Source: Brevibacterium iodinum ATCC 49514
Lineage (GTDB): Bacteria; Actinomycetota; Actinomycetes; Actinomycetales; Brevibacteriaceae
Assembly (NCBI RefSeq): GCF_900169265.1
Contig: NZ_FXYX01000004.1
Location: forward strand, 62,001-126,000
DNA: 64,000 nucleotides
Direction: 5' to 3'
The notes under the pieces were generated by a model. That model saw nothing but the letters and a program-made list of their open reading frames with translations. It had not been told where the DNA came from and did not search any database. Made by a program: the position numbers and the translations under genes. Position 1 is the first letter of the stretch, and each line of letters starts with the position of its first letter. Of this stretch, positions 1-64,000 are shown one piece after another.

Positions 1-156
1 AGTGCGAGATCCATACTTATCCACGCTAGGCACCGGGCGGGAAAGTCGGTACGCGGTCGGGCACACAGTCGGTGCGGTCGACCGGCAGGTGCCGTTGCGG
101 TAAACCGGAATCCGAGACTGCGGTCGAACCCCCTGTGAGTCGGCGATCGGCGTTGC

Positions 157-162
157 TACGAT
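157..162 (+). promoter_or_regulatory. -10 hexamer of a leaderless promoter (histidine kinase)
   Basis: TACGAT ends 6 nt before the ATG at 169, and no Shine-Dalgarno sequence precedes that ATG. This spacing places the transcription start at or next to the start codon and supports the chosen start. The remaining upstream bases (1-156) show no convincing gene. Confidence 0.5.
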
Positions 163-168
163 CGATTC

Positions 169-1359
169 ATGCCCTGGCCGAGCGCGCTGTCCACCCGCCT
201 TCCTCCCGAAGTACGGATGTTCGCTGCGCGGTGGACGCGGTCCGTCCTCGCTGTCGTGTGGGGTGGTCTGCTGTGCCTGCCGCTTGTCATCACCTCCGTT
301 CTCCCGCCCACCTCACGCGTGGCCACGAGAGTCCGGGGCTGGGAACTCGCCCGGCACTCCCGCGGATTCGGACTCGTCCTCGCATCTGCACCGATGAAAC
401 GGCGATTCCTGCTCGGCAACGGCCTCGTCGCAGGTCTCGCCATCATCCCCACGGCGAACCTCCTCGGCGGATTCTTCGTCGTCACTCTCGGTTCGCTCTT
501 CCAGGGATTCTTCATCGGGGGAGCCGTCAACATCGGGTTCGACATGTGGTCGATCTCCCAGCCGACGCTGTTCGTCGGTGTCCTCTACGGGGCGGCGAAC
601 CTCATCGGAACCGTCGCTCTGGCCGAGGCGGCCAGCTGGGCGCACAGCCGCATCGACGCGCATTTCGTCGAGGTGGAGCGCCCCTTCGCCGTCTACACCC
701 GCATCAGCGAACTGCTGACGACCCGCCGTGGAGTCGTGCTCGCCATCGACGAGGAACGACGCCGGATCGAACGCGACCTGCACGACGGCGTGCAGCAGAA
801 CGTTGTGTCCCTGTCTGTGCTCATCGCGCGTGCCAGGCGGGCCTCCGGGCCGGTGAAGACCGAATCCCTGCTCGACGATGCGCTGATCCAGTCCCAGGAC
901 CTCATCGACGAGATGCGGGAAGTCGCCTGGCGGGTCTATCCCACAGCGCTGGATGAGCATGGGCTTCGCCCCGTGCTCGAGCGGATCGCCGGGCGCAGCC
1001 CCGTACCGCTGACCCTCCAGACCGTGCCGGAAGGCAGATTTCCGGCAGCAGTGGAATCTGCGACCTACTTCGTCGTTCGTGAGGCCGTGACGAACGTCGT
1101 CAAACACGCCGAGGCGACCGCGATCACGGTGAGCATCGTCGCCGAGGCGCAGACGGCGCTGACCGTGACCATCTCCGATGACGGCCGCGGCGGAGCCGAT
1201 CCGCGCGGGGGAGGACTCCAAGGGCTTGCGCGACGGGTCGGTGCCCTCGACGGGAGTCTCAATGTCGACTCCGCAGAGGGCACGGGCACGACGGTGAGCG
1301 CTTGGATCCCGCTCGGTGCCGAAGCACAGATGGGCAGCACGAAGAGTGAGAAGAGCTAG
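169..1359 (+). CDS. Two-component sensor histidine kinase (HisKA_3 / NarL-associated class)
   Basis: Membrane sensor kinase that would phosphorylate the response regulator encoded next. The first ~170 residues are hydrophobic, with about four membrane segments. The dimerisation/phosphoacceptor box IERDLHDGVQQN is near residue 205, its His being the phosphorylation site. A HATPase_c domain follows, with an N-box (AVTNVVKHAEA), DDGRGG and a glycine-rich GGGLQGLARRVGAL lid. Length 396 aa fits the family. The stop is 2 nt before the next start, so the pair is an operon. The stimulus cannot be read from the sequence; the membrane part matches no sensor domain I can name. Confidence 0.9.
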   Translation: MPWPSALSTRLPPEVRMFAARWTRSVLAVVWGGLLCLPLVITSVLPPTSRVATRVRGWELARHSRGFGLVLASAPMKRRFLLGNGLVAGLAIIPTANLLGGFFVVTLGSLFQGFFIGGAVNIGFDMWSISQPTLFVGVLYGAANLIGTVALAEAASWAHSRIDAHFVEVERPFAVYTRISELLTTRRGVVLAIDEERRRIERDLHDGVQQNVVSLSVLIARARRASGPVKTESLLDDALIQSQDLIDEMREVAWRVYPTALDEHGLRPVLERIAGRSPVPLTLQTVPEGRFPAAVESATYFVVREAVTNVVKHAEATAITVSIVAEAQTALTVTISDDGRGGADPRGGGLQGLARRVGALDGSLNVDSAEGTGTTVSAWIPLGAEAQMGSTKSEKS

Positions 1360-1361
1360 AG

Positions 1362-2042
1362 GTGACCATGACAGAGATACAGACGGAGAATCAGATGCGC
1401 GTCGTTCTCGCCGATGATGCGGTGCTGCTGCGCGAAGGCGTCCGCAGTCTGCTCGAAGACGAAGGGATCAGCGTCGTCGCGTCCGTCGGAGACGGAGGCG
1501 AGCTGCTGCGGGCGGTCGCCGAGCTGCGACCGACCTTGGCGATCGTCGACGTGCGGATGCCGCCGACCCACACCACCGAAGGGCTGGAGGCGGCATTGGC
1601 GATCAAACGGCGTTTTCCGGACATCGGCGTGCTCGTGCTCAGCCAATACGTGCTGCGTGAATATGCGACAGAACTGCTGAGCACCGAGTCGGTGGGCGTC
1701 GGCTACCTGCTGAAGAACCGGGTGACCGACATCGACCGGTTCCTCGAATCGGTCCATCGGATTGCCGAGGGCGGAACGGTCATCGACCCCGACGTCGTCC
1801 GTCAGCTGCTCACCACCTCGGAGAGGCAGAACACGCTGTCGACCCTGACCCCGCGGGAAAGCGAAGTGCTCGAAGCGATGGCCGAGGGACTGTCGAACCG
1901 GGGCATCGGCGAGCGACTCTTCGTCTCGGTCAGCTCCGTCGAGAAGGCCATCAGCGCGATCTTCGACAAACTCGGCCTCCAAGCGGGGGAGACGACGAGC
2001 CGCCGCGTCGAGGCAGTGCTCGCCTACCTCAACCGGGAGTGA
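1362..2042 (+). CDS. LuxR/NarL-family response regulator
   Basis: Cytoplasmic transcription factor paired with the upstream kinase. The receiver domain (residues ~12-130) has the acidic pocket (LADDAVLL) and the phosphoacceptor Asp in IVDVRMPPT. The C-terminal LuxR-type helix-turn-helix is LTPRESEVLEAMAEGLSNR...SSVEKAISAIFDKLGL. The GTG at 1362 is 2 nt after the kinase stop; an in-frame ATG at 1368 is an alternative. Targets are unknown; the hydroxy-acid dehydrogenase directly downstream is a candidate because its reading frame starts at the overlap. Confidence 0.92.
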   Translation: MTMTEIQTENQMRVVLADDAVLLREGVRSLLEDEGISVVASVGDGGELLRAVAELRPTLAIVDVRMPPTHTTEGLEAALAIKRRFPDIGVLVLSQYVLREYATELLSTESVGVGYLLKNRVTDIDRFLESVHRIAEGGTVIDPDVVRQLLTTSERQNTLSTLTPRESEVLEAMAEGLSNRGIGERLFVSVSSVEKAISAIFDKLGLQAGETTSRRVEAVLAYLNRE

Positions 2043-2089
2043 AAGAATCGGACCGAGAAGCGCCACCTGGGCCGAGAATGAGGAGAGAA

Positions 2090-3343
2090 ATGAAACGCCG
2101 ACTGCCTGATCTCAAAGAGCTCGCTCCATTGCTCCAGTTCGACCTGCCCCGCCTCGACCGAGTCGCCGCGAGGTTGGAGTCGGCCGCAGACATCTGGGAC
2201 CTCCGCCGCATCGCCAAGCGCGTGACGCCGACGGCTCCGTTCGACTATGTCGACGGTGCCGCTCTGGATGAGCGGACATTGGCGAAGAACCGTGACGCGC
2301 TGGGCAACGTCGAGCTGCTTCCCCGAATCCTCCATGGAGTCGACGCCCCGGACACGTCGACGACGATCGCCGGCACCCGAACCGCACTGCCCTTCGGCAT
2401 CGCCCCGACCGGATACACACGCATGATGCACTCCGAAGGCGAAGTCGCCGGAGTGCGTGCGGCGTCGAAGGCCGGAATCCCGTTCTCACTGTCGACGATG
2501 GGCACGACCTCTGTCGAAGACGTCGCGCAGGCGGCACCGGATTCCACCCGGTGGTTCCAGCTCTACCTGTGGAAGGACCGGCAACGCAGCCTTGACCTGA
2601 TCCAGCGGGCCGCCGCCAGCGGATATGAGACCCTTTTGGTCACCGTCGACACCCCGATCACCGGTCAGCGTCTGCGTGATCACCGCAACGGTCTGACGAT
2701 CCCACCCCGACTGACGCTGGGGACCATCCTCGACGCCTCCTATCGCCCCGGCTGGTGGTTCAACTTCCTCACCACCGAACCGCCGAAGTACGCATCACTG
2801 TCGAACACCTCCCAGTCCCTGGCGGAGATGACAGCGACGATGTTCGATCCGACTCTCGACCTCGATGACCTGCGTTGGATCCGCGAACAGTGGACCGGGC
2901 GACTGTTCGTCAAGGGCATTCTCACTGCCGAGGATGCCCAGCGCGCGCAATCCGTCGGAGCCGATGGACTCGTCGTCTCCAACCACGGCGGCCGTCAGCT
3001 GGATCGGGCTCCGGACCCGCTGACGTCACTGGCCGAAGTCCGAGCGGAGGTCGGACCGGAGATGGAGCTGATCTTCGACTCCGGGATCATGTCCGGCACC
3101 GATGTCGTCGCCGCACTGTGCGCCGGGGCGGACTTCGTGCTCATCGGCCGGGCGTATCTGTACGGCCTCATGGCCGGCGGTCAGCGAGGCGTCGAGAGGG
3201 CGATCGCCCTCATCCAGCAGGAGATCCTCACCGCCATGGGTCTCATGGGCGTCCGCAGCATCTCCGACCTCGGTCCCGAACTCGTCCGGGGCCTGCCCCA
3301 TGCACCGGCCTCGGACCGGAAGCTGTCGGCCGACTCCCTGTGA
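2090..3343 (+). CDS. FMN-dependent alpha-hydroxy-acid dehydrogenase (L-lactate dehydrogenase-like)
   Basis: Member of the FMN-dependent glycolate oxidase/lactate dehydrogenase/mandelate dehydrogenase family, oxidising a 2-hydroxy acid to the 2-oxo acid. Visible motifs are FDYVDGAALDE near the N-terminus, LVTVDTPITGQR in mid-protein, and SNHGGRQLDRAPD, which holds the catalytic His and substrate-binding Arg. The ATG at 2090 was chosen because AGGAG (2081-2085) lies just upstream; a GTG at 2039 overlapping the regulator stop would add 17 residues of poor character. Length 417 aa matches LldD-type enzymes. Substrate is not certain; L-lactate is likeliest. Confidence 0.85.
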   Translation: MKRRLPDLKELAPLLQFDLPRLDRVAARLESAADIWDLRRIAKRVTPTAPFDYVDGAALDERTLAKNRDALGNVELLPRILHGVDAPDTSTTIAGTRTALPFGIAPTGYTRMMHSEGEVAGVRAASKAGIPFSLSTMGTTSVEDVAQAAPDSTRWFQLYLWKDRQRSLDLIQRAAASGYETLLVTVDTPITGQRLRDHRNGLTIPPRLTLGTILDASYRPGWWFNFLTTEPPKYASLSNTSQSLAEMTATMFDPTLDLDDLRWIREQWTGRLFVKGILTAEDAQRAQSVGADGLVVSNHGGRQLDRAPDPLTSLAEVRAEVGPEMELIFDSGIMSGTDVVAALCAGADFVLIGRAYLYGLMAGGQRGVERAIALIQQEILTAMGLMGVRSISDLGPELVRGLPHAPASDRKLSADSL

Positions 3344-3350
3344 GTCTCCG

Positions 3351-3959
3351 TCAGGCCTGCAGCAGACGTGTGAGCAGTCGGAACTGATGGACCGAGATCT
3401 CCGCCGGATCGACGGCCGCGCTGTCGTCCTCCGTCAGTGACAGAGCCCTTTCATCGAAAGTGCGCAGCAGTGAGAACACCGTCAGTGTCTGGAGTTCGAG
3501 GGGACAATCAACATCGATCGCCTCGGCCTTACGCCCGACGATGAGTACGGCGCGCACCCATTCTTCGACATGGCCGGCGAGCTCCCGGACCGCGGGCCTG
3601 TCCGCATTCGCATAGACGATGTGCCACAGACGCGTGAGCTCGGGGCTCTCCGGCCATGTTCGCGCGATGTTGCCCCAGACCGAGCGTGCTCGGTCCCAGA
3701 ACCCGTCTGAGAAAGTCTCCGGAGCAGGCGGTGTCCAGAACCGGCGGGCGGATACAGCGAGATCGGCGACGACGAGGGCGAAGAGGTCGTCCTTCGAATC
3801 GACGACATGGTAGAAGGAGCTCTTGCTCATCCCGCAGGTGGAGATGATGCGATTGAGCGACGCCTCCTCGAATGTTCGCGAAGCGAATTCTCGCGCGGCG
3901 GCGTCAATGAGCGCGGCGCGCTTCTCGGGGCGCATACGCGCCAACGCAGTCTCGGACAC
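3351..3959 (-). CDS. TetR-family transcriptional regulator
   Basis: Predicted repressor of itself and of the divergent FAD monooxygenase. The N-terminal helix-turn-helix is EKRAALIDAAAREFA...SLNRIISTCGMSKSSFYHVVDSKDDLF, typical TetR. The C-terminal ligand domain is not recognised. I chose the GTG at 3959 because a -10 hexamer TACACT lies exactly 6 nt upstream (forward 3966-3971), the leaderless spacing used throughout this window; an ATG at 3935 is the alternative. The longer reading frame up to 4082 would run through the operators and is rejected. It ends 7 nt from the stop of the convergent dehydrogenase gene. Confidence 0.88.
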   Translation of the reverse strand: MSETALARMRPEKRAALIDAAAREFASRTFEEASLNRIISTCGMSKSSFYHVVDSKDDLFALVVADLAVSARRFWTPPAPETFSDGFWDRARSVWGNIARTWPESPELTRLWHIVYANADRPAVRELAGHVEEWVRAVLIVGRKAEAIDVDCPLELQTLTVFSLLRTFDERALSLTEDDSAAVDPAEISVHQFRLLTRLLQA

Positions 3960-3965
3960 GTCGTC

Positions 3966-3971
3966 AGTGTA
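3966..3971 (-). promoter_or_regulatory. -10 hexamer, leaderless tetR promoter
   Basis: Reads TACACT on the minus strand, 6 nt before the GTG start at 3959. With a usual spacer the -35 region would fall on the first palindrome (3991-4006), which suggests autorepression. Confidence 0.5.
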
Positions 3972-3990
3972 GCAATCGCCATCCAGTCTA

Positions 3991-4006
3991 TGGACCATCC
4001 GGTCCA
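3991..4006. promoter_or_regulatory. Palindromic operator 1 (TetR site)
   Basis: TGGACCATCCGGTCCA is a 6-4-6 inverted repeat in the divergent tetR/monooxygenase intergenic region. It shares the half site GGACC/GGTCC with a second palindrome whose centre is 33 bp away, about three helical turns. It is the likely binding site of the adjacent TetR protein (inference). Confidence 0.75.
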
Positions 4007-4022
4007 GTCGGTGATATCGTGT

Positions 4023-4040
4023 GTGGACCACCCGGTCCAC
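4023..4040. promoter_or_regulatory. Palindromic operator 2 (TetR site)
   Basis: GTGGACCACCCGGTCCAC is a 7-4-7 inverted repeat, stronger than operator 1 and built on the same half site. A possible -10 for the monooxygenase (TATCGT, 4015-4020) sits between the two operators, so binding to both would block that promoter. Confidence 0.78.
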
Positions 4041-4084
4041 ATTGAGGGTGGAACATTGAACTGGATCGACGAAGGAGCTCATAC

Positions 4085-5407
4085 ATGATCACCAGCGTCA
4101 CGGTCGACGACCAGCTGAAAGACGTGAGTCCAGAAGAGCCGCGCATCCTCATCGTCGGAGCCGGAATCGCCGGAATCACCCTGGCTCAGCTGCTCAGGGG
4201 CCGCGGGATGCACCCGGTCCTCATCGACCGCTCGGCCGATTCCGGCCGCATGATCGGCGACAACCGCGCCGGATACATGCTCGCCCTCATGCCGATGGTC
4301 GATCCCATCATCGACGAACTCGACTGCCGGGAGGCTTACCTCGAATCCAGCGTCGGCATCGACCGCTATATCGCCCATGCGCATACAGGCAGAGTCCTCA
4401 GGCAGGACCGCCTCGGTGACCTGCTGGCCGACTACGGCGACTACCGCGGAATCTCCCGCGCAGCACTGCTCGACGTGCTCACCGCCAGCGACTGCTCGAT
4501 CGCGTTCGGCACCACAGTGACAGAACTGTCCGAAGTCGGAGCCACTGTGACTCTGGCCCAAGGAGGCCATGGGGGCCAAGATGCAGAGCACGATTTCGAT
4601 GTCGTCGTCATCGCTGACGGAATGAACTCCCGCACCCGCGGACTCGTGACCGGCAAGACTGCGTTGACCGACCCCGGAAAGAACGCCAAGCCCGCCGCGA
4701 CAGGCGCCGACGTGCCCTTGTCCGTGTCGGCAGTGGACACGACCTGGGGCGGATGGGTCTGCTGGGCCGAAGCCGATGATGATCAGAGTGCCGTCGATGA
4801 GATCTTGGCCGACGGATTCTTCCTCGGAATGTATCCGGTCAAGGATGGAATCGGCGTCTTCCTCGGCTGTCCCGACTCTCGGCAGCCGCTCGGCCCGCGA
4901 CGATTCGCCGCCGAGGTCCGCAGCCGTCTCACGGTGCTGACGCCGCGGATCGACGCCTGTCTCACCGCGGTCGAGGAGGCGGAATCACCCTTCTTCTGGC
5001 CGCTGCGGGATTCACGGGCACACCGGTGGTGCCACGGGCGGACCGTTCTGCTCGGTGATGCGGCGGCCGGGTTCCTCCCCACGGCCGGAATCGGTGCCGG
5101 CATGGCGATGGAATCGGCCGGAGTGCTCGCCGGCGAACTCTCCGCCCTGGCCACTCGGCCCAGCACAGCCTCAAGCGCAGGCAGTTCAGTTGCCGCCGAA
5201 CCGGTGGCCGCACTCGAACGTTTCGAAGCCCGCCAGCGACCGCGTGTCGAGGCTGCTCACGACAATTCGCGGTCTCTGGCCCGACTGATGTTCGGCCGGT
5301 CCCGCCTCTTCGCATTCGCCCGCGACCAGGCGTTCCGCGTCATCAGCATCCGCTCCGCGCTCAAGCCGATACTGCAGCTGCTCGAATCCCCACCCGAGCG
5401 GATGTGA
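4085..5407 (+). CDS. FAD-dependent monooxygenase (PHBH-type aromatic hydroxylase fold)
   Basis: Flavoprotein monooxygenase using NAD(P)H and O2. The N-terminal Rossmann motif ILIVGAGIAGITLAQLL binds FAD ADP; the second FAD motif GRTVLLGDAAAGFLPTAG is near residue 325. Length 440 aa is usual. The ATG follows a clear GAAGGAG site. It is divergent from the TetR gene with two palindromic operators between them, so it is likely induced by a ligand of that TetR, perhaps its own substrate. The substrate cannot be told: related proteins act on aromatics, tetracyclines or polyketides. Confidence 0.85.
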   Translation: MITSVTVDDQLKDVSPEEPRILIVGAGIAGITLAQLLRGRGMHPVLIDRSADSGRMIGDNRAGYMLALMPMVDPIIDELDCREAYLESSVGIDRYIAHAHTGRVLRQDRLGDLLADYGDYRGISRAALLDVLTASDCSIAFGTTVTELSEVGATVTLAQGGHGGQDAEHDFDVVVIADGMNSRTRGLVTGKTALTDPGKNAKPAATGADVPLSVSAVDTTWGGWVCWAEADDDQSAVDEILADGFFLGMYPVKDGIGVFLGCPDSRQPLGPRRFAAEVRSRLTVLTPRIDACLTAVEEAESPFFWPLRDSRAHRWCHGRTVLLGDAAAGFLPTAGIGAGMAMESAGVLAGELSALATRPSTASSAGSSVAAEPVAALERFEARQRPRVEAAHDNSRSLARLMFGRSRLFAFARDQAFRVISIRSALKPILQLLESPPERM

Positions 5408-5513
5408 CCCTCCTCCCAGACTGCGTCCCCATCGGCCTCGAACGGGCCCGTGTGTGGTAGGAATGGCCAGGGTCCTCGTGCGCGGACCTGCCGAACCACG
5501 AACGAGGATGACC

Positions 5514-6992
5514 ATGGGAATGACAGCCGCCTCGGCGAGCGAAGAACGCCGACTCCGACGGGGGCTGAAGTCTCGCCACCTGCAGATGATCGCCATCGGC
5601 GGTGCCATCGGCACCGGACTCTTCCTCGGCTCAGGCGGCACGATCTCACAGGCCGGACCCGGCGGTGCCCTCCTGGCCTACGCCGCGATCGGCATCATGG
5701 TCCTCTTCGTCATGCAGTCCCTCGGTGAGATGTCGACCCACCTGCCGGTGGCCGGATCGTTCCACACCTACGGCACCAAATACGTCAGCCCCTCATTCGG
5801 CTTCGCCATGGGCTGGAACTACTGGTTCAACTGGGCGATCACCTTGGCCGCCGAACTCGTCGCAGCCGGTGTCATCATGTCCTTCTGGCTCCCCGATGTG
5901 CCGTCATGGATCTGGGCGGCGGTCTTCCTCATCCTCCTCGCCGGGCTGAACTTCCTGTCCGCGAAGGCCTTCGGCGAAGGCGAATTCTGGTTCGCCGCCA
6001 TCAAGGTCACAGCCGTCCTGGCGTTCCTCGTCCTCGGCGTTCTCATGATCTTCGGCATCCTCGGCGGAACCTCACCCGGAATGAGCAACTGGACGACGGG
6101 CGAGGCTCCGTTCGTCGGCGGATGGATGTCCGTCATCAGCGTGTTCATGATCGCCGGGTTCTCGTTCCAGGGCACCGAACTCGTCGGCGTCACCGCAGGG
6201 GAGTCGGAGAACCCTCGCAAGGACATGCCGCGAGCCATCCGCACCGTGTTCTGGCGCATCATGCTCTTCTACATCGGCGCCATCGCCGTCATCGGGTTCC
6301 TCCTGCCCTACACGGACCCCTCTCTGCTGGCCTCGGCGAACAACGAGGACATCACCGCCTCGCCGTTCACGCTCGTCTTCGAGCGCGCCGGCATCGCAGT
6401 GGCCGCCGGGATGATGAACGCCGTCATCCTCACCGCGATCCTCTCGGCCGGCAACTCCGGCCTCTACGCCTCCACCCGCATGCTCTACGCCATGGCCAAA
6501 GAGGGAACCGCGCCGAGGCTGTTCGCCCGTCTCAACGAACGCGGAGTCCCCGTCATGGCGCTGCTGGCCACCGCCATGATCGGCCTGTTCGGATTCCTCA
6601 CCGAGATCATGGGCGACGGTGGGGCCTATACCTGGCTGATGAACGTCTCCGGTCTCTCCGGCTTCATCGTCTGGGTCGGCATCGCATGGTGTCACTTCCG
6701 GTTCCGCCGCGCCTATGTGCGGCAGGGGCACAATGTTGCGGACCTGCCCTACCGGGCGCCGCTGTTCCCGATCGGGCCGGTCATCGCGCTCATCATGCTC
6801 ATCGTCGTCATCATCGGCCAGAACGTGCAGGCCATCGTCAACGGCCAGCTGCTCCAGGTCGCCAGCGCCTATGCCGGGCTTCCCGCGTTCCTGCTCCTGT
6901 GGGTCATCCACCGCATCGTCACAGGCCGGCGCTCACGCATGGTCGCCCTCGATGACATGGACGTCGAGGGACTTGAGATCAAGGCGTCCTGA
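5514..6992 (+). CDS. Amino-acid permease (APC superfamily, AAT family)
   Basis: Twelve-helix inner-membrane amino-acid/H+ symporter. The first helix holds the family signature IAIGGAIGTGLFLGSG, followed by GPGGALLAY; later segments include GTELVGVTAGESENPRKD, a conserved loop of the GABA/proline/aromatic permease group. Length from the ATG at 5514 is 492 aa; this start has GAGGA 5 nt upstream, whereas the GTG at 5454 would add a hydrophilic 20-residue tail. The gene seems monocistronic. Substrate specificity cannot be assigned from sequence alone. Confidence 0.88.
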   Translation: MGMTAASASEERRLRRGLKSRHLQMIAIGGAIGTGLFLGSGGTISQAGPGGALLAYAAIGIMVLFVMQSLGEMSTHLPVAGSFHTYGTKYVSPSFGFAMGWNYWFNWAITLAAELVAAGVIMSFWLPDVPSWIWAAVFLILLAGLNFLSAKAFGEGEFWFAAIKVTAVLAFLVLGVLMIFGILGGTSPGMSNWTTGEAPFVGGWMSVISVFMIAGFSFQGTELVGVTAGESENPRKDMPRAIRTVFWRIMLFYIGAIAVIGFLLPYTDPSLLASANNEDITASPFTLVFERAGIAVAAGMMNAVILTAILSAGNSGLYASTRMLYAMAKEGTAPRLFARLNERGVPVMALLATAMIGLFGFLTEIMGDGGAYTWLMNVSGLSGFIVWVGIAWCHFRFRRAYVRQGHNVADLPYRAPLFPIGPVIALIMLIVVIIGQNVQAIVNGQLLQVASAYAGLPAFLLLWVIHRIVTGRRSRMVALDDMDVEGLEIKAS

Positions 6993-7054
6993 TCCCTTGG
7001 TCGATCCCTCGCCGAGGCGGCCGCGCGGTGGATTCGAACCGCCGAAAAATTATG

Positions 7055-7073
7055 TTAAGCTAGGCTCACCTAA
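7055..7073. promoter_or_regulatory. DtxR/IdeR iron box
   Basis: TTAAGCTAGGCTCACCTAA agrees with the actinobacterial DtxR/IdeR consensus TTAGGTTAGGCTAACCTAA at 16 of 19 positions. It lies 18 bp before the start of the siderophore-binding lipoprotein, where a bound repressor would block transcription when iron is sufficient. Confidence 0.85.
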
Positions 7074-7091
7074 CTACTCAAGAAGGATTCC

Positions 7092-8048
7092 ATGCGCCGT
7101 ATTCTCGCCCCAGTGATTGCCTCAGTTCTCGTCCTCGCCGGCTGCGGCGGAGGCGCAGATTCAGCCGACGAGGCCTCGGGGCCCACCGTCGACACAAAGT
7201 TCGGCGCCGTCGAGGTGCCCGCCGACCCGCAGAAGGTCGTGGCGCTGGGATGGGGCGATGCCGAGACCGCTCTGGCGCTCGGAGTCCAGCCCGTCGGAGC
7301 CTCGGACTGGGTCGAGTTCGGCGGCACGGGAGTCGGCCCCTGGGCCGAAGACCTCTACGACGAAGCCCCGGAGATCATCGCGACGATGGAACCCGACTAC
7401 GAGGCCATCGCCGCACTCGAGCCCGATGTCATCCTCGACACGAACAGCTCCGGAGAGAAGGCGCGCTACGACCGCCTCTCCGAGATCGCTCCCACGGTCG
7501 GAGTGCCCGAAGGCGGCGACAACTACCTGACGACGATGGACCAGCAGGTCGATCTCGTCTCCCAGGCGCTCGGCAAGGAAGACGACGGGAAGAAGCTGCT
7601 CGACGACCTCGATGAGACCTACGCCGATGCGCGCGAAGCCCACCCGGAGTTCAAGGACAAGTCCGTGACCGTGGCAGCGAAGACCTCCGAGGGCTGGGGT
7701 GCCTACGTCGAGGAATCAGGTCGCGTGCAGGTCATGAAGCAGCTCGGCTTCAAGCAGTCGGAGACGATCGCCGGAATGAAGGCGGACGGCTTCTCCGTGC
7801 CGATCTCCGAGGAGAACCTCGATCAGCTCGACGCGGACCTGCTGCTGACGTTCCCGATCTACATCGAGGACAAGGATGTCACCGAGGATGCTGCCTATAA
7901 GCGCATTCCTGCCGTCAAGGGCGGGCACGACCTCGTTCTGACCAAGGACAATGACGACATCCGAAAGGCATTCTCGCTCAATTCGATCCTCTCGGCGAAA
8001 TACACCGCGGAGGAGCTCCCGGATCTCATCGCAGACAAAGTGAAGTAA
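7092..8048 (+). CDS. Fe3+-siderophore ABC transporter substrate-binding lipoprotein (FepB/FecB type)
   Basis: Cell-surface lipoprotein that captures ferric siderophore. Residues 1-18 form a lipoprotein signal peptide ending in the lipobox LAGC, with Cys18 as lipidation site. The rest is a TroA/FecB-like helical-backbone binding fold (KVVALGWGDAETALALG, PDYEAIAALEPDVIL). An iron box precedes the gene and AAGAAGGA gives the ribosome site. The matching permease and ATPase genes lie 2.9 kb downstream at 10986-13977, separated by four unrelated genes, so the transport system is split. The exact siderophore is unknown. Confidence 0.92.
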   Translation: MRRILAPVIASVLVLAGCGGGADSADEASGPTVDTKFGAVEVPADPQKVVALGWGDAETALALGVQPVGASDWVEFGGTGVGPWAEDLYDEAPEIIATMEPDYEAIAALEPDVILDTNSSGEKARYDRLSEIAPTVGVPEGGDNYLTTMDQQVDLVSQALGKEDDGKKLLDDLDETYADAREAHPEFKDKSVTVAAKTSEGWGAYVEESGRVQVMKQLGFKQSETIAGMKADGFSVPISEENLDQLDADLLLTFPIYIEDKDVTEDAAYKRIPAVKGGHDLVLTKDNDDIRKAFSLNSILSAKYTAEELPDLIADKVK

Positions 8049-8065
8049 ACGGCGGTCTAGTGCAG

Positions 8066-8081
8066 CTGCGCATCTGCGCAG
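8066..8081. terminator. Weak hairpin between convergent genes
   Basis: CTGCGCA-TC-TGCGCAG inverted repeat sits in the 36-bp gap between the binding-protein gene and the convergent Nudix gene. It could act as a bidirectional terminator, but there is no T-run. Confidence 0.3.
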
Positions 8082-8084
8082 AAC

Positions 8085-8543
8085 TCACACAGCGGCGCGC
8101 CACGCATTCAGTCCGATGTCGATGATGCGGGCGTGCCGCACATCCGGCAGGGAATCGATCGGCAGCCATTCCGCCCGATCCGTCGTCCCATCGACCTCGA
8201 GCGTGCCTAAGGTGCCGCCGGTGATCCGCGCCTCGTAGACGACGCGTACGCCTTTGAAGGGACGGTCCGTCGAATCGCTGAAGATCGGATTGCGACGTGC
8301 TTCGGTGAAGGAATGCGTGGTCAGAGGGCGGACGATCTCAGCGTCGAACCCGGTCTCCTCTTTGATCTCCCGGACCGTGCCGGCTTCGATGCTCTCGTCG
8401 AACTCGATTCCGCCGCCGGGCAGGGTCCAGATCGCGTGCAGTCGGTCCTTTCCGCCGTTGAACCAGCTGAGGAGGATTTCGTCGTCGTCATTGACGATGA
8501 CCGCGTATCCGGCAAGTCGGGTGTCATATTCGGAGAAGTGCAT
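8085..8543 (-). CDS. Nudix hydrolase
   Basis: Hydrolyses a nucleoside-diphosphate-linked substrate. The Nudix box is complete: G-x5-E-x7-RE-x2-EE-x-G in GGIEFDESIEAGTVREIKEE followed by TG, around residues 41-64. The total of 152 aa suits MutT-like or ADP-ribose-type members. The ATG is preceded at 6 nt by TAGGGT, the leaderless arrangement, and lacks a ribosome-binding site. Substrate is not predictable from the motif. Confidence 0.9.
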   Translation of the reverse strand: MHFSEYDTRLAGYAVIVNDDDEILLSWFNGGKDRLHAIWTLPGGGIEFDESIEAGTVREIKEETGFDAEIVRPLTTHSFTEARRNPIFSDSTDRPFKGVRVVYEARITGGTLGTLEVDGTTDRAEWLPIDSLPDVRHARIIDIGLNAWRAAV

Positions 8544-8549
8544 GACCTC

Positions 8550-8555
8550 ACCCTA
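8550..8555 (-). promoter_or_regulatory. -10 hexamer, leaderless Nudix promoter
   Basis: TAGGGT on the minus strand, 6 nt before the ATG at 8543. It lies back-to-back with the leaderless promoter of the divergent hydrolase. Confidence 0.5.
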
Positions 8556-8622
8556 CCCGCGTCAGCAGTGACCGCCGCGGGAGAAACTCAACAGGGCTGC
8601 TGAGATGCAGAACGGGAAGGGC

Positions 8623-8628
8623 TAGGCT
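8623..8628 (+). promoter_or_regulatory. -10 hexamer, leaderless hydrolase promoter
   Basis: TAGGCT ends 6 nt before the GTG at 8635, fixing that GTG as the start of a leaderless gene. Confidence 0.5.
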
Positions 8629-8634
8629 GGGATC

Positions 8635-9423
8635 GTGACCACCATCAACAGCACTCGAATCGGCGAATCCGGGCGCCTGGTCGTCTTCCTCCACGGCCTG
8701 TTCGGCCGAGGCAAGAACTTCACCCGAATCGCCAAGGGCATCGAGCCCGAATTCTCCAGCCTGCTGGTCGACCTGCCCAACCACGGCGAGTCCGAATGGA
8801 CAGAGACCTTCGACTATGTCGAGCTCGCCGATGCCGTGGCGGCCCATATCGCCGAGGCGGTCGACCCCGACGACCAGCCCGTGCACTTGGTCGGGCATTC
8901 CCTGGGCGGCAAGGTCGCCATGGTGCTCGCCCTGCGCCACCCGGAACTCATCGACCGCCTCGTCGTCGTCGACATCGGTCCCAATGCCGGCGGGTCCACC
9001 GGAGTCTTCGACCATCTGCTCTCCAGCCTCGCCGCCCTCGACCTCGACCGGATCGAATCGCGCACCGACGCGGATGAGGCGCTGCGGGACCCGATCCCCG
9101 AGGCGGCGATCAGGGGATTCCTGCTGCAGAACCTGCGCCCCACCTCGGCGGGGTATTCCTGGCAGCCCAACCTCGCACTGCTGCATTCGAGCCTTGACGT
9201 CATCGGGGACTTCCCGGACATGGGCGATGCCGTCTTCGACCATCCGGTCCTCTGGGTTGCCGGTGAGAAATCGGACTACGTCGACCGTGACGACCTTCCG
9301 CAGATGCGCAGTCTGTTTCCCCGCACCACCCTTCTCACCGTCAAGGGTTCGGGACACTGGGTGCATTCGGAGAAGCCGCGGGAGTTCGTCTCAGCACTGA
9401 CGGCATTCCTCAGCCGCCCCTGA
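8635..9423 (+). CDS. Alpha/beta-fold hydrolase (YbfF-like esterase)
   Basis: Soluble serine hydrolase of 262 aa. The oxyanion-hole motif VVFLHGLFGRGKNF opens the fold, the nucleophile elbow is VGHSLGGKVA (Ser), and the catalytic His is in GSGHWVHSEKP near the C-terminus. The overall pattern resembles the YbfF acyl-CoA esterase group. GTG start with a leaderless -10 hexamer. It lies upstream of the sulfurtransferase gene with a 72-bp gap, so it probably has its own transcript. Substrate unknown. Confidence 0.85.
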   Translation: MTTINSTRIGESGRLVVFLHGLFGRGKNFTRIAKGIEPEFSSLLVDLPNHGESEWTETFDYVELADAVAAHIAEAVDPDDQPVHLVGHSLGGKVAMVLALRHPELIDRLVVVDIGPNAGGSTGVFDHLLSSLAALDLDRIESRTDADEALRDPIPEAAIRGFLLQNLRPTSAGYSWQPNLALLHSSLDVIGDFPDMGDAVFDHPVLWVAGEKSDYVDRDDLPQMRSLFPRTTLLTVKGSGHWVHSEKPREFVSALTAFLSRP

Positions 9424-9495
9424 AAAGGAATATGCTGTACGCGCTCGACGTTGCCACAGTGGGCACAATTGGACTCAATCTCTCAGGAGGAATGC

Positions 9496-10404
9496 GTGAG
9501 CACTTCGATCCCGGCCGATCCCGCAGAGAAGTTCGCCGAATACGCGGACGGAACCCGACTGGTCAGCACCGATTGGGTGGCCGAACATGCAGGCGATCCC
9601 GGACTCGTCATCGTCGAAAGCGACGAAGACGTGCTGCTCTACGAGACGGGGCATATTCCCGGAGCGGTCAAGGTCGATTGGCACACGGAACTCAACGACC
9701 CGGTCACCCGTGACTACGTCGACGGCGAAGGATTCGCCGCACTCATGTCCGCCAAGGGCATCTCGCGCGATGACACCATCGTCGTCTACGGCGACAAGTC
9801 CAACTGGTGGGCCGCCTACGCGCTGTGGGTCTTCACTCTCTTCGGCCACGAAGACGTCCGCCTCATGGACGGCGGTCGCTCGAAATGGCAGGCCGAGGGC
9901 CGCGAGATGACCACGGATAAGCCGCGCCCCGAACCCACCGAATACCCCGTCGTCGAACGGGACGACTCGGTCATCCGCGCCTTCCTGCCCGAGGTCCGCG
10001 ACAGCCTCGGCGACCTGCCGCTCATCGATGTGCGCAGCCCGGAAGAATACACCGGCGAACGCACCCACATGCCCGCCTACCCGGAGGAAGGCGCGCTGCG
10101 CGGCGGACATATCCCCGGCGCGAAGTCGATGCCCTGGGGCAAGGCGGCCAACGAAGACGGCACCTTCAAGTCCGCCACTGAACTCAAGGAGCTCTACACC
10201 GAGCAGGCAGGGCTGGGCACCAGCGACGAGGTCATCGCCTACTGCCGGATCGGCGAACGCTCCAGCCACACCTGGTTCGTCCTCAAGCACCTCCTCGGAT
10301 ACGAGAACGTGCGCAACTACGACGGCTCCTGGACTGAATGGGGCAACGTCGTCGGCGTGCCGATCGTCACCGGAGCCGAGCCCGGAGAGGTGCCAGGACG
10401 CTGA
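9496..10404 (+). CDS. sseA: Thiosulfate/3-mercaptopyruvate sulfurtransferase (tandem rhodanese)
   Basis: Transfers sulfane sulfur to an acceptor through a cysteine persulfide. Two rhodanese domains are visible: the inactive N-terminal one (residues ~15-125, [15 protein letters not shown]) and the C-terminal one, with [11 protein letters not shown] and the active-site loop [16 protein letters not shown] (Cys). The GTG at 9496 has AGGAGG five nt upstream; the longer frame from 9451 is rejected. Length 302 aa. The stop overlaps the start of the SufE gene, so the two are translationally coupled, implying sulfur passes between them. Confidence 0.9.
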
Positions 10405-10889
10405 TGACCGAGACGACGACGCCCAAGACCGACGATCTGCCGGAGGCGCTGGCAGAGATCGTCACGGATTTCGCCGAAACCCCGGCCGATGACCGCCTCC
10501 AGGTGCTGCTGGAGTTCGCGACGGACCTTCCCGACCTGCCGGAGAAGTACACGGACCACCCTGAACTGCTCGAGCCGGTGCCCGAATGCCAGTCGCCGAT
10601 CTTCCTCGTCACCGAGGTGGCCGACCCCGAGGCGGGGGAGCGGGCGGAAGTGCGCCTGCACTTCTCCGCACCTCCGGAGGCGCCGACCACGCGGGGCTTC
10701 GCCGGGATCCTGCACGAAGGGCTCGACGGAGCTACCGCCGAGGCGATCCTGTCGGTTCCAGCCGACCTGCCCCTGCGGCTGTCGATGTCGGAGATCGTCA
10801 GCCCGCTGAGGCTGCGCGGAATGAGCGGAATGCTCTCGCGGATCCAGCGGCAGGTATCTGAGAGGATCGGCAAGATCACAGCCGAGTGA
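10404..10889 (+). CDS. sufE: SufE-family sulfur acceptor protein
   Basis: SufE proteins accept persulfide sulfur and stimulate cysteine desulfurases for Fe-S cluster building. The acceptor Cys is in VPECQSPIFLV near residue 55, and the flanking LEFATDLPDLPEKY and RGFAGILHEGL stretches match the family; 161 aa is slightly longer than E. coli SufE. The ATG overlaps the sulfurtransferase stop (ATGA). No suf operon is in view, so the physical pairing with a rhodanese suggests a route from thiosulfate or mercaptopyruvate to SufE; that is inference. Confidence 0.88.
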   Translation: MTETTTPKTDDLPEALAEIVTDFAETPADDRLQVLLEFATDLPDLPEKYTDHPELLEPVPECQSPIFLVTEVADPEAGERAEVRLHFSAPPEAPTTRGFAGILHEGLDGATAEAILSVPADLPLRLSMSEIVSPLRLRGMSGMLSRIQRQVSERIGKITAE

Positions 10890-10929
10890 GACGTCTCTCG
10901 CTTGGCTGAGGTGGTCCAGTGAGTTACAG

Positions 10930-10948
10930 TGTGGTTAGCCTGCCCTTA
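10930..10948. promoter_or_regulatory. Imperfect DtxR/IdeR iron box
   Basis: TGTGGTTAGCCTGCCCTTA matches the iron-box consensus at 13 of 19 positions and lies 37 bp upstream of the siderophore permease start. Weaker than the box at 7055, but its position before an iron-transport operon supports it. Confidence 0.55.
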
Positions 10949-10985
10949 GTCACCTGACCACTACCTCACTCAAAGGACCACCTCG

Positions 10986-12053
10986 ATGACCGGTTCCGCC
11001 ACCTCTGCCGAGGCGAAACCGCGTATCGACACCAGTCATCCGACCGGTGGGAGCCTGCGGATCAGAAGAGTGCTGGGACTGGTCGCAGCGATCATTGCGC
11101 TCATCGTCGTGATCGCAGCCTCTCTGGCGATCGGCGCCAGGGACATGCCGATCTCGGAGGTCCTCCGAGCCCTCTTCTCGCCCACCGGCAGCGACGATCA
11201 GCTCGTCGTCCTGGAACTGCGCCTGCCGCGGACCGTGCTCGGCATCCTCGTCGGAATGGGATTGGGCCTGGCCGGCGGTCTCATCCAAGCCCTGACGCGC
11301 AACCCCCTGGCCGATCCGGGCATCCTCGGCGTCAACGCCGGTGCGTCCCTGGCGATCACGATCGGGGTCGCGTTCTTCGGGATCTCCTCGATCACCGGTT
11401 ACATCTGGTTCGCGTTCGCCGGCGCCCTCGTCGCCACCGTCGGCGTCTATGTCATCGGGTCTGCGGGTCGCAGTCGCACGGTCGATCCGATCCGCCTGAC
11501 TCTGGCCGGAGTCGCCGTCGCCGCTGTGCTCACCGGACTGACCAAAGCGATTCTGCTGACCAACGAACGCGCCTTCGACGCCTTCCGATCCTGGGACGTC
11601 GGCGCGATCGCCGGCCGCGATTTCGATACGATCACCGCGATTCTGCCGTTCATGATCATCGGCACCGTGCTCGCACTGGCACTGTCCCACTCACTCAACG
11701 CCGTGGCCCTCGGCGACGATCTGGCCGCCAGCCTCGGCACCTCGGTCAACCGCACCCGAGTGCTCTCCATCCTCGCCGTGACCCTTCTTGCCGGAGCGGC
11801 AACGGCCGCTGCCGGACCGATCGGATTCATCGGCCTGATGATTCCGCACATCGCCCGGTGGATCGTCGGTCCCGACCAGCGCTGGATCCTCAGCTACTCA
11901 CTCGTCCTGTCACCCATTCTGCTCCTGGCCTCGGATGTCATCGGCAGAGTCGTGATGAAACCCGGCGAACTCCAGGTCGGAGTCGTCACCGCGTTCGTCG
12001 GTGCTCCGGTGCTCATCGCCCTTGTCCGTCGAAAGAAGGCGAGCGGCCTATGA
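10986..12053 (+). CDS. Iron-siderophore ABC transporter permease (FecCD family), subunit 1
   Basis: Integral membrane subunit of a BtuC/FecCD importer, ~9-10 helices. Characteristic segments are VLELRLPRTVLGILVGMGLG, ALTRNPLADPGILGVNAGA and the late AAGPIGFIGLMIPHIARWIVG loop, which contacts the ATPase. Length 355 aa. AAAGGA precedes the ATG and an imperfect iron box lies upstream. The stop overlaps the second permease start. It should work with the binding lipoprotein at 7092. Confidence 0.92.
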   Translation: MTGSATSAEAKPRIDTSHPTGGSLRIRRVLGLVAAIIALIVVIAASLAIGARDMPISEVLRALFSPTGSDDQLVVLELRLPRTVLGILVGMGLGLAGGLIQALTRNPLADPGILGVNAGASLAITIGVAFFGISSITGYIWFAFAGALVATVGVYVIGSAGRSRTVDPIRLTLAGVAVAAVLTGLTKAILLTNERAFDAFRSWDVGAIAGRDFDTITAILPFMIIGTVLALALSHSLNAVALGDDLAASLGTSVNRTRVLSILAVTLLAGAATAAAGPIGFIGLMIPHIARWIVGPDQRWILSYSLVLSPILLLASDVIGRVVMKPGELQVGVVTAFVGAPVLIALVRRKKASGL

Positions 12054-13153
12054 AGACCACCCACTTCGCGGTCCCCGACCGCAGCCTCACCGCGCACCCG
12101 CATGCACTGCCGGGGGAGAAAGTCGACTTCGGCCGGCCCATGCTGCGCGTCTTCGGGTTCCGCATCGACCTGCGGGTCGTCATCACCGCCGGTATCATCA
12201 CTGTTCTGGCACTGGCCTGCGGCTTCGCCGGTCTTATGCTCGGCAAGTTCTCGCTGACTCCGACCGAAGTGTTCCAGGGACTGTTCGGCGCCGCGGAGAA
12301 GCGCATCGTCAATACCGTCGTCGGGGAGTGGCGGGCACCGCGCATCATCGCCGGCATCGTCCTCGGCGCCGGACTCGGAGTCTCCGGAGCCGTGTTCCAA
12401 TCGCTGACACGAAATCCTCTCGGCTCACCGGACATCATCGGCTTCTCAACCGGTGCCTACACCGGCGGCATCGTCACGATCATCGTCTTCGGTACGAGCT
12501 TCGTCTCCACCGCTGCGGGCGCGATCATCGGCGGACTCCTCACCGCCGTGGTCGTCTACCTGCTCACGTGGAAAGGCGGGGTGCAGGGCTTCCGGCTCAT
12601 CATCGTGGGTATCGCACTGACGGCGATGCTCAACGCCTTCAACACCTGGCTGATCATGCGCGCCGATCTCGAGCTCGCCATGGCCGCTGCCACCTGGGGT
12701 GCCGGAACCCTGAATGGAATGGGCTGGTCGACGATCGCACCGGCGGCTGTGGCCACCATCGTCCTCGGTCTGGCCTGCGGACTCTTCTCCCGAGATCTCG
12801 GCACCCTGGAACTCGGCGATGATACGGCGAAAGCCCTGGGCGTACGCAACGAGCCCATCCGTGCCGTTCTCATCGTCATCGCCGTCGCCCTCGTCGCCGT
12901 GGTCACGGCCGCGGCCGGACCGATCGCCTTCGTCGCCTTGGCTGCACCGCAGATCGGGCGGCGGATCGCGCGGGCACAGGGCACCAGCCTGCTGACCTCC
13001 GCGGCTGTCGGAGCACTGCTCCTCGTCGCCGCCGACCTCATCGCCCAGCATGCGTTCGGCGACATCCAACTGCCCGTCGGCGTGATCACCGTGAGCATCG
13101 GCGGCATCTACCTCATCTGGCTCCTCATCCAAGAAGCTCGGAGGGCATCATGA
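12050..13153 (+). CDS. Iron-siderophore ABC transporter permease (FecCD family), subunit 2
   Basis: Second membrane subunit forming the pore heterodimer. It has the same signatures as subunit 1: VVGEWRAPRIIAGIVLGAG, SLTRNPLGSPDIIGFSTGA and AAGPIAFVALAAPQIGRRIA. The ATG at 12050 overlaps the upstream TGA (ATGA), giving 367 aa with a ~45-residue hydrophilic N-terminal extension. The longer frame from 11858 lies inside the first permease gene and is rejected. The next gene again overlaps by ATGA, so all three are translationally coupled. Confidence 0.92.
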   Translation: MKTTHFAVPDRSLTAHPHALPGEKVDFGRPMLRVFGFRIDLRVVITAGIITVLALACGFAGLMLGKFSLTPTEVFQGLFGAAEKRIVNTVVGEWRAPRIIAGIVLGAGLGVSGAVFQSLTRNPLGSPDIIGFSTGAYTGGIVTIIVFGTSFVSTAAGAIIGGLLTAVVVYLLTWKGGVQGFRLIIVGIALTAMLNAFNTWLIMRADLELAMAAATWGAGTLNGMGWSTIAPAAVATIVLGLACGLFSRDLGTLELGDDTAKALGVRNEPIRAVLIVIAVALVAVVTAAAGPIAFVALAAPQIGRRIARAQGTSLLTSAAVGALLLVAADLIAQHAFGDIQLPVGVITVSIGGIYLIWLLIQEARRAS

Positions 13154-13977
13154 GCATTCCAAACCCCGCAGGCGCAGCCTCCCCGCTGATCGCCGAGAAC
13201 CTCGACCTGGCCTATGACCAGCGCCAGATCGTCAGCGATCTCGACGTGAGCGTTCCCGACGGAAAGTTCTCGATCATCGTCGGCCCCAACGCGTGCGGCA
13301 AATCAACCCTGCTGCGGGCTCTCGCGCGACTGCTGCCGCCGGCGAAGGGCACTGTGCTTCTCGATGGGAACAACATAGAGAAGATGAAGACGAAGAAGAT
13401 CGCCCAGCGGTTGGGTCTTCTCCCGCAGTCGTCCATCGCCCCGGACGGGATCACAGTCGCCGAGCTCGTCTCCCGCGGGCGGCACCCACATCAGTCGTTC
13501 CTGCGCCAATGGACCGACGCCGATGAAGCAGCTGTGTTGTCGGCGCTGCGGGCGACGAACACCGAAGAGCTGTCCTCACGGCTCGTCGATGAGCTCTCCG
13601 GCGGTCAGCGCCAGCGCGTCTGGGTGGCCATGGTGCTCGCCCAGGAGACATCCCTCCTGCTGCTCGACGAACCGACGACCTTTCTCGACGTTGCCTACCA
13701 GATCGAACTGCTCGACCTGTTCTCCCAGCTCAACCACGAATACGGGCACACGCTGGTCGCCGTCCTCCACGACCTCAACCAAGCCTGCCGCTACGCCGAC
13801 GAGATCATCGCCATGAAGAACGGTTCGATCGTCGCTCAAGGGGCTCCGGAGACGATCATCACCTCAGAACTCGTCAACGAGGTCTTCGGCATCGACTGCA
13901 CAGTCATCGACGATCCGGTCACGGGTGCTCCGATGATCGTGGCGGGAGCACCGAAAAAGACATTCGCGCAGCGCTGA
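13150..13977 (+). CDS. Iron-siderophore ABC transporter ATP-binding protein (FecE/FepC type)
   Basis: Cytoplasmic ATPase driving the two permeases. Walker A is GPNACGKST (Ala replaces the usual Gly at the fourth position, as in many FepC proteins), the Q-loop is in LGLLPQSS, the signature is LSGGQRQR, Walker B is LLLLDEPT and the switch His is in VLHDLNQACRYAD. Length 275 aa is standard. Last gene of the operon. Confidence 0.94.
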   Translation: MSIPNPAGAASPLIAENLDLAYDQRQIVSDLDVSVPDGKFSIIVGPNACGKSTLLRALARLLPPAKGTVLLDGNNIEKMKTKKIAQRLGLLPQSSIAPDGITVAELVSRGRHPHQSFLRQWTDADEAAVLSALRATNTEELSSRLVDELSGGQRQRVWVAMVLAQETSLLLLDEPTTFLDVAYQIELLDLFSQLNHEYGHTLVAVLHDLNQACRYADEIIAMKNGSIVAQGAPETIITSELVNEVFGIDCTVIDDPVTGAPMIVAGAPKKTFAQR

Positions 13978-13995
13978 CCGGGGTCGACCGGACGA

Positions 13996-15006
13996 CTATG
14001 TTCGGGTCTGATCCGAATGCGGCCCCGCCTCGGCGGGCGTGTGCGTCCTATCGGAAGTGCTCTTGCCTTTGAAGAGTGCCTTGACTCCGAAGATCACGCC
14101 GACGACGATACCTCCCCAGATCGCACCGAGGATGAGGGAGAAGAACGTGTTGACCAGCCAACCCAGGAAGCCGCCGATGACCGCGATGGCGGCGACGGGC
14201 TCTTCGAGGTGGTGGACGAAGCCGTAAAGAGCATGGAACCCGAGCTCATCGGTGCCGACGAGGATGATGTGGCCGCCGACCCACAGCATGGCGAAGGTGC
14301 CCACGACGGAGAGCAGAGCGAGCAGCTTCGGCATCGCCCCGACGAGGAACCGACCGAACTTCTGCTGCCCGGGGGAGTCCTTCTTCGCCATATGCAGCCC
14401 GATGTCATCCATCTTCACAATGAGCGCGACGGCACCGTAGACGCCGACGGTGATCGCAACGCCGACGACGGCGAGGATGACCGCGCGGCTGGTCAGCGAC
14501 TCGGCAGCCACCTCGTTGAGGGCGATGACCATGATCTCGCAGCTGAGGACGAAATCGGTGGTGATGGCCGACCGCACGACCTTCTTCTCTGCCGCCTTGC
14601 CATCGGTCGACTGTTCAGTGGCCGGGGTCTCCTTCTCATGGTGGGCGATCCAGCCGAGTTTCTCGAAGATCTTCTCGGCGCCCTCATAGCAGAGGTAGGT
14701 GCCGCCGACCATGAGCAGCGGGGTGAGGAGCCACGGCAGAAATTGGCTGAGCAGCAGAATGATCGGGAGGATGATGACGAGCTTGTTGAACAGCGATCCC
14801 ACAGCGATGCGCTGGATGATCGGAAGCTCGCGTTTCGGGTCGACTCCTTCGACGAACTTCGGCGTCACCGCCGCATCATCGACGACGACGCCCGCGGCCT
14901 TCGCACCGGCGCGTGATGCCCCCGCGGCGACATCGTCGAGGCTGGCGGCCGAGAGTTTGACGAGCGCGGCGACGTCGTCGAGAAGTGCGATCAGACCCCC
15001 GGCCAT
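13996..15006 (-). CDS. DUF808 family inner-membrane protein (YedI-like)
   Basis: Predicted multi-pass membrane protein of unknown function. The family start AGGLIALLDDVAALVKLSA is clear, as is PIIQRIAVGSLFNKL; hydrophobic helices run from residue ~90 to ~320. Length 336 aa is normal for YedI/DUF808. The ATG directly follows the stop of the upstream META-like gene, with no ribosome site, so translation is probably coupled. No biochemical role is established for the family that I can cite. Confidence 0.85.
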   Translation of the reverse strand: MAGGLIALLDDVAALVKLSAASLDDVAAGASRAGAKAAGVVVDDAAVTPKFVEGVDPKRELPIIQRIAVGSLFNKLVIILPIILLLSQFLPWLLTPLLMVGGTYLCYEGAEKIFEKLGWIAHHEKETPATEQSTDGKAAEKKVVRSAITTDFVLSCEIMVIALNEVAAESLTSRAVILAVVGVAITVGVYGAVALIVKMDDIGLHMAKKDSPGQQKFGRFLVGAMPKLLALLSVVGTFAMLWVGGHIILVGTDELGFHALYGFVHHLEEPVAAIAVIGGFLGWLVNTFFSLILGAIWGGIVVGVIFGVKALFKGKSTSDRTHTPAEAGPHSDQTRT

Positions 15007-15327
15007 CTAACGACCGCCGAGCTTGTGAGTTGGGCCGGGCGGCTGACGGTGAAGGTCGCCGAGGTGGTTGTCCGCTGCATCGAAGAGCCGCAGGCGGTCG
15101 CCGTCGGGTTCGACCCTCCTGGCTTTGGGCACCCAGGTGAGCATTCCGGGAGCGGCCTTGAGCGTCATCATCGAGGGCTTGATGATGAAGCCTTCAGCTT
15201 CCGTAGACCAGGAAGTGACGAGAGCGTTGGCACCGTCGCTGCCGCGCAGTGAGCCGTCCTCGGAGAACTCGAGGAAGGCCCGTTCGTTCGTTTCGGCAAT
15301 CCAGCGGCCGATGAGTTCCTGTGTCAT
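15007..15327 (-). CDS. META-domain-like small cytoplasmic protein
   Basis: A 106-aa protein without signal peptide, resembling the mature part of the upstream lipoprotein: FLEFSEDGSLRGSDGANAL here against FLEFADDGSLEGSDGCNAI there. The repeats thus look like a tandem duplication in which this copy lost its signal sequence and cysteines. META/HslJ-type domains are small beta folds linked to heat-shock or motility phenotypes in other species; function here is unknown. The ATG has GGAGAAGGAAG upstream and overlaps the previous stop (ATGA). An upstream extension to 15444 is rejected. Confidence 0.78.
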   Translation of the reverse strand: MTQELIGRWIAETNERAFLEFSEDGSLRGSDGANALVTSWSTEAEGFIIKPSMMTLKAAPGMLTWVPKARRVEPDGDRLRLFDAADNHLGDLHRQPPGPTHKLGGR

Positions 15328-15803
15328 TTGTCTTCCTTCTCCAGTCCGCCGATGACTTTTCCGTTGCTGTCTTTGACCTTCATGACATCGCCTTCGATAG
15401 TCGCCGTTGAGGCTTTGCTCAGCCATGTGTCGACGCCGGCGCATGCTTTCTGGGTCGACATGAAGGAGTCGATGGCGATCTCGTCGCCTTTGACCTTCCA
15501 GCTCGTGACGATCGCGTTGCAGCCGTCAGAGCCCTCGAGCGAGCCGTCGTCAGCGAATTCGAGGAACGGGTCGCCCTCCTCCGGTGAGGTCCACTTACCG
15601 GTGGGATCGAGCCTGGAGGCGTCGTCGCTGGGGGAGCTCGTTTCGCTGGATTCGGTGGGGGACGGCGAGCCGGGGTTGCGTGGGTCGTTACCGGTGTCGC
15701 AGGCGGCCAGCGGCAGCGTGAGAGCAAGGGCAGCGAGTCCGAGGGCGAGCCTCGAGGCGGGTCTTACGGCGGCCAAGGGGCGAAGCTTTGTGTGGTTCGG
15801 CAT
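15324..15803 (-). CDS. META-domain lipoprotein
   Basis: Secreted lipoprotein of 159 aa. Signal peptide with hydrophobic core LALGLAALALTLPLAAC, lipobox LAAC, then a Ser/Thr/Pro-rich linker and a META-like beta domain with two cysteines (SDGCNAIVTSW and STQKACAGVDTW) that could pair. The ATG at 15803 is favoured over 15815 because TATGAT lies 7 nt upstream of it, the leaderless spacing. First gene of a three-gene minus-strand operon ending in the DUF808 gene. Confidence 0.82.
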   Translation of the reverse strand: MPNHTKLRPLAAVRPASRLALGLAALALTLPLAACDTGNDPRNPGSPSPTESSETSSPSDDASRLDPTGKWTSPEEGDPFLEFADDGSLEGSDGCNAIVTSWKVKGDEIAIDSFMSTQKACAGVDTWLSKASTATIEGDVMKVKDSNGKVIGGLEKEDK

Positions 15804-15810
15804 GCCCCTG

Positions 15811-15816
15811 ATCATA
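15811..15816 (-). promoter_or_regulatory. -10 hexamer, leaderless META-lipoprotein promoter
   Basis: TATGAT on the minus strand, 7 nt before the ATG at 15803; it decides that start over the ATG at 15815. Confidence 0.5.
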
Positions 15817-15839
15817 ACGGCACCGTTTTGAAGCGACCT

Positions 15840-15868
15840 GGACGAACACAGGACAGCTTGTGTCGTCC
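15840..15868. promoter_or_regulatory. Hairpin in the divergent intergenic region
   Basis: GGACG-a-ACACA pairs with TGTGT-CGTCC around an 8-nt loop. It lies between the META operon promoter and the first protease gene. It may be an operator or part of the protease leader; a role is not clear. Confidence 0.3.
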
Positions 15869-15926
15869 GACTTCTGTAAGTTGTGTTCACCTGCGACATT
15901 GATGGCTTTTGCATTGCGTCGTGATC

Positions 15927-15948
15927 AAACCGTAACCTTTCACACGGT
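15927..15948. promoter_or_regulatory. AACCGT-N10-ACGGTT inverted repeat in the protease promoter region
   Basis: Inverted repeat upstream of the first LPRTG protease; it includes CCGTAACCTT (15929-15938), a 10-mer that recurs before the second protease (18185-18194). A shared regulator of the two paralogues is possible. Confidence 0.35.
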
Positions 15949-16049
15949 TGGAAATCTGACACCGGAGACGCGAACCGCCGAATCGGCGCGAAGTCCGTTG
16001 ACGGGGTCGGGCAATCGAAGCATCGACAACGATCAAGGGAATCAACCTT

Positions 16050-17990
16050 ATGCAGAAGAAACTCGTGCAGAGTTCGCTGGCAATCAGTGCCGCTGCGGCG
16101 CTGAGCCTGAGCGGCGCGCTCGTCGCCTCACCGGCGATGGCTGACAACGCCCCGCAGAAGCTGGACCTCCAGAGTGAAGCCCACGTCCAGAAGGCACTTT
16201 CTGGTATCGAAGGCGTCAACGCCTACGGCACCGACGGCAGCGAGCTCAGCATCGGCGTTGCCAAGAAGACCGATGATGTCAAGAAGCTCGAAGAGAAGTA
16301 CCAGAACATCAAGGTCACCGAGGGCGTCAAGGAACTGAAGCCCTACGCGAAGAATGACCTTGTCGGCGGTGCCGGCTACCTGGTCAAGGCAGGCGAGAGC
16401 GGCGGAGCCTGCTCGACCGGCTTCTCCGGCTGGGATGGAGACGGCAAGCCCGTCGTCCTCACCGCCGGTCACTGCTCGAAGATCATCAACGAGCAGACAA
16501 ACGAGTTCGACGGCGACACCACGGTCGACCAGACCGAGAAGCCCTCGATCTCCGAGGCCAACGGCGGCGAAGGCTTCCAGGCCTCCGGCAGCGGCGTCAT
16601 CGGCAAGTGGGGCTTCCACAACTTCGGCGGCGACCTCCTCGAAGGCGCCGACCAGAACAAGTGGCCTGAGCCCAGCGAGTCCGACATCGACTTCGCAGTC
16701 ATCAACGTCGACGAGTCGAAGTACAACGTCAAGAACGGCATCACCGACTGGTCGACCGCCGATTCGGACGATCTGGCCAAGTCGACCACCGAGATCACCG
16801 AGGTCGGTGCGCACAAGGACGGCGCTATCAGCAAGTCCGGTCGTACCACCGGTAAGACCGAGGGCAAGGTTCTGCCCCGCTCGGAGTACGACTTCGATTA
16901 CCAGAATGTCGGCGGTCGTTGGGTCCACGGATTCGGTGTGACTGCTCCGATCGACAAGCCCTTCTCGCAGCCGGGCGACTCCGGCGGCGGCGTCTACCAG
17001 GGCAACACCGCCGTGGGTGTCATCTCCGGCGGCGGCGACCTCGATGCGAACACCTCGTTCACCTGGGTTGCCGACCTGGACCACTCGCTCGAGGAGTCCG
17101 GCACGGACTTCAACCTCAAGAAGCCGGGCGAGGAGACCCCTGAGGCACCTGCCGCTCCGAAGGCCGAAGACCAGACCATCGAGCCTGAGGGCAAGGTCCA
17201 GGGCAAGGCCGAGGCTGGCGCCAAGGTCGAGGTCAAGTGGGAACCCGCTGAAGGTGCTCAGGCAGCCGAGAACGGTTCTGAGACCGTCACGGCTGACAAG
17301 GACGGAAACTTCTCCGTCGAGGGCCCCAAGGCCGAAGGCGACTACAACTTCACTGCGACTGCAACCGTCGATGGACAGGAGTCCAAGACGACCGAATTCG
17401 ACGTGACCGTTGAGAAGGACGAGTCCGAGACCCCTGCTCCCGTCGGGCGTGAGATCAGCGTCGACCCCAAAGAGATCGCTGCTTCCGACTTCGTGAAGGA
17501 AGACAAGGGCGTGACGATCACGGTCAAGGGCTTCGACGAGGGCGAGAAGGTCAACCTCGAAGTTGCCAACGGGCCTGAAGGCGTCGAGGGCATCAAGCTG
17601 GACGAGACCGCCAATGAGAACGGTGCCGCCGCATTCTCGATCTACGGCACCAGCGCCGAGAACGCCGAGGCCTACCTCGGTAAGTACGACGTCGAGGTCA
17701 CCGGCGCCAACGACACCGAGGACGAGTCGGCACTGACCGGTACGTTCGAGGTAGTCGCTGACGAAGACGGTTCCGGCGGCGGATCCGGCGGAGACGATGA
17801 CGGCAACAACGACGGCGGCAATGCCGACGGCGGAGCCGGCGACGGAAACGACGATGACGGAAACGGTGACGGCGGTTCTGATTTGCCTCGCACCGGTGCC
17901 GAGCTGACCGGCCTTGCTGCCGGAGCCGGACTGCTCCTCGTGGGCGGAACCGCGGTCGTTTTGACGATGCGTCGCAAGAACAACAACTGA
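16050..17990 (+). CDS. LPRTG-anchored trypsin-like serine protease, copy 1
   Basis: Secreted chymotrypsin-fold (S1, streptogrisin-like) protease fixed to the wall by sortase. Order: Sec signal peptide (1-32, ending SPAMA-D), a pro-like segment (~33-100), and a protease domain with His141 in TAGHCSK, Asp214 in DIDFAVINVD and Ser311 in PGDSGGGV. An Ig-like repeat (~370-460) and a second beta domain (~465-580) follow, then a Gly/Asp/Asn linker, LPRTG, a membrane helix and an RRKNNN tail. No sortase gene is in the window. A near-identical paralogue follows. The complete triad suggests activity. Confidence 0.88.
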   Translation: MQKKLVQSSLAISAAAALSLSGALVASPAMADNAPQKLDLQSEAHVQKALSGIEGVNAYGTDGSELSIGVAKKTDDVKKLEEKYQNIKVTEGVKELKPYAKNDLVGGAGYLVKAGESGGACSTGFSGWDGDGKPVVLTAGHCSKIINEQTNEFDGDTTVDQTEKPSISEANGGEGFQASGSGVIGKWGFHNFGGDLLEGADQNKWPEPSESDIDFAVINVDESKYNVKNGITDWSTADSDDLAKSTTEITEVGAHKDGAISKSGRTTGKTEGKVLPRSEYDFDYQNVGGRWVHGFGVTAPIDKPFSQPGDSGGGVYQGNTAVGVISGGGDLDANTSFTWVADLDHSLEESGTDFNLKKPGEETPEAPAAPKAEDQTIEPEGKVQGKAEAGAKVEVKWEPAEGAQAAENGSETVTADKDGNFSVEGPKAEGDYNFTATATVDGQESKTTEFDVTVEKDESETPAPVGREISVDPKEIAASDFVKEDKGVTITVKGFDEGEKVNLEVANGPEGVEGIKLDETANENGAAAFSIYGTSAENAEAYLGKYDVEVTGANDTEDESALTGTFEVVADEDGSGGGSGGDDDGNNDGGNADGGAGDGNDDDGNGDGGSDLPRTGAELTGLAAGAGLLLVGGTAVVLTMRRKNNN

Positions 17991-18031
17991 GTGATGTGAA
18001 GCCGACCGTCTGACGGTCTGCTGAACTCACC

Positions 18032-18067
18032 GACGGTGCCCCCGGTCTTCTGACCGGGGGCACCGTC
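18032..18067 (+). terminator. Rho-independent terminator after protease copy 1
   Basis: GACGGTGCCCCCGGTC and its exact complement form a 16-bp stem around TTCT, 42 bp after the stop. The T-run is weak but the stem is very strong. Confidence 0.85.
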
Positions 18068-18254
18068 TATTCATGGCGGCGGTCTCCCGGAAGATGCCGG
18101 CAAGTCACTTTGTACATCTGCTGAAGTTTCGGTCATTAAGTTCACAGTTTTGGACGTACTTTTTTGGTAGTTCCTGAGTGCGGCCCGTAACCTTATCGTG
18201 ACTTAGGTCATCAACTTGTGACATTGATCCCTCAGAACAGAGAGACAACAACTT

Positions 18255-20483
18255 ATGCAGAAGAAACTCGTACAGAGTTCGCTGGCGCTCACGGCGGCAA
18301 CGGCGCTCGGCCTGGGCGGAGCGTTCGCTGCTTCTCCGGCCGTCGCTGACAACGGTCCGCAGAAGCTGAATGTGCAGAGCGATGCGGCTGTGCAGAAGAC
18401 TCTGGACAAGGCGTCCGGTGTCAACGCATACGGCGCCAAGAACGGCAAGCTCACCATCGGTGTTGAAAAGGCCGACAAGACTACCAAGAAGCTTGAGCAG
18501 GATTTCTCGAACGTCAAGGTCGTTGAGGGAGTCAAAGAGCTGAAGGCCTATGCCGGCAACGACTTGGTTGGCGGAGCGGGTTACCTTCTCCAGGATGGCG
18601 GACCCGGCGGCGCCTGCTCGACCGGGTTCTCAGGCTGGGATGCTGATGGAAAGCCGATCGTTCTGACCGCTGGCCACTGCGCCAAGATCATCAATGAGGA
18701 TACTTTCGAGTTCGAAGGCGACACGACTGTCGACGAAACCGAACAGCCTTCCACTGCCCCTGCGGTAGGCGGAAAGGGATTCAAGCAGACGGGGCTCGGT
18801 GCCATCGGCACATGGGGCTATAACAAGTTCGGTGGAGAACTCGTTCCTCCGGGTTCAAATGCTCAGCCCAATGAGGACGATATCGACTTCGCGATCATCA
18901 ATGTCGATGCTTCGAAGTACAACGTCAAGACGGGTGTAACCGACTGGTCGACCGCCGGAGACGACGATCTCGCTGCGAAGCTCGCTACCGATATCACCAA
19001 GGTCGGCGCTCATAGTGAAGGCACCGTTCAGAAGGCCGGCCGAACCACCGGGCTGACTGAGAACGAGACTTGGACTGCCTACAACGAGCAATTCGACTTC
19101 GTCAATGTCAGCGGACGCTTCGTCCACGGCTTCGGCGTCAAGGCGCCGAAGGGTGATCCGTTCTCCGCGCCCGGAGATTCCGGTGGCAGTGTATTCCAGG
19201 GTGAGACTGCAGTCGGCGTCATCTCCGGTGGCGGCCCCACAGAGGACGAGGACGGCAATGAAGTCGACTTCAGCTGGATTGCCGACCTCGACTATTCGCT
19301 CGAGAAGTCCGGCCAGTCGATTTCGTTCGAGGACCCGAACGAGGAGCCTCCGGGTGATGATGAGGCAGAGGCTGACGCGTCGGCTGCTGCTGACGGTGAA
19401 GATGCAGATGCTTCGGCCGCTGCCGACGGTGAGGACGCAGATGCTTCCGCCGCGGCCGAGGGCGACGACGCAAACGCTTCCGACAACGCTGACGCCGACG
19501 CCAAGGAAGCTGATGCTTCGTCCGCTGCGGAAGGCGACGACGCTGAAGCTTCGGCCGACGCAGACGGAGCAGAGTCAGACGCTTCCGCAGCCGCTGATGG
19601 CGACAACGCCGATGCATCCGCTGCCGCCGACGGTAAGGATGACAAGGCCGATTCCGACGCTGACGGCGACGAGAAGCCGGAAGCTCCCAAGGTTGGAGAC
19701 CAGACCGTCGTTGAAGGCGGAAAGATCACCGGTAAGGCCGCTCCGAACGCTGAAGTGAAGCTGACCTGGAAGGCCGCTGGCGATGCCCAGGCAGGTTCCG
19801 CTCAGGCTCAGGCCGCACCGGCTGAGGGCAGCGTCACGGTCAAGACCGATGCTGACGGAAACTTCTCCACCGAGGCTCCTGCCGAGGCTGGCGAATACGC
19901 CTACTCTGCCACGGTTACCGCTAACGGACAGACCTCGGAAGCAACCAGCTTCACGGTGACTGTCCAGGCTGCCGAAGCCGAGCGCAAGCTGACCGTCGAG
20001 CCGAAGGAGGTCGCTGCTTCGGACTTCGTGAAGGAAGACAAGGGCGTGCAGATCACGGCTGAAGGCTTCGAAGAGGGAGAGAAAGTGACCCTCAAGGTTG
20101 TCGACGGGCCTGAAGGCGTCAAGGACTATGAGATGACGCAGACCGCCAACGCTGAGGGAGTCGTCGGATTCTCGATCTACGGCACCAGCGCTTCGAACCC
20201 CGAGGCCTACCTCGGTAAGTACGACGTTCAGGTCACCGGCGCCAATGACACCGAAGACGAAGAAGCCCTCACCGGCTCCTTCCAGGTTGTTGCCGACGAA
20301 GACGGCAACGGCGGCGGCAACGATGGTGACGACAACGGCAACGATGATGGAAACGGTGACGGCGGCGGATCTGATCTGCCTCGCACCGGTGCCGAGCTGA
20401 CCGGCTTGGCTGCCGGAGCCGGACTGCTCCTCGTCGGTGGAGCCGCTGTTGTTCTGACCATGCGTCGCAAGAAGAACAACTGA
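18255..20483 (+). CDS. LPRTG-anchored trypsin-like serine protease, copy 2, with acidic repeat insert
   Basis: Paralogue of the preceding gene with the same first 11 residues (MQKKLVQSSLA), the same domain order and the same LPRTG sorting signal and RRKKNN tail. Triad: His141, Asp211 and Ser309 (PGDSGGSV). It differs by an extra low-complexity acidic block at residues ~373-475, built on an 11-residue unit like ADASAAADGED, between the protease and the Ig-like domain. The block probably acts as a spacer reaching through the wall or as a cation-binding stalk (inference). Length 742 aa. Own promoter region and a strong terminator, so the genes are separately transcribed. Confidence 0.88.
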   Translation: MQKKLVQSSLALTAATALGLGGAFAASPAVADNGPQKLNVQSDAAVQKTLDKASGVNAYGAKNGKLTIGVEKADKTTKKLEQDFSNVKVVEGVKELKAYAGNDLVGGAGYLLQDGGPGGACSTGFSGWDADGKPIVLTAGHCAKIINEDTFEFEGDTTVDETEQPSTAPAVGGKGFKQTGLGAIGTWGYNKFGGELVPPGSNAQPNEDDIDFAIINVDASKYNVKTGVTDWSTAGDDDLAAKLATDITKVGAHSEGTVQKAGRTTGLTENETWTAYNEQFDFVNVSGRFVHGFGVKAPKGDPFSAPGDSGGSVFQGETAVGVISGGGPTEDEDGNEVDFSWIADLDYSLEKSGQSISFEDPNEEPPGDDEAEADASAAADGEDADASAAADGEDADASAAAEGDDANASDNADADAKEADASSAAEGDDAEASADADGAESDASAAADGDNADASAAADGKDDKADSDADGDEKPEAPKVGDQTVVEGGKITGKAAPNAEVKLTWKAAGDAQAGSAQAQAAPAEGSVTVKTDADGNFSTEAPAEAGEYAYSATVTANGQTSEATSFTVTVQAAEAERKLTVEPKEVAASDFVKEDKGVQITAEGFEEGEKVTLKVVDGPEGVKDYEMTQTANAEGVVGFSIYGTSASNPEAYLGKYDVQVTGANDTEDEEALTGSFQVVADEDGNGGGNDGDDNGNDDGNGDGGGSDLPRTGAELTGLAAGAGLLLVGGAAVVLTMRRKKNN
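19371..19680 (+). repeat. Coding tandem repeat, ~33-bp unit, acidic Ala/Asp/Glu/Ser
   Basis: Degenerate in-frame repeats of about 33 bp encode 11-residue units such as DASAAADGEDA and DASAAAEGDDA. First copies are nearly identical in DNA, later ones diverged, as expected from slippage or recombination. The unit count could vary between strains. Confidence 0.75.
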
Positions 20484-20519
20484 AGCACACTCTGACGGTC
20501 ACTCGTTGACCGAATGAGG

Positions 20520-20555
20520 AAAGGTGCCCCTGACCAGCTGGTCAGGGGCACCTTT
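20520..20555 (+). terminator. Rho-independent terminator after protease copy 2
   Basis: A 36-bp perfect palindrome beginning AAAGGTGCCCCTGACC and centred on AGCT, ending in TTTT, 36 bp after the stop. The A/T flanks let it work in both directions. Confidence 0.9.
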
Positions 20556-20618
20556 TCTATACTTGAATCACAGTCGAAGTTGATTAGTCCCGAGCCAATT
20601 GACGAAGGAGTCAAAACA

Positions 20619-20834
20619 GTGAGCCTTGAAGACGATCCAGTCGACTACCAGGTCACCGAAGCCGGCATCCTCCTCATTCGCCGAGGCGGCCGTACCGTCA
20701 TGGAGCTCGGCGGAAAGAAGGCTGCCGCGCTCATCCCCGAGCTCGGCCGAGATGACGACACCGACCGGCACCTGTTGACACGGGCGACCGGAAACTATCG
20801 CCACGGCAACGAACAACAGTCTGGTCGGCATTGA
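20619..20834 (+). CDS. Small conserved hypothetical protein (71 aa)
   Basis: A 71-residue soluble protein starting VSLEDDPVDYQVTEAGILL, with a charged C-terminus and no known motif. The GTG at 20619 has GAAGGAG eight nt upstream, which is a good ribosome site; the longer frame from 20514 would run through the terminator. It lies between a strong terminator and a leaderless thioesterase gene, so it is transcribed alone. I do not recognise a function. Confidence 0.65.
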   Translation: MSLEDDPVDYQVTEAGILLIRRGGRTVMELGGKKAAALIPELGRDDDTDRHLLTRATGNYRHGNEQQSGRH

Positions 20835-20863
20835 ATCTGGCTGGACGTTCGTTCAGTTGTTGG

Positions 20864-20869
20864 TACTGT
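20864..20869 (+). promoter_or_regulatory. -10 hexamer, leaderless thioesterase promoter
   Basis: TACTGT ends 7 nt before the ATG at 20877, with no ribosome site in front. Confidence 0.4.
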
Positions 20870-20876
20870 ATGTGAT

Positions 20877-21695
20877 ATGAGTCAATCGACCGTCAGTGAG
20901 TTCTCACAGGCCACCGCAGTCACCCGGCAAGGCGACCACAGCTTCACCGCCGAACTCGACGCGGGCTGGAAAGTCGCCGGAGCCGTCAACGGAGGCTACC
21001 TTCTCGGAGTCGCCGGTCAAGCCCTGCGCACCGTCAATCCGAACACCCCGGATCCCCTCGTCATCTCCACCTTCTATCTCGGACCGAGCAGAGAAGGTCT
21101 GGTCGACATCACCACGCGCACACTGCGCGAAGGTCGATCGACGGCGAGCTACGGCATCGAACTCTCCCAGAACGGGGCACCGACGATCTCGGCAATGGCC
21201 ACGATGGGCAACCTCGGCGAGCTTCCCGATGATGTCGGCACGACAGCCACGCCGCCCCAGCTGCCCCCACCGGAAGAATGCGTCGGTGTCGCCGAAGCCA
21301 GCGAGGACTTCAAGAAGGCGGCGCCGCTCATCGAACGGTTCGATATGCGCCTCGACCCGGCCACCGCAGGATTCGCGGTCGGCAAACCCAGCGGTCGCGG
21401 GGTGTTGCAGGGCTGGATTCGGTTCGTCGACGGGACCGACCCGGACCCGCTGTCATTGCTGACTTTCCTCGACTCGTTTCCGCCGGTGATGTTCGACCTC
21501 GGTCGCTTCAACTGGGCGCCGACGATGGAACTGACCGCACACGTCCGCGCCCTGCCCGCTCCCGGCTGGATCAGCGCGCGACTGTCCACTCGGAACATCG
21601 CCGGCGGAATGTTCGAAGAGGACTGTGAACTGTGGGACTCGGCCGGTCGCCTCGTCGCTCAGTCGCGGCAGTTGGCGCGCCAGCCCCGCGGGTGA
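20877..21695 (+). CDS. Acyl-CoA thioesterase-like protein (double hot-dog, TesB/4HBT_3 type)
   Basis: 272-aa protein with two hot-dog halves, fitting the thioesterase family related to TesB. Supporting stretches: LDAGWKVAGAVNGGYLLGV (first hot-dog helix), STFYLGPSREG, and MELTAHVRALPAPGWI in the second half, followed by FEEDCELWDSAGRLVAQSRQL, the usual ending of this group. It should hydrolyse an acyl-CoA; chain length is unknown. No operon partner. Confidence 0.78.
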   Translation: MSQSTVSEFSQATAVTRQGDHSFTAELDAGWKVAGAVNGGYLLGVAGQALRTVNPNTPDPLVISTFYLGPSREGLVDITTRTLREGRSTASYGIELSQNGAPTISAMATMGNLGELPDDVGTTATPPQLPPPEECVGVAEASEDFKKAAPLIERFDMRLDPATAGFAVGKPSGRGVLQGWIRFVDGTDPDPLSLLTFLDSFPPVMFDLGRFNWAPTMELTAHVRALPAPGWISARLSTRNIAGGMFEEDCELWDSAGRLVAQSRQLARQPRG

Positions 21696-21802
21696 CGCGA
21701 CGATGACGGCGGATAACCGACCATGACGCCTTCGACTTGTCATGTCTGTGGGGTGCTCTAGAGTCGGGTCAGCACCTATCCGACTGCGAAAGGACCGCGC
21801 TC

Positions 21803-22174
21803 ATGGCGTCGCTGGCATCTTTGAGCATCACCTTCGACTGCCTCGATGTGGAAGCACAATCGATCTTCTGGGCAGACCTCCTCGGTGCCGACATCGATCC
21901 CGGCGCCAACGAGTTCGTTGCGAGCATCGGGGGAGTTCACAACAGCGAGTCACCGACCCCGGGAATGCTCTTCCTCAAGGTCGACGAACGGGCAGAGGGG
22001 AAGAACCCGCTGCACATCGACCTCGACGATCCGCACTATCCGGCGGACGTCGACCGCGCAGTCTCCTTGGGCGCACATAAGCTCGCGTCTTTCGACGAAT
22101 ATGGGATCGAATGGACGACTCTGAAAGATCCCGAAGGAAATCTCTTCGACATCGGTCGGCGAAAACTAGACTGA
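21803..22174 (+). CDS. VOC (glyoxalase-like) family protein
   Basis: 123-aa vicinal-oxygen-chelate protein. It opens with a short beta strand and the FDCLDVEAQSIFWADLLG signature, has LHIDLDDPHYPADVDRAVSLGA in the middle and ends WTTLKDPEGNLFDIGRR. Possible metal ligands are Asp21/His (LHIDL) and the C-terminal Glu in DPEGN. The ATG at 21803 has AAAGGA 9 nt upstream; the frame start at 21737 is rejected. Members include glyoxalases, dioxygenases and antibiotic-binding proteins, so no reaction is assigned. Confidence 0.78.
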   Translation: MASLASLSITFDCLDVEAQSIFWADLLGADIDPGANEFVASIGGVHNSESPTPGMLFLKVDERAEGKNPLHIDLDDPHYPADVDRAVSLGAHKLASFDEYGIEWTTLKDPEGNLFDIGRRKLD

Positions 22175-22229
22175 GCCTCACACACCTGGTTCGAACATCA
22201 GGCCGTCTGCATGGTCAGAGAGGCTCAGC

Positions 22230-22748
22230 ATGACCCTGCCATTGACCGATCCGAGCAACTCCCCGAACGAACGTCGTGGGCTCGAAGAATTCGTCGAGTA
22301 CTTCCGACAGGTGGTCAGACGCAAGGTCGATGGGCTGACGCCCGAGCAGCTCGACCACACCGTGGCCTCATCGTCTCTGACGATCGGCGGCATCCTCCGC
22401 CATCTCACGCTCGTCGAGGAGAGCTGGTTCGTCGAAGTGCTGCAGGGCAGAGAGCTGGGGGAGCCGTGGTCGAGCGTCGATTGGAACAGCGACCGTGATT
22501 GGGACTTCGAGTCTGCGTCAGGGATGACCGCAGACGAGCTCCTAGCTGACCACGAGCAGGCCTGTGAGAAGTCCCGTGAAATCCTCGCCGAGGTGGCCGA
22601 CCTTGACACGCTCACCGAACGAGGAGACCGTGACGGAGAGAAGTTCAACGTCCGGTGGATCCTCATCCATCTCATCGAAGAGTACGCTCGTCACGCAGGT
22701 CATGCGGACATCCTGCGCGAAGACACCGATGGTGAGATCGGCGACTGA
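22230..22748 (+). CDS. DinB-family protein (DUF664)
   Basis: 172-aa four-helix-bundle protein of the DinB/YfiT metal-binding superfamily. The core TIGGILRHLTLVEESWF carries one metal His, and ILIHLIEEYARHAGHADILRE carries the C-terminal His residues typical of the family. In actinobacteria many relatives are thiol (mycothiol or bacillithiol) transferases, but others are uncharacterised. The ATG is preceded by a weak GAGAGG site. Confidence 0.78.
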   Translation: MTLPLTDPSNSPNERRGLEEFVEYFRQVVRRKVDGLTPEQLDHTVASSSLTIGGILRHLTLVEESWFVEVLQGRELGEPWSSVDWNSDRDWDFESASGMTADELLADHEQACEKSREILAEVADLDTLTERGDRDGEKFNVRWILIHLIEEYARHAGHADILREDTDGEIGD

Positions 22749-22779
22749 GTCGCGACTCATCTGCACGGGGTGGATCAAA

Positions 22780-22785
22780 TAGGCT
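22780..22785 (+). promoter_or_regulatory. -10 hexamer, leaderless DUF368 promoter
   Basis: TAGGCT ends 7 nt before the ATG at 22793; GGAAGG also lies in that gap but is too near to act as a ribosome site. Confidence 0.4.
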
Positions 22786-22792
22786 GGAAGGT

Positions 22793-23800
22793 ATGACGAA
22801 CTCCCTGCCGACCGATACCGACACTGCGCCGAAGAGATCCAAAGCGCTCCTCCCGCTCGACCTGATCCGCGGCTTCCTCATCGGCAGTGCCGAACTCGTC
22901 CCCGGGGTCTCCGGAGGCACTATCGCCTTGGTCACCGGAGTCTACGACCAACTGATCGATTCCGCAGCGCACGTCGTTGCCGCGGCGAAGACCTTGGTGA
23001 CCGGCCCCAAGCGTGTCAGCGGAGCACTGGCAGAACTGCGGCGCACCGACTGGTTCCTCGTCATCCCTGTTCTGTTGGGTATGGCCGCGGCAGTGATCAC
23101 CATCGCCGGTGTCATGGAAGGCTTCGTCACCAGCAAACCCGAACTCTCGCGGGGTCTGTTCTTCGGTCTTGTCGCCGCCAGCATCGCGGTGCCGTTGAGG
23201 ATGTTGCCGGCCCGTTCCTCACGGCAGCCCGTGCTCCTCGGCGTTCTGGCGTTCATCGCCGCCGCCGCTCTCGCGTTCTGGATGACGAGTCTGGCAGGTG
23301 GGGCAGACGTGGAGAATCCACCGCTCATCGCCGTCTTCTTCGTCGCCTCGATCGCCATCTGCGCACTTGTGGTGCCAGGAGTGTCCGGATCGTTCTTCCT
23401 GCTGGCAGTGGGTATGTACTCGACCACTCTGCGGGCCGTCGACTCCCGCGATTTCGGGTACCTCGGAATCTTCATGCTCGGCGCGATCCTCGGCCTGGCG
23501 GTCTTTGTCAACATCCTGAAATATTTCCTGCACAACCACCGGTGGTGGGCCCTCATCGTCATGGCAGGACTGATGTTCGGTTCCCTCCGCGCGCTCTGGC
23601 CGTGGCAGTCATCTGCAGAGGTGGGCGCCGACGGCGAAGAACACGGAGCGGGCGGCCTGCTTGCTCCCGTCGATCCGGTACTCGGTCCGATCCTGCTTGC
23701 GGTCCTTGGCGCTGCTGTTGTCGTCATCCTCATCGTCGTCGAGGCGAAATCTGCATCATCGAAGGATGAGGCCGGCGGCGCCGATTCCTCTGGGGCGTGA
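22793..23800 (+). CDS. DUF368 membrane protein (polyprenyl-phosphate transporter-type)
   Basis: 335-aa multi-pass protein with the family motif IRGFLIGSAELVPGVSGGT near residue 25 and a second related segment ALVVPGVSGSFFLL near residue 195, the two halves of an inverted repeat. Work on DUF368 and DedA proteins has shown undecaprenyl-phosphate recycling across the membrane, so a role in carrier-lipid return for cell-wall synthesis is likely. The last ~25 residues are polar and probably cytoplasmic. Confidence 0.85.
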   Translation: MTNSLPTDTDTAPKRSKALLPLDLIRGFLIGSAELVPGVSGGTIALVTGVYDQLIDSAAHVVAAAKTLVTGPKRVSGALAELRRTDWFLVIPVLLGMAAAVITIAGVMEGFVTSKPELSRGLFFGLVAASIAVPLRMLPARSSRQPVLLGVLAFIAAAALAFWMTSLAGGADVENPPLIAVFFVASIAICALVVPGVSGSFFLLAVGMYSTTLRAVDSRDFGYLGIFMLGAILGLAVFVNILKYFLHNHRWWALIVMAGLMFGSLRALWPWQSSAEVGADGEEHGAGGLLAPVDPVLGPILLAVLGAAVVVILIVVEAKSASSKDEAGGADSSGA

Positions 23801-23934
23801 GCATCGGTAAACCGGCACTCAGCTGATCGAAGGGCGGTCGAGCGCCCGGTCCATGGTGATCGGGTTCGCCTCGGCGGCAACTCACGTAGAGTGAGAGCGA
23901 CAGCAGTCAGCTTCGAAGAAGGAGAGAGTCAAGC

Positions 23935-24435
23935 ATGGCCAACACAGCATTTCAGGGATCTCCGGTCAAGACCGTCGGCGAACTGCCAGCCAAGGGCGAG
24001 CAGTCTCCGGCATTCAGCCTCGTCGGCAGCGACCTCGGCGATGTGAACTCCCAGGACCACTCGGGCAAGCGCGTCGTGCTCAACATCTTCCCCAGCCTCG
24101 ATACGGGCGTGTGCGCCGCCTCGGTGCGCAAGTTCAACGAACTCGCCGCGGGTCTGGAGAACACCACCGTTCTCTGCGTGTCCAACGACCTTCCGTTCGC
24201 CCAGGCTCGCTTCTGCGGTGCCGAAGGCATTGAGAACGTCGTCATGGCATCGGGATTCCGCAGCTCGTTCGGCAAGGATTTCGGCGTGACCATGGTCGAT
24301 GGCCCGCTCGCCGGTCTGCTTGCACGGTCCGTCGTCGTCCTCGATGAGAAGGGCACCGTAACGTACACGCAGCTCGTCGACGAGATCACGACCGAACCAG
24401 ACTACGATTCGGCAATCGCGGCTCTGGGAGCCTGA
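23935..24435 (+). CDS. tpx: Thiol peroxidase (Tpx, atypical 2-Cys peroxiredoxin)
   Basis: Reduces H2O2 and alkyl hydroperoxides using thioredoxin-type thiols. The peroxidatic Cys is in [17 protein letters not shown] and the resolving Cys in [14 protein letters not shown], the Tpx pairing. Length 166 aa is exact for the family. AAGGAGAG gives a strong ribosome site and TAGAGT (23887-23892) a candidate -10. A strong terminator follows. Confidence 0.94.
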
Positions 24436-24471
24436 CCTCTCCGCGGGCCGATGGCAGACCGGCGAAGTACG

Positions 24472-24505
24472 AACCGGGCGGGACGCACACGCGTCCCGCC
24501 CGGTT
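24472..24505. terminator. Bidirectional terminator between tpx and the PIG-L gene
   Basis: AACCGGGCGGGACGC-ACAC-GCGTCCCGCCCGGTT, a perfect 15-bp stem with a 4-nt loop, between two convergent genes. Confidence 0.88.
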
Positions 24506-24579
24506 GTTCTATATCAGCAGCGCGCCGGTCGAGGTGGTTCGGAGCGCCGGCTGCTGACGAGGAGCAACTGGCGAAGTGC

Positions 24580-32662: not shown

Positions 32663-33772
32663 ATGGACGCTCATCAGATCTCGGCAGCCCGTCTGATCTC
32701 CCAGGGACTCATCGGACCTCCACCCGAGTCACCGACAGGAACCGACCTCTCAACCGCCGGCGCAGTCGTCGAGCATCTCGGCTGCGTCCAAGCCCAAGCT
32801 CTCGGCGGTGCACTGGTCTCCATCGCCCTGCGCCTAGGACCGGGTGTCACTGACGGTGTGGCCGCGGTCCGTGCTGCCATCGATTCCGGAGAGATCGTGC
32901 GTTCCTGGACCCAGCGCGGCACCATCCATCTGACTACGGCCAAGGACCTCGGGTGGATCCTCGGCCTCACCGGGGCACGGATCATGAAAGCCACAGCCAA
33001 GCGGCGCGAGTATTTCGGCATCACCGACACCATGCTCGATACTGCAGCGGAACTCGCCACAGCGGCCATCCGGGACCGGGGACCGCTGACGCGCGAAGAG
33101 CTCCTCGAAGCCTTCGCTCCCATCGGCGCCGGAGACGAATACGGTCACGCCCGTCACCTCATCACGTCACTGGCGCTGCAGAACATCATCGTCCAAGCGC
33201 CCTTGATCGAGGGCAAAGATGACATGAAATATGTGCTCACCGCCGATTGGGTGCCCACACCCACAGACCTGGACACCGAGGCGGCCGACCAGGAATGGAT
33301 GAGACGCTTCGTCACCAGCCACGGACCGGTCACGGTCGATGACGCGACACGGTGGACGGGACTGCCGAAGACGAGAATGAGAAAGGCCATCCACGCCGGA
33401 ATCGATGCCGGAGAGATCGCGAGCACCGACATCGACGGCACCGACTACGTCCATGCCCCGGATCTGGAGGACCGACTGGCCGAATGGGAGACGGCAGCGC
33501 AGGAGACCATGCTGCTGCCGGGATTCGACGAGATCATCCTCGGGTACAAGGACCGCAGCGCCACACTCGACCCTGCGAATGAGAAACTCGTTGTGCCCGG
33601 AGGCAATGGAATGTTCAAGAACACGGTGGTGACCGGCACCCGTGCACGCGCGACCTGGAAACGATCACCCCGCAAGACCGGTCCGCGAGTCCGCGTCGAC
33701 ACCTTCCCAGGGGAGAGAGTTGACCTCGAGTCCGTCGAATCGGTGAGTGCAACCCACCCGGCCTTCGTCTGA
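32663..33772 (+). CDS. Winged-helix DNA-binding protein (HTH_42 / AlkZ-like DNA glycosylase family)
   Basis: 369-aa member of the family that includes AlkZ and YcaQ, DNA glycosylases that unhook crosslinks or remove bulky alkyl adducts. The catalytic Q-x-Q motif appears as LGCVQAQALGG, followed by IALRLG; later winged-helix segments include VRSWTQRGTIHLTTAKDL and the MLLPGFDEIILGYKDRS stretch that is nearly invariant in the family. No natural-product cluster is visible, so a housekeeping repair role is likelier than self-resistance (inference). Confidence 0.82.
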   Translation: MDAHQISAARLISQGLIGPPPESPTGTDLSTAGAVVEHLGCVQAQALGGALVSIALRLGPGVTDGVAAVRAAIDSGEIVRSWTQRGTIHLTTAKDLGWILGLTGARIMKATAKRREYFGITDTMLDTAAELATAAIRDRGPLTREELLEAFAPIGAGDEYGHARHLITSLALQNIIVQAPLIEGKDDMKYVLTADWVPTPTDLDTEAADQEWMRRFVTSHGPVTVDDATRWTGLPKTRMRKAIHAGIDAGEIASTDIDGTDYVHAPDLEDRLAEWETAAQETMLLPGFDEIILGYKDRSATLDPANEKLVVPGGNGMFKNTVVTGTRARATWKRSPRKTGPRVRVDTFPGERVDLESVESVSATHPAFV

Positions 33773-33792
33773 GCACGCAGAGACGACCGACG

Positions 33793-34854
33793 GTGGACGA
33801 TCGCCACATGCCACCCACACAGTGGTCCGGCCAGGTGGGTGAAGGCGACCGACCGGCGTCGCCTGCGGGCCGAGTTGCCGTCGGGATCGTCCTCAATCCC
33901 AAACATCCAGCGACCCTGCGATCGTATGCCGAGCTTGTGCCGGAACTGCGCAATGCCGGCGCGCACTACCGAAGCATGACCACCAGCGTCGACCGTTCCG
34001 GTCGGTGGCAAGCCGAACGGCTCGTCAAATGGGGCGCCGAGATCGTCATCATCCTCGGTGGCGACGGCACCATTCGAGCGACAGCGCCGGTACTCGCCGA
34101 GGCGGACATCCTGACGTTTCTCGTCCCGACCGGGACCGCGAACGTGCTCAGCCGCCATATCGGCCTCCGATCCTCCCAGCACGCCATCGACCATTGCGTG
34201 CACACGATCGCGTCGATCAGCCGTGGCGAAAGGCCGGACCTCCGGAACGTTCCGATCAATGTTGCGGAGTTCCAGACGGCCGACGGCGCTCGGCATCGCA
34301 GTAACTTCATCTGTCTCGCAGGAATCGGGGGAGATGCCCGGGCCGTCGCCCACCACCGTGCCTCGCTCGGGCTGCTCGGCTACGCCTGGGGAGCCGCGCG
34401 GGCCCTCTTCGCCGCGGACTTCACCGCGAACACGTGGAACACCGCAAGCATGAGGGACGCCGCAAGAGCGGAAGACACCGCAAACACAGGGGAGGGAACC
34501 GCCTCGGCGCCGGTGTGGTCGGTGATGGCGTCGAAGGTCGCTCGTCCTGCAGGACCCATCGCCGTGTTCCCCGAAGCGCACATCGATGCTCCGACCTTCT
34601 CCAGGCTCACCGTCGGCCCGTTTCCGCACTCACCCATGGCGCGGTGCCGAGCCTGGGCAGGAACCGCCGCGGCATGCCTGCAGGGCAGACCGGACGCCCA
34701 CCCGCTCATGAACTATCGGCGCACGACCGAGGTGACGGTCACCGTCGAGTCACCGGTACCGGCACAACTCGACGGAGACCTCATCGGCGACTGCCTGGAA
34801 CTGCGGGTGGCCGCCGGTGAGGAGACACTGCGGGTATCAGCGCCGGCGTCGTGA
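33793..34854 (+). CDS. Diacylglycerol kinase-family lipid kinase
   Basis: 353-aa cytosolic lipid kinase of the DAGK catalytic family. VGIVLNPKHPATLRSYAEL opens the fold, and EIVIILGGDGTIRATAPVL carries the GGDGT nucleotide-binding motif, followed by PTGTANVLSRHIGLR. A low-complexity Ala/Thr segment (residues ~215-240) departs from the family. In actinobacteria such kinases phosphorylate diacylglycerol or related lipids. Start is GTG 33793 or ATG 33808; the ribosome site is poor. Its end overlaps the convergent HerA-like gene by 18 bp. Confidence 0.8.
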   Translation: MDDRHMPPTQWSGQVGEGDRPASPAGRVAVGIVLNPKHPATLRSYAELVPELRNAGAHYRSMTTSVDRSGRWQAERLVKWGAEIVIILGGDGTIRATAPVLAEADILTFLVPTGTANVLSRHIGLRSSQHAIDHCVHTIASISRGERPDLRNVPINVAEFQTADGARHRSNFICLAGIGGDARAVAHHRASLGLLGYAWGAARALFAADFTANTWNTASMRDAARAEDTANTGEGTASAPVWSVMASKVARPAGPIAVFPEAHIDAPTFSRLTVGPFPHSPMARCRAWAGTAAACLQGRPDAHPLMNYRRTTEVTVTVESPVPAQLDGDLIGDCLELRVAAGEETLRVSAPAS

Positions 34855-36437
34855 GGTGCCGAAGATGCCGCGTGCGATCTCGCGTGCCGCGGTCCTTGTG
34901 AACTGTTTGAACGCCGAGGACTTCACGACCCGGGACAACAGGTTCTCGTCGTCGTTCTTCGCCGACTTCCTCCCAGAGCCACCGGACTCCTCCGGGAAAT
35001 CGATCTTGTCCGCTGAGGCGTCGCGACCCTGACTCTCGCCGGGCGCATCGGCAGGAGCTGACTTCTGTTCCTCGGCGTGAGCTTCTGACCCGCCTTCGAG
35101 GCGCTTGGCGAGGATCTCGCGGGCGGATTCGTTGTCGATCGCGGTGCCGTACTTCTCATGCTGGGGCGACTCCGCCACAGCCGCTTTGATCTCGTCCTCG
35201 CTCATCGGCCCCATCTTCGACTCCGGGGCTCGCATTCGCGTCGGTGCCACCAGGGTCGGAGCACCATCGGGGTCCATGACGGTGACCACGGCTTCGCCGA
35301 TGCCGAGTGACGTGAGCAGCTCTTCGAGGTCGTAGTCGGACTTCGGGAAGGTCTGCACAGTCGCTTTGAGTGCCTTCGCGTCGTTGGGTGTATGTGCCCG
35401 CAGCTGGTGCTGGATGCGCGAACCCAACTGTGCGAGCACATCTTCGGGAACATCCTTCGGCGTCTGCGTGACGAAGAAGATGCCGACACCCTTCGAGCGG
35501 ATGAGCCGCACCGTCTGCGTCACCGACTGGAGGAAGGCCTTCGACGCGCCGGCGAAGAGCAGGTGGGCTTCGTCGAAGAAGAACACAAGCGAGGGCTTGT
35601 CCGGGTCGCCGACCTCAGGCAGGTCCTGGAACAGGTCGGCCAGCAGCCACATGAGGAACGTGGAGAACAGGGCCGGCGACTGACTGAGTTTCTGCAGTTC
35701 GAGTACAGAGACGATTCCGGCGCCGTTGTCGTCGGTGCGCAGCAGATCAGCGGTGTCGAATTCCGGTTCGCCGAAGAAAACGTCGCCGCCCTGGGCGGCG
35801 AGTTCGGAGATTTTGCGCAGGATGACGCCGACGGTGGCCTTCGACGCTCCGCCGATGCCTTCGAGATCGGCTTTCCCTCATCGGAGGTGAGGAAGGTGAG
35901 GACGGCTTTGAGATCGGAGAGGTCGAGCAGCGCCAGACCTGCCTGATCGGCATAGTGGAAGACCAGAGAGAGGACGGATTCCTCAGTGTCGTTGAGTTCG
36001 AGCACCTTTGCCAGCAGGATCGGCCCGAACGAGGTGACCGTCGCTCGCAGGGGAGTGCCGAGCCCCGAATCACCCAGAGTGCAGAACTCGGTCGGATTGG
36101 GCCGCGACTGCCAGTCCTGACGGGCGGCATCGAGGCGCTTGCGCAGCTTGTCGGATTCGACGCCGGCGGCGCCGATGCCCGAGAGAGCGCCCTTGATATC
36201 AGGAGCGAACACGGGCACTCCGGCCCGGGACAGCTGCTCGGCGAGTACCTGCAGGGTCACGGTCTTACCGGTTCCCGTGGCACCGGCGACGAGGCCGTGC
36301 CGATTGAGCATGGACAACGGAATGGAGATCGGGGTCTCCTTCGAGGGTTCTTCACCGTCCAGGGCGACCCCAAGATCGAGTGTCGCGCCGTCGACGGTGT
36401 ATCCGTCTCTGAGTGTCTGCAACGCCTGCTCAGTCAT
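34837..36437 (-). pseudogene. HerA-like ATPase (DUF853), frameshifted
   Basis: The N-terminal part (36437 to about 35870) contains Walker A ATGTGKTVTLQVLAEQL and the remaining part (to 34837), in a different frame, contains the Walker B DPDKPSLVFFFDEAHLLFAG and VRLIRSKGVGIFFVTQTP. Joined, they give a complete ~533-aa DUF853 protein. The break is near 35869-35871, where the sequence AAAGCC would read AAAGGCC if one base were present, restoring SDEGKADLEGIGG. This is a single-base deletion or a sequencing error. HerA/FtsK-like ATPases pump DNA; DUF853 function is unknown. The gene lies 11 bp after pdxT, probably co-transcribed. Confidence 0.72.
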
Positions 36438-36447
36438 GAGTCAATCT

Positions 36448-37029
36448 TTACGCAGCGGCACCGAGCTGGTGGAGGAATTCTGCGTGGATTCGTCCGTCCG
36501 TGCCCAATTCCGGGTGGAAGCTGGCACCCCAGACCGACCCCTGCCGGACGCGGACGGGTACGTTGTCGTGACGGGAGAGCACCTCGGTGCCGGGCCCGAG
36601 CTCGAGGATCTGCGGGGCCCGAATGAATGTGCCCTCGACCGGTTCGTCCAGCCCGCGTACGGTCAGCGGGGTGGTGAAGGACTCGCGTTGACGACCGTAG
36701 GCATTGCGGGCCACGGTGACATCGAGCCCGCCGAGGCGGTCATACCCACCCAGCGAATCGTCGCTGAGCCGGTCGGCCAGGAGAATGAGTCCGGCACAGG
36801 TGCCGAAGACCGGCAGACCGTCGGCCATGCGTTCGCGCAGAGTCGCGAAGAGATCCGTGCCGGCGGCGATGCGCACCATGGCCGTGGACTCACCACCGGG
36901 CAGAATGAGCGCATCGAGGCCCGCGAGGTGTTCGGACTTGGTGACTTTGAGGGTGTCGGCCCCCAGGGAGCCGAGCATGAGCAGGTGCTCACGGAAGGCT
37001 CCCTGGAGGGCGAGGACGCCGACTCTCAC
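36448..37029 (-). CDS. pdxT: Pyridoxal 5'-phosphate synthase glutaminase subunit
   Basis: Releases ammonia from glutamine and channels it to PdxS. The class-I-like glutaminase features are [15 protein letters not shown] at the N-terminus, [11 protein letters not shown], the nucleophile Cys in [15 protein letters not shown], and the late SFHPELG His-Glu pair. Length 193 aa is standard. The ATG overlaps the PdxS stop (4 bp), so the subunits are translationally coupled. Confidence 0.96.
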
Positions 37030-37907
37030 CAGCCGCGCTCGGCCAGGCGGTGCGGTGCGGGGACGTCGGCGACGTTGATGCCGACCATCGCATCGCCGAG
37101 TCCGCGGGAGGCGTTGGCCACGGCCTGCGGGTCATCGAAGTGCGTGGTCGCCTCGACGATGGCTTTCGCGCGGGCCTCCGGGTTGCCGGACTTGAAGATG
37201 CCGGAACCGACGAAGACACCGTCGGCGCCGAGCTGCATCATCATCGCTGCATCTGCAGGGGTGGCGATGCCGCCGGCGACGAAGGTCACGACGGGCAGAC
37301 GACCGAGGCTGGCGACCTGCTTGACCAGGTGGTACGGGGCGGCGATCTCCTTGGCCGCGACGTAGAGCTCGTCTTCGCTCTTCGCTCCCAGCGCACGGAT
37401 CTCTGAGTTGATGGTGCGCAGGTGGCGCATCGCCTCGGAGACGTCGCCGGTTCCTGCCTCGCCTTTCGAGCGGATCATCGACGCGCCCTCCTGGATCCGG
37501 CGCAGAGCCTCACCGAGGTTGGTTGCACCACAGACGAACGGCACCTTGAAGACGGACTTGTCGATGTGGTTGACGTAGTCGGCGGGGGAGAGGACCTCTG
37601 ATTCGTCGATGTAGTCGACACCGAGCGTCTCGAGGATCTGAGCCTCGACGAAATGTCCGATGCGGGCCTTGGCCATCACCGGGATGGACACGGCGCTGAT
37701 GATCGAGTCGATGAGGTCGGGGTCGCTCATCCGGGCGACTCCACCCTGTGCGCGGATGTCGGCGGGGACGCGTTCGAGGGCCATGACGGCGGAAGCACCG
37801 GCCGCCTCGGCGATGCGTGCCTGCTCTTCGTTGACGACATCCATGATGACGCCGCCTTTGAGCATCTGAGCCAGGCCGGTGTTGAGCAGGGTCTGTGTTT
37901 CGGTCAT
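37026..37907 (-). CDS. pdxS: Pyridoxal 5'-phosphate synthase synthase subunit
   Basis: Builds PLP from ribose 5-phosphate, glyceraldehyde 3-phosphate and ammonia. Motifs: [18 protein letters not shown] at the N-terminus, [37 protein letters not shown] (catalytic Lys), and [17 protein letters not shown], all highly conserved. Length 293 aa. The divergent regulator gene pdxR lies 218 bp away; PdxR-type proteins activate this operon in other actinobacteria. A candidate minus-strand -10 is TAAAAT (forward 38086-38091). Confidence 0.96.
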
Positions 37908-38053
37908 TGTGGTGTAGATCCATTCACTGTCGCGGAGTCGATCCGGGTCGCCACGGGGAACAGAACAGAGGGATCTCTGTCTGCTGCCGGAGGTCGGAGG
38001 GATCGTGGTTCTTCGGGGTGAACGGCCGTTCTCGACCAGCCTAAGCCGATGAG

Positions 38054-38072
38054 TGGCTCATTGAGAGAGCCA
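38054..38072. promoter_or_regulatory. Inverted repeat in the pdxS/pdxR intergenic region
   Basis: TGGCTC-ATTGAGA-GAGCCA (6-7-6). It sits between the two divergent promoters and could be a regulator site or an mRNA hairpin of the pdxS transcript. PdxR is the obvious candidate regulator, but no known PdxR motif was matched. Confidence 0.35.
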
Positions 38073-38113
38073 GTAATATGCAAGTATTTTAGGCCAGATG
38101 AACGTGATCGCTC

Positions 38114-38119
38114 TAGGAT
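38114..38119 (+). promoter_or_regulatory. -10 hexamer, leaderless pdxR promoter
   Basis: TAGGAT ends 6 nt before the ATG at 38126, supporting that start. Confidence 0.5.
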
Positions 38120-38125
38120 CGACTC

Positions 38126-39520
38126 ATGGTCACGAAGGCACAGGACGGCACTCAGGCCGAGGGCATCGCTCTGCCGGTGAACGTCGACAAGGGGCTGTCG
38201 ACTCCGTTGCCGGATCAGCTCACTCAGGAGCTGCGTCGTCTGATCTCGGACGGGACTCTGCGGCCGGGGGATGCGGTGCCGTCAAGCCGTCGGTTGGCCA
38301 AGCATCTCGGAATCTCTCGCGGCAGTGTGGAGACAGCGTATGCGCAGCTTGCCGTGGAGGGATTCCTCATCGCCGCCGAGCGTTCGGCCACGCGGATCAA
38401 TCCCGACCTGCCCGCCGCCTCGACGACGGTGGGCTCCAAACACCGAGTTCCGGACTCGCCGAGGCGGCGCCTGCGCAACTATGTCGACCTGCGCCCGGGG
38501 TTCGGCGGTGACTATCCTCTGCGCGAGCCGGCCTTTCGCAGGGCCTGGAGGGAATCACTCGACCTCGACCCGGGCCCGATCGATCCCTTGGGTCAGCCCC
38601 GAGCCCGGTGGGCGATCGCCGACTATCTGCGGCTGACTCGTGGGATGGCCGTCGACCCCGACGAGATCATCCTCACCAGCGGGTCTCGCGATGGTTTGCG
38701 GCTGCTGTTGAGTCTCGGAGTCTCCGGATCCATCGCCGTGGAGAATCCCGGTTTCCCGGGTCTGCGCCAGGCGATGACCGACCAACACCTCGTGCCCCTG
38801 GACTTGGTCGGCTCTTCGCCGGCACCGGCCGATGTGTCTGCGGCCGTCGTGACACCGAATCACCAGTTCCCGCACGGAACACCGATGCCGGTCGACCAGC
38901 GTGCCCGCCTGCTGAATTGGGCGGCTCGGGGAGACGTCCTCATCGTCGAGGACGACTACGACAGTGAGGCCCGCTTCACCCGCACAGTGCTGCCGACCCT
39001 CTTCGACCTCGCATCATCGACTGGCAGCAGCGCTCAGGTCGTCCACATCGGTACCTTCTCCGCTCTGCTGACCTCGGCCGTATCGACCGGATACGTCATC
39101 GCTCGCGGACCGATCTCGGAGGAGCTCATGAGCCTGCGCGCGGCACTCGGACCGGCGTACTCTCCGATCCTGCAGATGGCCATCGCCTCCTACCTCGGCT
39201 CCGGTGGGCTGCGTCGCCGCATCTCCCGGGGACGGCGGCGACTCCGGGCCGCCGAGGAGGTCGTGTCCGAGATCGGCCCGATCCCCGGTCTCGTCCACGA
39301 GGGACGCACCCTCGTCATCGAAACGTCTCAGACACAGGCTGCAAGCTTGTTGATGGACCTGGCCGAGCGCGGCATCCTCGTCGCCTCGTTGGCTCGCGGC
39401 TGGACCGGTGGTGACGAGATTCGACACGGTCTGGTCATCGCCCATTCGAACGTCGAGGCCTCTGTGCTGCGAAAGGCCCTGGGAGAGGTGAAGACCCTGT
39501 TGAGTAGGATTCAGTCATGA
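38126..39520 (+). CDS. pdxR: MocR-type regulator of PLP synthesis, lacking the PLP-binding lysine
   Basis: 464-aa GntR/MocR regulator. The winged helix is TPLPDQLTQELRRLISDGTL...PSSRRLAKHLGISRGSVETAYAQL; residues ~110-460 form an aminotransferase-type fold (LILTSGSRDGLRLL, VEDDYDSEARF). In the loop that normally contains the Schiff-base lysine (GTFSK...), this protein has GTFSALLTSAVSTGY, so Ala313 replaces the Lys. It is divergent to pdxST and very likely controls it. Without the lysine, PLP would be held non-covalently or a different effector sensed (inference). Translation is coupled to the next gene (ATGA). Confidence 0.88.
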   Translation: MVTKAQDGTQAEGIALPVNVDKGLSTPLPDQLTQELRRLISDGTLRPGDAVPSSRRLAKHLGISRGSVETAYAQLAVEGFLIAAERSATRINPDLPAASTTVGSKHRVPDSPRRRLRNYVDLRPGFGGDYPLREPAFRRAWRESLDLDPGPIDPLGQPRARWAIADYLRLTRGMAVDPDEIILTSGSRDGLRLLLSLGVSGSIAVENPGFPGLRQAMTDQHLVPLDLVGSSPAPADVSAAVVTPNHQFPHGTPMPVDQRARLLNWAARGDVLIVEDDYDSEARFTRTVLPTLFDLASSTGSSAQVVHIGTFSALLTSAVSTGYVIARGPISEELMSLRAALGPAYSPILQMAIASYLGSGGLRRRISRGRRRLRAAEEVVSEIGPIPGLVHEGRTLVIETSQTQAASLLMDLAERGILVASLARGWTGGDEIRHGLVIAHSNVEASVLRKALGEVKTLLSRIQS

Positions 39521-39906
39521 GGAATTCCGGATTTGCAGTCGACGGCATCATCAAGCTGCTGCTGGCCGTGCTCGGCTTCATCTTCATCGGCGGGCTCGAG
39601 GACTTCTTCCTCGCCCCACGCTGGTTGGTCATCACCGCGCTGGTGCTGCTCTTCCTCAGCGCCGCCACCCAGATCTCCTATGCCGTGACCAAGGGGGAGA
39701 AGCGCTACCTGAAGTTCCCGATGGTCTTCGACGCGCTTCTCATCGTCACGGTCGTCGTCGGCCTCATCCTCGCCGCTGCGAGCAACCCCGCTGGCGCCTG
39801 GATCCTCTTCGGGCTGGTCGGAGTGGGCTCGTTGGGCATCGCTGTGGTCTTCACGACCGGCGAGAACGGCCCCTCGTTCAGCGAAGACGAGCCGCAGAGT
39901 TCCTGA
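39517..39906 (+). CDS. Small membrane protein (DUF2568-like)
   Basis: 129-aa integral membrane protein with four predicted helices: IIKLLLAVLGFIFIGGL, WLVITALVLLFLSAATQI, FDALLIVTVVVGLILAA and WILFGLVGVGSLGIAVVF. It resembles the YrdB/DUF2568 family tentatively. The ATG overlaps the pdxR stop, so it is probably expressed with the regulator. Function unknown. Confidence 0.72.
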   Translation: MRNSGFAVDGIIKLLLAVLGFIFIGGLEDFFLAPRWLVITALVLLFLSAATQISYAVTKGEKRYLKFPMVFDALLIVTVVVGLILAAASNPAGAWILFGLVGVGSLGIAVVFTTGENGPSFSEDEPQSS

Positions 39907-40089
39907 CCGCTGCCGCACGCCGCTCTCCGCCGATCAAGCTTTCCCGCACGGCGTTCTCCACCGATCAAGCGTTCCCGCAAGCCGCTTTCCGCCGATCAAG
40001 CGTTGGCGCACATTCGTGGACGTCTACGGGTACATATCCGCGGCAGCGCTTGATCGGCGGGGAATTCTCGCTGTGGTGTGACGGTGCGG
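39907..40089. repeat. Intergenic cluster of three 31-bp direct repeats plus one inverted copy
   Basis: Three direct copies of a 31-bp unit, each carrying TCCGCCGATCAAGC or a close variant, occur with GATCAAGC at 39932, 39963 and 39994. An inverted copy (CGCTTGATCGGCGG, 40047-40060) pairs with the third unit (CCGCCGATCAAGCG, 39989-40002) over 14 bp, leaving a 44-nt loop. It lies between a plus gene (ending 39906) and a convergent gene (ending 40090). It could be a bidirectional terminator, a protein-binding element or a member of a dispersed repeat family. No other copy was found in this window. Confidence 0.7.
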
Positions 40090-40734
40090 TCAGCGGTTGA
40101 AGGCGATGGCCGCGATATGGCCGTCGGGAATGCCGGCCTCGAGATCGTGGATGTCGACATCCGGATGCGGTGAGTTCGGTTCCGGCCCGGCGCCGATGTA
40201 GTCGAGACCGGGGTCGCGAGCCAGGCCCGTGCTCAACGCCTTGAGAAAAGCTTCGGTGCGCGCCCACACACGGACGAAGCCGGCAGCGAAGGCGTCATCG
40301 GGAAGTGCTTCGAGCTCAGCGCGTTCTCTTTCATGGAGCAGCTGCCACGCCTCCAGCGCGACTTCTCGCTCGGGGATCGCTTCGACGTCGAGTCCGACCG
40401 GATCTTCGGAGACAGAGACGAGGACGAGGCGACGAGACCTGGACACCGAGAACTCGCACTCGTCGTGACGCGGTTTGCCCGCCGAATCGAGACGGATCTC
40501 GATGGCAGCGGGATCCTGATCCAGATGCGCCCCGAGCACATGGCGGAGGACGACACGGCCCGCAGACCAGGTAGCGGCCGCCTCGGCGTCGAATTCCTTC
40601 GCATAGTTGCGTTCCTGCTCGGTTAGCACGGAATCGTCCTCCCGCGCCCAGGCCGCTTCGGCCGAGGTATCGGCGAGGATGAGGGTGACGGGCAGCTCGG
40701 TGGGCAGTTCGGTGAAGCTGGGGTGATGCGCCAT
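40090..40734 (-). CDS. 4'-phosphopantetheinyl transferase (Sfp/EntD superfamily)
   Basis: Adds the phosphopantetheine arm of CoA to carrier-protein serines. The magnesium-binding VGLDVEAIPE (G-x-D-x-E pattern) and the later WARTEAFLKALSTGL (family W-x-x-(K)E-x-x-x-K) are visible, with FSVSRSRRLVLVSVS before them. Length 214 aa fits Sfp-type enzymes. No polyketide or peptide synthetase lies in this window, so its substrate is elsewhere. It ends next to the 31-bp repeat cluster. Confidence 0.82.
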   Translation of the reverse strand: MAHHPSFTELPTELPVTLILADTSAEAAWAREDDSVLTEQERNYAKEFDAEAAATWSAGRVVLRHVLGAHLDQDPAAIEIRLDSAGKPRHDECEFSVSRSRRLVLVSVSEDPVGLDVEAIPEREVALEAWQLLHERERAELEALPDDAFAAGFVRVWARTEAFLKALSTGLARDPGLDYIGAGPEPNSPHPDVDIHDLEAGIPDGHIAAIAFNR

Positions 40735-40737
40735 CGA

Positions 40738-41196
40738 TCAGCGGCCCAGGGCCTTGTTGATCTTCTTCAGTTTGCGGTTGAGCACGTAGATCCGCACCGA
40801 ACCGATGATTCCGGCGATGAGGATGCCGCCGATCGCGGCGAAGAGCATCGCCACGCCCAGGGGCAGTTCGAACTGCCAGCCGAAGTACTTGAACTCGGCC
40901 GGAACATTGTTCTGCAGAATGAAGATGAGCAGCAGGACGACGATGAGGGCGCCGAGGATGAGGGGGCCCCACATTCCCGCCGACATTCCGGATCCGGCCT
41001 TCGTCGACGGCAACTCACCAGTGTGTCCCGTCGGAGGCTGAGTCTGCTCACGCTGCTCGTGCGGGGGAATCTCCCGGGTCTTGTCCACCGCAGCTGTCTC
41101 GCCTGTCGCGGGAGTATCGCTGCCGAGGACTGAATCGGTTTCGGCCAGGAGCTCTTCGGGCGTCTGCGAATCGCCACGCGGGTCTTGAGTACTCAT
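40738..41196 (-). CDS. LapA-domain membrane protein
   Basis: 152-aa protein with a long polar N-terminal half and two membrane helices: PLILGALIVVLLLIFILQ and LGVAMLFAAIGGILIAGII, followed by a basic tail (NRKLKKINKAL). The fold matches the LapA (DUF1049) family linked in other bacteria to LPS or envelope assembly; its role in Gram-positives is unclear. The ATG at 41196 has TATGAT 6 nt upstream (leaderless); the frame start at 41226 is rejected. The stop lies 3 bp from the PPTase start, so both genes form one transcript. Confidence 0.8.
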   Translation of the reverse strand: MSTQDPRGDSQTPEELLAETDSVLGSDTPATGETAAVDKTREIPPHEQREQTQPPTGHTGELPSTKAGSGMSAGMWGPLILGALIVVLLLIFILQNNVPAEFKYFGWQFELPLGVAMLFAAIGGILIAGIIGSVRIYVLNRKLKKINKALGR

Positions 41197-41202
41197 GTGC
41201 CC

Positions 41203-41208
41203 ATCATA
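41203..41208 (-). promoter_or_regulatory. -10 hexamer, leaderless LapA promoter
   Basis: TATGAT on the minus strand, 6 nt before the ATG at 41196. Confidence 0.5.
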
Positions 41209-41239
41209 TCTGCTGATGGGGCGCATGAGGCGGGTTTGC

Positions 41240-41276
41240 AGAAAGAGTCCCGGCAGCGGCTGCCGGGACTCTTTCT
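41240..41276 (-). terminator. Terminator of icd
   Basis: AGAAAGAGTCCCGGCAGC and GCTGCCGGGACTCTTTCT form an 18-bp stem; on the minus strand it follows the icd stop by 21 bp. Confidence 0.88.
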
Positions 41277-41297
41277 CAGGTGGTGTCGATCAGTTGA

Positions 41298-43619
<2,322 letters not shown>

Positions 43620-43683
43620 TCACATTCCCACGTGGCACCCGGTAGTCTTCTGTGTCGGCACGGACAACAGAAAGAGGACGACA

Positions 43684-44325
43684 TTGGCCAAACTCTACTT
43701 CCGGTACGGGGCGATGAATTCCGGCAAGTCGACCGCTCTTCTGCAGGCGGCCTTCAACTACGAGGAACGTGGCCAGCGCGTTCTGCTGGCCAAGCCGCTG
43801 ATCGACACCAAGGGCGCGTCACAGATCGTGTCCCGATTGGGCGTCACCCGTGAGGTCGACTTCGTCATCCCCGCCGACGGCGACGTGGAGCGGATCTATG
43901 CCGAACATGCCGACTACGTCGACCACGATGCCCTCATCGAGTCCATCGACGCCCCGAAGACCCCGGTCGCGTGCCTGCTCATCGACGAAGCCCAGTTCCT
44001 CAGCCCCGTCCAAGTGGATTCGCTCATGCGGATCGCCACCACCGCCTCGGTGCCGGTGATGTGCTACGGGATCCGCACCGACTTCCAGACGAAGGCATTC
44101 CCCGGTTCGGCGCGGCTGCTCGAAATCGCCCATACCCTGGAGGAACTGAAGACGATCTGCCGCTGCGGTCGCAAAGCCATGTTCAACGGCCGCCTCGTCG
44201 ACGGACAGTTCATCTTCGACGGCGATCAGGTCGCCATCGACGGCAATTCCGTGACCTATGAGTCGCTGTGCCCGAGCTGTTATCTCGAGTACTCCGGCGG
44301 TAGGCTGTCAACGACAGACTCCTGA
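43684..44325 (+). CDS. tdk: Thymidine kinase, TTG start
   Basis: Phosphorylates thymidine in the salvage pathway. Walker A is YGAMNSGKST, the lid/Walker B is LLIDEAQFLSPVQ, the substrate Arg/Gln lies in MCYGIRTDFQTKAF, and four zinc cysteines occur in ICRCGRKAMFN and LCPSCYLEY. Length 213 aa is typical. The start is TTG at 43684, with GAGGA 6 nt upstream; no ATG or GTG fits before the Walker A. Confidence 0.95.
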   Translation: MAKLYFRYGAMNSGKSTALLQAAFNYEERGQRVLLAKPLIDTKGASQIVSRLGVTREVDFVIPADGDVERIYAEHADYVDHDALIESIDAPKTPVACLLIDEAQFLSPVQVDSLMRIATTASVPVMCYGIRTDFQTKAFPGSARLLEIAHTLEELKTICRCGRKAMFNGRLVDGQFIFDGDQVAIDGNSVTYESLCPSCYLEYSGGRLSTTDS

Positions 44326-44421
44326 CCGATCCCGACACAGCTTCCCCGTCGAATCCAACTCATCGACGACCGTCGTATCCCGTCGAAATCCGTTCGCACT
44401 TTCAGTTCCCAAGGAGCCTCC

Positions 44422-45201
44422 ATGCGCATCGCCGTCCGTGCCTTCAACGACAATCCCGGTTCCCCCGTCCTCGTCTTCGGCAACGCCCTGGGCACCCGGA
44501 TGCCCCTGTGGACGTCCGTGGCCGCGCGCCTGGCCGATGACTTCCAGATCTACCTCACCGACCTTCCCGGACATACCGTTCCTTCCGGTGATTCCCTCGC
44601 CGAGGCGGCCGCCCCGCTGACGGTCGAAGCGCTGGCTTCCGGTGTCGTCGAGTCCCTCGCCGAGCTCGGGGTGGAGTCCTTCACCTACTGCGGAGTCTCG
44701 ATCTCCGGTGCCGTCGGTCTGACCCTCGCACTCAACCACCCCGAAACACTCACCGGACTCATCGCCTGTGCGACAGCGGAGAAGTTCGGCACCCCGGAAT
44801 CCTGGGACGAACGCATCGGCGAAGTCCGCGCCGACGGCACCAAGGGACTCGTCGATGACACCGCCGACCGGTGGTTCGCCGCCGGATTCCTCGGCGAGGA
44901 CATCGCCACCGGTCACCTCATCCTGTCCGACCTCGCCCTGGTCGATGACGACGCCTACATCGCGGCCGCCTCGGCGCTGAAGAGCTACGACCTGAGCGGA
45001 AAGCTCGGCTCGATCGGCACCCCGACGCTCGTCATGGCCGGGGCTCAAGATCCCGGTTGCACACCTGAGGCGATGTCGGAGTTGGCCGAACAGATCGAGG
45101 GCGCACACTTCGTCACGATCCCGGACTCGGCTCACCTGCCGATGGTCGAACACCCCGAGATCGTCGTCGACCACATCCAGGAGTTCTGCGGCCAGCTGTA
45201 G
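44422..45201 (+). CDS. Alpha/beta-fold hydrolase (3-oxoadipate enol-lactonase-like)
   Basis: 259-aa hydrolase with the oxyanion stretch VLVFGNALGTRMPLW, nucleophile elbow YCGVSISGAVGLTLALNHP (Ser), acid in VMAGAQDPGCTPEAM and catalytic His in IPDSAHLPMVEHPEIV. The pattern resembles PcaD but no other aromatic-degradation gene is near. AAGGAG precedes the ATG. Substrate uncertain. Confidence 0.82.
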   Translation: MRIAVRAFNDNPGSPVLVFGNALGTRMPLWTSVAARLADDFQIYLTDLPGHTVPSGDSLAEAAAPLTVEALASGVVESLAELGVESFTYCGVSISGAVGLTLALNHPETLTGLIACATAEKFGTPESWDERIGEVRADGTKGLVDDTADRWFAAGFLGEDIATGHLILSDLALVDDDAYIAAASALKSYDLSGKLGSIGTPTLVMAGAQDPGCTPEAMSELAEQIEGAHFVTIPDSAHLPMVEHPEIVVDHIQEFCGQL

Positions 45202-45331
45202 GAGCGACTGCGGCGAAAGGCCGCGAAGCATCCATGCGCTCACGGAGCGTGGGCGATTCTCTTGGTAGAGAGACCACATCTGGAGTAGGCTGTGCAAAAG
45301 CACAGGCACACCTGCTCGATGAGGAGTGAGA

Positions 45332-46957
45332 ATGTCCCCGCGCCCGAATTCCGCTGAGTTCACATCCACTGAGATCGACATGCGTTCTCCCGGGGAACAA
45401 GAGCCCGGAATCAGCCGCTCAACCCTGCGAATCCGGTGGATCGGGTTCCTGCTCGGCCTCATCTTCTCCACGCTGGTCTATGCGATCATGCCTGCCGATG
45501 TCGGGCAAGCCGCCAAACTGACGGCGGCGGTTGCGGTGCTCATGGCCGTCTGGTGGATGACTGAGGCGCTGCCGATCGCGGCGACGTCCCTCGTTCCGCT
45601 CGTGGCGTTCCCCGTCCTCGGAACCGACGTCGAGATGGAGACGGTCGGCGCCTCATATGGAAATCCGATCATCTTCCTTTTCCTCGGCGGCTTCCTCATC
45701 GCCTTGGCCATGCAGAGATGGAGTCTGCACCGTCGCATCGCACTCGTGACGCTGAGCATCATGGGCGACCGACCGGGACCGATGATCGCCGGATTCATGA
45801 TCGCCACCGGGTTCATCTCGATGTGGGTCTCGAACACGGCGACCGCGGTGATGATGCTGCCGATCGGAATGTCGGTGCTCATGATCGTGTCGAAGGTCGT
45901 GGGCACGGCGCTCAACGAAACTGCGGACCCGGACAGGGATGTAACCGAAGACGTCGACGGTGCAGCCGAGAGCTCGAGCGAAGGCGGCGATGAAACCGGG
46001 ATCGGCGCGGTTGTGAAATCGAATTTCGGCACCGCCCTCATGCTCGGAATCGCCTACTCTGCATCGATCGGGTCGTTGGGCACCATCATCGGCACTCCTC
46101 CCAACCTCTTCCTCATCGGCTACCTCAAAGACAACCACGACATCTCCATCGGCTTCGGTCAGTGGATGCTAGTCGGTGTTCCGCTGTCGGTGGTGATGAT
46201 GGCCATCGCCTGGTTCCTGCTGGTCAAGGTGATGTTCAAACCGGAGATCGACAAGATCCCCGGCGGACGTGAACTCATCCGCGAAGAACTTTCCAAGCTC
46301 GGTCCCATGTCCACCGGGGAGAAGCTTGTGCTCGCGATGTTCGTCCTGGCCGCCGTCAGCTGGATCTCTTTGCCGCTGATCTTCGAAGAACCGCCGATCA
46401 GTGACGAAGGCATCGCCATGGTCGTCGGTCTTCTGCTCTTCCTCATTCCGGGCGGGGCCAACCGCGGCGTCCGCCTCCTCGACTGGGAGACCGCAGAGAA
46501 GCTGCCCTGGGGAGTCCTCCTGCTCTTCGGCGGCGGACTCGCTCTCTCCGCTCAGTTCTCTGAGTCGGGTCTGACCGAATGGATCGGCAAGACCACGAGC
46601 GGCCTCGGAGTTCTGCCGACGGTCCTCGTCGTGGCCATCTTCGCTGCCATCATCCTCTTTCTCACGGAACTGACTTCGAACACTGCGACGGCGGCGACGT
46701 TCGTTCCCGTCGTCGGGGGAGTGGCCATGGGACTCGACCTCGACCCGCTGCTGCTGACGATTCCCGTCGCCTTGGCAGCGACGTGTGCCTTCATGCTGCC
46801 GGTCGCCACCCCGCCGAACGCGGTCGCCTTTGGTTCTGGCTATGTCACCGTGGCTCAGATGGTCAAGGGTGGGCTGTGGCTCAATGTCATCGGCATCGTG
46901 CTCGTCACTGTCACGGTATATCTGCTCGCCGTTCCGGTATTCGGTATCACTGTCTGA
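45332..46957 (+). CDS. DASS-family sodium-coupled anion symporter (SLC13-like)
   Basis: 541-aa di/tricarboxylate:Na+ symporter. It has the duplicated Na+-binding signature SNTATA: WVSNTATAVMMLPIG and LTSNTATAATFVPVV, the hallmark of CitT/INDY-type carriers, and an early MTEALPIAATSLVPL. A polar acidic insert at residues ~193-225 separates the two halves. The ATG at 45332 has GAGGAG 5 nt upstream; GTG 45326 is the alternative. Candidate -10 TAGGCT at 45286-45291, overlapping a 6-4-6 hairpin (45290-45305) in the leader. Confidence 0.9.
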   Translation: MSPRPNSAEFTSTEIDMRSPGEQEPGISRSTLRIRWIGFLLGLIFSTLVYAIMPADVGQAAKLTAAVAVLMAVWWMTEALPIAATSLVPLVAFPVLGTDVEMETVGASYGNPIIFLFLGGFLIALAMQRWSLHRRIALVTLSIMGDRPGPMIAGFMIATGFISMWVSNTATAVMMLPIGMSVLMIVSKVVGTALNETADPDRDVTEDVDGAAESSSEGGDETGIGAVVKSNFGTALMLGIAYSASIGSLGTIIGTPPNLFLIGYLKDNHDISIGFGQWMLVGVPLSVVMMAIAWFLLVKVMFKPEIDKIPGGRELIREELSKLGPMSTGEKLVLAMFVLAAVSWISLPLIFEEPPISDEGIAMVVGLLLFLIPGGANRGVRLLDWETAEKLPWGVLLLFGGGLALSAQFSESGLTEWIGKTTSGLGVLPTVLVVAIFAAIILFLTELTSNTATAATFVPVVGGVAMGLDLDPLLLTIPVALAATCAFMLPVATPPNAVAFGSGYVTVAQMVKGGLWLNVIGIVLVTVTVYLLAVPVFGITV

Positions 46958-46985
46958 ACTCGGGCGGAACTGGCAGACTGATGTC

Positions 46986-48056
46986 ATGACTGAGCTGTTC
47001 GAACCGCTGACCCTGCGCGGAACCGAGATTCCCAATCGCATCTGGCTCGCCCCGATGTGCCAGTACTCCTGCGAAGCTGAAGACGGCATGCCCGGCCCTT
47101 GGCATCTCGTCCATCTCGGTGCCCGGGCGCAGGGCGGATTCGGGCTCATCCTCACCGAAGCCTCCGCAGTCGTCCCCGAAGGTCGAATCTCACCACAGGA
47201 CGCCGGAATCTGGAATGACGACCAGGCAGAGTCATGGTCGGCCGTCGTTGACTTCGTCCACTCCCAGGGCAGCATCATCGGCATTCAGCTCGCCCATGCC
47301 GGCCGCAAGGCCAGCACCTATCGTCCTTTCACCGGTGAGCCGAAGGGCAGCGTCCCCGAGTCCGAGGGCGGATGGTCGACACTCAGCGCTAGCCCCATCG
47401 CTTATCCGCAGCTGGCCGAGCCCGTGGAGATGACGAAGGGCGACATCGCCGAGGTGGTCGCGGCCTTCGCAGCCGCGGCTCGCCGTTCGATCGACGTAGG
47501 GTTCGACCTCGTCGAGCTCCATGCCGCCCATGGCTATCTGCTCCATTCCTTCCTGTCACCACTGTCGAACCAGCGCGGCGACGAATACGGCGGCGATCTC
47601 GCCGGCCGGTCCCGACTGCTCCACGAGGTCTATACGGCCGTGCGCGCCGAAGTCGGTGACGAAGTGCCCGTCTTCGTGCGCATCTCGGCAAGCGAATGGA
47701 CAGACGGCGGTTTCGACATCGCCGAAGCCGCAGAGGTCAGCCGTGCGCTGTCGGAGGCCGGAGTCGACCTCATCGACGTCTCCTCCGGAGGCAACTACCC
47801 GGTGCGGATCCCCATCGGCCCCGGCTACCAGGTGTCCCTGGCCGCAGCGATCCGCGCCGAAGGAGCCTTGGCCGGAGCCGTCGGACTCATCACGGATCCG
47901 AAGCAAGCCGAGACCATCCTCAGCACCGGACAGGCCGATGCGATCTTCATGGCCCGCGCCGCTCTGCGGGAACCTGCCTGGCCGCAGCGAGCCGCCCATG
48001 TCCTCGGAGTCGAACCCGGGCCCTACCCTCCGCAGTACACCCGCGGAGCCTGGTGA
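46986..48056 (+). CDS. Old yellow enzyme-type NADH:flavin oxidoreductase (YqjM-like)
   Basis: 356-aa FMN enzyme reducing alkenes or similar acceptors with NAD(P)H. LFEPLTLRGTEIPNRIWLAPMCQYS is the N-terminal signature (Cys in MCQYS interacts with FMN), and DLVELHAAHGYLLHSFLSPL and RGDEYGGDLAGRSRLLHEV are the family's active-site blocks. The ATG at 46986 has no ribosome site; CAGACT 6 nt upstream is a poor leaderless -10. Confidence 0.88.
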   Translation: MTELFEPLTLRGTEIPNRIWLAPMCQYSCEAEDGMPGPWHLVHLGARAQGGFGLILTEASAVVPEGRISPQDAGIWNDDQAESWSAVVDFVHSQGSIIGIQLAHAGRKASTYRPFTGEPKGSVPESEGGWSTLSASPIAYPQLAEPVEMTKGDIAEVVAAFAAAARRSIDVGFDLVELHAAHGYLLHSFLSPLSNQRGDEYGGDLAGRSRLLHEVYTAVRAEVGDEVPVFVRISASEWTDGGFDIAEAAEVSRALSEAGVDLIDVSSGGNYPVRIPIGPGYQVSLAAAIRAEGALAGAVGLITDPKQAETILSTGQADAIFMARAALREPAWPQRAAHVLGVEPGPYPPQYTRGAW

Positions 48057-48105
48057 CCTGTCCCTGAACCGTACGCAGCATCAGCACAGATTGAGGAGTT
48101 TGGAA

Positions 48106-48759
48106 ATGCACACGATCGAAACCGAGCACGTCATCATCCGCTCTATCGCGGTCTCCGAGATGGCTAACAACGTCTATCTGCTCACCGCCAAAGAGACCGG
48201 TTCCCAGGTCCTCATCGACGCCGCCGATGACGCCGAGGCGATCACCGAACTCATCGGCTCAGGAGCGCAGGACACCGAGGCCGACCCGAAGCTCAGGGCG
48301 ATCATCACCACGCACCAGCACTGGGATCATATTCGGGCGCTGCCGGCCACCTCGGCGAACTATCCGGAGGCGATGACCATTGCTGGGGCTGCGGACGCGG
48401 CCGCCATCACCGAGGCGGAAGGAGTGGAGATCGCGCATTCCGTCGATCACCTCGATGTCGGGGACTTCGGCGGATTCGTCCTCCAGGCAATCGCTCTGCG
48501 CGGGCACACCCCCGGTTCGATCGCACTGCTTCTGCGCGACGGGGGCCAGACGATCCTGTTCTCAGGTGACTCGCTGTTTCCGGGCGGGCCGGGCAAGACC
48601 TGGTCGGCCGAGGACTTCACATCGCTCATGGACGACCTCGAGGAGCGGGTCTTCGGCGAACTTCCGGACGAGACTCTCGTTCTGCCCGGACACGGGGACT
48701 CGACGACCCTGGGCGAGGAACGTCCGAAACTGGGGGAATGGCGCGAACGCGGCTGGTGA
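48106..48759 (+). CDS. MBL-fold metallo-hydrolase (glyoxalase II-like)
   Basis: 217-aa metallo-beta-lactamase-fold enzyme. Zinc ligands are in TTHQHWDH (HxHxDH), GHTPGSIALLL, FSGDSLFPGG and LVLPGHGDSTTLGEE. In other actinobacteria close relatives hydrolyse thioesters or act in sulfur metabolism. GAGGAG lies 7 nt before the ATG; the frame beginning at 47521 overlaps the oxidoreductase gene and is rejected. Confidence 0.88.
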   Translation: MHTIETEHVIIRSIAVSEMANNVYLLTAKETGSQVLIDAADDAEAITELIGSGAQDTEADPKLRAIITTHQHWDHIRALPATSANYPEAMTIAGAADAAAITEAEGVEIAHSVDHLDVGDFGGFVLQAIALRGHTPGSIALLLRDGGQTILFSGDSLFPGGPGKTWSAEDFTSLMDDLEERVFGELPDETLVLPGHGDSTTLGEERPKLGEWRERGW

Positions 48760-48773
48760 CCGCAGTTCGGCCG

Positions 48774-49358
48774 TCAGCGCGGCAGTGCTGCGAAGCCGAA
48801 GAGCGCCCAGACGATGGCGAGGAGACCCATGGCGATGATGCCGACGTTCCATCTCGTCTCGATGACACGCTGCCCACCGGGGTTGGCGAGTTCTGCGTCG
48901 CTGAGCGACGAATAGCGCTCGAGCACGGTGTCGACGGCCGGGCTCGGATTCTCGACGAGCCGCCGCATACCGTGCTCGTCCTTCTCCCACTTCTTGCCTT
49001 TGCCGGCCAGCGGCCATGAGGCGAACTTCCTCTCATGGGTGCGCACGCTCAGACCGAAGTGGGTCTCGAAGCCGTCGACGAGGTTCCACGGGATCGTCAC
49101 GGTCTGCAGCGGATTGACTAAGATGAGCTGCTGTCTGTGCAGTTCGACGCGGGGAAACCGATAGCAGACGAAGACCAAGGTGCCGACGGCCAAAGGGATG
49201 CCCGCGGCGGCCAGACCGCGCAGCGTGAAATCTCCGAAGAGGATGGAGAGCACGCCGAAGGCGCAGAGCCCTCCGACGATGAAGAACAGGGCCGTCGAAC
49301 TCGTCGTCCGCACGACGGTCGGCTCGGTTTGATTGCGATTTATCTCACTGCCAGCCAC
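48774..49358 (-). CDS. PH-domain (bPH2-type) membrane protein
   Basis: 194-aa protein with two membrane helices at residues ~22-65 (ALFFIVGGLCAFGVLSI, GLAAAGIPLAVGTLVFVC), a pleckstrin-like stretch with FPRVELHRQQLILVNPL and IPWNLVDGFETHFGLSV, and a C-terminal helix. Such proteins occur widely in actinobacteria with unknown function. The start is GTG at 49358, with TAGGAT 6 nt upstream (leaderless). Confidence 0.75.
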   Translation of the reverse strand: MAGSEINRNQTEPTVVRTTSSTALFFIVGGLCAFGVLSILFGDFTLRGLAAAGIPLAVGTLVFVCYRFPRVELHRQQLILVNPLQTVTIPWNLVDGFETHFGLSVRTHERKFASWPLAGKGKKWEKDEHGMRRLVENPSPAVDTVLERYSSLSDAELANPGGQRVIETRWNVGIIAMGLLAIVWALFGFAALPR

Positions 49359-49731
49359 CTGATCATCCTATCCATTGAGACTGAACAAAAGTTGTCTGTT
49401 CCCTTGGTTTCGAAACGGTAACGATTCCGAAATTTGCTCATTATGTGGACTCCGTCACAGTCGCCGGTGAATTAACTTTGTTGCAATCCATGTGAAAAGC
49501 ATGAACGCGGTCACATGCGCGTCGGCTTCTGCCGTCCCGCTGGACGTGACCGGAATGCACTCCGGTTTGGGGTGCAAGTACGAGGGTGACTCGCCCTAGA
49601 TGTACTGACCGGACACGTTGATTGATTGTCAGATCGCGGAGAGCCGGCTCCGCCTCAATCTCTGAGGATGTCTTCTGGCTCCGTCTGGTCAGCCGGGTAT
49701 CTTGACCTTGTCAGCGGCGATTGGAGCAGGC
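49359..49731. other. Long noncoding stretch before the AlbA_2/Schlafen-like gene
   Basis: 373 bp without a supported gene. It contains the leaderless -10 of the PH-protein gene (forward 49365-49370), GAACA-N9-TGTTC (49384-49402), and the inverted repeat CATGTGA (49489-49495)/TCACATG (49511-49517) with a 15-bp spacer. No known element was recognised. The region leads into the accessory segment. Confidence 0.5.
49365..49370 (-). promoter_or_regulatory. -10 hexamer, leaderless PH-protein promoter
   Basis: TAGGAT on the minus strand, 6 nt before the GTG at 49358; decides that unusual GTG start. Confidence 0.5.
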
Positions 49732-50934
49732 ATGGCTCAGCAGTACCTCGGCCCTGCGATGGGTGTGGTCTCCTTCTCTACCTGGTCGGAACTCGTTGAA
49801 GCAGCCGCGGGCGGTCTTCTCGAGGAGTCGGTCTGGTGCGAGTTGAAGGAGATGGCGACCCCGGCCGGAACTGCGAAGAAGGATGCCAATCTGGAGATGG
49901 CCCGCGACCTTGCCTCGCTCAGCGTCGACGGAGGGCTACTCATCTACGGGGTGCGCGACAGAGACTTCGAGGTCGTCGGCTGTGACACTGCCGGACTCGC
50001 CGACCGGATTGCCCAAGTGTCCGCGACTCGGATCCACCCACCGCTTTCGCCCACCATCCAGCCTGCACTGGTCCATCCCGACGATGACGCCCGGGCGGTC
50101 CTGGTCGTCCAGGTTCCCCCATCACCCTTGGCTCCCCACATGGTCGACGGCAGCTATTGGGGCCGGAGCAGCAACGGCAAGCGAAAGCTCGACGATGCAG
50201 AGGTGCGTCGGCTCTTGCTGCAGCGTGATCGGGGCGAGGACGCGTTCCTCTCCCGCCTGACAGGGATGGAGGCTCGTGACCCGCTGGTTGACTACATCGA
50301 GGGTCACCCCACTGGCAACGGACACATCTACCTTGTGGCCGAACCCTGTGTGCCGGTGGTGCGGAGCGAGGAGCCTCAGGGCTCGGCCGCTCTGCGCCAA
50401 GGGATCCGGCCGAGTGGCTGGCCCGGAACGGTGCCGGACTGCACGTATCGGGCCTTCGACCCCAAGGGTGAGGCGTATGCGTCGATCCCCGCGCATGGCG
50501 ATCCTGTACGAAGCCAGTACGAGCGTGGGCTCTGCCACGTCTTGTTGAAGGACGACAGCTCCATCGAGGTGGTGTCCGGCGGTGGGACCGCGGAGTACGA
50601 GACCCAGCCAGGAAGACCGGCGAAGTTCCTGTTCGCTGGGCTCATCTCAGCACTGGCAGTGCAGACCCTGCAGTTGATCGAAAGCCGGTCACTGACTTGG
50701 GGATACACCGGGCCATGGCGGATCGGTCTTCGGGTGACCAAGACTCGCGGGACCATCTACAACAACAACGACGTCTTCAATCAAATGCCCACTTTCACAG
50801 CGGACGAATACATCAAGACCACGGTGGTCCAGGGCGTGGACACCAAGCCGCTCGAACAAGCCCAAGGCCTCCTGAAGGGGCTCTATCGGGGACTCGGGAT
50901 CGAGTCCCAAACGGTCGACCAGATCGCCAACTAG
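49732..50934 (+). CDS. AlbA_2 / Schlafen-like ATP-binding domain protein
   Basis: 400-aa protein. The N-terminal part (residues ~1-150) has the AlbA_2/SLFN features: ESVWCELKEMATPAG, RDLASLSVDGGLLIYGVRDRD, and RIHPPLSPTIQPALV, where the acidic and Lys residues typical of this fold occur. The C-terminal ~250 residues are unrecognised. Such domains appear in regulatory, nuclease-like and defence contexts. Start ATG 49732 with GGAG 5 nt upstream; TTG 49702 is possible. Its stop overlaps the stop of the IS481 transposase, so the end of the gene may be formed by the insertion. Confidence 0.75.
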   Translation: MAQQYLGPAMGVVSFSTWSELVEAAAGGLLEESVWCELKEMATPAGTAKKDANLEMARDLASLSVDGGLLIYGVRDRDFEVVGCDTAGLADRIAQVSATRIHPPLSPTIQPALVHPDDDARAVLVVQVPPSPLAPHMVDGSYWGRSSNGKRKLDDAEVRRLLLQRDRGEDAFLSRLTGMEARDPLVDYIEGHPTGNGHIYLVAEPCVPVVRSEEPQGSAALRQGIRPSGWPGTVPDCTYRAFDPKGEAYASIPAHGDPVRSQYERGLCHVLLKDDSSIEVVSGGGTAEYETQPGRPAKFLFAGLISALAVQTLQLIESRSLTWGYTGPWRIGLRVTKTRGTIYNNNDVFNQMPTFTADEYIKTTVVQGVDTKPLEQAQGLLKGLYRGLGIESQTVDQIAN

Positions 50935-51917
50935 GTTCGCTGCACCTGGGTGCCGGTCAAGCGCGAGAACGGCGGCTGGTTGCCGCAGGCGGTGTGGGGC
51001 CTGTGGTGGTTGTAGTAGTGCAGCCAGCCTTCGAGTTCCCCGCGGCGTTCCGTCTCGGAGGTGTAGCAGCGGGCGTAGGCCCAGCCGTCGGCCAGGGTGC
51101 GGTGGAAGCGCTCAATCTTCCCGTTGGTCTGCGGCCGATACGGCCTGGTGCGCTTGTGCCCGATGCCCAGTTCGGCGCAGGTGTCTCGCCACAGGTGTGA
51201 GCGGTAGGCGCTTCCATTGTCCGACAGGACCCGCTCAACGGTGACGCCACGCTGGTTGAACCATTCAACGGCCCGAACGAGGACGGCGGTGGCGGTGAGG
51301 GCGGTCTCGTCGTCGTGGATCTCGGCGTAGGCCACCCGGGAGTGGTCGTCGATGACCGTGTGGACGTAGGCCTTGCCCATCAACGGGTCCCGCCACTTGT
51401 TGCGCGGCTTGTCCGGTGTGGCGGCTCGGTTGCGGACGCCTTGTGGTCGGCCGACGTAGCGCCAGCCGCCGCCGTCGGGGATGTTGCCGAGCTTCTTCAC
51501 GTCGACGTGCAGCATCGCGCCGGGGTGGTCGTGCTCGTAGCGGCGGACGGGCTCTCCGGTGGCGCGGTCGACGTGCGAGAGCCGGTTCAGGCGGGCGTCG
51601 GCCAAGATCCGGTGGACAGTGGACGGGGCGATCCCCAGTCGACAGGCCAACTGGACCGGGCCTTCGCGCAGGCGCAGCCGGAGCTGGATGCAGCGCTTCG
51701 TGGTGCTGTGGCTGGTCTTGTTCGGCGACCGGTGGGGCCGTGAGGAACGGTCCTGCATCGACTGGCCGGCTCGGTAGCGGTCGGCCCAGCGCTTCACGGT
51801 CGGCCAGGAGACCTGGAAGCGGGCGGCCACTTCACTGATCGGCCAGCCCTCGTCAACGACCAGACGAGCGACGATCAGTCGGTGCCGGGGGGTGAGAGCT
51901 GCATTCGTGTGGGTCAT
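50931..51917 (-). mobile_element. IS481-family transposase gene (IS element)
   Basis: 328-aa DDE transposase. N-terminal HTH GWPISEVAARFQVSWPTVKRWA and a second HTH around LACRLGIAPSTVHRIL; the rve integrase core has Asp in MLHVDVKKLG, Asp in VLSDNGSAYRSH and Glu in RPQTNGKIERFHRTL. It appears intact. Terminal inverted repeats and a target duplication were not recognised, so the exact ends are unknown. It lies between a Schlafen-like gene and an EamA exporter. Confidence 0.9.
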
Positions 51918-51985
51918 CGAAGACTTGTTCCTGGTGTTGACGAGGTGTCGAGGTGTACCGAGTCCGCCCGGTTTGGAGCCCGTGG

Positions 51986-52870
51986 TCAGGCCGTGTCTTG
52001 CTCACGGCGGTTGGTGCGTCTGGCCGCGAGGCCGACGCCGCTCAGGACGACCGCGAGCCCGATCCATTGCAGGGTCGAGGGTTGCTGGCCGAATATGGAC
52101 CACGCCCACAGCATCGTTACGGGCGCAGTCAGGTAGAGCAGAGTGCTGGTCGTGGTGGCTCCCACCTGGCGGAGGCACCAGATGAACGTGGCGTAGCCAC
52201 CGAGGCCGGACAAGAGCACCAGCCAGCTGATCGCCAGCACCAGTGTCCCCGTGACCTGGAGACGAAGCCCGTCGGTCAGGAGGGCGGCGCCGCTGAAGAT
52301 CACGGCGGCCACGCTCACCTGCACGGTCAGACTGATCACCACTGGCACCTGGGGCTTCCACGAGCGTTCCAGTAGGGAAGCCATGGACAGCCCCAGCAGG
52401 CTCATCGCCACCAGGCCCACGCTTCCCGCCCCTGCCGTGCTGATGCCTCCCACGCTCAGGCTGACGCCGCCCAGGGCGATGAGCAGGCCAAACCACTGGA
52501 GGATGCGGACCCGATCGCCGAAGATGATCCGTCCCGCCGCGGTCACGATCAGCGGCTGAAGTGCACACACCAGCGCAGACAAGCCGGCATCCAGCCCCTG
52601 CCCAGCGGATAGGAAGACACCGCCCAGAAAGACCACGTGAGACAGGACGGCCAGGACGACCTGCTGCCACAACTCGCGTCGACTCAACGCGCGGAAAGAA
52701 TGACGCAGCGAAGGAACCAGCAAACACCCGACGAGCAGAACAAGGGCAGTCACCAGATAACGCCACGCCAGCAGGGGCCACGTCCCCACACCTATCCGGT
52801 CCGCCAGCGTCGCCCCGACGAACCCGGAACTCCACGCCACCACGAACGCCACACACATGACCCATCGCAT
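51986..52870 (-). CDS. EamA-family (DMT superfamily) exporter
   Basis: 294-aa transporter with ten predicted helices in two EamA halves; the first starts CVAFVVAWSSGFVGATLADR and the second contains VVISLTVQVSVAAVIFSG and TSTLLYLTAPVTMLWAW, family hallmarks. The ATG at 52870 was chosen because the longer frame would run across the promoter and the divergent TetR gene. Near the minus-strand promoter lies the 13-nt motif 52884-52896, so repression by the divergent TetR is expected. Likely substrate is a drug or a metabolite. Confidence 0.82.
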   Translation of the reverse strand: MRWVMCVAFVVAWSSGFVGATLADRIGVGTWPLLAWRYLVTALVLLVGCLLVPSLRHSFRALSRRELWQQVVLAVLSHVVFLGGVFLSAGQGLDAGLSALVCALQPLIVTAAGRIIFGDRVRILQWFGLLIALGGVSLSVGGISTAGAGSVGLVAMSLLGLSMASLLERSWKPQVPVVISLTVQVSVAAVIFSGAALLTDGLRLQVTGTLVLAISWLVLLSGLGGYATFIWCLRQVGATTTSTLLYLTAPVTMLWAWSIFGQQPSTLQWIGLAVVLSGVGLAARRTNRREQDTA

Positions 52871-52883
52871 CCGATTAGATAAA

Positions 52884-52896
52884 CACACCGGTCGGT
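52884..52896. promoter_or_regulatory. Putative TetR operator copy 1
   Basis: CACACCGGTCGGT, holding ACCG-GT-CGGT (perfect inverted repeat with a 2-bp spacer), between the divergent EamA and TetR genes; it overlaps a plus-strand -10 (TATACT, 52896-52901). Confidence 0.6.
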
Positions 52897-52936
52897 ATAC
52901 TGTCAGTGCACTCAAGCCAGCTGAGGGGACGAGACC

Positions 52937-53503
52937 ATGGACATTGACCTTGAGGTCTTCGAGCCTGTCGACACCACACCGGTCGGTCATAGCATCCTCG
53001 ATGCTGCTGCCGAGCTCTTCCGTGACCGCGGGATCACAGCCACCGGTGTCGACAGCATCGTCGAGCGTGCAGGAACCACAAAGAGGACCTTGTACCAGCG
53101 CTACGGATCCAAGGATCGGTTGGTGGCCTGCTACCTGCAACAACGCGCGCACGCCTGGCAGGGCGAACTCCTGGAAGCGTTGACCGGCGCATCCCCAGCC
53201 GAAGGCCTGGACGTCGTCTACCGGCACACTGCCCAGTGGGCGACCGGCACCCCCCGTGGTTGCGCTTTCGTCAACGCATGGGCCGAGATCGGCGCTAGCG
53301 ACCATGAGGCCGCCGATTTCATCCGGGCGGAGAAGGCCTGGATGCTGGCCTTATTTACGCAGATTGCTAGTGGCGACCAGAACACGGGGACCCTGCTGCA
53401 CCTGCTCTATGAAGGCGCACAGGTCAGCGCGTCAATCCAAGGAGACCCGAAGGTGTTCACCCAAGCCTGCGCCGCATCACAGGAACTCCTCGTCCGACGG
53501 TGA
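52937..53503 (+). CDS. TetR-family regulator of the EamA exporter
   Basis: 188-aa regulator. The HTH is SILDAAAELFRDRGITATGVDSIVERAGTTKRTLYQRYGSKDRL; the remaining ligand domain has the common GCAFVNAWAEI pattern of TetR_C groups controlling drug exporters. It is divergent from the EamA gene, with the shared 13-mer in the promoter and again inside the first codons (52975-52987), consistent with autoregulation. Ligand unknown. Confidence 0.85.
   Translation: MDIDLEVFEPVDTTPVGHSILDAAAELFRDRGITATGVDSIVERAGTTKRTLYQRYGSKDRLVACYLQQRAHAWQGELLEALTGASPAEGLDVVYRHTAQWATGTPRGCAFVNAWAEIGASDHEAADFIRAEKAWMLALFTQIASGDQNTGTLLHLLYEGAQVSASIQGDPKVFTQACAASQELLVRR
52975..52987. promoter_or_regulatory. Putative TetR operator copy 2 (intragenic)
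   Basis: A second exact copy of CACACCGGTCGGT, 91 bp from the first and inside the coding start of the TetR gene. May act as a roadblock or looping site. Confidence 0.5.
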
Positions 53504-53591
53504 GGAGTTCTCCCGCACGACGAGACCGAATCGCGTTTCGCTCCTCAACCAACGTGTCCGGTCAGTACACCTAGAACAACAAGGAGAGAAC

Positions 53592-55400
53592 GTGAACAAG
53601 CGCTTCCTCGCGGCCGGCGCCTCTGTGGCTGCCGCTGCAATGGTGCTCACCGCCTGCACACCCCCTGGCGGAGGCGACGACAGTGAATCGTCGAAGAACT
53701 CCCAGCTGAACATCGGCTGGAACGAATCGTTCCGATCGATGAACACACAGACTGCCAATGGCAACGCTGTGTCGAACGCCATTCTCACGTACATGATGAA
53801 TGACAACTTCGGCTACTACGACGACAACCTCGAGGTCCAGGACGGCGCGCTTGGCAAGCTCGAGAAGGTTTCAGACGACCCGTTGAAGATCAAGTACACC
53901 TTCAACGACGAGGCCAAGTGGTCGGACGGCACCCCTGTTGACGCAGCGGACCTCGCTCTGACCTGGGCGGCCACGTCGTCGAACTTCAACACCGTCGAAT
54001 CGAACAATAAAGACGACGGATCGGTGAAGGAGAACGACGCGAAGACGGTCTATTTCGACTCGGCGTCTATCGGCCCTAAACTCGTCAAGGACTTCCCCGA
54101 GATCTCTGACGACGGTAAGGAAGCCACTTTCGAGTTCTCCAAGCCGTTCGCTGATTGGCAGACCGGATTCGCCGGCATCGGGCCCAACGGAGTGGGCGTT
54201 CCCTCCCATATCGTTGCTAAGAAGGCTCTCGGGATCGACGACCCGGAGAAGGGCAAGGAAGCGATCCTCAAGGCCATCAAGGACAAGGACACCGAGAAGC
54301 TCTCGAAGATCTCGAACACCTGGAACACGGGGTTCGACTTCACCTCGATGCCGGATGACGAGGACCTGCTCGTCCATAACGGCCCGTACAAGATGACGAA
54401 GTTCGAAGAGGGCCAGTATGTCACCCTCGAACTCGATGACAAGTACACCGGCCCGACCAAGCCGAAGGTCAACACCGTGACCGTCCGTTACAACGGAGAT
54501 CCGATGGCAATGGTCCAGGCGATCGAGAACGGCGAGGTCGACTTCACCCAGCCGCAGGCGACCGCAGACGTGCTCTCTGCCGCCGAAGACATCGACGGCG
54601 TCAACGTCGATGCTGCCGACGGTGCCACCTATGAGCACGTCGACTTCACTTTCGACAACAAGGGTCCTTTCGACCCCGAGGCCAATGGCGGTGACGAGGA
54701 GAAGGCGAAGAAGGTCCGCCAGGCCTTCCTCAAGACTCTCCCACGGGAAGACATCGTCGAGAAGATCATTAAGCCCCTCAATGACAAGGCCGTCACTCGC
54801 GACTCCTTCAATCAGGTTCCCGGCTCCCCAATGTACGACGAGATCGTCAAGGGCAACGGTATGGAAGATCTCAAGGAAGTCGACGTCGACGGTGCGAAGA
54901 AGCTGCTCAAGGAGGCCGGAGTCTCCAGCCCGACGGTTCGCGTCATGTATGACAACACGAACTCGCGTCGTCAGCAGGAGTTCCAACTGATCAAGGAATC
55001 AGCCGAGAAGGCCGGCTTCAAGATCAAGGACGTCGGCGATGCCAACTGGGGCACCCGCCTCGGCGACGGTACCTACGACGTCTCGTTGTTCGGCTGGCAA
55101 TCGGAGTCGACCGGTATCACTGATTCTGATGCGAACTACCGCACCGGTGCTCAGAACAACTACGGCGGCTACTCGAACAAGAAGACGGACAAAATTCTCG
55201 ACAAGATCGTCGGAGCTCCCGAATCCGAGCATGCGAAGCTGTCCACCGAGTTGGAAAAGCAGCTGACCGAGGACGCTTTCGGCGCACCGCTGTTCCAGCA
55301 TCCAGAGCTCGTCATTTACCGGGACAAGCTGAAGAATGCCAAGTCGACTACTGTTTCGCCGACAATTTTTTGGAACTACTGGGAGTGGGAAGTCAACTGA
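53592..55400 (+). CDS. Oligopeptide ABC transporter substrate-binding lipoprotein (OppA/DppA type)
   Basis: 602-aa family-5 extracellular solute-binding lipoprotein. Signal peptide with lipobox LTAC, then YTFNDEAKWSDGTPVDAADLALTW, the family signature, and TVRYNGDPMAMVQAIENGEVD in the mid-domain. The GTG at 53592 has AAGGAGAG upstream; the longer frame to 53256 lies inside the TetR gene. First gene of a four-gene operon with permeases and ATPase; substrate is likely a peptide. Confidence 0.92.
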   Translation: MNKRFLAAGASVAAAAMVLTACTPPGGGDDSESSKNSQLNIGWNESFRSMNTQTANGNAVSNAILTYMMNDNFGYYDDNLEVQDGALGKLEKVSDDPLKIKYTFNDEAKWSDGTPVDAADLALTWAATSSNFNTVESNNKDDGSVKENDAKTVYFDSASIGPKLVKDFPEISDDGKEATFEFSKPFADWQTGFAGIGPNGVGVPSHIVAKKALGIDDPEKGKEAILKAIKDKDTEKLSKISNTWNTGFDFTSMPDDEDLLVHNGPYKMTKFEEGQYVTLELDDKYTGPTKPKVNTVTVRYNGDPMAMVQAIENGEVDFTQPQATADVLSAAEDIDGVNVDAADGATYEHVDFTFDNKGPFDPEANGGDEEKAKKVRQAFLKTLPREDIVEKIIKPLNDKAVTRDSFNQVPGSPMYDEIVKGNGMEDLKEVDVDGAKKLLKEAGVSSPTVRVMYDNTNSRRQQEFQLIKESAEKAGFKIKDVGDANWGTRLGDGTYDVSLFGWQSESTGITDSDANYRTGAQNNYGGYSNKKTDKILDKIVGAPESEHAKLSTELEKQLTEDAFGAPLFQHPELVIYRDKLKNAKSTTVSPTIFWNYWEWEVN

Positions 55401-55503
55401 TCCGCGTCTGACGCGATCGGTTCTTCTCCAGCCTTGTTGCTGTGGGGATCACTGTGTGGTCCCCACAGCGGCGTTTTCGGAAGATTGAAACGGAAGCCCC
55501 ATT

Positions 55504-57048
55504 ATGATCAGATTCATCCTCCGACGATTGCTGTCGACGGCGCTCGTGCTTCTCGTCGTCACCTTCGTCCTCTACCTGCTGCTCAACGTCGCCCTCGACT
55601 TCTTCTGGGATCTTCGTTCGAGCACCTCACCGAACATCGAGGCTCTCTACGAGTCGCGTCGTCGTCTCCTTGACCTCGATACCCCTGCGATCGTTCGCTA
55701 CTTCAAGTGGCTGGCAGGAGTCGGCGGCTGCGCCATCGGCCAATGTGACTTCGGCATCGCCTGGAAGTCCGGCCAAGAAGTCACCGAACAGCTGCAGGGC
55801 GCGATCATCAATACGATCAAGCTCATCACCGCCTCGACGATCGTTGCCATCATCCTCGGCATCGCCGTGGGCATGATCTCGGCGATCCGCCAGTACTCTG
55901 GCTTCGACTACTTCATCACCTTCGTCTCGTTCCTCCTCTATTCGCTGCCCGTCTTCTGGGTGGCGGTGCTGCTCAAGCAGTACGGAGCGATCGACATCAA
56001 CAACTTCATCAACGATCCGACCTTGGAATCCTGGTGGCCGATCATCATCGGCTGTGTGGCCATGGGGCTGTTCTGGATGGGTGCGCTCGGCGGCAGCGCG
56101 AAGCGTCGCGTGATCACCTTCGTCGCCGCAGCAGTCATCACCTTCGGCACCATCTACTACATCCTCGCCAGCGGCTGGATGCAGCACCCGACGATCGGCC
56201 TCCTCGGCGTGGTCGTCATCGGCGCCGGTGCGGCCATCGTCATGACGTACCTGTCGACGGGCCTGAAGAACCGCCGCGTGCTCTATGCCACACTCAGCAC
56301 GGTGGCCGTCGGCGCGCTGCTCTACTGGCCGCTGATGAACCTCTTCTACTACGTCGACATGAACTGGCTGTGGATGTTCGGGCTCTTCATCGTTGCGATC
56401 GCCGTCGCCGTCGGCATCGGTCTGGCATTCCGCGGCCCGGATCCCTGGGATACCGCGCGCACGACGAGCTTCACGGCCATCATCGTGGCAGTACTCATCT
56501 TCGCCGACAAAGTGCTGCAGGGCTGGCAGGAGTATTCGGACGACCCGGCCATCAACAATCGTCCGATCGCGACGATCGGTGCATCGGCGCCGAATATCGA
56601 CGGCGACTTCTGGATCACGAACCTCGACTCGTTCACTCACCTGCTGCTGCCGTCGATCGCTCTCGTCCTCATCTCCTTCGCCTCGTACACCCGTTATACC
56701 CGCGGTTCGATGCTCGAGGTGTTGGGCCAGGACTACATCCGCACGGCACGAGCCAAAGGTCTCAACGAACGTACGGTGATCATGCGGCACGCTATGCGCA
56801 ATGCGCTGCTGCCATTGGCCTCGGTCGTTCCCGTCGACATCATCACGATGATCGGCGGCGCCGTCATCACGGAGACGATCTTCGGCTGGAACGGCATGGG
56901 CAAGCTCTTCATCGACTCGCTGAGACAGGCAGAGCTCGACCCGGTCATGGCCTACATCCTGATCACAGGCCTGCTCGCTATCATCGCCAACCTGGTCGCG
57001 GACTTCCTCTATGCCGTCCTCGACCCGAGAATCCGAGTGAACGCATGA
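55504..57048 (+). CDS. Oligopeptide ABC transporter permease OppB, with extra membrane region
   Basis: 514-aa inner-membrane subunit. The N-terminal part (MIRFILRRLLSTALVLLVV) and the late ATPase-contact loop (GLNERTVIMRHAMRNALLPL) are standard OppB, but the family is usually ~310-340 aa. Residues ~172-370 form an additional block of about five or six membrane helices with a short soluble loop (PIATIGASAPNIDGDF) that I do not find in ordinary OppB. Ends in an overlap with the next permease (ATGA). Confidence 0.88.
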   Translation: MIRFILRRLLSTALVLLVVTFVLYLLLNVALDFFWDLRSSTSPNIEALYESRRRLLDLDTPAIVRYFKWLAGVGGCAIGQCDFGIAWKSGQEVTEQLQGAIINTIKLITASTIVAIILGIAVGMISAIRQYSGFDYFITFVSFLLYSLPVFWVAVLLKQYGAIDINNFINDPTLESWWPIIIGCVAMGLFWMGALGGSAKRRVITFVAAAVITFGTIYYILASGWMQHPTIGLLGVVVIGAGAAIVMTYLSTGLKNRRVLYATLSTVAVGALLYWPLMNLFYYVDMNWLWMFGLFIVAIAVAVGIGLAFRGPDPWDTARTTSFTAIIVAVLIFADKVLQGWQEYSDDPAINNRPIATIGASAPNIDGDFWITNLDSFTHLLLPSIALVLISFASYTRYTRGSMLEVLGQDYIRTARAKGLNERTVIMRHAMRNALLPLASVVPVDIITMIGGAVITETIFGWNGMGKLFIDSLRQAELDPVMAYILITGLLAIIANLVADFLYAVLDPRIRVNA

Positions 57049-58076
57049 GTACTGACAACGACAAACAGAACGCTCTCGCCCTCGACGAAGTCGGGGACAA
57101 CGCGATCGAGTCGAAGGAAACCGAGGGTCTCTCCCAGGGCAAGATCGTCCTGCGCAAGTTCCTTCGTCACAAGGGCGCGATGATCTCCATCGTCGTCCTT
57201 GTGCTCGTGGCCATCTTCGCCTTCAGCGCACAGGGATTTGCGGGAATTCCCGGTTGGTGGAAGTTCAGCCATACGGCGTCCGGGCCCGTGGTCAACCCCG
57301 GCGGAGCCCCGACCTGGTCGTTCGCGAACTTCTTCTCACTCGGCGATCACCCCTTCGGTCAGGACGAGATCGGTCGTGACAACTTCGCCCGAGTGATGAA
57401 GGGGACGCAGATCTCTCTCGTCGTCATGTTCATCATCGGCATCGTCTGCCTGATCATCGGCACGGTCATCGGTGCTGTTGCGGGCTACTACCGCGGTTGG
57501 GTCGATTCGGTGCTCATGCGCATCACCGACGGCTTCGTCATCCTTCCTGTCATCGTGGTCGGATCGATCCTCGGCGTCTTGGTCGGAGGTGCGAACGGCC
57601 CGCTCCTTGGTGTGGCGCTGGGTTGCATCCTCTGGGTGGGTCTTGCCCGTCTCGTCCGCGGTGACTTCATGTCGCTGCGCGAACGGGAGTTCGTCGATTC
57701 GGCCCGCGTGGCCGGCGCCAGCGACTTCCGGATCATGTTCAAGCACATGCTGCCCAATGCTATGGGCGTCATCATCGTCAACACGACGCTGATCATGAGT
57801 CAGGCGATCGTGCTCGAAGCCTCGCTGAGCTACCTCGGCTTCGGCATCAAACCGCCCGGCATCTCGTTGGGACAGCTCATCAGCGAATACCAGACCTCCT
57901 TCGCCACTCGTCCGTGGCTGTTCTGGTGGCCCGGCCTGTTCATCATCGTCATCGCTCTGTGTGTGAACTTCATCGGCGACGGTCTGCGCGACGCGTTCGA
58001 TCCGCGGATGAAGACCATCCCGAGCTGGAGGAAGATGAAGAAGGCCGAGCGCATGGCACAGAAGGAGGCGAAGTGA
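57045..58076 (+). CDS. Oligopeptide ABC transporter permease OppC
   Basis: 343-aa second permease, with a cytoplasmic ~45-residue N-terminus, LRHKGAMISIVVLVLVA as first helix, FGQDEIGRDNFARVMKGTQ (OppC signature) and ERFVD-type EREFVDSARVAGASDFRIMFKHML ATPase-contact loop. The ATG overlaps the OppB stop (ATGA). The stop overlaps the ATPase start by one base. Confidence 0.92.
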   Translation: MSTDNDKQNALALDEVGDNAIESKETEGLSQGKIVLRKFLRHKGAMISIVVLVLVAIFAFSAQGFAGIPGWWKFSHTASGPVVNPGGAPTWSFANFFSLGDHPFGQDEIGRDNFARVMKGTQISLVVMFIIGIVCLIIGTVIGAVAGYYRGWVDSVLMRITDGFVILPVIVVGSILGVLVGGANGPLLGVALGCILWVGLARLVRGDFMSLREREFVDSARVAGASDFRIMFKHMLPNAMGVIIVNTTLIMSQAIVLEASLSYLGFGIKPPGISLGQLISEYQTSFATRPWLFWWPGLFIIVIALCVNFIGDGLRDAFDPRMKTIPSWRKMKKAERMAQKEAK

Positions 58077-59998
58077 TGGCTGAGAAGAAAGCAGACGCCC
58101 AGTCGAAGAAGGGCTCCCCGATCCTCGAGGTCAATGACCTCGGAGTCCAGTTCTGGGTCAGTGACGAATGGTGGATGGCCGCCGAACACCTCGACTACAC
58201 GGTCAATGCCGGCGAGGTTCTGGCGATCGTCGGCGAGTCCGGTTCGGGCAAGTCGCAGTCGAGCATGTCTCTGCTCGGTCTCCTGCCGAGCAACGGCCGT
58301 GCGACCGGCTCAGCCAAGCTCAACGGACGTGAACTCATCGGCATGCCGCCGGAGAAGATGCAGGCCGTGCGCGGCAACGACATCTCCGTGATCTTCCAGG
58401 AGCCGATGACTGCGCTCAACCCGGTCTACACCGCTGGGTACCAGATCGTGGAGACGCTGCGCGTCCACCTCGACATCGGTCCCAGTGAGGCGAAGCAACG
58501 GGCGCTCGAGCTCATGCGGCTGGTGGAGATTCCTGATCCGGAGGATCGGTTCCATTCGTTCCCGCACCAGCTCTCCGGCGGTCAGCGTCAGCGCATCATG
58601 ATCGCGCAGGCACTGGCCTGCCAGCCGAAGCTACTCATCGCCGATGAGCCGACTACCGCGCTCGACGTCACGGTGCAGGCCGAGATCCTCAAGCTCATGC
58701 GCGAACTGAAGTCGAAGCTCGACGCGGGCATCATCCTCATCACGCACGATATGGGCGTGGTGGCGGATATGGCAGACCGCATCATCGTCATGCGCGCCGG
58801 CAAGGTGGTTGAATCGGGTACCGCGGAGGAGATCTTCTACAACCCGCAGCACCCCTATACGAAGCAGCTCCTCGAGGCTGTGCCCCACCTCGGCGCGGGA
58901 ACCGACAGCGAAGCATTCGGCGGCAGCATCGACGATGTCGAAGCCTCGCTGTCCGATATCACCTCCGATCAGGCGTCGCACGCCGATGACCCGGTCGGCC
59001 AGCCGGACGCCGGGGCCGGCGGCGAAGGTCTCTCCGAGGCAGGGGCCGCCGATATGGCCGTGGCCGAGGCGCGTGCTCAGGTGACCGCGCAGGACCGTCC
59101 CGAGATCGAGATGGACTCCACGGAGACGTACTACCATCCCGGTTCGCAGGCGGACTTCTCGAAGCCCTCTGCCCTGCAGCTGCGCGATGCCGCGATCGAG
59201 TACCCCGCGATCGGACGGAAGAAGGCCTTCCGCGCCGCTCACCACATCAATCTCATGATCGCCCCCGGCGAAGTCGTGGGCCTGGTGGGGGAGTCGGGGT
59301 CGGGTAAGACCACGATCGGACGCGCAGCTCTGGGACTGCTGCCCACCGTCGAAGGCGACATGGTCGTCAACGGCACGAGCATCAAGGGCCTGAGCAATAA
59401 GCAGATGAGGCCCCTGCGCAAGGAAGTCGGGATCGTGTTCCAGGATCCCGGTTCCTCGCTCAATCCGCGACTGCCGGTCGGGGAGTCGATCGGTGAGCCG
59501 CTCTACCTCCACGAGGGGATGAAAGGGCCGGCGCTGAGCAAGCGGGTCGAGGAGCTGCTGACTGCGGTCGAACTGCCCACCTCGATGCGCAACCGCTATC
59601 CGCATGAGCTCTCCGGCGGTCAGCGTCAGCGCATCGGCATCGCCCGTGCCCTGACCCTGCGACCGAAGCTGCTCATCGCCGATGAGCCGACATCCGCGCT
59701 CGACGTGTCCGTGCAGGCGAAGGTCCTCGACCTGTTCGAAGGCCTGCAGAAGGAATACGGTTTCGCGTGTCTGTTCATCAGCCACGACCTGGCCGTGGTC
59801 GAACGCATCGCCGAGCGCATCGCGGTGATGCGCCACGGCTACCTCGTCGAGATCGGCAAGTCCTCACAGGTCGTGTCGAACCCCGTCCACCCGTACACAC
59901 AGCGTCTGCTGTCGGCGGTTCCGGTTCCGGATCCGAAGGAGCAGCGCAAGCGTCGGGAGGCCAGGGACGCGGTCCTCGAGGCCACGATGAACGCCTGA
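58076..59998 (+). CDS. Fused oligopeptide ABC transporter ATPase (OppD-OppF)
   Basis: 640-aa protein with two complete ABC domains. First: Walker A GESGSGKSQ, signature LSGGQRQRI, Walker B LLIADEPTTALD, switch ITHDMGVV. Second: Walker A GESGSGKTT, signature LSGGQRQRI, Walker B LLIADEPTSALD, switch FISHDLAVVERIAERI. A ~75-residue Gly/Ala/Asp-rich linker joins them. OppD and OppF are fused, so the transporter needs only four genes. GGAGG precedes the ATG. A terminator follows. Confidence 0.94.
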   Translation: MAEKKADAQSKKGSPILEVNDLGVQFWVSDEWWMAAEHLDYTVNAGEVLAIVGESGSGKSQSSMSLLGLLPSNGRATGSAKLNGRELIGMPPEKMQAVRGNDISVIFQEPMTALNPVYTAGYQIVETLRVHLDIGPSEAKQRALELMRLVEIPDPEDRFHSFPHQLSGGQRQRIMIAQALACQPKLLIADEPTTALDVTVQAEILKLMRELKSKLDAGIILITHDMGVVADMADRIIVMRAGKVVESGTAEEIFYNPQHPYTKQLLEAVPHLGAGTDSEAFGGSIDDVEASLSDITSDQASHADDPVGQPDAGAGGEGLSEAGAADMAVAEARAQVTAQDRPEIEMDSTETYYHPGSQADFSKPSALQLRDAAIEYPAIGRKKAFRAAHHINLMIAPGEVVGLVGESGSGKTTIGRAALGLLPTVEGDMVVNGTSIKGLSNKQMRPLRKEVGIVFQDPGSSLNPRLPVGESIGEPLYLHEGMKGPALSKRVEELLTAVELPTSMRNRYPHELSGGQRQRIGIARALTLRPKLLIADEPTSALDVSVQAKVLDLFEGLQKEYGFACLFISHDLAVVERIAERIAVMRHGYLVEIGKSSQVVSNPVHPYTQRLLSAVPVPDPKEQRKRREARDAVLEATMNA

Positions 59999-60012
59999 GT
60001 GCGCCCAAGCTG

Positions 60013-60047
60013 ACGGCCACCTGCACGCGGAGCGTGCGGGTGGCCGT
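60013..60047 (+). terminator. Terminator of the opp operon
   Basis: ACGGCCACC-t-GCACGC / GCGTGC-g-GGTGGCCGT, 15 pairs and one T-G position around GGA, 15 bp after the operon stop. Its last base is the first base of the typA -10 hexamer. Confidence 0.85.
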
Positions 60048-60052
60048 ATAAT
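60047..60052 (+). promoter_or_regulatory. -10 hexamer of typA
   Basis: TATAAT, a perfect consensus, placed at the foot of the terminator hairpin; the -35 region falls within the hairpin and shows no consensus. Confidence 0.6.
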
Positions 60053-60103
60053 TGTCTGTTGGGTCCGGGCTGGACCAATCTCTCTATCTCAAAAAGGTTC
60101 TTG

Positions 60104-62014
<1,911 letters not shown>

Positions 62015-62066
62015 GCCGGAATCCTCGATCCGGCAGCACCGAATGACCTCGAGCACCCAGGAACCA

Positions 62067-63386
62067 ATGACTGTTACGCCACGCGTCCTCTTCGTGCACG
62101 CTCATCCCGACGATGAGACGATCACGACAGGCGGCACGATCGCCGAATTGGTCTCCGAGGGTGCCGAGGTCATGGTGCTCACCGCCACCCGCGGTGAGGG
62201 CGGCGAGGTCATCCCCGCAGAGCTGAAGCGACTCGAGGGCGACCGGGCCGGTCTCGCCCGGGTCCGGGAGCAGGAGATCGCCGAGGCGATGCGTGCTCTC
62301 GGCGTGCGCATGCACACCTTCCTCGGCGGGACCACGCGCACCTTCGAGGATTCGGGCATGGAATGGGGACCGGACGGTCACGCTCGACCCGCGTCATCGA
62401 TGACCGACAATGCTCTGTGCGCAACTGACATCACGACGGTGGCCAGACACATCGCCGCTGTCATCGACGCCTTCGAACCGCATGCGATCATCACCTATGC
62501 CGCCAACGGGGGCTATGGTCACCCCGACCATGTGCGGGTGCACGAGGCCACGACTGCGGCATTCGACTTCGCCGAATGGCGGACCGGTCGGCTGCTCTAC
62601 GTCGACACCCCCACCGAGGTTGCCCGCCGTTCGTTCGACCCGCACCAGGCAGGCTTCGCAGGCACCGGATTCGCCCCCGTCGACACGATCCCGGCCAAAC
62701 CGCCGGTCGGCCAGATCGTCATCGACCAGGACGTCAGCGCGGTGCTGCCGGCGAAACGGGCAGCACTGGAGGCCCACCGCACCCAAGTGAGTGTCGCCGG
62801 CGGCTTCTTCGCCTTGTCGAACGGTGTGGGTCAGAAGATCGGCGACCGTGAATACTTCTCTATCGGAGCCGGGGCGCCGATCCCGTCCGAGATGCTCAAC
62901 GCCGGTTTCGCCCCGCACGTGCTCACCGGCCTCGACATCGCAGCTGTCGAAGCTCAGGAGAATACAGCGGCTCAGCCCCTGCGACGAAGTCGCGCACCGC
63001 GGAAGCCGGGAATCTTCGCCTACCTCCACTCCGCTGTGCTCGGACTGCTCATCGCCTTCCTCGGCACCATGCAGCACCTCAACGTCACGGTGGTCAACCT
63101 CGGTGAGACCCCGATCATCCTGCCATGGGGGCTCGTGCTGGCCCTGGCTCTGGCCGCGGCCGGGCTGTGGCACCTGAAGTCGATGTATCGCAGCAGCGCT
63201 CCGATGTTGGTCGCCGCCGTGATCATCGCCGTACTGTCCTTCGTCTTCGGCCAGCCCAAGTGGCTGCCCGGCGCCGATATGATCGTCACCGGACTGCTGC
63301 GTTCCGTTGTGTGGCTGCTCGGACCGATGGTCCTGGCTGCTGTCTTCTCCTTCATCAACGTGCGCGGGCACGATCGCACTCGCTAG
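62067..63386 (+). CDS. mshB: MshB-type mycothiol deacetylase fused to a C-terminal membrane domain
   Basis: Deacetylates GlcNAc-Ins to GlcN-Ins in mycothiol synthesis. The zinc motif FVHAHPDDETITTGG is at the N-terminus and the third ligand is in GGYGHPDHVRVHEATTAAF. After ~310 residues a hydrophobic C-terminal part (~125 residues, four predicted helices, e.g. LPWGLVLALALAAAGLW and MLVAAVIIAVLSFVFG) follows, which canonical MshB proteins lack; in many actinobacteria a separate small membrane gene neighbours mshB. Total ~439 aa. Start ATG 62067, or 62043. Confidence 0.85.
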   Translation: MTVTPRVLFVHAHPDDETITTGGTIAELVSEGAEVMVLTATRGEGGEVIPAELKRLEGDRAGLARVREQEIAEAMRALGVRMHTFLGGTTRTFEDSGMEWGPDGHARPASSMTDNALCATDITTVARHIAAVIDAFEPHAIITYAANGGYGHPDHVRVHEATTAAFDFAEWRTGRLLYVDTPTEVARRSFDPHQAGFAGTGFAPVDTIPAKPPVGQIVIDQDVSAVLPAKRAALEAHRTQVSVAGGFFALSNGVGQKIGDREYFSIGAGAPIPSEMLNAGFAPHVLTGLDIAAVEAQENTAAQPLRRSRAPRKPGIFAYLHSAVLGLLIAFLGTMQHLNVTVVNLGETPIILPWGLVLALALAAAGLWHLKSMYRSSAPMLVAAVIIAVLSFVFGQPKWLPGADMIVTGLLRSVVWLLGPMVLAAVFSFINVRGHDRTR

Positions 63387-63434
63387 ACTCGTGCGAACCG
63401 CACCGAATCAGTCGTTATCGACACCCTCGGGAGA

Positions 63435-64000: not shown

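Follow-up and report, generated by a model that had tools for sequence, protein, structure and literature searches.

Domain architecture of the two proteases

The locus described here raises the question of which parts of two neighbouring protease genes with wall-sorting signals are kept among close relatives, which are changed, and what kind of surface enzyme results. Both genes lie within a 64,000-nucleotide stretch of the Brevibacterium iodinum ATCC 49514 genome (contig NZ_FXYX01000004.1), the whole of which is referred to as the window. Their features, in window positions, are:

16050..17990, + strand: gene 1, short-linker LPRTG protease, 646 aa (ORF, Pfam Trypsin, TIGR01167); stable in the genus
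16050..16142, + strand: gene 1 signal peptide, residues 1-31, placed by eye
16143..16346, + strand: gene 1 pro-region, residues 32-99 (from the AF2 model of gene 2 and similarity to the N-terminus of the purified proteinase)
16347..17117, + strand: gene 1 S1 protease head, about residues 100-356 (Pfam Trypsin, homologue alignment)
17145..17420, + strand: gene 1 Ig-like domain (Big_6-like), residues 366-457 (PF17936 23 bits, under the cut-off of 27.6)
17448..17771, + strand: gene 1 second beta domain, a pedestal domain (family comparison)
17883..17987, + strand: gene 1 LPRTG sorting signal, membrane span and basic tail (TIGR01167 LPXTG_anchor 20.8 bits, cut-off 15.9)
17991..18254, + strand: intergenic stretch, 264 bp, kept although the gene-2 head is not
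18255..20483, + strand: gene 2, stalked LPRTG protease, 742 aa (ORF, Pfam Trypsin, TIGR01167, AF2 model)
18255..18347, + strand: gene 2 signal peptide, residues 1-31, placed by eye
18348..18551, + strand: gene 2 pro-region, residues 32-99 (AF2 alpha/beta fold at 34-95), swapped along with the head
18552..19325, + strand: gene 2 S1 protease head, about residues 100-357 (VIA-align, head comparisons); this module is the one exchanged
19350..19667, + strand: gene 2 acidic Ala/Asp/Glu stalk, residues 366-471 (repeats every 33 bp; disordered according to the AF2 model)
19680..19967, + strand: gene 2 Ig-like domain, residues 476-571 (strands 483-571, pLDDT mostly 78-91 except at 510-522)
19977..20306, + strand: gene 2 second beta domain, residues 575-684, an Ig-like pedestal domain (pLDDT 91.2)
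20376..20480, + strand: gene 2 LPRTG sorting signal, membrane span and basic tail (TIGR01167 21.9 bits, cut-off 15.9)

Judged from their sequences, both genes encode Brevibacterium streptogrisin-like (S1) proteases. The Pfam Trypsin profile is matched with 21.1 bits by gene 1 and 21.9 bits by gene 2 (cut-off 20.6), and the catalytic His (TAGHC), Asp (DIDFA) and Ser (GDSGG) follow each other in that order in both proteins. Tandem paralogues with a full triad and LPRTG sorting signals had been proposed in a sequence-only reading of the window, and these motifs, together with Trypsin and TIGR01167 scores above cut-off, bear this out. The triad and a cysteine pair are conserved in 79 of 79 homologues, i.e. 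in all those located in the fetched stretches, with rows chosen by the motifs AGHC or GDSGG. The orthologues, whose possible inactivity had been raised in the same reading, thus look active by sequence, and a relative has been purified as a casein-active enzyme (PMC5719810, in its available part). Loss of protease activity appears to be contradicted by the intact triad.

Since the Foldseek matches of the full gene 2 model are mostly Ig-like domains, the protease fold was judged with VIA-align instead. Residues 104-358 of gene 2 superpose on 2sfa, 1hpg and 2sga with Z 18.0-18.4 (2sfa: Z 18.4, rmsd 3.0, 185 aligned residues), which corresponds to the double beta-barrel fold. Streptogrisins and alpha-lytic protease (S1; PDB codes 2sfa, 1hpg, 2sga, 2alp) resemble the window proteins in fold, catalytic residues, a pro-region ahead of the mature enzyme and one conserved cysteine pair. 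These structures differ in being limited to about 180-200 residues and having no Ig domains, stalk or sorting signal, and where 2sfa and 2sga have a cysteine a short distance N-terminal to GDSGG, the window proteins have Phe. The four residues preceding GDSGG, of 8 kinds in 36 gene-2 heads and of 3 kinds in 35 gene-1 heads, sit near the substrate-pocket entrance.

Both gene products would be secreted, self-activating streptogrisin-like (S1) endoproteases whose pro-region is cut off after export at a Tyr-Ala bond (LKPY/AKND in gene 1, LKAY/AGND in gene 2), probably by autocatalysis. B. linens ATCC 9174 (now B. aurantiacum) has an extracellular serine proteinase, reportedly described by Rattray et al. 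in 1995. The reported N-terminus of this enzyme closely resembles the gene-2 heads of two relatives (L078_2 and L081_2), and it is from this presumed likeness that maturation is placed at the Tyr-Ala bond. The head class of the ATCC 9174 proteinase differs from that of gene 2 in the window.

C-terminal to the head, the second beta domain is found in 60 of 60 family genomes. Its structural matches comprise intimin and invasin (Z 10.1) as well as complement domains (Z 8-10); assignment of a specific function was set aside because many Ig-like domains match at Z 8-10. Weak Pfam matches (MG2, CarboxypepD_reg, SpaA, DUF7586 and others) fell below cut-off and were not used. Both proteins end in an LPXTG motif followed by a hydrophobic span and a basic tail, and the genome contains a single sortase (NCBIfam class E, 248.8 bits versus 160), by which the enzymes would be joined to the cell wall through LPRTG. 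Class E sortases are usually associated with LAxTG motifs, not with LPRTG. The pairing of an LPRTG signal with a class E sortase counts against this anchoring step.

The acidic stalk of gene 2

Between protease and Ig-like domains, gene 2 carries a stalk of about 106 residues that is absent from gene 1. The earlier description of an Ala/Asp/Glu insert of some 100 residues at this place holds (residues 366-471), and the repeat tract itself is real, but it was placed at 19371-19680 and is found slightly upstream, at 19350-19667. The AF2 model gives the stalk pLDDT values below 50 and no predicted secondary structure. The 33-bp period reported earlier is recovered by Tandem Repeats Finder (period 33, 7.5 copies, 68% match, 19380-19634), along with a 72-bp higher-order period. 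Lag-33 identity of the stalk DNA amounts to 0.646 versus 0.474 +/- 0.025 in codon shuffles, and 0 of 2000 shuffles equalled 0.646 at lag 33 or at any other lag tested; the periodicity therefore exceeds what composition gives. The array, with an 11-residue unit such as ADASAAADGED, is degenerate in the window and purer in relatives, where in-frame arrays of 88-100% occur (L065_2, 6.7 copies at 95%; L070_3, 11.1 copies at 88%; L073_2, 3.1 copies at 100%).

Relatives were compared with one genome per species. The linker between protease and Ig-like domain measures 15-20 residues in 34 complete gene-1 proteins, whereas the acidic tract totals 66-200 residues in 32 of 33 gene-2-type proteins and 0 in the remaining one (L091_2). 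The repeat length, whose constancy among relatives had been considered earlier, is not constant: 28 distinct totals occur among the 33 proteins, and the gene-2 linker has 113 aa in L062_2, 124 in the window and 137 in L063_2, the closest species. An acidic tract of 20-32 residues passes the filter in 26 of 34 gene-1 proteins as well, but it is a loop of the Ig domain (about residues 393-429) and was rejected as a stalk. In nine of the 33 gene-2-type proteins no acidic tract follows the head immediately: an extra Ig-like domain comes first in L064_2, L069_2, L085_2, L086_2 and L090_2, the tract lies solely further down in L084_2, L092_2 and L095_2, and it is absent from L091_2. The stalk is therefore dispensable at that place. 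By the order of the domains it lies outward of two folded Ig-like domains and would tether the enzyme head rather than span the wall, which makes the earlier idea of a repeat setting the reach through the cell wall doubtful.

Replacement of the gene 2 head

Seventeen close species share a common gene-1 head (at least 87% identical to that of the window), yet they carry seven gene-2 head classes. Over 406 species pairs drawn from 29 complete gene pairs, gene-1 heads have an average identity of 0.774 and gene-2 heads one of 0.581, and the gene-2 value is the lower of the two in 383 pairs. Grouping at 70% identity yields 14 classes among 36 gene-2 heads as compared to 2 among 35 gene-1 heads, and the gene-2 classes are old and genus-wide. 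Between classes, the silent sites of the head have reached saturation, in contrast to the intergenic DNA, signal peptide, pedestal and anchor, which agree: identity at fourfold sites, calculated for 15 close species, is 0.33 in the head (unrelated baseline 0.31), 0.73 in the beta domain and 0.80 in the anchor. Between the window and L071, 97% identity in the intergenic DNA contrasts with 56% in the gene-2 heads.

Neither the gene-1 tree (lnL loss of 965) nor that of the gene-2 C-terminal part (lnL loss of 1128) is compatible with the head-2 alignment, which rejects each at p-AU <1e-60. As the C-terminal part rejects the gene-1 tree too (p-AU 0.002), recombination in gene 2 extends beyond the head. 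The exchanged segment has sharp boundaries, with an upstream edge near residue 21, inside the signal peptide, and identity resuming only deep in the stalk in some pairs (near residue 387 for L089_2, about 454-474 for L073_2). The alignments establish a chimeric history of gene 2.

Such chimeras might also descend from a longer ancestral tandem array of which the species retained different second-slot members, with gene conversion homogenizing signal peptide, pedestal and anchor; imported foreign heads would not be needed. The age and genus-wide spread of the head classes agree with this, as do the three tandem copies in one species (L070, G003), the middle one clustering with gene 1 by its C-terminal part in a tree calculated in quick mode for descriptive use. 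We nevertheless regard this origin as unlikely, since the 264-bp intergenic DNA of the window is 71-97% identical to that of 14 relatives, most of them with another head class, which is unexpected after array loss, and since gene conversion of the flanks would itself yield chimeric genes. Moreover, 34 of 36 loci (the window and L062-L096) hold two or three copies, two hold one and none holds more. Fast, selected amino-acid evolution of the heads with no recombination, which would fit the variability of the residues preceding GDSGG in gene 2 and their near constancy in gene 1, is highly improbable. It was rejected because of the silent-site pattern along gene 2: selection on the protein would not saturate the silent sites of the head next to a beta domain and an anchor that match, and the boundaries are sharp.

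The stalk, for its part, could be a neutral by-product, i.e. a slippage-prone low-complexity tract that is tolerated and influences neither reach nor activity. Its freely varying length and unit sequence, its shifting position among lineages and its absence from L091_2 are compatible with neutrality, but the tract is kept in all other gene-2-type proteins while the gene-1 linker stays short between the same flanking domains, and its composition is maintained although the units turn over. Neutrality is accordingly considered somewhat doubtful.

Proposed mechanism and relation to known systems

It is thus rather probable that gene 2 encodes an active protease with an exchangeable head on a tether of variable length. 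Gene 1 would be the stable enzyme with a short linker; gene 2 would share its type of anchor and its pedestal of two Ig-like domains, but hold the head by a tether that is long, acidic and disordered and undergoes turnover in repeat number. Pro-region and head of gene 2 would have been replaced as one, repeatedly, by those of divergent relatives, in recombination events bounded on one side by the signal peptide and on the other by the stalk or its vicinity, placing different proteases on the same base in close species. The enzymes probably serve the bacterium in using proteins of its surroundings, for example casein, as food; the tether would leave the head free to reach bulky substrates and a replaced head may change the cleavage targets. 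A broader reading, to which we give even chances, regards the second slot as a protease-diversifying locus in which conserved export signal, stalk, pedestal and anchor receive divergent active heads across Brevibacterium lineages. The stalk would then be both flexible tether and usual place of crossover, harming neither folded part, and head specificity and reach would vary independently of the anchor.

Periscope Proteins resemble gene 2 in the wall anchoring predicted for it, an N-terminal functional domain and a repeat stalk of variable length (PMC8201768; PMC9704523, available parts); their repeats fold into rods (PMC9704523), whereas the tract of gene 2 is predicted to be disordered and its head is a protease. 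As to the Periscope criterion of DNA repeat identity, 68% is found in the window and 88-100% in several relatives, and repeat number differs between close species, each represented by one genome. Membership was set aside given the modelled pLDDT below 50, the lack of predicted secondary structure and the 11-residue unit. In staphylococcal Sdr/Clf proteins the Ser-Asp repeat sits next to the wall. These adhesins share with gene 2 an acidic repeat of variable length and the wall anchoring predicted for gene 2 (PMC3324548, available part), but theirs is an SD dipeptide, whereas the gene 2 unit consists of 11 residues of Ala/Asp/Glu type and lies between the protease and the Ig domains. On account of this unit gene 2 was not counted among them. 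Lactic acid bacteria cell-envelope proteinases such as PrtP are anchored, casein-cutting enzymes. Like the window pair they are multidomain envelope proteases of dairy bacteria (PMC10535647, available part), but their catalytic domain is a subtilisin (S8), unrelated to the S1 fold. With an S1 fold and no subtilisin catalytic domain found, the lactococcal type was rejected for the window pair.

The earlier impression of an unknown class does not hold. A pair of LPXTG proteases in contiguous genes is reported for 16 of 23 Brevibacterium genomes, from a set including B. iodinum ATCC 49514 (Pham et al. 2017, PMC5719810, available part), and equals the window pair in gene adjacency, LPXTG motif and genus. 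There, one LPXTG protease of ATCC 9174 is linked by an N-terminus match to a purified casein-cleaving proteinase; as the purified enzyme is extracellular, at least some of this kind of enzyme is shed or unanchored. The available part of that article contains no description of the repeat stalk or of head exchange between close species, and a literature search with thin coverage of subscription journals returned no recognised description of stalk or head replacement. The neighbouring pair is thus already known, while the stalk of gene 2 and the repeated replacement of its head are apparently undescribed.

Wall-anchored S1 proteases are little described. Head replacement, overlooked in the sequence-only reading, is a more unusual feature than the stalk, and gene 2 provides an example of a disordered stalk with the junction at the edges of recombination. 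Its variation may help to explain differences in proteolysis among ripening strains of cheese bacteria. A neighbouring pair in which one copy remains constant and the other changes head and stalk length represents a natural experiment in the diversification of surface enzymes.

Gene pair, anchoring and predicted fold

The sequence-only reading had placed tandem LPRTG proteases at 16050-20483, and both reading frames are indeed open, with scores above the cut-offs for Pfam Trypsin (gene 1, 21.1 bits; gene 2, 21.9 bits; cut-off 20.6) and for the LPXTG-anchor model TIGR01167 (20.8 and 21.9 bits; cut-off 15.9).

16050-17990, + strand: gene 1, open reading frame, 646 aa
18255-20483, + strand: gene 2, open reading frame, 742 aa
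L102 745-1986 (G000:C13:25611-26006): class E sortase, the only sortase detected in the genome

Sortases of class E typically go with LAxTG motifs, yet the motif on the surface proteins is LPRTG although the sole sortase detected is of this class. Judging from alignment, the mature proteins would start at AKND (gene 1) and AGND (gene 2). After sorting, their computed masses are 53.1 and 61.6 kDa, respectively, with a pI of about 4.1.

The proposal that such a wall-anchored pair is an unrecorded class did not hold, as the LPXTG protease pair is already known. Pham et al. 2017 (PMC5719810) describe a two-gene LPXTG protease cluster, present in 16 of 23 genomes of Brevibacterium; one clustered protease is identical over 20 residues to the N-terminus of the extracellular, casein-active proteinase purified from strain ATCC 9174. 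The literature searched yielded no description of paralogue-specific stalk-length turnover or of head replacement on a conserved base. The reported N-terminus of the ATCC 9174 proteinase (Rattray 1995) closely resembles the gene-2 heads of two relatives' loci, L078 and L081, at EPY|AKNDAVGGMGY. Beyond fold and motifs, we infer the functions of genes 1 and 2.

Gene 2 was modelled by AlphaFold2 on a 26-sequence alignment (mean pLDDT 66, pTM 0.42), which gave the following regions.

Residues 1-32: unstructured, signal peptide
Residues 34-95: alpha/beta pro-region
Residues 103-352: strands and helices of the protease (head)
Residues 366-471: stalk tract, pLDDT < 50
Residues about 480-571: first beta domain
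Residues 577-679: second beta domain
Anchor region: disordered

A sequence search of solved structures with the gene-2 protease ranked the serine proteinase 2sfa first (E 3.7e-7), and VIA-align of model residues 102-360 returned 2sfa and 1hpg (Z 18.4) and the alpha-lytic protease 2alp (Z 17.4). The second beta domain of gene 2, modelled alone, reaches pLDDT 91.2 and resembles the Ig-like domains of intimin and invasin (Z 10.1, 89-91 residues aligned, rmsd 2.4-2.5). No Pfam model scores above cut-off on the second beta domain in either gene (17448-17771 in gene 1, 19977-20306 in gene 2), and it is a candidate new domain family. It is present in 60 of 60 family genomes searched, usually in several copies, and is thus a general pedestal of the family's surface proteins rather than a protease-specific one.

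Distribution within Brevibacterium

A search of the named genome collection gave 21 loci, each of them from Brevibacterium, the genus to which the window's own genome belongs. Within the genus, 51 of 57 genomes carry a protease homologue. Stretches were taken from 40 of the 50 other homologue-bearing genomes (loci L062-L101); filtering for an AGHC or GDSGG motif kept 79 proteins, including the two of the window, the same number that the genus search locates there, with no known loss to the filter. The triad residues His, Asp and Ser, along with two cysteines, are kept in 79 of 79 of these motif-selected rows. With the distant L097-L101 set aside, 34 of 36 loci hold tandem copies (two or three each), and the other two, L083 and L094, are single-copy. 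L082_2 (the second gene of its locus, in genome G028) has an in-frame TAG stop and L090_1 (the first, in G016) a broken frame, both near the end of the protease domain; L080_2 and L096_2 are cut by contig ends. L070 (G003:C1:1753200-1764500) carries three tandem proteases, the C-terminal part of the middle copy grouping with gene 1 and that of the third with gene 2.

Replacement of the gene-2 head

The protease tree divides the gene-2 heads among several old groups. Over 406 species pairs (29 loci with exactly two complete genes; L070, L080, L082, L083, L090, L094, L096 and L097-L101 dropped), mean head identity is 0.774 for gene 1 and 0.581 for gene 2, the latter being lower in 383. Where gene-1 heads are more than 90% identical (86 pairs), gene-2 heads average 0.607 and gene-2 beta domains 0.864. 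Grouping at 70% identity yields 14 classes among 36 gene-2-type heads versus 2 among 35 gene-1 heads; 7 gene-2 classes occur across the 17 species whose gene-1 heads are at least 87% identical to that of the window, L070_3 being taken as gene 2 of L070.

Fourfold-site identity of gene 2 was compared, between and within hand-grouped head classes, for 15 close species that exclude L070 and L082.

Fourfold-site identity of gene 2 by domain
Between head classes: head 0.33, Ig domain 0.55, beta domain 0.73, anchor 0.80
Within head classes: head 0.58, Ig domain 0.64, beta domain 0.72, anchor 0.83

The between-class head value is close to the 0.31 expected for unrelated sites. In the same species, gene-1 heads (window 16347-17117) are more codon-biased than gene-2 heads (18552-19325), with chance fourfold identities of 0.523 versus 0.310, which may reflect higher expression of gene 1.

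The head-2 alignment rejects two trees, that of gene 1 (lnL loss 965) and that of the gene-2 C-terminal part (lnL loss 1128). Counter to a simple picture of head exchange, the gene-1 tree is also rejected by the gene-2 C-terminal part (lnL loss 54, p-AU 0.002) and, in a separate test, by the Ig-2 alignment (p-AU 5e-6) and marginally by the head-1 alignment (p-AU 0.046), so that regions outside the head, too, are affected by recombination or alignment noise. As for sharing across lineages, L068 and L086 have gene-1 heads 0.67 alike and gene-2 heads 0.82 alike; the latter agree at 0.40 in fourfold sites, and any transfer would therefore be old or have passed through intermediates.

The edges of the exchanged segment are visible against L077, whose gene 1 matches that of the window at 0.82 or more along the full gene. 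In gene 2, nucleotide identity is 0.87 over the first 20 codons and drops at codon 21 to mostly 0.5-0.75, codons 209-268 forming a more similar block; it is 0.82-0.98 from codon 369 onward except for block 607-626 (0.67). Identity returns at codon 352 against L081, about 387 against L089 and only about 454-474 against L073. The intergenic stretch between the genes is 71-97% identical to that of 14 close relatives; in L071 it is 97% identical and the gene-2 head only 56%. The closest relative, L062, shows the head-replacement pattern on a small scale, with gene-2 fourfold identities of 0.94 (pro-region), 0.63 (head), 0.76 (Ig), 0.96 (beta) and 0.98 (anchor), and 0.89 for the gene-1 head.

Stalk length and repeats

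Each of the 34 complete gene-1 proteins has a linker of 15-20 residues between protease and Ig-like domain. Acidic tracts total 66-200 residues in 32 of 33 gene-2-type proteins and 0 in L091_2, with 28 distinct totals among the 33; this set includes L070_3 and the single L094_1 by C-terminal grouping, leaves out L070_2, L082_2 and L096_2, and takes L080_2 as a lower bound (contig end). Some species have a second acidic tract between the two Ig-like domains. The tract lies only further down in L084_2, L090_2, L092_2 and L095_2, and an extra Ig-like domain comes first in L064_2, L069_2, L085_2, L086_2 and L090_2.

The 33-bp period noticed in the gene-2 stalk was confirmed by Tandem Repeats Finder (19380-19634) and by a codon-shuffle control, DNA identity at lag 33 being 0.646 versus 0.474 (sd 0.025) in shuffles, 0 of 2000 as high. 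Repeat units at this position differ between species and some arrays are almost pure: L065_2 (period 33, 6.7 copies, 95%), L075_2 (51, 5.3, 95%), L070_3 (27, 11.1, 88%) and L073_2 (27, 3.1, 100%). Draft-assembly artefacts are a less likely source of the repeat counts at least for L070, L073 and L087, which lie on whole-chromosome-size contigs. By eye, unit sequence tracks species group more than head class. A 31-bp tandem repeat outside the protease finding lies at window 39913-40011 (3.2 copies, 82% match).

Relation to wall-anchored proteases of other genera

The distant Brevibacterium LPRTG S1 proteases of L097, L099, L100 and L101 carry Pro/Thr/Ser/Glu-rich repeats after the protease and no Ala/Asp repeats. 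In the order, 38 of 297 genomes have a head homologue, and 18 of these 38 are not Brevibacterium. Among the 13 of these 18 inspected, none was seen by eye to carry an acidic Ala/Asp tract behind its head, Pro/Thr/Ser-rich tracts lie close to the anchor in several (likewise by eye), and 10 have a C-terminal motif of LPxTG or LAxTG type. Wall-anchored S1 proteases are thus a wider, little-described architecture, within which the acidic stalk seems particular to Brevibacterium.
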